Of a stretch of 22,369 bases of DNA, positions 1 to 22,369 are shown piece by piece. The DNA comes from a virus. The stretch covers positions 1 to 22,369 of the IMG/VR virus record IMGVR_UViG_3300025872_002554; one strand, written 5' to 3'. Made by a program: the position numbers and the translations under genes. How positions within the stretch are numbered: the stretch's first letter is position 1; each line of letters begins with the position of its first letter. The notes under the pieces were generated by a model. It was given only the letters and a program-made list of their open reading frames with translations. It did not search any database and was not told the origin of the DNA.

Positions 1-169
1 CGAATCCAGGTAACTGATAGGCACTGCAAGTAGGAGTGAAAGCGCCAGGCAAGCTAAACAGGACCACACGCTTTCCATTGAAAAGTTCTGCAGATGTTTT
101 ATTTACAAACTCGCCAGATTCACGAAGTACAAACTGCACTTGTGGAACTTCATATTGTTCTTTACGCAT
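1..169 (-). CDS. Peroxiredoxin, Prx5-type (AhpC/TSA superfamily), partial
   Basis: Only the first 56 residues are inside the window; the gene runs off the left edge. The translation contains the run LPGAFTPTCS (residues 40-49), the peroxidatic-cysteine loop of the Prx5 group, with Cys48 as the expected catalytic residue, followed by YQLPGF. Prx5 enzymes reduce hydrogen and alkyl peroxides using thiol donors such as glutaredoxin. The start ATG is preceded by a strong TGGAGG ribosome binding site. The gene follows a short hli gene by 11 bases and probably belongs to the same redox/photosynthesis-support transcript as the ferredoxin. Whether a glutaredoxin domain is fused at the C-terminus, as in some bacterial relatives, cannot be seen here. 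Confidence 0.85.
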   Translation of the reverse strand, partial: MRKEQYEVPQVQFVLRESGEFVNKTSAELFNGKRVVLFSLPGAFTPTCSAYQLPGF

Positions 170-180
170 TTTAACCTCCA

Positions 181-300
181 TCAAAATACACCGGGAATAA
201 TTTGACCAGTAACAAGGTATGACCCCATAGCAGATACAATTCCAATCATTGCTGCCCAACCATTAATACGTTCACTGCGCTCGTTAAAAAGATTTTTCAT
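181..300 (-). CDS. hli: High-light-inducible protein (short Hli)
   Basis: This 39-residue protein contains ERINGWAAMIG (residues 10-20), which fits the chlorophyll a/b-binding ExxNGxxAMxG signature, within one hydrophobic helix and a short C-terminal tail ending PGVF. Hli proteins sit in thylakoid membranes, bind chlorophyll and carotenoid and protect photosystems under light stress; marine cyanophages commonly carry them. The start ATG overlaps the stop of the upstream 65-residue gene (ATGA). A GGAGA ribosome binding site lies about six bases upstream, inside that gene's end. It is shorter than the other Hli in the window because it lacks the N-terminal extension. Confidence 0.9.
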   Translation of the reverse strand: MKNLFNERSERINGWAAMIGIVSAMGSYLVTGQIIPGVF

Positions 301-494
301 TTATTTTCTCCTTGATAAAGGTGTTGTTGTTTAAGATTAGGGTCTGGATTACATACCAGTTTTTCTTTTACAGGTTTGATAACAATAAACTTGTCATTCT
401 TTAGGGTGCCTGCCACCTTTACTTCAAGTTCTAGATTATTCCAATCTAGACTTTGGAGAGCAACTCCAAGTTGCCCCAACATTCCAGCACTCAC
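297..494 (-). CDS. Small conserved-type hypothetical protein (65 aa)
   Basis: I do not recognise the family. The product has 65 residues with no membrane segment and a Lys/Val-rich middle ([20 protein letters not shown]) that looks like beta strands. The favoured start is a GTG that overlaps the ferredoxin stop codon and has AGGAAG seven bases upstream; an in-frame ATG four codons later is the alternative. Junctions on both sides are 4-base overlaps, with petF before it and the short hli gene after it. That tight packing is the main evidence that it is a real gene translated with the electron-transport genes. Confidence 0.7.
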
Positions 495-784
495 AGGTTT
501 TCTTCCTGTTCAGTAAGAATAACACAATCGCTAGCGGGATAAGCAACACAGGTTAGAATAAACCCATCTTCCATTTGTTCATCATCAAGGAATGATTGGT
601 CACTATTGTCTACCTGACCACTGATAAGTTTACCAGCACAGGTAGAACAAGCACCAGCACGACAGGAATAAGGAAGGTCAATATCTGCTTCTTCAGCAGC
701 TTCAAGAATGTATTGATCGTCAGTACACTGAAAAGTACTTTCAGTGCCATCAGAAGAACGAAGAGTGATGTTGTAAGTTTTCAT
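491..784 (-). CDS. petF: Plant-type [2Fe-2S] ferredoxin
   Basis: This 97-residue protein has the full length and cysteine pattern of photosynthetic-type ferredoxins: CRAGACSTC supplies Cys41, Cys46 and Cys49, and LTCVAYP supplies Cys79. These four residues ligate one [2Fe-2S] cluster. In the host, ferredoxin takes electrons from photosystem I and passes them to FNR, bilin reductases, thioredoxin reductase and other enzymes; cyanophage ferredoxins are known to be redox active. Its start lies five bases after the stop of a 28-residue membrane peptide gene, with no clear Shine-Dalgarno sequence, so translation may be coupled. It could also supply electrons to the RfbH-like iron-sulfur dehydratase encoded in the same window (inference). 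Confidence 0.95.
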
Positions 785-789
785 AAAAA

Positions 790-876
790 TCAGTAAGTTT
801 TAGATAGTTGATTAATGGAGTGTGCCAACAAAACAAAGAAGGCAACACTTGTGATTGTAAAGATTATTTCGGGCAT
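790..876 (-). CDS. 28-residue single-span membrane peptide
   Basis: A short open frame starts at an ATG with GGAGAC about six bases upstream, a better ribosome binding site than that of petF just downstream. The product has 28 residues: a hydrophobic stretch of about 18 ([15 protein letters not shown]) and a short polar C-terminal tail (NQLSKTY). It resembles, in size and shape only, the one-helix subunits of photosystem II or cytochrome b6f. I see no diagnostic residues that assign it to one of them. It lies between a 104-residue hypothetical gene and petF, so a thylakoid location is plausible but inferred. Confidence 0.65.
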
Positions 877-894
877 TTTTTGTCTCCTGGAATA

Positions 895-1209
895 CTAGTG
901 AAAACCAGCACCAGACATCCAACCCTCTTGGAAGTTTTCAGAACCTCCTAAAGAAGGTAGAGGATCAAGTGCTATAGTTGTAGCAACATTCTTTGTTGCA
1001 ATCTGATACATAACCTCATGGATATTTTCTGGTTCTTTGGGTTGAGGTTCTTCATACTCAGAAATCAATTGTAAATCTGCCTCTGCTTGCTCTCTTGCTT
1101 CTTTCAAAGCTTTCGCAGCAACTGATTTTTCTGTTAAAGGAGCAGGACCAAACCAAGGGTCATCCTCCAATACTTCAGGAGCAGGAACACCAACATAAGT
1201 CAGATTCAT
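895..1209 (-). CDS. Hypothetical acidic protein (104 aa)
   Basis: I do not recognise the family. The 104-residue product has a Pro-rich N-terminus (VPAPEVLEDDPWFGPAP), a central charged helix rich in Ala, Glu and Lys (about residues 28-55), an acidic Pro/Glu linker and a Gly-rich C-terminus. No membrane segment or signal peptide is visible, so it is probably soluble. The ATG follows GAAGAAAG and begins six bases after the stop of the longer hli gene, placing it in the hli-ferredoxin transcript. Codon use and AT content match its neighbours. Confidence 0.75.
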   Translation of the reverse strand: MNLTYVGVPAPEVLEDDPWFGPAPLTEKSVAAKALKEAREQAEADLQLISEYEEPQPKEPENIHEVMYQIATKNVATTIALDPLPSLGGSENFQEGWMSGAGFH

Positions 1210-1215
1210 CTTTCT

Positions 1216-1425
1216 TCAGAGAACGCCAAAGAACAGTTTACCAGTAATTGCATAAGAAATCAAGGCTGCTACAAAACCCATCATTGCCCAACGACCATTC
1301 ATCTTTTCTGCTTTTACAGCATAGGGTTCAATACCATAACGCTCAAGATCTTCCTTGGTCATATACATGGAAGGCTCTTTAGCCCACATATTCACTTGTC
1401 CAAACTCGTTTTTTGTTACAGTCAT
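1216..1425 (-). CDS. hli: High-light-inducible protein (long Hli)
   Basis: The 69-residue product ends in a chlorophyll-binding helix containing EKMNGRWAMMG, an exact fit to ExxNGRxAMxG, followed by FVAALISYAITGKLFFGVL. The N-terminal 35 residues are polar and contain EDLERYGIEPYAVKAEKMNG, as in the longer phage Hli proteins. I chose the ATG at 1425 rather than one 13 codons upstream because the extension would read through the -10 element and late-promoter-like motif at 1440-1458. The gene is first in its transcript, directly behind a terminator/promoter composite. The expected role is binding free chlorophyll and dissipating energy in infected cells under light. Confidence 0.92.
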   Translation of the reverse strand: MTVTKNEFGQVNMWAKEPSMYMTKEDLERYGIEPYAVKAEKMNGRWAMMGFVAALISYAITGKLFFGVL

Positions 1426-1439
1426 TGTCTTTTTGTAAA

Positions 1440-1447
1440 GATTTATA
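1440..1447 (-). promoter_or_regulatory. T4-like late promoter motif for hli
   Basis: TATAAATC on the minus strand matches seven of eight positions of the T4 late promoter consensus TATAAATA and lies 14 bases before the hli ATG. With the sigma70-type promoter immediately upstream, it would allow both early and late expression of hli. The call rests on sequence match only; AT-rich DNA gives such matches by chance. Confidence 0.4.
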
Positions 1448-1452
1448 ACACA

Positions 1453-1481
1453 ATTATATAGCAAAAATAAAGAGGGGTCAA
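1453..1481 (-). promoter_or_regulatory. Sigma70-type promoter for the hli-petF transcript
   Basis: TTGACC (1476-1481) and TATAAT (1453-1458) are separated by exactly 17 bases on the minus strand. The -35 box occupies the loop and one arm of the terminator hairpin at 1470-1490, and the T-rich tail of that terminator forms the spacer. The expected start point is near 1446, about 20 bases before the hli ATG. This is the type of promoter read by host RNA polymerase early in infection. Confidence 0.75.
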
Positions 1482-1490
1482 GCCCCTCTT
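1462..1490 (-). terminator. Rho-independent terminator after the secreted-protein gene
   Basis: On the minus strand an 8-bp perfect stem (AAGAGGGG with CCCCTCTT, arms 1483-1490 and 1470-1477) closes a 5-base loop and is followed by TATTTTT. It lies about 60 bases after the stop of the barrel-like gene and should end transcripts from it and any read-through from the glycan operon. Confidence 0.85.
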
Positions 1491-1510
1491 GTTAGAAAAT
1501 CCTGACAGAT

Positions 1511-1526
1511 TAAGTATTAATACTTA
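1511..1526. repeat. 16-bp perfect palindrome
   Basis: TAAGTATTAATACTTA is its own reverse complement and lies between the stop codon at 1548 and the terminator at 1490. It could be an operator, a site for a dimeric DNA-binding protein, or a weak RNA hairpin that protects the 3' end. Being AT-rich, it may also be chance. Confidence 0.4.
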
Positions 1527-1547
1527 TCTCAGTTTATGAGTAATTTA

Positions 1548-1925
1548 TCAGAAGGAGTAACGAACCTTCAGTTCACCACCAAGAGCGAATACTTCGCTGT
1601 CAAAACCATACTCACCAGCAACTTTGAATTTACCAGTCAGATTGTTAGCAATAGGGAAGTTAACACCAACTTCACCAACAGCAACACCCTCATCGGTGCC
1701 ACCATTGTTCCACTCATAACCAGGACCAATTTCACCAAATACGGTTACACCATTGGAAGCTTTCTGCTCGTAACCAACACGAAGTTCGGTTTGAGCACCA
1801 GTGAAATCACCACCATCGGTAATGACGCCAGCACCGGTGGTCTTGCTCTCAACATAAGGGCCAGCGAACGCAGCGGTGGCAAGGAAAGGAGCAGCAGCAA
1901 CAGCTGCGATTGCGGATTTAAACAT
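1548..1925 (-). CDS. Secreted, outer-membrane-barrel-like protein (125 aa)
   Basis: The N-terminus MFKSAIAAVAAAPFLATAAFA is a clear Sec signal peptide (Lys, hydrophobic core, AFA cleavage site before GPYVE). The mature part of about 104 residues alternates polar and hydrophobic residues in beta-hairpin fashion (TELRVGYEQKASNGVTVFGEIGPGYEW, then GEVGVNFPI and FKVAGEYGF) and ends in an aromatic residue, VRYSF, as outer-membrane barrels usually do. I chose the ATG at 1925 because it has GAGG upstream and begins the signal peptide; the open frame extends further upstream only through leader sequence. Such a protein could alter the host outer membrane during infection. The specific function is unknown to me. 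It has its own promoter and terminator. Confidence 0.75.
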   Translation of the reverse strand: MFKSAIAAVAAAPFLATAAFAGPYVESKTTGAGVITDGGDFTGAQTELRVGYEQKASNGVTVFGEIGPGYEWNNGGTDEGVAVGEVGVNFPIANNLTGKFKVAGEYGFDSEVFALGGELKVRYSF

Positions 1926-2036
1926 AATAGTACCTCTATATTTTCTCGCAGAGTTATACCTGCGGATGTAAGGAGTTTCGACTAACTCCGTTTGATTCAG
2001 TGACTCAACGAGTATTTGAGGTCTCATCACTTGAAC
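1926..2036 (-). promoter_or_regulatory. Long structured 5' leader of the secreted-protein gene
   Basis: About 110 bases separate the predicted start point from the ATG at 1925. They contain small inverted repeats on the minus strand: CTCAA/TTGAG, GGAGTT/AACTCC and CGCAG/CTGCG, the last just before the GAGG ribosome binding site. No known riboswitch class is recognisable. The leader is by far the longest in this compact genome segment, suggesting control of translation or RNA stability. Confidence 0.5.
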
Positions 2037-2037
2037 A

Positions 2038-2045
2038 TATTTATT
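2038..2045 (-). promoter_or_regulatory. Late-promoter-like motif AATAAATA
   Basis: The minus strand reads AATAAATA, seven of eight bases of the T4 late consensus, overlapping the -10 element of the sigma70-type promoter at 2043-2072. This is a motif match only. Confidence 0.3.
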
Positions 2046-2072
2046 TTAACATTCTCTTTGGGATCATGTCAA
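2043..2072 (-). promoter_or_regulatory. Sigma70-type promoter for the secreted-protein gene
   Basis: A consensus TTGACA (2067-2072) and TAAAAT (2043-2048) are separated by 18 bases on the minus strand. The -35 box contains the TGA stop codon of the last glycan-operon gene. I found no terminator between that gene and this promoter, so operon read-through may add to expression. Confidence 0.7.
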
Positions 2073-2866
2073 GTGTTTTGTTGGGCAGCAGAATTTTCAG
2101 TTACCCTTCCAAGGTATGGATCATAATTCATATAATCTTTAATATCAATACTCGCACCATTTTGTTGCCAAAAATTTGACTGAGCTTCATAGTTACCTTT
2201 ATGAAAAGCATCTACATGCTCAGGATGAATACTAGATCCCAGTTCCGTTCTATAAAGAAGTAGAGGAATAGAAAAAGTATTTCCTGAATTGTAAATCAAA
2301 TCATCAGCAACAGGTCTTGGTTTACATCCGTTGTCCAACTTATATTTTTCTCCACGACAATGTAACCTAACAAGTTTTTCCGCATGATATCTATTGATTA
2401 TATAACAAGCTGTGGAGAAATCATTTACAAATCTCTTATGTAGTTTTACATGAATATCACCAGTACAGATGATAGCAATTTGAATTACATCATAGTCATA
2501 TGGAAAATGTGCGTAGAAATCATCCCAAGTAAAGTTCCAGTAACGAACGAGATCCAAACTACAATCATCCTCCATGATGACAGCATAAGGACTATCAGAA
2601 GTTTTCAAGTAATGCTTAAGTGCTTTAAGATGTGAAGTGGTACATCCAATCTCTCCAGAACTCATCATCTCAGGATAACGACCTGTCAGAATATCACTCA
2701 AGTCATCTTCTCTACCATCATAGGCAGAGATTCTCTCGTAGGTTTCAATTTCCCAATATTTAAACTGGGACTCCATATACTCTCTTCTTTCTGGTTGATC
2801 ATCAAGATTCAAGTAATATATTGGACCAATGTTTTTTAATTTGTAAGTAGATTTGTTTTTATCCAT
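2069..2866 (-). CDS. Glycosyltransferase family 25 (LPS-type)
   Basis: The N-terminal half shows the GT25 pattern: IYYLNLDDQPERRE (residues 16-29), YERISAYDGRE (43-53), GEIGCTTSHLKAL (71-83) and the acidic metal-site motif VIMEDDCSL (96-104). GT25 enzymes include bacterial LPS galactosyltransferases and eukaryotic collagen galactosyltransferases, and they act at the cytoplasmic face. The 265-residue length is normal for the family. It is the last gene of the glycan operon and its start overlaps the preceding gene by eight bases. Donor and acceptor cannot be read from sequence; UDP-galactose or another sugar made by this cluster is possible. Confidence 0.85.
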   Translation of the reverse strand: MDKNKSTYKLKNIGPIYYLNLDDQPERREYMESQFKYWEIETYERISAYDGREDDLSDILTGRYPEMMSSGEIGCTTSHLKALKHYLKTSDSPYAVIMEDDCSLDLVRYWNFTWDDFYAHFPYDYDVIQIAIICTGDIHVKLHKRFVNDFSTACYIINRYHAEKLVRLHCRGEKYKLDNGCKPRPVADDLIYNSGNTFSIPLLLYRTELGSSIHPEHVDAFHKGNYEAQSNFWQQNGASIDIKDYMNYDPYLGRVTENSAAQQNT

Positions 2867-3677
2867 TATACTTTTTGAGATAATCTTGTTTTGAATAATA
2901 CTCCAATAGTTGCTCTCTATTCATTTGTTGAATTTTTTCCCACTCTTCCATATTGGAAACCATGTGTGGATTATTAAACCAAGAGTTTTCTCCTCTTGAG
3001 TGTTCCAAATGATAGACATAATCATTGATTCTACCAACATTATATCCTAGAGTTACAAATCTGTAAAATCTTTCTTTGTCTTCTGGTGCGTATGCTTTAA
3101 AGTTTTCATTTTCCATTCCCCCATCAATATAAACTTGACGATTAAAGAATTGAACCCATCCGGAATCTGAAGTGTGAAGTTTTGAGTGTTTCTCAAGATT
3201 TTCAAAATCACCTGTTTGTAAAAATTGAGAAACTATTTCATCAGTAGCAAACACTTGCTTTTGATACATTCCTTGTCCATAAGGATAAATCACATCGTGA
3301 GTATGATGAATGATGGACTGATATGCTTCATGATAGGAATCTATAGGAAGTAGAACATCACAATCATAGTTAACAACTATCTCTGTCTTTGCCTCCATTA
3401 TCATTTCGTTCAAAACTTTTTGACGATGAAAGAGTGGTTCATTACTCTTCTCAAAAATATGAAAGATGTGAGTATCAACATCATAAAAATCTTTTAGAAC
3501 AGGAACAACATCTCTAATAAAAACAGATTCAGAGTCTACCTCTTTGATAATGATGTTTGTATCAAAGTTGTCTATTAAAAATGCTGTTGTTGTAATAACA
3601 TTACGCAACCTATCTTGAGATTCAATACGAATTGGAATAATAAAAGTTGCTTCTTTTAAATCAAATCTAGAATTCAT
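2859..3677 (-). CDS. GT-A fold glycosyltransferase (GT2/GT7C-like)
   Basis: The protein begins with a GT-A beta strand (ATFIIPIRIES, residues 10-20), has the metal-binding DxD motif in VVNYDCDVLLP (101-111), and later GGMENENFKAYAPEDKERFY (186-205), which resembles the acceptor-side GGxExEdF..W..ED segment of galactosyltransferase-like (GT7 C-terminal) domains. It therefore looks like an inverting nucleotide-sugar transferase. The ATG at 3677 shares one base with the preceding TGA (TGATG), supporting coupled translation. An upstream in-frame ATG at 3692 lacks a ribosome binding site and would overlap the fucosyltransferase gene. Sugar specificity is unknown. Confidence 0.75.
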   Translation of the reverse strand: MNSRFDLKEATFIIPIRIESQDRLRNVITTTAFLIDNFDTNIIIKEVDSESVFIRDVVPVLKDFYDVDTHIFHIFEKSNEPLFHRQKVLNEMIMEAKTEIVVNYDCDVLLPIDSYHEAYQSIIHHTHDVIYPYGQGMYQKQVFATDEIVSQFLQTGDFENLEKHSKLHTSDSGWVQFFNRQVYIDGGMENENFKAYAPEDKERFYRFVTLGYNVGRINDYVYHLEHSRGENSWFNNPHMVSNMEEWEKIQQMNREQLLEYYSKQDYLKKYNG

Positions 3678-4525
3678 CACAAGACATTCCATTCAGGACA
3701 GTACAAATCCTTTGTATCTTTATCAGCATACGCTGGACCAAACCACATTTTGGGTGCGATTACTTTTTTATTGGGATTGGATTGTAACCATGCTCCCCAC
3801 CAACTCATGGAACTATTAGCAATAATGGCATGTGAACAAAGTGACATCAAACACAAGTCTGTATATGGTAAGAAGGATCCATCATCATACTTATATTGTG
3901 GTTCTGAAATAAAGAATCTATCACCAGAGAAAAATTCTTGCTCCTTTACCCAGTCCACAGAATCAGAAAAAACAATCACTGGTTGATTATCAGAAAACTC
4001 TTGAAGTGCTCTCTCATAATAATCCAAAGACTGAACTGGATGTTGGTCTGAGCAATTTACATATGCCCATTTGAATCCTCTTGGGTCAATAAGATTTGGA
4101 TCACCACGACGAACATGGAGCATGATTGGTTCTTGTCCATCAAACTGCTCTATGAATTCTTTACAAGGATTCAAATGTTCATCTAAAAAAGTAAAATCTT
4201 TTTTGATTATATCGGAAATATGTTTGAAATACTTTTCAGACTGAAAAAATCCATACAGACTTACATTGTCTGGACAGTTATCAAACAATTTTTCATCAAA
4301 ATGAAAATGTTCTTCACGAACATAGTTCTCTTCTTGAATATATCCTACAGGAATATGATCAAGATTAAAACATTCGTGAAGGCTATAATTTTCAATACCC
4401 TTATTTTCTGGTGAGGGAATAGTAATGTCATAATTATGTTTTGCTGCTATTCCCCGTAGGGCAGAAAACTCAAACATCTGATTGCCAAGACGCCCAAGAT
4501 GACCTAGATGATTAAAACCTATCAT
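3677..4525 (-). CDS. Alpha-1,2-fucosyltransferase, family GT11 (copy 1)
   Basis: Key GT11 motifs are present in order: GRLGNQMFEF (residues 11-20), the donor-binding HVRRGDP (137-143) and NSSMSWWGAWL (237-247). GT11 enzymes transfer L-fucose from GDP-fucose to galactose-type acceptors; the HxRRxD segment contacts the GDP-sugar. The 282-residue length is typical. GDP-fucose would come from the gmd and fcl genes of the same operon. Residues NCPDNVSLYGFFQSEKYFKH are nearly repeated in the second copy at 6131-6922, showing that the two are paralogs. Overlaps on both sides (ATGA and TGATG) tie it into the operon. Confidence 0.88.
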   Translation of the reverse strand: MIGFNHLGHLGRLGNQMFEFSALRGIAAKHNYDITIPSPENKGIENYSLHECFNLDHIPVGYIQEENYVREEHFHFDEKLFDNCPDNVSLYGFFQSEKYFKHISDIIKKDFTFLDEHLNPCKEFIEQFDGQEPIMLHVRRGDPNLIDPRGFKWAYVNCSDQHPVQSLDYYERALQEFSDNQPVIVFSDSVDWVKEQEFFSGDRFFISEPQYKYDDGSFLPYTDLCLMSLCSHAIIANSSMSWWGAWLQSNPNKKVIAPKMWFGPAYADKDTKDLYCPEWNVL

Positions 4526-5391
4526 AAGAATTTCAAAAGATTATTTACTCGGTTGATGAAGGTATGATTTTCTTTAACGTAATTCATTGCCTCTCTCATA
4601 TTTACACTCTGATTAATCTCTGCTTCCAGAAGATTTTGATATAGTGTTTGTGGAGTTCCACCAAAAACAACATAGTCTCCAAGAGCACGTTTGACTAGTG
4701 GAGAGTTGGTTCCAGTAATTCTACCATAACTAATGTTCTTCCACATTCTACATGGAATATATCCGTGTTGAAGGTGGAAGTCACTTCTAAAATCTGGACA
4801 CAAAAAAGACTGCCTTATCAGATTTCTATTTTCCTCATCACTGGCATTCTGGGTATAAACCATAAATTCAACGCCGTGGTTTTTACTTATAATATTAGCA
4901 AATTCTTGTGCCCACCAAAATCCCTGCTCATATAACATTGCAACATAATGCAGTTTCTTTTGTTCAGGATTGAATACCACATAATCATCAACATCTATCT
5001 CACTTGGAAGAAGATCTGTTCCCCAAGGTTGATACAATGTTCTCGTTTGATTATCCCAATACGCAAGATCGGAAATCTTTTCATGCACTTCCTCTCTCGG
5101 CAAGTAGTTACCAAGTTTCAAAATATTCTCATAGGGTATTCCTTTTTCAACAAGTTCGCCCTCAGGAAAATGATGTGTAATATACTTACAATCTTTTCTT
5201 ATTGGCAGACCTCTCTTTACAGAATCTTCAACAAAAATTAAAGAGTTTGATACATCAATGGTATCTACGTCAGTCGTATCAACCCAATGAGTTTCCCACC
5301 CAAGATCCTTAAAAGCCCTATAGTATCCATTTTGAACATAACTATGAGTCGATGTGTGTAACTTATGTGCCCAGATTATTACTTTGTTCAT
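4522..5391 (-). CDS. Putative glycosyltransferase (GT-B-like), family uncertain
   Basis: I cannot place this 289-residue protein in a named family with certainty. The N-terminal half alternates strands and helices like a Rossmann domain (VIIWAHKLHTSTHSY, then SLIFVEDSVKRGLP and KYITHHFPE). The C-terminal half contains HYVAMLYEQGFWWAQEF and a motif around residues 217-231, MWKNISYGRITGTNSP, resembling the loop in GT-B transferases that lines the nucleotide-sugar pocket, followed by Leu/Glu-rich helices. There is no signal peptide or membrane span. Four-base overlaps with the GT2 and GT11 genes on either side make a glycosyltransferase role likely by context. Confidence 0.6.
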   Translation of the reverse strand: MNKVIIWAHKLHTSTHSYVQNGYYRAFKDLGWETHWVDTTDVDTIDVSNSLIFVEDSVKRGLPIRKDCKYITHHFPEGELVEKGIPYENILKLGNYLPREEVHEKISDLAYWDNQTRTLYQPWGTDLLPSEIDVDDYVVFNPEQKKLHYVAMLYEQGFWWAQEFANIISKNHGVEFMVYTQNASDEENRNLIRQSFLCPDFRSDFHLQHGYIPCRMWKNISYGRITGTNSPLVKRALGDYVVFGGTPQTLYQNLLEAEINQSVNMREAMNYVKENHTFINRVNNLLKFL

Positions 5392-6134
5392 TCAGAATAT
5401 TCCCAAGTATCAAAAAAATCTTTATGCTTTTCTTCAAGATATTCTAACTCACTTTGAATAAACTGCCAAGAGGTTCCGTCACCCTCAATAACAATATCAT
5501 AATTTATTTTTGAAGTTGCGTTATTGGAATGTTGTCTACCTGTTGTCAGAACATCATTAATAATAAGTGGAGATCCGTGTCTTAAACGAAGGCGATGATA
5601 CCATTCATGATCCATACTCAAAGAGACATTTGTATCAAAATATTCAATATCTCTGTTTCTAATAGTTACATTTGTTGGACAACCTAAAAGATTATTCCCC
5701 ACTAATAAATGATCTGGGTATTGGGGAATTCTAGTATCAAAGTAATTAATAGAATCGTAAGTGTGATTGAAAGAATTGACCAACCAATACCTATCACTAT
5801 TATCCAAAGATTCTACAATGATTTTAAGAGCGTCTTTAGAATAAAGAAAATCATCACAATGCAAAATTTTGATATATTCTCCTTTACATAGATCCATTAC
5901 AAAATTTGAATTGGCAGACATGCCAATATACTCAAGATTCTTTTTGTAGACAACATTAAATTTATCCTCATAAGACTTACATAATGTTTCTGCTAAATCA
6001 TTTTTTGAGTTGTCAGAAACAACAACCTCATAATCAACAAATGTCTGTTCCAATATACTATCAAAGCATTGTTTTAAATAAGACAGATCTTTTTCATCTT
6101 TAATATAAGTTGGTATAGCGATAGAAATTTTCAT
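5388..6134 (-). CDS. Family 2 glycosyltransferase
   Basis: This 248-residue protein opens with the classic GT2 strand KISIAIPTY (residues 2-10), then LKQCFDSILEQTFVDYEVVVSDN (20-42) and the nucleotide/metal site GEYIKILHCDDFLY (85-98), where Asp94-Asp95 serve as the DD motif. GT2 enzymes are inverting transferases using NDP-sugars. The chosen ATG lies in an ATGA overlap with the preceding fucosyltransferase; a TTG four codons upstream is less likely. The N-terminal catalytic domain is complete, but there is no C-terminal membrane domain, so it is probably a soluble peripheral enzyme. Acceptor and donor are unknown. Confidence 0.87.
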   Translation of the reverse strand: MKISIAIPTYIKDEKDLSYLKQCFDSILEQTFVDYEVVVSDNSKNDLAETLCKSYEDKFNVVYKKNLEYIGMSANSNFVMDLCKGEYIKILHCDDFLYSKDALKIIVESLDNSDRYWLVNSFNHTYDSINYFDTRIPQYPDHLLVGNNLLGCPTNVTIRNRDIEYFDTNVSLSMDHEWYHRLRLRHGSPLIINDVLTTGRQHSNNATSKINYDIVIEGDGTSWQFIQSELEYLEEKHKDFFDTWEYSE

Positions 6135-6922
6135 AGTAAAGTCCAATGGGGTAGATAAAGATCTTGTGTTGATAAGTGAGAACCACCAGAAGAATACCAG
6201 TTCTTAGGAGCAACGACATTCTTAGAATCTGCCAACCATGCTCCCCACCAACTAAATGAACTGTTGGCAATGATATGATGAGTACACATAGTCATCAAAC
6301 AAAGGTCCATGAGATTATTGTCAGTTTCAGAAACTAAAAATCTATCTGGTTTAAACAAGTCCTGCTGCTTACACCAATCAGTATCATCAGAAAAGATGAG
6401 AACTGGAAGACTACTATCAAATTGTTCCAGTGCTTTTTGGTAGTATTCAAAACTACATTGTCCGTGAAAAGAGAAATGTTCTGGTTTCAAGTAATCAGTT
6501 CTTCTTACATGTAGAGATATGACTTCATCAAACTCAAATGCTTCTTTACATGGATTCCAAATTTCATCCACAAAAGCGAAGTCTTCACGAATCTTATTTT
6601 CAATGTGTTTGAAATACTTTTCAGATTGAAAATACCCATACAAACTTACATTATTTGGGCAGTTATCAACAAAGTCCTGAGAGTAAACGTGAGAAGAATT
6701 GTCAGGTTCTTTATAATAATCTCCCTCAATGTATCCAATATGCGCTACACTAGGTAATTTGAATGCTTCAAATAATTGATGTTCATTCCACTGATCTCTA
6801 AAGTCTGAAGGAGGAATGGTAAACTCATAACCATTTCTAGCAGCAATACCTCTTGTGGCAGCGTACTGAAACATCTGATTGGCAAGTCTACCATTCTTCC
6901 CCAGGTGATTGTATCCGATCAT
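6131..6922 (-). CDS. Alpha-1,2-fucosyltransferase, family GT11 (copy 2)
   Basis: The motifs parallel copy 1: GRLANQMFQYAATRGIAARN (residues 11-30), HVRRTDY (138-144) and NSSFSWWGAWL (220-230). At 263 residues it is slightly shorter. The HxRRxD form is closer to the consensus than copy 1 (RRGD). A strong AGGAGA ribosome binding site five bases before the ATG is supplied by the last codons of the DUF5672 gene. Similarity to copy 1 at both protein and DNA level points to duplication and divergence, perhaps giving different acceptor preferences. GDP-L-fucose from gmd/fcl is the expected donor. Confidence 0.88.
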   Translation of the reverse strand: MIGYNHLGKNGRLANQMFQYAATRGIAARNGYEFTIPPSDFRDQWNEHQLFEAFKLPSVAHIGYIEGDYYKEPDNSSHVYSQDFVDNCPNNVSLYGYFQSEKYFKHIENKIREDFAFVDEIWNPCKEAFEFDEVISLHVRRTDYLKPEHFSFHGQCSFEYYQKALEQFDSSLPVLIFSDDTDWCKQQDLFKPDRFLVSETDNNLMDLCLMTMCTHHIIANSSFSWWGAWLADSKNVVAPKNWYSSGGSHLSTQDLYLPHWTLL

Positions 6923-6923
6923 A

Positions 6924-7631
6924 TTATTCTCCTAATTCAACTCCAGGTGGAAGTCTAAAATGAAATCCAAAGGGCATAATACCTTCACACTCAGGAACTC
7001 TAACTTCCTGAGAAAATCTAACAGCAACTTCAACTGGAGCATACTTACATCCTTGCTCCAAAAATATGTGTCGATTGTGTACACATACATTACCATCCTC
7101 GTGGTAATTTACAACTCCTTCTGGCATCCAGTAAAAGTCGCTATTGTTTGTTTCCCAAGGAACTTCAACATTATTGGGAATATCAAGAAACTTTTTACTT
7201 CTCAAAGAGAACCCCCCATTACCAACTCGGTGATGATTACCAAAAGGATCAATATAAGCGTCTTCAGCATATGGCCAAGGAGCACCAATATAATCATAAT
7301 TTAACCAATCATTATCCCATTTTTCTGGGAACAAGACAAATCCATCTTGCTGAACCAATAGGCAATGAGATGTATCTACGTGCTCTCCAAGTTTATACAC
7401 AACATAGTAGTTGTAGTCATTATAACTACTGATTTCTATCTTTGGTTCTTCCAGTAGGATACCATCTTCTTTAAGAGAGTTTTGATACTGCTTTATATTT
7501 TCTGGGGTTGTTATTATTTTTACACTACCATATTCAATACCGTTCATACTGGTGTAGACCGCTTGAATAGTTTCTTCTATTCTATCAGTAGTATCAATTG
7601 ATATTAAGGTTACTCTATTTAAATCAATCAT
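6924..7631 (-). CDS. DUF5672 family protein, probable glycosyltransferase
   Basis: The C-terminal half carries the signature I associate with DUF5672: YDYIGAPWP (residues 112-120) followed by RVGNGGFSLRSKKFL (135-149). The N-terminal part (VTLISIDTTDRIEETIQAVYTS) fits a nucleotide-binding fold. Members of this family are found in glycan loci and are thought to be GT-A type transferases, though few are characterised. I chose the ATG at 7631, which overlaps the stop of the RfbH-like gene by eight bases; the longer frame would need a non-ATG start inside that gene. The product has 235 residues. Sugar specificity is unknown. Confidence 0.78.
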   Translation of the reverse strand: MIDLNRVTLISIDTTDRIEETIQAVYTSMNGIEYGSVKIITTPENIKQYQNSLKEDGILLEEPKIEISSYNDYNYYVVYKLGEHVDTSHCLLVQQDGFVLFPEKWDNDWLNYDYIGAPWPYAEDAYIDPFGNHHRVGNGGFSLRSKKFLDIPNNVEVPWETNNSDFYWMPEGVVNYHEDGNVCVHNRHIFLEQGCKYAPVEVAVRFSQEVRVPECEGIMPFGFHFRLPPGVELGE

Positions 7632-8925
7632 TAGTAAAGGATTCAACAGTTTTGTCAATATAATCAATCATCTTTTGATTGATAGTGGGAGAGCATCCAA
7701 GGAAGAATACTTTATCTAGAACTTGGTTTGCTTCTGGATATTTAGTTGCATCGTCGAGATGACTATACCCAGGGTGAAGAAGAATGTTGCCCGCAAAGTA
7801 ATTGCGTGTTTGGATTTTATTTTTCTCCAAATAAGCAACCAAAGATCTCTTTAGATTTTTATCATCGCAAATAATAGGAACACCAAACCAACTAGTTTCT
7901 GCGCCTTCTCTCTCATTAACAACTCTTACTCCAGGAATTTTTTCCATTATTTCCTGAATGGTATTTTTGTTATTTCTACGAATATTGTGAATCTCCTCAA
8001 ACTTCAAGAGTTGAACTGAACCAACTGCTCCCTGCATATCAAGAGGTTTGAGATTGTATCCCATATTGGAAAAGACGTACTTATGGTCAACAACATCATC
8101 ATAACTCTCTAACCAAGTATCAAATCTTTTACCACAGACACCATTTGAAAGAAGATTTTGCTGACCTACGCAATAACAACCTCTACCCCACCAGGCAAAA
8201 CTTCTAGCAAGATCAACAATACCTTTTTCATTCGAAGAAACCATTCCACCTTCAATAGTGCAAATGTGGTGAGCAGGATAAAAAGAACAAGATGCCGCAA
8301 CAGCATAGTCTGTTAGGTAGTTTCCTTTCCACTTACTTCCAAGACTATCACAGTTGTCAGCAATAATGGCAATACTATTACGTCTACACAAGTCAACAAA
8401 CTTGTTAATGTCATAAGGATTGCCTAGGACTGGAGAAGAAATAGCAGCAACAGTTCTGTCAGAGATCTTATCTGAGATTTGATCAATGTCCCAGTTCAAG
8501 TCTTCCCAAACAATATCAACAAATACTGGCTTTAAACCACACTGAACAATAGGTGCTACAGTTGTAGCAAACCCACAAGCACAGACAATAATTTCATCGC
8601 CATCTTTCCACCCAAAATATTTTTTAAGGGCAGCAAACATTACAAGGTTGGCAGAACTTCCAGAGTTCACCATCACGGAATGTTTGAAGTTAAATTTGTT
8701 TGAGAACTCATGTTCAAACTTATTAACCTTTTCTCCAGAAGAAAGCCACTTTCCTTTTAGAACAGAATGAATAAGTTCTCTTGCTTCTAGATCATCCCAG
8801 TATGGTCCAGAATAATAGACACTATCTTTTCCAGCAACGAATTCTTTTTTATTGGCAATGAATGGAAAGATATCTCCATCCATTTCTTTTGCGGACTCTA
8901 TGAATTTGTCAATCAGTTGGTACAT
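7624..8925 (-). CDS. RfbH/E1-type PLP and [2Fe-2S] sugar 3-dehydratase
   Basis: This 433-residue protein belongs to the DegT/DnrJ/EryC1/StrS aminotransferase fold but has SFYPAHH (residues 214-220), with His220 where true aminotransferases have the PLP-binding Lys. That swap defines the 3-dehydratases (RfbH/E1/AscC and ColD), which use PMP to remove the C3 hydroxyl of a 4-keto-6-deoxy sugar. Four cysteines follow the iron-sulfur pattern of E1: Cys192, Cys250, Cys252 and Cys264, with the first two spacings (X57, X1) as in E1. ColD lacks this cluster, so the RfbH type is favoured. The next genes upstream and downstream are a sugar reductase/epimerase and glycosyltransferases, suggesting a 3,6-dideoxyhexose branch. 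No dedicated reductase (E3) is in the window. Confidence 0.85.
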   Translation of the reverse strand: MYQLIDKFIESAKEMDGDIFPFIANKKEFVAGKDSVYYSGPYWDDLEARELIHSVLKGKWLSSGEKVNKFEHEFSNKFNFKHSVMVNSGSSANLVMFAALKKYFGWKDGDEIIVCACGFATTVAPIVQCGLKPVFVDIVWEDLNWDIDQISDKISDRTVAAISSPVLGNPYDINKFVDLCRRNSIAIIADNCDSLGSKWKGNYLTDYAVAASCSFYPAHHICTIEGGMVSSNEKGIVDLARSFAWWGRGCYCVGQQNLLSNGVCGKRFDTWLESYDDVVDHKYVFSNMGYNLKPLDMQGAVGSVQLLKFEEIHNIRRNNKNTIQEIMEKIPGVRVVNEREGAETSWFGVPIICDDKNLKRSLVAYLEKNKIQTRNYFAGNILLHPGYSHLDDATKYPEANQVLDKVFFLGCSPTINQKMIDYIDKTVESFTND

Positions 8926-9731
8926 AATTCTTCAATGATTTTTTCGATGGGGATTGTTTGCTCAAATCCAAGATTCTTTAACTTAGTGGTATCAAACCAA
9001 AAATCTTTTGTTTGTACTAGTTTGTGAAACTCAGGTGCTTCTTTATACTTTACTTGAGATGAAGAGTTTAGATACTCCTTTGCTGTATTGATTATATCAC
9101 CGATTGTGGTTGGTTGTCCACTACCTACATTATAAATTTCATTTATATTTCCAGTATCACATATAAGTTTTATTGCTCTACATACATCATCAACATGCAT
9201 CACATCTCTTATTGGAGTACCATCATCATACAAATAAACATCTTCATTATTTTTCAATAGACTTACCATATAACTTAAAGCATTCTTTTTTGAAGATGCT
9301 TTACCGTCACCAACACCAAGCACATTACAAAGTCTTATTATCCTATACTTTACATTATAAGTTTTACAAAAGGAGATTAGTAAATCTTCCGCTGCTTTTT
9401 TTGTAATTGAATAAAATCCTGTTGGGGAGCAGGAGTATTCTTCTTTTGCTGGTAATTGAGTTTGCCCGTAAACAAACCAAGAACTAATAAAATTGAAAGT
9501 GATATTAGAATCTCTACAAAAATCCAAAACTTCACAAAGAACCTTGAGGTTGGTTTCGACATCTAGAGTGATATTTGAGTGAACATTATAATTGTCTACT
9601 GTTGAAATCAAATATAAAATATTTTCTGTTCTTGGTTTTCTTTCCTCTCTATTTTGCCTCAAAACAAAATCTGGGTAGAGATTACAAAATCTACTACCCA
9701 CAAATCCAGAAGCACCATATACACTAATCAT
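8913..9731 (-). CDS. NAD(P)-dependent sugar epimerase/reductase (extended SDR)
   Basis: The 272-residue protein has a dinucleotide-binding loop GASGFVG (residues 6-12) and the SDR catalytic pair Tyr107 and Lys111 in YSITKKAAED. The segment RDVMHVDDVCRAI and the following NVGSGQPTTIGDI are typical of extended SDR sugar enzymes. Its place next to an RfbH-like dehydratase mirrors RfbH-RfbJ in Salmonella, where RfbJ reduces the 4-keto product to abequose. A 4-reductase role is therefore a reasonable guess, but 4-epimerase or 4,6-dehydratase activity cannot be excluded. The ATG is in an ATGA overlap with the preceding gene, which favours it over a TTG three codons upstream. Confidence 0.8.
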   Translation of the reverse strand: MISVYGASGFVGSRFCNLYPDFVLRQNREERKPRTENILYLISTVDNYNVHSNITLDVETNLKVLCEVLDFCRDSNITFNFISSWFVYGQTQLPAKEEYSCSPTGFYSITKKAAEDLLISFCKTYNVKYRIIRLCNVLGVGDGKASSKKNALSYMVSLLKNNEDVYLYDDGTPIRDVMHVDDVCRAIKLICDTGNINEIYNVGSGQPTTIGDIINTAKEYLNSSSQVKYKEAPEFHKLVQTKDFWFDTTKLKNLGFEQTIPIEKIIEELCTN

Positions 9732-10720
9732 TTCTTCCAATAATCATAAATATTCTTCTCTACTTCATACTCCATAACCTTCACTTTTCGGTTTGGTTGC
9801 TTCATTGCCCATACGAACATTGTTTCAACTAACTCTTCAAGATTAGTTTCATCTTTGAAGTTAAGAATGGTCTTCGCTTTTGTATGATCGCAGTATGCGT
9901 GTTTAACTTCGTGTCTTGGTTCTCCATGCTCTATTGGAACTTCATATCCATATTTCTTTCCAATCTTTTGAACGACTTTAGCAACTTCATTAAGTGAAAA
10001 GTATTTGTCTGCGCCAATATTAAATATTTCCCCATCATAATCTGTAAGAAGTTTATCAAATGGTTCCATATAATATTTGATATCAGAGAAGGCACGGGTC
10101 TGCTCCCCATCACCATAAACTAGAATAGGTTCACCATTCAGAGTTTTGCGAATAAAGATACCAATTACATTGCGATACTTATCCCAAATATTCTGATAGA
10201 TTCCCAGAACATTATGTGGACGAACAATATTATAACGAAGTCCAAACTGTTCATGAGCGAGTCTCAAATCACATTCAACAGCATACTTTGCTACACCATA
10301 AGGATCCACTGGTTGCGGGCGCTTATCTTCAGTAAACGGAGGTTCTTGTTCTCCATATACTGCCATACTAGAAGTAAAGATGAACTTTGTATCGTAATTG
10401 ATACACTCGTTGATTAGGTTAGCAGAACAAATAAGATTATTCCTATAGTTAAAATTACGAATGAATGGAGATAATCCTTCCGCAGCATAAGCAGCAAAAT
10501 GAAGAAGAACATCTGGATTATGCTCTTCAAAAAGTTCGGATACTTTTTTTCTTCGCTCCAAATCAAATTTAACAAAAGTAAATTTTTCCGCTTTAGGGAC
10601 AAAAGCTTTGTATCCACCCGACAGATCATCAATACCAATCACCTCATGCCCATTAGCAAGGAGATGCCTTGTGTAGTTTGCGCCAAGTAATCCAGCACAT
10701 CCAGTAACAAATATCTTCAT
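9728..10720 (-). CDS. GalE-like UDP-sugar 4-epimerase family protein
   Basis: This 330-residue extended SDR has TGCAGLLGANY (residues 6-16) as the NAD-binding glycine loop, DLSGG (32-36), HFAAYAAEG (74-82), SSMAVYGE (117-124) and the catalytic Tyr141-x-x-x-Lys145 in YGVAK. VYGDGEQTRAFSDI is the usual late signature of GalE-type enzymes. UDP-glucose 4-epimerase is the nearest functional model, making UDP-galactose, but CDP- or GDP-sugar epimerases share all of these motifs. It begins five bases after the methyltransferase stop and ends in an ATGA overlap with the next SDR gene, so it is co-translated with the dideoxysugar-like genes. Confidence 0.82.
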   Translation of the reverse strand: MKIFVTGCAGLLGANYTRHLLANGHEVIGIDDLSGGYKAFVPKAEKFTFVKFDLERRKKVSELFEEHNPDVLLHFAAYAAEGLSPFIRNFNYRNNLICSANLINECINYDTKFIFTSSMAVYGEQEPPFTEDKRPQPVDPYGVAKYAVECDLRLAHEQFGLRYNIVRPHNVLGIYQNIWDKYRNVIGIFIRKTLNGEPILVYGDGEQTRAFSDIKYYMEPFDKLLTDYDGEIFNIGADKYFSLNEVAKVVQKIGKKYGYEVPIEHGEPRHEVKHAYCDHTKAKTILNFKDETNLEELVETMFVWAMKQPNRKVKVMEYEVEKNIYDYWKK

Positions 10721-10725
10721 AACTT

Positions 10726-11340
10726 TTACTTTGATAAAATGAAAAATCCATTTCCATATGGATACTGATCAATCCATTTTTGTTTGATTGATCCAAGAGA
10801 ATAAGAAAATCTTTCCAATCTAAATCCTTGAGATTCAAAAAGACTTATCCACCATTCCTCATCTTTTTTAGTGACGTGAGTAATATCAACCTCATACTCC
10901 CTAATCCTAAACCTGTCAGCATCACCCAAAGGAACAACGAAAAAGAATTGCGAAGCTTTTCTCTTTAAAGTCTGAAGGACATCCGGTAAATCATCCTCTT
11001 CAACATGCTCAAGAACATCTTTACAAATCAATAGATCATAATGATTATCATTTGGCAGAGAAACATAATCTCTAACATTTGGATGACAGTTTTCTACAGC
11101 GTATTCACTAATATCCTCACCATAGGCATCACATCCAAGAATACGAAGAGCATTAACTAGAAAACCTTTGGCACACCCATAATCAACACAACTCCTGAAA
11201 GCAAAAGTGTTTTGAATATCTAATGCTTCTGGAATAGACCTAGTAGGTTCCCACTTGTAGTTTTCATATCCAGAGATGTGTTTTCTTACACCATCTTCAT
11301 AATAGTCTTTAGTGAAAAGATGCATATCAAGCAAAGTCAT
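10726..11340 (-). CDS. Class I SAM-dependent methyltransferase
   Basis: The SAM-binding motif I is CVDYGCAKGFLVNAL (residues 51-65), motif II has an acidic residue at GEDISEYA (74-81), and DLLICKDVLEHVEEDDL (102-118) is the motif found in the Methyltransf_11/23 group. Later, FFVVPLGDADRF follows the usual post-motif strand. The protein has 204 residues from the favoured ATG, which overlaps the radical SAM stop by 14 bases; an ATG 15 bases later is equally plausible. In a glycan operon it probably O- or C-methylates a sugar or its nucleotide-linked precursor. The substrate cannot be read from sequence. Confidence 0.82.
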   Translation of the reverse strand: MTLLDMHLFTKDYYEDGVRKHISGYENYKWEPTRSIPEALDIQNTFAFRSCVDYGCAKGFLVNALRILGCDAYGEDISEYAVENCHPNVRDYVSLPNDNHYDLLICKDVLEHVEEDDLPDVLQTLKRKASQFFFVVPLGDADRFRIREYEVDITHVTKKDEEWWISLFESQGFRLERFSYSLGSIKQKWIDQYPYGNGFFILSK

Positions 11341-12460
11341 TATGTTCAGTTTCTGTAAGGATGTCGTCAATCAGTTCATTTTGGATAGCATACTTACAGT
11401 AGTGGCAAGCATGATGTCTAAGAGTTGGTGGCTTACTATAGAATTCTTCTATACCATCAATGTCACAAACTGCGAATTGAGACTCTGGAACATAGTTATA
11501 ATTGTTTTCAATAGACAACTCCGCAGAAGGACAGGCATAAATGTACCCATCAGTGAATAGAAATGGTTTAACCATATGCATATAGCAATGGTCATTTCTA
11601 CGTTCCCCTTTAAAGTTAAAGTCTGAAAGGAAAGCATACTTTAACTTCCTACCACGATCTTGTTCGTAGTGCTCAATTACTCCACGAATAGTTTCAATAT
11701 CCTTCTCAGTTTCTTTTACATCCTTAATAGCATTAAAAGCAATACGGCAAGGAACACCATTTTCCTCTACCCAGTCTAACATACGAATGAAGTTTTCGGT
11801 AGTCTGGAACTTCTGAGATAGAACTCTCTTATTCTTTACATCAGTCCAATCGCCAGTGATGTTAGGGTTCTTAGATGTTTCTAGGTTTTCATCCCAAACA
11901 TAAGCAGCAGATGGTTTACAATTAGTTCCTTCAAATACACTTAGGTCATACTCATAACCTTCATAGAAACCATACATGCCAAGACGAACCCAATCAAATA
12001 GTTCTACAATATCTTTTTTGATTGGACGATCTGCTCCAAAGCGAGCACCATTTGTACAGATACCTAGACTAAATCCAAGGTCTTTAGCATATCTTACAAT
12101 CTTTTTAAAGTCTGGGTGGATGCTTGGTTCTCCACCACCAGTAAACTCAACACCAGTTACTCCAATCTTTTTGAAACTATCAAGTGCTTGAAGAACTTTT
12201 TCTGTTGGGAGTTTCTCAGAGATGTCTCTGTTAGCAAAGCAACAGAATGAACAAGTAAGATTACAAGCATTCGTCAGGGAAATATGTGCCATCACAGGTG
12301 ATGGTGGTTTTCCTTGTTGAAGTCCTTCTAGTTTATCTAAATGCTTAAGAAGTTTTGTTGCGTTACTACTAAAACTTCTTCCTTGAACTGCGTCATCTTT
12401 TTTGACGAAAGTTCCATCATCATTAAAAATATTTGTACCCTTATATGGCAAGACAGTCAT
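11327..12460 (-). CDS. Radical SAM protein with C-terminal cysteine-rich domain
   Basis: The 377-residue protein has the radical SAM CxxxCxxC cluster motif in NACNLTCSFCC (Cys66, Cys70, Cys73) and the SAM-contacting EFTGGGEPSIH (residues 105-115). A C-terminal region with HCYMHMVKPFLF, YIYACPSAEL, FAVCDIDG and HHACHYCKYA holds cysteines in a SPASM/twitch-like arrangement for an auxiliary iron-sulfur cluster. Its ATG has a good GGAGAC site six bases upstream, one of few strong sites in the operon, and follows a 30-base gap. It is adjacent to a methyltransferase and sugar SDR genes, so a radical rearrangement, dehydration or epimerisation of a sugar is likely. The reaction is not identifiable from sequence. 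Confidence 0.85.
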   Translation of the reverse strand: MTVLPYKGTNIFNDDGTFVKKDDAVQGRSFSSNATKLLKHLDKLEGLQQGKPPSPVMAHISLTNACNLTCSFCCFANRDISEKLPTEKVLQALDSFKKIGVTGVEFTGGGEPSIHPDFKKIVRYAKDLGFSLGICTNGARFGADRPIKKDIVELFDWVRLGMYGFYEGYEYDLSVFEGTNCKPSAAYVWDENLETSKNPNITGDWTDVKNKRVLSQKFQTTENFIRMLDWVEENGVPCRIAFNAIKDVKETEKDIETIRGVIEHYEQDRGRKLKYAFLSDFNFKGERRNDHCYMHMVKPFLFTDGYIYACPSAELSIENNYNYVPESQFAVCDIDGIEEFYSKPPTLRHHACHYCKYAIQNELIDDILTETEHNDFA

Positions 12461-12490
12461 TTGTCAGTCTCCATGATGTTTTTCGCTGAG

Positions 12491-13237
12491 TTATTTATGG
12501 TCATGTATATAATCCCTTTCTACTAAGTTTTCATTCCAAATCAAGTAAAACATTCTTTCCATAATATGTGCCTCAGCACAAGTTGGATCGTGTGGAGGAA
12601 CTGGTTTATAGTTTAGAACACTTTTTAGTTTTTCATACAAATGTTTACTATACTTTAGAATGTTCTCCTTTGGAACCACGAAGTTTGAGGCAGGAATGAA
12701 TTCTATTGTATCAGTTTTTGGTGGATTGATAAAACACCAATCAAGAAGTTCATGATGACTTGAGAAGAATCTATCTTCCAAATCATTGTTGTAAGAATAA
12801 TTACACCAAGCAACTGGTTGAATAAGTCTTCCATTCTGAAGAGTTTCAAGAGGAGTATAGTTTGTATGACTATGATCCCCAACCAATAGTTTCTTATCAA
12901 CCCAAATACTAAACAACTCTACCGTATTCAATGATTGAATAAACCTTTCTTTTGTTGTGTAGTAGTTTTCACCTCTAGAAAAAAGATTACCTTTAACAAA
13001 AATAGAAACATCTGGAAGACAATCATAGTTGTCTATTATAAAGTTCAATATATCATACTGATTGGCACCAAAGTTTGGAGACTTTGTTACTTTTCCAAGA
13101 TGACTATAATCAACTTCAACATCACTTTTATCATAGATGAATGTATTTTCAGAAGAGAATCCATAAGGATGAGTTTCTTTCAACCATTCTAGATCCCAGT
13201 TGTAGTTAGAGACTACTAATGATTTACTATACGTCAT
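12491..13237 (-). CDS. DUF3431-like protein, putative glycosyltransferase
   Basis: The 248-residue product follows the DUF3431 layout: SLVVSNYNWDLEWL at the N-terminus, TFIYDKSD, then PNFGANQYDILNFIIDNYDCLPDVSIFVKG (about residues 53-83), and near the end NFVVPKENILKYSKHLYEKL and ERMFYLIW. DUF3431 proteins are common in fungi, algae and large DNA viruses and are often found with glycan genes; their activity is not established to my knowledge. The gene overlaps the third GT11-like gene by ATGA and is followed by a 30-base gap before the radical SAM gene. Confidence 0.68.
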   Translation of the reverse strand: MTYSKSLVVSNYNWDLEWLKETHPYGFSSENTFIYDKSDVEVDYSHLGKVTKSPNFGANQYDILNFIIDNYDCLPDVSIFVKGNLFSRGENYYTTKERFIQSLNTVELFSIWVDKKLLVGDHSHTNYTPLETLQNGRLIQPVAWCNYSYNNDLEDRFFSSHHELLDWCFINPPKTDTIEFIPASNFVVPKENILKYSKHLYEKLKSVLNYKPVPPHDPTCAEAHIMERMFYLIWNENLVERDYIHDHK

Positions 13238-14187
13238 TTGTTTCCAGGAAATGGACCTTCACCTTTTAGGAAAAATCTTTCTTGTTTGAATCTTTCATTA
13301 TAAAGATTATTCCTTAAACTATATTCTTCATACTCTTTCCAACACTCATCATAAGAAAAAAGATTTCCTTCTCTATCTTGATACATCCACCCACTATAAA
13401 TGTTTTGTGGCATGGACCAATATCCGTCAGAAACATTATGTCTTGCCCAATATTTTGGGGCGATTATATTTTCAATAGTGTCACTAGTGAATACTGGAAA
13501 GAATGAGAAACTAGAGTTAGAAAGAATTACATGCTTAGAATTCTTAATTATAGCATAGTCCTTATCAACCGTAAAATGGTAAGCAGGTATTTCTGGAAGA
13601 ATAGACTTAGACGCCTCTACATCATCAGTGATTGATACAAATCTCATATTTGGATTTATTTTAACCATGTTGTTCATGGCATTAATCCAATAGTCTCTAA
13701 CTAAGAAGAGTACTGGATCATTTCTATACTCACCGCCACGAACATTTAAGACACAAACATCATCATCAATATATTCATAAGTATCATACTCTTCTTTTAC
13801 TTTAAGCCACTGCTTTACAAGTTCTTTATTGTGAAGGAAATACCTTTCATCCTGCATATTACCAAACATCAATGTATTGTCTGGAACACTAACAAGATTC
13901 TCATCAAACTTACTGATATGGCATCCGTGTGTGCTATCGTGCCAACACGTTTGTAGGAACAATCTGGTATCTTTTTCGTGATAGATCTCCAATCCATCAG
14001 GGACAGGAGACCCATAATCAAGATCCATCCAATAGAATCCATTCTGATTATATCTTTTATCTCCAGACCACCCAGTATCTTTTATTCCAAACTCAAGTCC
14101 CCTATCATGGGCAATTGACCTTGTTGTAACATAGCAAAATAGTTGGTTTCCTATTCCCTGACCATTTAAAATTTCAGTAGCTAGCAT
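13234..14187 (-). CDS. Divergent GT11-like fucosyltransferase (copy 3)
   Basis: The protein starts with NGQGIGNQLFCYVTTRSIA (residues 8-26), the GT11 N-terminal motif, and has LNVRGGEYR (147-155) and SNSSFSFFPVF (223-233) where the family has HxRRGDY and NSSFSWWGAWL. The changes (His to Asn, WW to FF) make it clearly more diverged than the other two copies. At 317 residues it is longer, with an extra charged C-terminal tail. It may use a different GDP-sugar, for example GDP-L-galactose from the neighbouring GDP-mannose 3,5-epimerase, or it may have altered activity. It starts four bases after the stop of the GT17 gene. Confidence 0.72.
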   Translation of the reverse strand: MLATEILNGQGIGNQLFCYVTTRSIAHDRGLEFGIKDTGWSGDKRYNQNGFYWMDLDYGSPVPDGLEIYHEKDTRLFLQTCWHDSTHGCHISKFDENLVSVPDNTLMFGNMQDERYFLHNKELVKQWLKVKEEYDTYEYIDDDVCVLNVRGGEYRNDPVLFLVRDYWINAMNNMVKINPNMRFVSITDDVEASKSILPEIPAYHFTVDKDYAIIKNSKHVILSNSSFSFFPVFTSDTIENIIAPKYWARHNVSDGYWSMPQNIYSGWMYQDREGNLFSYDECWKEYEEYSLRNNLYNERFKQERFFLKGEGPFPGNK

Positions 14188-14191
14188 AGTA

Positions 14192-15073
14192 TCAATATTC
14201 TTTGATTAGGTTAGCATACTTATCCAAGTTGTCAAGGATGTATTGGGGGAAAGAATCATCCATAGGAAATACTTTATAAGAAGCATATTCTCTACCAAGA
14301 GGATCGATATTATCCTTTACTTTAGATACATTATTTTTAATAGCATCATTGTTCATTTCAGGATGTGATGAACACTCACACTTTTTAATCAGTCTTTCCT
14401 CAACAGTTAGTCCTTCACTACCAACATAACTCCAATGCCATCCACCAGGGAATATCCTAGAGTTCTTTTCATTTTCATGTTTAGACCTAAGTTGAGATAG
14501 TTCATACCTATTCAGAATAGGTTTCCCAAATACCTTTGTTCCCAACCATCTTGGTCTTTCATTTCCATAATCAAAGTCTGGGGTCATCGCTCTAAGGATT
14601 CCAGTAACTTCAATCAGGTTCAAATAACTAATACAATTTTCCTGAGCAAAGTGATAGATTACATCAGTCTCAAAAAAAGACTTGAGTTCTGCCACAGCAT
14701 CTGGATTTGGAACTTCGTCAAGGTCTCCCCAAATAATAGCATCATCATCGCCAACGTGCTTCAGGAGAAGTTCTTTTATAGTGTCCTTCTGATAGGCGTC
14801 TCTCTGTTGTGCTTCAATCTGAGTTCCATATTTTCTGCCATATTCTGAGAGTACCGATTTATCGGCATCCTCGACAATATTGTGAATTATTTTGTGATTG
14901 AATTTTTCAAACTTATCTTTATTCTCTTGATAGTATAGAATTTTATCATTACCCTGAAAATCTTTTGTTCCTTCACTCAGAACAAAAAAGTCTACATAAG
15001 GGTCAAGTAAGTTCAATCTGATTTCTAACAGATCGACTTCATTGAAAAATGGAAATACATCAAATACCTTCAT
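14192..15073 (-). CDS. Glycosyltransferase family 17 (MGAT3-like)
   Basis: The 293-residue sequence fits GT17 throughout: KVFDVFPFFNEVDLLEIRLNLL (residues 2-23), DFFVLSEGTKDFQGNDKILYY (28-48), the QRDAY segment (90-94) and the metal-binding IIWGDLDEVPNPDAV (113-127). GT17 was defined by eukaryotic beta-1,4-N-acetylglucosaminyltransferase III; bacterial and viral members are known but their acceptors mostly are not. A late HWSYVG segment is also typical. Its ATG overlaps the preceding SDR gene by 14 bases. It is likely a GT-A type retained-cytoplasm enzyme acting on the glycan made by this operon. Confidence 0.82.
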   Translation of the reverse strand: MKVFDVFPFFNEVDLLEIRLNLLDPYVDFFVLSEGTKDFQGNDKILYYQENKDKFEKFNHKIIHNIVEDADKSVLSEYGRKYGTQIEAQQRDAYQKDTIKELLLKHVGDDDAIIWGDLDEVPNPDAVAELKSFFETDVIYHFAQENCISYLNLIEVTGILRAMTPDFDYGNERPRWLGTKVFGKPILNRYELSQLRSKHENEKNSRIFPGGWHWSYVGSEGLTVEERLIKKCECSSHPEMNNDAIKNNVSKVKDNIDPLGREYASYKVFPMDDSFPQYILDNLDKYANLIKEY

Positions 15074-15917
15074 AGTCCTTCCTCATAGCATTAAAAACTT
15101 TAGCAATACCTTGATCTATAGTAGTTTTTGGCATCCACCATTTAGAAATAAAGGTGTCTGCCATATTTCTTTTATCTAACTGAACACTATCTTTTTCTTC
15201 AGATGGTTTGATAACAATATCATATTTGCCCATGAGAGCAAATTGTCCAGAGATGATACTGGCAATATCAATAATCTTTGTGTAATGAAAACTTGTGATA
15301 TGAAGATTATCCTCTGATGTAAAATCAGTAAAGTTTTCCATTACTGTTTCAAGTGCTTCACAACAATCTTCAGCGTAAAGAAAATCCCTTTGCTCTTGAC
15401 CGTCTGTAAGCATATCAATCACGCCCGTTTCAAATCCTTTACGGATAAAGTCAGTGATGACGTGCGCCTTTTCATGGTCTTTCTCAATACCATAAACATT
15501 CCAGAACTTAACAATAAGTCCATTGAGAGACTTAGTATAAAGTTCTCCAACATTCTTAAGCACTCCATATGGAGAGTAACTCATGTTACTCATTTGAGAA
15601 GAAGCAAATACAAATCTCTTATTGTATTTTTTCAAATACCCAAATGCATTTGCCATTAAACGAGCATTGTTATCAATGAATTGGAAAGTATGTTGATACT
15701 TTTTGAGATAACGAGAACCACCAACATCAAATGCAAGGAAGAACACAAAGTCTGCTGTCTCAATTGCGTTTTCAAGATATTGATTTGGTATTACGGTCAT
15801 ATCATGATTAGGTGTTTCAACCTTATCAAAATGAATAACCACATGTCACTTCTTACGAAGATATTCCGAAAGGTAGGCACCAATCTGCCCACTTGAACCC
15901 AAGATTGTAATTTTCAT
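15060..15917 (-). pseudogene. Sugar-nucleotide SDR interrupted by one in-frame TGA
   Basis: Translation from the ATG at 15915-15917 gives MKITILGSSGQIGAYL..RKK, a proper Rossmann NAD-binding start, then TGA at 15846-15848, then HVVIHFDKVETP and 260 further residues in the same frame. An SDR normally has Gly at the stop position (KKGHxVxxFD), and TGA is one base from GGA. The upstream gene ends TGATATG, which marks 15917 as the natural start. The downstream part has YSPYGVLKNVGELY (catalytic Tyr/Lys), KFWNVYG and QRDFLYAEDC, all typical. A restart at GTG 15842 would lack the cofactor loop. Intact length would be 285 residues. It is a nonsense mutation, a sequencing error, or a read-through stop. 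Confidence 0.85.
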
Positions 15918-15918
15918 A

Positions 15919-16989
15919 TCAAACTCTATAGTGATCTACATTTTTATTGCCATTAAGTTGGGAGTGTATCCAATCGTATGTCTTAGAAATTCCTTCATCA
16001 AGGGTCATAGAATAATCCCAATCAAGTTTTTCTCTAATTAAATCATTATTTGAATTACGACCACGAACTCCAAGAGGTCCATCAATATGTTTTTTAGTGA
16101 TTGTTTTACCTGCTGCCTTTGCTGCAATGTCTGCCAGTTGATTAATAGTTACCATCTCCTCAGATCCAATATTCACTGGTCCCATAAAATCAGACTGAAC
16201 AAGACGATAGGTTGCTTCAACACACTCATCAATATAAAGGAATGAACGTGTCTGTTCCCCATCTCCCCAAATTTCAATCTCACCACCACCAATTGGAAGT
16301 TCTGCTACTTTACGGCAGATTGCTGCTGGCGACTTTTCCTTTCCGCCGCGCCAGGTTCCTTCTGGTCCGAATATATTATGATATCTAGCAACACGTACAG
16401 GAATACCATAGTTGCGATTATAAGCAAAATAGAGACGTTCTGAGAACAGTTTTTCCCATCCATATTCACTATCAGGTCCTGCTGGATAAGCATCATCTTC
16501 TTTAAGACCAGGATTCTCTGGATCCATTTGAATGTGCTCTGGATACATGCAAGCAGATGATGAGAAGAAAATAGTTGTCTTATTTACTTCTTTCATCTCG
16601 TTCAAACACTTTTGAGAGCGAAGAACATTTAGATTAATCGACGCAGAATTATTCATTACATCTGCATCGTGATCTCCAGTAAAAATATATCCAGCACCAC
16701 CCATATCAGCAGCAAACTGATAAATCTCATCAAAGGTATCAACATATTTACTGGGGACAAACTTATAGAAGTTGCTTGCATATCCCCTAAACTGAACGAT
16801 CTTATCAACAAGAATCTGATCTGTTAGATCTCCTATGATGAATTCATCCGCCTCAGTTTTAGAATGCTCTGGATATTTTACGTCTACACCACGAACCCAA
16901 TATCCTTCTTTCTTCAGTCGTTTAACCATGTGACTGCCAATAAAGCCACCAGCACCAAGAACAAGTGCTGTTTTAATATGTTGTGTCAT
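15919..16989 (-). CDS. GDP-mannose 3,5-epimerase-like protein
   Basis: The 356-residue protein matches plant GME closely in motif order: LGAGGFIGSHMVKRLKKEGY (residues 11-30), FAADMGG (92-98), SSSACMYPE with the catalytic Cys147, Tyr176-x-x-x-Lys180, HNIFGPEGTWRGGKEKSPAAICRK (204-227) including the acid Lys219, IWGDGEQTRSFLYIDECVE, and GVRGRNS near the end. GME converts GDP-D-mannose to GDP-L-galactose (and GDP-L-gulose). Two starts are possible: the ATG used here, 13 bases after AGGAGA, or a TTG two codons earlier with ideal 7-base spacing. It follows fcl by a 27-base gap holding an extended -10 element. It competes with gmd for GDP-mannose. Confidence 0.88.
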   Translation of the reverse strand: MTQHIKTALVLGAGGFIGSHMVKRLKKEGYWVRGVDVKYPEHSKTEADEFIIGDLTDQILVDKIVQFRGYASNFYKFVPSKYVDTFDEIYQFAADMGGAGYIFTGDHDADVMNNSASINLNVLRSQKCLNEMKEVNKTTIFFSSSACMYPEHIQMDPENPGLKEDDAYPAGPDSEYGWEKLFSERLYFAYNRNYGIPVRVARYHNIFGPEGTWRGGKEKSPAAICRKVAELPIGGGEIEIWGDGEQTRSFLYIDECVEATYRLVQSDFMGPVNIGSEEMVTINQLADIAAKAAGKTITKKHIDGPLGVRGRNSNNDLIREKLDWDYSMTLDEGISKTYDWIHSQLNGNKNVDHYRV

Positions 16990-17015
16990 GAACAAACAAT
17001 AATCTCCTAGTATAT

Positions 17016-17024
17016 ATTATACCA
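17016..17024 (-). promoter_or_regulatory. Possible internal promoter (extended -10) before GME-like gene
   Basis: TGGTATAAT on the minus strand is a full extended -10 (TGnTATAAT); its TAA is the fcl stop codon. There is no good -35 box. It lies in one of the few gaps in the operon and would start transcripts just before the AGGAGA ribosome binding site, so the start point may be very close to it. Confidence 0.4.
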
Positions 17025-17931
17025 TATTCAGACAATACCAGTCATAAGTTTTCTTAAGACCTTCTTCAAGAGATATCTTTGGTTCCCATCCAAGTTCTTT
17101 AATTTTATCAACGTTTAGAACTTTGCGAAGAGTTCCATTTGGGGCATCAGTATTCCATTTGATTTCTCCAGTAAATCCAACAACTTTAGAAATCATCTGT
17201 GCTAACTCCTTGATCGTAATGTCTTCACCGACACCAACATTGATGTGAGAAGATTGGTCATACTTTTTCATACAAACATAACAAGCCTCTGCTAGATCAT
17301 CGGCGTGAAGAAATTCTCTTCTAGGAGAACCATCACCCCACAAAGTTACTTCCCCACCCTCATGAAGTTTACGAATTAAAGCAGGTAAAACATGACAAGT
17401 TTCTAAATCAAAACTATCATTAATACCATATAGATTACAAGGCATTACGCTAATAGCGTTAAACCCATACTGCTCTCTGTATGATTGGCACATCTTAATA
17501 CCAGCAATCTTAGCAATAGCATAAGCATCATTTGTTGGTTCAAGTGGTCCAGAAAGTAGAGATGATTCTAAAATTGGAACTTCAGCAAACTTAGGGTAGA
17601 TACAAGAAGAACCAAGAAAGAGAAGTTTCTTAACTCCAGTTTGATAAGCAGAATCTATGATGTTTGATTGAATCATCAAATTATCATAGATCATTTCTGC
17701 TTTATGATTCTTATTTCCTAGAATCCCACCAACTTTTGCGGCGGCAAGGAAAACATATTGTGGTTCTTCTGAAAGAAAATATCTTATAGTTTCATCTTGA
17801 TTAGTAAAGTCAACATCATTACGAGTTCCTTTAATAATATTTGTATACCCCTTTTCTTCAAGGTTTCTTACTATTGCTGATCCAACCATTCCGTTAGCAC
17901 CAGCAACTAAAATTTTAGATTGCTTGTTCAT
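17017..17931 (-). CDS. fcl: GDP-L-fucose synthase
   Basis: This 304-residue protein has the NADP-binding [16 protein letters not shown] (residues 7-22), [10 protein letters not shown] (61-70), GSSCIYPK (107-114) and the catalytic Tyr137-x-x-x-Lys141 in YAIAK. These correspond to the Ser/Cys/Tyr/Lys set of E. coli GDP-fucose synthase (321 residues). MPCNLYG and [19 protein letters not shown] complete the family signature. The enzyme epimerises C3 and C5 and reduces C4 of GDP-4-keto-6-deoxy-mannose, the product of gmd directly upstream. The ATG at 17931 overlaps gmd by 17 bases; a longer frame needs a non-ATG start. Its product feeds the GT11 genes. Confidence 0.94.
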
Positions 17932-18925
17932 TTTTACACATATCCTCAACTAGTTTCTCAAAAGAAGTTTTTGGTTCCCACCCCAACTGAAGTTTCGCTT
18001 TTGTATAATCCCCAAGAAGAGAATCTACTTCTGCTGGACGGAAGTATTTTGGATCAACCATTATACGAACTAACCCAGTATTTGTATCAATTCCAACTTC
18101 AGTTCCATCAACAGTAAACTGCCACTCAATATTCATTCCAAAGTAAGGTGCTGCTGCCTCAACAAACTCACGAACTGAATATTGTTTTCCTGTAGCAATC
18201 ACAAAGTCATCAGGTTCTTCCTGCTGTAGCATCATCCACATTGCTTCAACATAATCTTTAGCGTGTCCCCAGTCACGTTTGGCATCAAGATTGCCCAACT
18301 TAAGAACAGTCTGCTTACCTTCAGACATTGCCTTAAGACCTCTTGTAATCTTCCTTGTTACAAATGTTTCGCCACGTCTGGGAGATTCATGATTAAAAAG
18401 AATGCCAGTACAAGCATACATTCCATATGCTTCTCTATAATTTTTGGTGATCCAGTATGCGTAAATCTTTGCTACACCATAAGGAGAGCGGGGATAAAAA
18501 GGAGTAGTTTCACGCTGAGGAGTTTCTTGAACAAGACCGTAAAGTTCACTTGTAGAGGCTTGGTAAATGCGGACACGATCTTCCATACCCAAGAGGCGCA
18601 CTGCTTCAAGAACACGGAGAGTTCCCATACCATCCACATCAGCAGTGTATTCAGGCATCTCAAAGGATACTTTGACATGACTTTGAGCACCAAGATTATA
18701 AATCTCATCAGGTTGAACTTTTTGAATAACTCTGACTATATTAGTAGAATCTGTTAAGTCTCCGTAATGTAACTTAATATTTTGAAATATATGATCAATG
18801 CGATGAGTATTAATCATAGAAGAACGACGGACAATACCATGAACTTCATATCCTCTTTCCAATAGAAATTCAGCAAGATATGAACCATCTTGTCCTGTAA
18901 TGCCCGTAATTAAAGCAACTTTCAT
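17915..18925 (-). CDS. gmd: GDP-mannose 4,6-dehydratase
   Basis: The N-terminus [33 protein letters not shown] (residues 4-36) is the highly conserved GMD start, with the TGxxGxxG NAD(P) loop. QASTSELYG (122-130) supplies Thr125 and Glu127, and [12 protein letters not shown] supplies Tyr149 and Lys153. [18 protein letters not shown] is also diagnostic. At 336 residues it is a little shorter than E. coli Gmd (373). It converts GDP-D-mannose to GDP-4-keto-6-deoxy-D-mannose. It is the first gene of the 17-kb glycan operon, starting about 20 bases after a -10 element; its ribosome binding site is weak. The ATG is favoured over a TTG two codons upstream. Confidence 0.96.
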
Positions 18926-18943
18926 ACACAATTATTTTTTTCT

Positions 18944-18972
18944 ATTATAATAAAAAAGGTAGGTTTATGCAA
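18944..18972 (-). promoter_or_regulatory. Promoter of the glycan operon
   Basis: TATAAT (18944-18949) lies 17 bases after TTGCAT (18967-18972) on the minus strand. The -35 box is weak (three of six) and sits in the loop of the terminator hairpin. The predicted start point is about 10-12 bases before the gmd ATG. The same arrangement occurs at 1453-1490. Confidence 0.6.
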
Positions 18973-18981
18973 CCTACCTTT
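18951..18981 (-). terminator. Rho-independent terminator upstream of gmd
   Basis: An 11-bp perfect stem (AAAGGTAGGTT with AACCTACCTTT, arms 18971-18981 and 18955-18965) with a 5-base loop is followed on the minus strand by a run of T. The stop codon of the 39-residue gene is inside the stem. It separates the tRNA/small-gene block from the glycan operon. Confidence 0.88.
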
Positions 18982-19093
18982 GATTATTCAGGCTCGCCAC
19001 CAATTCTTTGACTGGAAATTGGAAACCAGGCGGGAGAGAGTCCCATCCGCACCACTTGCTCTTGAGAGAAGCAAGAAACTCATAAGGGGTCAT
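18974..19093 (-). CDS. Small hypothetical protein (39 aa)
   Basis: An ATG at 19093 preceded by the purine-rich GGTGGTGGAG, four bases away, opens a 39-codon frame ending in a TAG within the terminator stem. The product MTPYEFLASLKSKWCGWDSL.. has aromatic residues and a PPGFQFPVKELV segment; no membrane span. The strong ribosome binding site and exact fit between the 77-residue gene and the terminator support it as a real gene. Family and function are unknown to me. Confidence 0.65.
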   Translation of the reverse strand: MTPYEFLASLKSKWCGWDSLPPGFQFPVKELVASLNNQR

Positions 19094-19105
19094 TTGACTC
19101 CACCA

Positions 19106-19125
19106 CCTAGTTTGTCTGAACTAGG
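19106..19125 (-). repeat. 7-bp inverted repeat at a gene end
   Basis: CCTAGTT and AACTAGG pair across a 6-base loop; the TAG stop of the 77-residue gene is in the stem. No T-run follows, so it is probably not a terminator. It lies just before the ribosome binding site of the 39-residue gene and could affect its translation or RNA stability. Confidence 0.4.
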
Positions 19126-19340
19126 AAAAGTTGGACTAGTTTTGGTATTTCAATAGCGGCATAAAAACCACATAAGAAAAGAATATCCCAAAACTTATAT
19201 TTGATAGCAAAGGGAACAACAAAGATATTCCCAATACATTTTACAAATAGTCCGATTTTCATATCTCCCCATAAAAGAAAAAAGTATCCTGATAAGAGGA
19301 GAAGATTTCCAATGTATCTGAATACATTAGATTTTGCCAT
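19107..19340 (-). CDS. Small multi-span membrane protein (77 aa)
   Basis: The 77-residue product is strongly hydrophobic, with segments at about residues 9-25 (YIGNLLLLSGYFFLLWG), 29-45 (IGLFVKCIGNIFVVPFA) and 50-70 (WDILFLCGFYAAIEIPKLVQL), separated by short charged loops. Two to three membrane helices are likely. GGGAG lies 11 bases before the ATG. I do not recognise the family. Small membrane proteins of this kind are common in the accessory regions of T4-like phages; the function may be in host membrane takeover, but this is a guess. Confidence 0.7.
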   Translation of the reverse strand: MAKSNVFRYIGNLLLLSGYFFLLWGDMKIGLFVKCIGNIFVVPFAIKYKFWDILFLCGFYAAIEIPKLVQLFLVQTN

Positions 19341-19389
19341 AAGGGGTTTGCTCCCGACCAGTGCGCTTTTTAAGTCATCCCGAGACTAT

Positions 19390-19638
19390 TTAATCATCCT
19401 TTACATAAGCAGGAACTCTATCAGGATCCAACCAACATGTATAATCATAATCTTCCATAGCAGTCATTAACTGCATTTCATTATCACAAAGATACATGTC
19501 ACGATATCTACCAGTATATGAATCTACCTTTTGAATTCTACAATCAGGTTTTCCATTAATTTCCAAGGTGCCAACTTGAACATAACGATAAGGAAACCGT
19601 TCCATAAGAACGGCTGGTTTCCTGATTACTTTCATCAT
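19390..19638 (-). CDS. Hypothetical protein (82 aa)
   Basis: The product has 82 residues with a basic N-terminus (MMKVIRKPAVLMERFPYRYVQVG), beta-like middle (EINGKPDCRIQKVDSYTGRYRDMYLCDNE) and acidic C-terminus (CWLDPDRVPAYVKDD). No membrane segment is visible. It overlaps the 71-residue gene by ATGA and has GAGG four bases upstream, so the two are translated together. I do not recognise the family. Translation could also begin at the second Met. Confidence 0.7.
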   Translation of the reverse strand: MMKVIRKPAVLMERFPYRYVQVGTLEINGKPDCRIQKVDSYTGRYRDMYLCDNEMQLMTAMEDYDYTCWLDPDRVPAYVKDD

Positions 19639-19850
19639 ACAACCTCAACTGATTCAAGATCGGAAAGAATATATTCCATCAGCATTTCATAATCATCCAT
19701 AGGATCACCAGAAAATACTACACCCTCGTTTTCATAGTAGCGGCGAACCTTTTTGTAAAGTTTCGGATTCTTTACATCAAGATAGAAATCACCATTTGCT
19801 GCACCACGAAGGGTTTGAACGTCTTTCTTGAATTTTGCTGTAAGAGTCAT
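19635..19850 (-). CDS. Hypothetical protein (71 aa)
   Basis: The 71-residue product starts MTLTAKFKKDVQTLRGAANGDFYL and ends with an acidic helix (DDYEMLMEYILSDLESVEVV). The longer frame to 19979 is rejected because it would read through tRNA-Met. The ATG at 19850 lies about 16 bases after the predicted start point of the promoter at 19873-19901; no clear ribosome binding site is visible. Charged, soluble and of unknown function; similar small proteins are common among cyanophages. Confidence 0.7.
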   Translation of the reverse strand: MTLTAKFKKDVQTLRGAANGDFYLDVKNPKLYKKVRRYYENEGVVFSGDPMDDYEMLMEYILSDLESVEVV

Positions 19851-19872
19851 TGTTTTGAATGTTAACCTTGTT

Positions 19873-19901
19873 ATTATAAGGTTTTGACTTATGAAAGTCA
19901 A
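19873..19901 (-). promoter_or_regulatory. Sigma70-type promoter for the 71/82/77-residue genes
   Basis: TTGACT (19896-19901) and TATAAT (19873-19878) are separated by exactly 17 bases on the minus strand. The -35 box begins three bases after an 8-bp hairpin that follows tRNA-Met. The predicted start point is near 19866. Confidence 0.75.
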
Positions 19902-19904
19902 TAT

Positions 19905-19924
19905 GGACAGAAGAGTTTCTGTCC
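19905..19924 (-). repeat. 8-bp hairpin after tRNA-Met
   Basis: GGACAGAA and TTCTGTCC form a perfect stem with a 4-base loop, four bases beyond the 3' end of tRNA-Met. There is no T-run, so it may be a weak terminator or a structure that guides 3' trimming of the tRNA precursor. Confidence 0.5.
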
Positions 19925-19927
19925 CAG

Positions 19928-20001
19928 TGCTCCTTGCGTGGATCGAACACGCCTCAGGCGAATTATGAGTTCGCTGCATTCACCAGATTGCTAAAGGAGC
20001 A
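19928..20001 (-). tRNA. tRNA-Met(CAT)
   Basis: The acceptor stem pairs TGCTCCT with AGGAGCA, the anticodon stem GCGAA/TTCGC encloses the loop CTCATAA, and the T arm is GCGTG-TTCGATC-CACGC. The anticodon is CAT. The paired first base argues against an initiator. A lysidine-modified Ile tRNA cannot be excluded, but a tRNA reading AUA directly is encoded next to it. No CCA is encoded. Confidence 0.88.
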
Positions 20002-20003
20002 AA

Positions 20004-20052
20004 TGCTAATATAGGACTTACTAGGCACCGTCTGGTGATGCCTATATTAGCA
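20004..20052. repeat. 12-bp stem-loop between tRNA-Ile and tRNA-Met
   Basis: TGCTAATATAGG (20004-20015) and CCTATATTAGCA (20041-20052) are perfect inverted repeats around a 25-base loop that contains a smaller CACC-GTCT-GGTG hairpin. It fills almost the whole spacer between two tRNA genes and is symmetrical enough to fold from either strand. Candidate roles are tRNA precursor processing, a small structured RNA, or a recombination site; no T-run suggests termination. Confidence 0.7.
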
Positions 20053-20053
20053 A

Positions 20054-20125
20054 TAGGAGTACTGGGAGTTGAACCCAGACTAAGCCCTTATAAGGAGCCC
20101 GCTCTAACCATTAAGCTATACTCCC
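20054..20125 (-). tRNA. tRNA-Ile(TAT), candidate
   Basis: Acceptor GGGAGTA/TACTCCT (first pair G-U), D arm GCTT-AATGGTTA-GAGC, anticodon stem GGCTC/GGGCT with two G-U pairs, loop CTTATAA and T arm CTGGG-TTCAACT-CCCAG give a 72-base cloverleaf. The anticodon at positions 34-36 is TAT, reading the codon AUA. Most bacteria read AUA with a modified CAU anticodon, so this is uncommon. The several wobble pairs leave some doubt about the exact fold. Confidence 0.75.
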
Positions 20126-20134
20126 GCAGATGAA

Positions 20135-20323
20135 CTACGATGCTTCGTTATTGTTTTCCGTGTATATTCGGAAAAGTTCATCATCTGCAGGAACCATAAC
20201 TGCTCTATTCTTTCCATCTTCTATTCCAAGAGTTTCTCCATTCTCTACTCTTGAAATTATAGCGTCCCAATTTTCTTGCCAGTATTCCACGGTATAAAAA
20301 GGAATGTCTTTCATAGTTGTCAT
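20135..20323 (-). CDS. Phd/YefM-like antitoxin (orphan)
   Basis: The 62-residue product contains YWQENWDAIISRVENGETLGIEDGKNRAVMVPADDELFRI, which follows the Phd/YefM pattern: an N-terminal helix (xxWDxIIxRVExGE), a beta hairpin with an ED/KN turn in place of the usual xxGRPVA, and an Ala-Val-Met-Val-Pro strand before an acidic helix. Phd proteins bind DNA as dimers and neutralise a cognate toxin with a disordered C-terminus. The longer frame to 20422 is rejected because it translates tRNA-Pro. The ATG is only ten bases from tRNA-Pro and the stop ten bases from tRNA-Ile. No toxin gene is visible in the window. The ribosome binding site is weak; a Met three codons on is an alternative start. 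Confidence 0.68.
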   Translation of the reverse strand: MTTMKDIPFYTVEYWQENWDAIISRVENGETLGIEDGKNRAVMVPADDELFRIYTENNNEAS

Positions 20324-20333
20324 ATTTAGACAA

Positions 20334-20407
20334 TCGGGGTGACAGGATTCGAACCTGCGACCTAATGCTCCCAAAGCATCCGCGCTACCAAACTGCGCCA
20401 CACCCCG
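20334..20407 (-). tRNA. tRNA-Pro(TGG)
   Basis: Acceptor CGGGGTG/CACCCCG, D arm GCGC..GCGC, anticodon arm GATGC-TTTGGGA-GCATT and T arm GCAGG-TTCGAAT-CCTGT form a clean 74-base cloverleaf with anticodon TGG. It is the first tRNA after the consensus promoter at 20425-20453. No CCA is encoded. Confidence 0.93.
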
Positions 20408-20424
20408 TTGTTTCTTACCCACTA

Positions 20425-20453
20425 ATTATACTACTTCTTGTGGTGCTTGTCAA
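20425..20453 (-). promoter_or_regulatory. Consensus sigma70 promoter of the tRNA/antitoxin block
   Basis: TTGACA (20448-20453) and TATAAT (20425-20430) are both perfect and 17 bases apart on the minus strand. The -35 box is within the last codons of the 50-residue gene and the -10 box abuts its TAG stop. The start point should be near 20418, about 11 bases before tRNA-Pro. Confidence 0.85.
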
Positions 20454-20583
20454 ACGGTGCCCAGTGCTGCCAGTCGTATTTGTGGACTGCCCAGATGCCC
20501 AAGATAGGCACAAAGACCATTACATAACAAATGAATCCAAGAAATAAATCGTTGTTGAGTGCTGCTGCTGCGAAATGTCCCAT
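20431..20583 (-). CDS. Small membrane protein (50 aa)
   Basis: The 50-residue product has a hydrophobic span of about 20 residues (LFLGFICYVMVFVPILGIWAV) and a His/Lys-rich tail (WQHWAPFDKHHKK). The ATG shares one base with the preceding stop (TAATG), so translation is probably coupled. Its 3' end also encodes the -35 box of the promoter for the tRNA block. It resembles one-helix photosynthetic-complex subunits only in size. Family unknown. Confidence 0.68.
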   Translation of the reverse strand: MGHFAAAALNNDLFLGFICYVMVFVPILGIWAVHKYDWQHWAPFDKHHKK

Positions 20584-20714
20584 TAATGTGCCGTGCCGTT
20601 TCCTTTATAGTTATCACTATCATAATAACTCCCTTTTTTTGATCCAACATATAAAGTAGCAACCACAAAAGGGATTGCTAGTACAATAAGAAATCTTCCT
20701 AATAAATGTTCCAT
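20583..20714 (-). CDS. Small membrane protein (43 aa)
   Basis: An ATG with GGAGG seven bases upstream opens a 43-residue frame. The N-terminal half is a membrane span (LLGRFLIVLAIPFVVATLYVG) and the C-terminal half is polar and Tyr/Gly-rich (SKKGSYYDSDNYKGNG). Both ends are TAATG one-base overlaps with neighbouring genes. I do not recognise the family. Topology is likely N-terminus outside or inside with one helix; no cofactor-binding residues are apparent. Confidence 0.68.
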   Translation of the reverse strand: MEHLLGRFLIVLAIPFVVATLYVGSKKGSYYDSDNYKGNGTAH

Positions 20715-20836
20715 TACATTCCTCCGTTTCTAAATCCAACAATGTAACCAATAATCAATCCACACATAAATGCCACAAACATATAGAGAACATGTGAAGT
20801 AAACTCAATAAAGATTAACCAATCTTCAGTAGTCAT
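20714..20836 (-). CDS. Small membrane protein (40 aa)
   Basis: The 40-residue product has a short polar start (MTTEDWLIFIEFTS) and a hydrophobic span (VLYMFVAFMCGLIIGYIVGF), ending RNGGM. Its last codons (GGA GGA ATG) provide the ribosome binding site of the next gene, which begins in a TAATG overlap. It overlaps the preceding acidic gene by 11 bases. Function unknown. Confidence 0.65.
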   Translation of the reverse strand: MTTEDWLIFIEFTSHVLYMFVAFMCGLIIGYIVGFRNGGM

Positions 20837-20939
20837 CCTCATCCTCATATGTAGATGGTTCTTCAAAGAGTTCATCCATTTTTTGTTCCAGAACTCTTTC
20901 CTGCAATTTCTTTAGATCTTCTTCGGTGAGAGATATCAT
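20826..20939 (-). CDS. Small acidic helical protein (37 aa)
   Basis: The 37-residue product is almost half Glu, Asp and Lys, with an amphipathic helix (LTEEDLKKLQERVLEQKMDELFEE) and an acidic tail (YEDEDDY). It may form a coiled coil with a partner. It starts in an ATGA overlap with the preceding gene and ends 11 bases inside the next one. Function unknown; such acidic microproteins in phages sometimes act as inhibitors or DNA mimics, but nothing here proves that. Confidence 0.6.
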   Translation of the reverse strand: MISLTEEDLKKLQERVLEQKMDELFEEPSTYEDEDDY

Positions 20940-21115
20940 TTGTCCTTTAGTAGTTCTTCTATTCTTTTACGCATGTTGGAGCTATCTTGATTTAAATAGT
21001 CCCTAAGAGAATAACCTCGCTGCCCTCTCATAATACATGTTCCTTGATAGAACATGGTAGCAGCGAAAACTAATAATAAAACGATACCTATTATTTCAGG
21101 GTAATGTTGAGCCAT
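20936..21115 (-). CDS. Small membrane-anchored protein (59 aa)
   Basis: The 59-residue product has one N-terminal span (IIGIVLLLVFAATMFYQG) followed by a basic soluble part (MRGQRGYSLRDYLNQDSSNMRKRIEELLKDK) that looks helical. The gene begins inside the 3' end of the 67-residue gene, a 25-base overlap, and ends in an ATGA overlap with the acidic gene. The start has a weak ribosome binding site, so coupling is likely. Function unknown. Confidence 0.62.
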   Translation of the reverse strand: MAQHYPEIIGIVLLLVFAATMFYQGTCIMRGQRGYSLRDYLNQDSSNMRKRIEELLKDK

Positions 21116-21294
21116 GGTAGAACAGGGGGTATTACTCCAATGAGTCTAAGCAGACCCTCAGCAAAAAGTGCAAGAACAACCCAACCAACACACATACTGA
21201 TAATCGAAGCATTACGATTGTGGCGTCGTATGGCAGCATCAATCATCTCCTGACATTCTGAGCGTGTAATCAACTCCTCTTGTTCATACATCAT
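21091..21294 (-). CDS. Small membrane protein (67 aa)
   Basis: The favoured ATG (second Met adjacent) follows GGTGA by six bases. The N-terminal 28 residues are a charged soluble segment (MMYEQEELITRSECQEMIDAAIRRHNR), followed by a hydrophobic region (IISMCVGWVVLALFAEGLLRLIGVIPPVLPWL) that could form one or two helices. It overlaps the preceding 51-residue gene by 11 bases and the following gene by 25. Family unknown. Confidence 0.67.
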   Translation of the reverse strand: MMYEQEELITRSECQEMIDAAIRRHNRNASIISMCVGWVVLALFAEGLLRLIGVIPPVLPWLNITLK

Positions 21295-21439
21295 ATTTGT
21301 CACCAAGAAACTTTGCTAGAGGATCTTTTTTAGTTTTTAAAATCTGACATGCTCTATAGTAAAACATATTGTCGGTATTACCAGAGGCTTCAAAAGTTGC
21401 CTTGATCTTCACCCAGTTCTCGTAGGTGTGTTGATCCAT
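21284..21439 (-). CDS. Small hypothetical protein (51 aa)
   Basis: The favoured product MDQHTYENWVKIKATFEASG.. has 51 residues, is helical and charged, and looks like a small conserved protein of cyanophages that I recognise only by general appearance. A longer frame to 21493 would add a hydrophobic N-terminus but needs a TTG start with no ribosome binding site. The ATG lies six bases after a TATAAATC late-promoter-like motif and lacks a clear Shine-Dalgarno sequence. The 114 bases between it and tRNA-Ser are very AT-rich with no gene that I can support. Confidence 0.65.
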   Translation of the reverse strand: MDQHTYENWVKIKATFEASGNTDNMFYYRACQILKTKKDPLAKFLGDKYDV

Positions 21440-21553
21440 AGGATTTATACTTGCGATAATACTATATACTAATAAAAAGATTTTAAAAAGCAACTTTTGT
21501 GTTCATATGGCAACACTGTTGAAGAAAATATTAAATTTGTAACTTAACTTAAA

Positions 21554-21638
21554 CGGAAAGGAGAGGATTCGAACCTCCGGAGGCTTTCACCTCTTTTGTT
21601 TTCAAGACAAACGCCTTAAACCACTCGGCCACCTTTCC
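21554..21638 (-). tRNA. tRNA-Ser(TGA)
   Basis: An 85-base class II tRNA: acceptor GGAAAGG/CCTTTCC, D arm with GGCCGAGTGG typical of Ser, anticodon arm TTTGT-CTTGAAA-ACAAA with anticodon TGA, a long variable arm and T arm GGAGG-TTCGAAT-CCTCT. The discriminator base is G, as expected for Ser. It reads UCA and UCG-type codons. It starts six bases after the stop of the zinc-ribbon gene. Confidence 0.93.
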
Positions 21639-21644
21639 AAATTG

Positions 21645-21890
21645 TCAACGAATTTCAAAGTCCAATTTACGAACTTTACGTTGTCTTCTTGCCTCTTGCC
21701 AGGCAATATCCTGAGAGGAGAGAACATTTTTTTGTTCTTTCTGTGTAGAGTTTACCATAACTACCCTACTTAAGTCAACTGCTGTAACACTATCTCCCTT
21801 GACTGTCATCATATTATGACAACCACAAACTTGAGTTTTATTTGTGCTTGTCAATTCTTTATTACAATCTCTACATCTTACTATCATCAT
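21645..21890 (-). CDS. Zinc-ribbon-type small protein (81 aa)
   Basis: The N-terminus has CRDC (Cys6, Cys9) and CGCH (Cys22, Cys24, His25), a compact zinc-binding ribbon, followed by a Thr/Val-rich middle and a basic C-terminal helix ([19 protein letters not shown]) suited to nucleic acid contact. GGATG lies seven bases before the ATG. It follows the Dps-like gene by 15 bases and its stop is six bases from tRNA-Ser. Similar small zinc-ribbon proteins are frequent in T4-like cyanophages; the target is unknown. Confidence 0.75.
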
Positions 21891-21905
21891 TGGTATTCAT
21901 CCTTA

Positions 21906-22340
21906 TCACTGTAAATGTGATCTTAACATCCATACAAATTTGCCATGAGATTCCATTAAATCTTGAGCAAGGTTAGCAGTCGCATATTGTTTTTGTGCTT
22001 CTGCTTCTTCAGAAATTTCCTGAAGCATTTCATAGAACTTATTGTTATTATCAAGAAGTTCTTGAAGCATTTCTTTTGCTCCAGTTGAACTTGCTGCTTC
22101 TTTAATTTGGGTCACCTCAAGCATTCTTGAAAGAGAACTTAATGGTTTTACATTCAAAAATCTCATATGCTCAGAGAGACGATCAATCTCTTCAATCATC
22201 GTTTCATACTGACCACCAAAGAGTTGATGGAGTTGAGTGAAATCTTCACCAACTACATTCCAGTGAAATGCCCAAGTTTTATGGAATAAAACAAAAAGCG
22301 ATGACTGAGCATCACTTAGTAGTTTATAAAGTTTTTCCAT
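21906..22340 (-). CDS. Dps-like ferritin (DNA-protection/ferroxidase family)
   Basis: The 144-residue protein fits the Dps four-helix bundle: FHWNVVGEDFTQLHQLF (residues 25-41) then YETMIEEIDRLSEHMRFLNVKPL (45-67) and VTQIKE (76-81). Relative to E. coli Dps, the ferroxidase residues His51, His63, Asp78 and Glu82 correspond to His26, His38, Asp53 and Glu57 with identical spacing; the Asp67 position is Gly42. Dps dodecamers oxidise and store iron with hydrogen peroxide and shield DNA. The short N-terminus lacks the Lys-rich DNA-binding tail of E. coli Dps, so peroxide and iron detoxification is the likelier role. The start is preceded by AAGAG. Confidence 0.85.
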   Translation of the reverse strand: MEKLYKLLSDAQSSLFVLFHKTWAFHWNVVGEDFTQLHQLFGGQYETMIEEIDRLSEHMRFLNVKPLSSLSRMLEVTQIKEAASSTGAKEMLQELLDNNNKFYEMLQEISEEAEAQKQYATANLAQDLMESHGKFVWMLRSHLQ

Positions 22341-22367
22341 TATACTCTTTTTTTAAATATTTATCAA
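22339..22367 (-). promoter_or_regulatory. Promoter-like pair overlapping the Dps start codon
   Basis: TTGATA (22362-22367) and TATAAT (22339-22344) are 17 bases apart on the minus strand, but the -10 box overlaps the ATG. A transcript from it would start inside the gene and could serve only downstream genes, so it may be fortuitous. Confidence 0.35.
22358..22365 (-). promoter_or_regulatory. Late-promoter-like motif GATAAATA before the Dps-like gene
   Basis: GATAAATA matches seven of eight bases of the T4 late consensus and lies 17 bases before the Dps ATG, leaving room for a short leader with AAGAG. It would give late expression of the Dps-like protein. Motif match only. Confidence 0.4.
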
Positions 22368-22369
22368 GT

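Follow-up and report, generated by a model that had tools for sequence, protein, structure and literature searches.

The gene at 15060-15917 on the minus strand of the window (the whole 22,369-base stretch analysed) is an extended-SDR nucleotide-sugar epimerase/dehydratase gene of 285 codons, and it is broken at codon 24 by an in-frame TGA at a position that is a sense codon in the relatives inspected. We lean towards a nonsense mutation of one base, very recent, in what is otherwise a normal cyanophage gene.

The interrupted frame and its operon

Translation of 15917-15060 (-) from the ATG at 15917 gives MKITILGSSGQIGAYLSEYLRKK*HVVIHFD..., with a single internal TGA at 15846-15848, and past this codon the frame stays uninterrupted down to the terminal TGA at 15060-15062. 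This confirms the original prediction of an in-frame TGA followed by the remainder of an open SDR frame. The read-through protein matches Pfam PF01370 (Epimerase) with E=1.5e-24 and 87.2 bits, against a curated cutoff of 20.9, and the phage family phrog_540, 'nucleotide-sugar epimerase', with E=1.6e-50; together with the homologs described below, these matches support the proposed identity as a sugar SDR. No NCBIfam equivalog scored above its cutoff for the interrupted SDR.

The stop divides the gene into two unequal parts. According to the translation and a predicted model, the N-terminal stub of 23 codons (15849-15917, minus strand) holds beta1, the GxxGxxG dinucleotide-binding motif (GSSGQIG, residues 7-13) and alphaA of the Rossmann fold; the motif lies 5' of the stop and is therefore present only in the stub or in a read-through product. 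The downstream open frame (15060-15842, minus strand), which has a possible GTG restart and would encode 260 aa, reaches 61.8 bits by itself against the same PF01370 cutoff. It retains the catalytic YxxxK, which is YGVLK at residues 117-121 of the full protein and invariant across 30 aligned relatives, and is missing the NAD-binding region from beta1 to alphaA.

The genes of the window are mostly on the minus strand, where they make up a sugar operon of the GDP-fucose/glycosyltransferase type. The operon begins with a wcaG cis-regulatory RNA leader (18986-19083, minus strand; RF01761, 104.9 bits, gathering threshold 42), an element described before in marine metagenomes as well as in T4-like cyanophages (PMC2864571). 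Directly downstream of it is an intact gmd gene for GDP-mannose 4,6-dehydratase (17915-18931, minus strand; TIGR01472, 561.7 bits, cutoff 415), followed by an intact GDP-L-fucose synthase-like gene (17017-17949, minus strand; NF047922, E=2.2e-132), whose 441 bits fall below the curated cutoff of 500. Next comes an intact SDR (15919-16995, minus strand; ORF, Pfam and gene order), judged GDP-mannose 3,5-epimerase-like because it comes behind the GDP-fucose genes, and its stop and the ATG at 15917 are one base apart. The interrupted SDR follows, and then glycosyltransferase-type genes and others. The first of these (14192-15073, minus strand) is intact and overlaps the 3' end of the interrupted SDR; it has no NCBIfam match, and several phages carry a glycosyltransferase annotation at the same place. 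The isolate cyanophage S-SCSM1 has a cluster of GDP-mannose 4,6-dehydratase, GDP-L-fucose synthase and GDP-mannose 3,5-epimerase genes in an order identical to that of the three upstream genes in the window, but the portion of that report used here makes no mention of an interrupted SDR (PMC9602691).

Three further genes drew our attention. The operon also contains a radical SAM protein (11327-12460, minus strand), whose NCBIfam matches, even the best of them, score far under cutoff. A second SDR at 8913-9740 (-) has an intact frame, both here and in the collinear contig G001 described below; its Pfam Epimerase match starts as late as profile position 86, which means that the N-terminal region is either short or divergent. 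The ORF at 20135-20422 (-) has an N-terminus, VAQFGSADALGALGRRFESC, that is the translated tRNA-Pro gene at 20334-20407, and this is probably a false gene start.

Intact relatives and the age of the stop

The joined frame was compared with the best 80 of its 217 relatives in IMG/VR. All 80 match residues 1-281 or more at 77-97% identity, align from residue 1 and share the same initial methionine, and in every one of them the gene is free of stop codons. Codon 24 encodes Gly in 75 of these 80 (GGT in 48, GGA in 23, GGG in 3 and GGC in 1), as had been expected for the stop position; the others have Arg (3, all AGA), Glu (1) or Asp (1). A further 17 isolate or single-cell cyanophage records cover 98-99% of the length at 65-71% identity to the joined frame, the nearest named relatives being Synechococcus and Prochlorococcus phages. 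Judged by sequence comparison, the joined frame is not a chance reading, since full-length relatives match it in both sets. The cyanophage nucleotide-sugar epimerases of phrog_540 in P-SSM2, S-SSM7, S-B05 and S-SCSM2R are the same gene at full length (65-71% protein identity) and likewise sit in a glycosyltransferase/sugar operon; they are uninterrupted, whereas the copy in the window carries the stop.

Homologs lacking the 23-residue N-terminus would speak against a broken gene, and every one of the best 80 has it. A misread start, with homologs beginning downstream, was rejected on the same alignments, and two annotated isolate phages also put the gene start at the same place. A degenerate pattern search for TGA at codon 24 in its conserved context found no IMG/VR contig, in a search that may skip records lying very close to the window.

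The contig IMGVR_UViG_3300042691_009227 (G001; loci L001/L085) is collinear with positions 4551-19364 of the window (14.8 kb) and 98% identical to it. Its SDR copy is intact, with a sense codon at position 24 and a protein 97% identical to that of the window. Between the two SDR genes there are 38 synonymous and 11 nonsynonymous differences, giving a dN/dS of 0.061 over the whole gene; by this measure the rest of the gene is under purifying selection. Relative to the best 80 of the 217 relatives, bases unique to the gene of the window number 3 in 855 positions: the stop and two third positions, one in codon 93 that is synonymous and one in codon 221 that gives an Ile also seen in relatives. 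The stop is thus the sole residue of the gene absent from all of the relatives inspected. Over codons 1-93, comparison with locus L002 (91% protein identity) shows 43 synonymous differences, and the stop is the only nonsynonymous change. Taken together, these data indicate that essentially no time has elapsed under relaxed selection, and therefore that the stop is either very young or a sequencing or assembly error. An established or old pseudogene was rejected, there being one lesion only, the dN/dS given above and, apart from the stop, no residue that is missing from all of the relatives inspected. The selection data and the intact relatives agree with the original suggestion of recent loss or sequencing error.

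Nonsense mutation or consensus error

A recent nonsense mutation is supported by the uninterrupted gene in all 80 of the best relatives, by the sense codon in G001 and by the fully open downstream frame, and we give it somewhat better than an even chance. Against it stands the fact that a change so young resembles a one-base sequencing or assembly error. The stop also lies inside one of eight patches in which the window diverges from G001, a position compatible with recombination or with a strain-mixed consensus.

The two contigs differ at 276 positions, 233 of which fall within these eight short patches (2,455 bp in all); over the remaining 12.35 kb the divergence is 0.35%. The patches, mapped against locus L085 and diverging by about 5-13%, are 11113-11287, 11462-11588, 14717-15029, 15537-15878, 16126-16300, 17545-18157, 18512-18596 and 18704-19328. 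The densest 300 bp hold 50 differences, and the maximum over 1,000 random placements was 18. In the patch that contains the stop (15537-15878, minus strand) there are 43 differences in 342 bp. For 15530-15917, G001 is the closest relative among the fetched loci, at 88.9% identity, and no closer donor for the patch was present among them; in IMG/VR, neither an exact 32-mer nor a degenerate 29-mer gave a match, and megablast against isolate phages gave none either. This clustering suggests homologous recombination among cyanophages as the simple reading of the patches, with a strain-mixed consensus as the alternative. The patch at 18704-19328, which is among the most divergent, contains the wcaG RNA leader.

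The alternative that one base in the metagenomic consensus is wrong, and that the virus itself has an intact gene, is a serious one, to which we assign about one chance in three. The source is an uncultured IMG/VR contig, and the stop is the only abnormal residue of the gene. A comparison of 430 genes yielded three other stops, each in a weak alignment (27-47% identity) and close to the start of the protein, which together with the stop-free set of best relatives indicates that genuinely broken genes are uncommon in this neighbourhood. However, the contig is not generally error-rich: five genes (11327-12460, 12491-13237, 13234-14187, 14192-15073 and 15919-16995) show no nonsynonymous differences from G001, and the 26 listed ORFs of the window contain no further internal stop, so the earlier statement that the other operon genes are intact holds. 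We favour a nonsense mutation over an error mainly because the rest of the contig is free of excess nonsynonymous or frame-breaking changes. The reality of the base and the loss of activity are inferred, whereas the stop, its absence from relatives and the purifying selection on the rest of the gene are shown by the data.

Decoding of the UGA and consequences for the protein

UGA followed by C may be a leaky context in bacteria. The original prediction had raised UGA read-through. If functional, whether programmed or tolerated, read-through would supply full-length enzyme in sufficient amount and might act as a low-dose switch; this received no comparative support, and we regard functional read-through as improbable. 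In its favour, residue 24 tolerates Arg, Glu and Asp among relatives, and a weak hairpin lies 3' of the stop (-13.8 kcal/mol over 75 nt, as a raw folding energy). Among the stop codons of E. coli, UGA is the leakiest, and read-through of premature TGA has been measured there in many contexts, with a following T improving termination and a following G worsening it (PMC11126739). The same source gives Trp as the usual insertion, but the site is Gly or charged in the relatives inspected. The stop occurs in none of those relatives and in none of the IMG/VR contigs searched, so read-through is not conserved. None of the four tRNAs of the window (Met, Ile, Pro and Ser) is an opal suppressor. TGA terminates 17 of the 26 listed genes, three of them normal genes with a C following, and therefore UGA serves this virus as a stop codon, and a C after it is nothing unusual there. 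Some full-length product via leakage is possible, with no indication of selection for it. A real stop with a useful trickle of full-length protein, by which surface-sugar activity would be dialled down as a phase-like low-expression allele in the population, seems to us more improbable still.

We give practically no credence to UGA as a sense codon in virus or host (Gly as in code 25, or Trp). The frame does stay open when TGA is read as a residue, but TGA ends most of the listed genes, as counted above, and in-frame it occurs only once in roughly 6,300 codons, compared with 364 GGN glycine codons; the close relatives are phages of Synechococcus and Prochlorococcus. Reassignment under codes 4/25 was rejected on these counts. 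Selenocysteine at codon 24 is unlikely, judging from the aligned residues, because relatives have Gly, not Cys, at the site.

If the nonsense mutation is real, translation would end after 23 residues. The structure predicted for the read-through protein (mean pLDDT 78.5) has a Rossmann-type fold matching solved SDR epimerases/dehydratases (Foldseek E down to 1e-11, TM 0.6-0.7), with beta1 at residues 2-6, helix alphaA at 11-22 and beta2 at 26-29, and it places the stop in the turn between alphaA and beta2. Candidate restart codons 3' of the stop are GTG 15842 and ATG 15800. Given the position of the stop, restart at either would yield a protein lacking beta1, the NAD-binding GxxGxxG loop and alphaA, so SDR activity would be expected to be lost or very weak, ordinary low-level UGA leakiness aside. 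Automatic annotation would call a 260-aa 'epimerase' from GTG 15842 with its NAD site missing.

Our search of the literature on premature stops in metagenomic phage genes found nothing directly usable. Metagenomic phage contigs can be expected to contain isolated nonsense alleles as well as consensus errors of one base, and the present case is ordinary and matters little alone. Should the stop be real, the surface-sugar operon of this cyanophage carries a natural loss-of-function allele, which would be consistent with a turnover of accessory glycan genes.

Follow-up and report, generated by a model that had tools for sequence, protein, structure and literature searches.

Ahead of the glycan operon of a T4-like cyanophage lie 38 bp that read both as an intrinsic terminator and as a promoter. 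Is this overlap a working boundary between two transcription units, a part of the RNA element beside it, or an accident of tightly packed genes? The window analyzed here, a whole virus record of 22,369 bases, has the Synechococcus phages DSL-LC03, S-SKS1, and S-SRM01 as its nearest records. On its minus strand AAAGGTAGGTTGCATAAACCTACCTTTTTTATTATAATAG was found, which consists of a stem, the loop GCATA, a T-run, and TATAAT. Read 5' to 3', the terminator is AAAGGTAGGTT-GCATA-AACCTACCTTT (18981-18955; 11 pairs, loop of 5, -14.5 kcal/mol), followed by TTTAT and then by TATAAT at 18949-18944. TTGCAT (18972-18967) begins with the final two bases of the 5' arm and continues over four bases of the loop, and the spacer from there to TATAAT is exactly 17 nt, made of the 3' arm plus the T-run. 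The first-pass annotation had described this arrangement (an 11-bp terminator stem with TTGCAT in loop and arm, then 17 bases including the T-run, then TATAAT) and had placed it before a glycan operon; all of these parts were found, with gmd and a GDP-L-fucose synthase-like gene downstream. It recognized the composite but overlooked the wcaG RNA that directly adjoins it. The features concerned are the following.

1453..1490, minus strand: sister composite ahead of an Hli gene, a terminator containing TTGACC-17-TATAAT
17017..17949, minus strand: GDP-L-fucose synthase-like gene, second in the glycan operon
17915..18925, minus strand: gmd, GDP-mannose 4,6-dehydratase, first gene past the promoter, ATG at 18925
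18944..18949, minus strand: TATAAT, predicted -10 element
18950..18966, minus strand: 17-nt spacer, terminator 3' arm plus T-run
18955..18981, minus strand: predicted intrinsic terminator hairpin, 11-bp stem, loop GCATA, covariation in homologs
18967..18972, minus strand: TTGCAT within the hairpin at the -35 position, a weak match (3/6); homologs have TTGACA or TTTACA
18986..19083, minus strand: wcaG RNA (RF01761; Rfam, 104.9 bits), same strand as the composite
19086..19104, minus strand: small conserved hairpin GGTGGAGTCAAATGACCCC (GGTGGAGTCA..TGACCCC), immediately 5' of the wcaG model
19107..19340, minus strand: 77-aa gene upstream of the wcaG RNA

The wcaG RNA is full length (model positions 1-98 of 98, cut-off 42 bits) and its 3' end lies 4 nt ahead of the terminator stem. 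A 36-aa frame within 18987-19094 was rejected as a gene because it is this RNA. The small hairpin at 19086-19104 was found in 68/102 wcaG loci among the matches listed, and given its presence the Rfam wcaG model may be too short. Among 84,980 bacterial and archaeal genomes the wcaG core was found in one contig (NZVE01000057.1, a Rhodobacteraceae MAG), which may be a misbinned piece of a cyanophage. The STnc390 sRNA (RF02056) was rejected as an identity for the composite, as it scored 29.3 bits against a cut-off of 50 and the match covers a generic terminator.

TTGCAT agrees with the TTGACA consensus at 3/6 positions and is thus a weak -35, there is no extended -10 at the site, and our promoter scan passed over it because at least 4/6 matches were needed in the -35. 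In the genomes scanned below, TTGCAT 17 nt before TATAAT occurs elsewhere 3 times against 1.4 expected, which is no enrichment, so the promoter may be weak or may need help. From the position of the -10 element, transcription would start near 18937. A late promoter of the published motif NATAAATA (PMC2984593) was also considered, but the site reads TATAATAG and does not match.

We compared wcaG loci using the RNA core as query in IMG/VR, with neither terminator nor promoter in the query. This gave at least 120 stretches, which together with loci from earlier searches and isolates yielded at least 104 distinct wcaG downstream regions, all with RNA cores resembling that of the window. Among the matches listed, a terminator lies within 60 nt past the RNA in 96/104 distinct regions, a -10 is present in 93 of those 96, and one of TTGCAT, TTTACA, or TTGACA stands exactly 17 nt ahead of the -10 in 77 (54, 14, and 9 regions, respectively). 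An exact TATAAT at the fixed distance accompanies TTGCAT in 52 of the 54 TTGCAT loci listed. The listed matches contain 71 different hairpins behind the RNA; in 21 distinct aligned stems all eight inner pairs are kept, and six of these eight pairs show pair changes. The stems therefore co-vary and the hexamers and spacing stay constant, and so constraint acts on the hairpin as well as on the promoter letters. Information content peaks over TTGCAT, the T-run, and TATAAT and drops within about 15 nt beyond TATAAT. As judged from these alignments, the composite at 18944-18981 is real, recurrent, and constrained. A protein operator overlying the -35 was rejected, because the stems vary by compensatory pairs with no single sequence kept.

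These comparisons bear on whether there is a promoter at all. TATAAT could simply result from the AT-richness of the tail, with TTGCAT being a favored hairpin loop, as the weak -35, the missing extended -10, and the lack of general use of TTGCAT as a -35 in these phages would suggest. This seems most improbable given the exact TATAAT at a fixed distance in 52 of 54 listed TTGCAT loci and the TTGACA or TTTACA at the equivalent position in other phages, and no alternative promoter is found upstream of the wcaG RNA. Among the matches listed, a promoter of this kind lies downstream of the RNA in 76/101 loci and in the 300 nt upstream of it in 0/101.

The same count weighs on a second possibility, that the terminator serves a wcaG riboswitch as its expression platform, the RNA gating read-through from upstream and TATAAT being a secondary promoter that bypasses the switch. 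The wcaG RNA has been classed as a likely cis-regulator, and likely a riboswitch, of exopolysaccharide genes (Weinberg 2010, PMC2864571), and here the terminator follows it by a few nucleotides before an operon of gmd and fucose synthase. The locus thus resembles terminator-gated riboswitch leaders, in which a structured RNA and then an intrinsic terminator precede a metabolic operon, but unlike them it has a promoter past the RNA and shows no indication of a competing antiterminator. Antiterminator pairing between RNA and terminator gave no signal in the 71 loci among the matches listed, because the terminator arms pair as well with swapped wcaG RNAs as with the locus's own. Moreover, the predicted fold separates the hairpin from the RNA, and in Syn9 a TTGACA-17-TATAAT promoter likewise lies between the wcaG RNA and hli. 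We consider this reading unlikely. Against the boundary reading given below, the composite is absent at the tRNA-adjacent wcaG RNAs of S-PM2, S-RIM8, S-IOM18, S-CAM1, and DSL-LC02. These tRNA-adjacent RNAs have no glycan genes beside them, and some have a hairpin directly before the tRNA.

The first-pass annotation had also proposed a recurring boundary element that would show up as an excess of terminators with TATAAT close behind over shuffled sequence. Terminators of -8 kcal/mol or better were called in 10 cyanomyovirus genomes and, for comparison, in RB49 and T4. In the 10 cyanomyovirus genomes an exact TATAAT lies 0-14 nt past the stem at 43 of 579 terminators, whereas 200 dinucleotide shuffles gave 6.7 ± 2.4 with a maximum of 14, a clear excess that bears out the proposal of a recurring element at module borders. 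In the windows 15-29 and 30-44 nt past the stem of these genomes TATAAT is at background. TTG and TTGACA-like hexamers in the cyanophage composites peak 16-17 nt ahead of the -10. For strong promoters with a terminator stem ending no more than 60 nt upstream of the -10, the nearest stem end is 0-15 nt away in 14/17 cyanophage cases but 35-54 nt away in 5/5 RB49 cases; within this sample, nesting characterizes the cyanophages and RB49 has the tandem order. At two RB49 promoters of consensus sequence (115005-115033 and 121708-121736, minus strand) the 17 nt between -35 and -10 form an inverted repeat, GGGGRTC...GATCCCC, which is yet another way of combining hairpin and promoter.

Could compaction alone account for the composite, terminator and promoter overlapping by accident in short gaps without serving as a seam? 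Intergenic gaps in the window are short, the predicted gmd mRNA leader is only about 12 nt, and the composite before hli never departs from its gene. The exact 17-nt register and the co-varying stems in 71 distinct hairpins among the matches listed would not be expected from this, RB49 keeps terminator and promoter 35-54 nt apart, and gene swaps fall exactly behind the element. Compaction as the sole explanation is thus quite unlikely.

The swaps were seen on comparing the neighbors. Upstream, two families cover 67/102 wcaG loci among the matches listed, and the window has a member of each (19107-19340 and 19390-19638); the family of the 77-aa gene is the commonest upstream neighbor of this wcaG RNA type (44/102, same matches). 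Past the promoter the listed matches carry 15 unlinked families, with sugar epimerases clustered together as one family, including nucleotide-sugar epimerases, a cytidylyltransferase-like protein, and glycosyltransferases, all named by sequence resemblance. One locus, L016, differs from the window by a single base from inside the wcaG RNA through TATAATA, yet has a cytidylyltransferase-like gene where the window has gmd and its own gmd two genes later. The likeness at the element is by selection, because hairpin and promoter were the query in that case; the change of gene is not. The best reading of these sequences is that the element marks a constant seam at which cyanophages would swap surface-sugar genes. 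The suggestion that the composite moves with gene cassettes holds only in part: the hli composite stays with hli in 59/59 copies, and the wcaG composite is mostly kept with its upstream neighbors, with changing glycan genes behind it, as in L016.

Promoter-early stem-loops (PeSLs) reportedly combine an effective terminator stem-loop with a strong sigma70-like early promoter at the borders of exchanged genes, and recombination between copies is said to cause the exchange. They are described for T4-like phages (Arbiol 2010; Comeau 2014; both as cited in PMC4503421), and they are reported not to be dense in the S-PM2 region studied in PMC4503421, which counts against a PeSL reading here. Cyanomyoviruses have no counterparts of the T4 genes that redirect the host polymerase to early promoters, and their early genes are presumed to rely on host sigma70 (PMC2984593). 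Our composite resembles PeSLs in joining a terminator stem-loop to a sigma70-type promoter between exchangeable genes of T4-like phages. Kyanoviridae and related T4-like cyanophages are the nearest records to the window, the predicted terminator has the sequence traits of a terminator (-14.5 kcal/mol, T-run, covariation), the predicted promoter has an exact TATAAT at 17-nt spacing with a weak 3/6 -35 here and TTGACA or TTTACA in other members, and the border is one where downstream families vary and L016 shows a swap. It differs in that the -35 lies within the hairpin and the T-run within the spacer (0-15 nt), the RB49 promoters lying entirely past their terminators (35-54 nt), and in that the composite is also tied to the wcaG RNA. 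We regard the element as quite probably a boundary of the PeSL type in which terminator and promoter are nested. Composites of this kind are not new, since PeSLs have been described for T4-like phages; the nested geometry and the link to the wcaG RNA appear to be.

For such a nested boundary we infer the following course. Transcription from the upstream genes would pass through the 77-aa gene and then the wcaG RNA before stopping at the hairpin, and a host-sigma70-type promoter with its -35 in the hairpin and the T-run in its spacer would start transcription of the glycan operon about 12 nt ahead of gmd. Sharing the DNA would insulate the two units and keep both signals within 38 bp, and different glycan cassettes would be exchanged behind a constant seam. 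This would be a compact off and on signal in one stretch, kept across many cyanophages under coupled constraints, as the stem must pair and TTG...TATAAT must hold 17 nt.

The wcaG RNA itself matches the published family as a full-length cyanophage member upstream of exopolysaccharide genes, but here a terminator and promoter lie between RNA and gene, so the gene's main transcript should be free of the RNA: with a start near 18937 and a leader of about 12 nt to the ATG at 18925, the main gmd message would not contain it. This implies that the wcaG RNA would usually lie before, not inside, the message supposedly under its control, and the promoter position sits badly with the published view of a 5'-leader switch, which it would call into question. 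Tentatively, and with somewhat less than even confidence, we suggest that the RNA is not a 5'-leader riboswitch of the downstream genes. It would instead form the structured 3' end of the upstream transcript, coupled to a terminator that also serves as the next promoter, or it would gate read-through and be bypassed by the nested promoter. Its function is directly testable because the promoter is on the wrong side for a simple 5'-leader switch in about three-quarters of the loci among the matches listed.

The sister composite at 1453-1490, which the first-pass annotation took to have the same geometry, shares the 17-nt spacing but not the placement of the hairpin: the stem end lies 12 nt from the -10 there and 5 nt at 18944-18981. 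Its promoter is stronger, matching the consensus at 11/12 positions. The TTGACT-17-TATAAT promoter at 19873-19901 (minus strand) also has its -35 inside a hairpin, which makes three such cases; its AT-rich hairpin, TTGACTT-TCAT-AAGTCAA, has no T-run. At 20425-20453 (minus strand) a perfect 12/12 sigma70-type promoter, TTGACA-17-TATAAT, stands without a terminator ahead of a small gene, and the matching region of DSL-LC03 carries an annotated 'prevent host death' gene.
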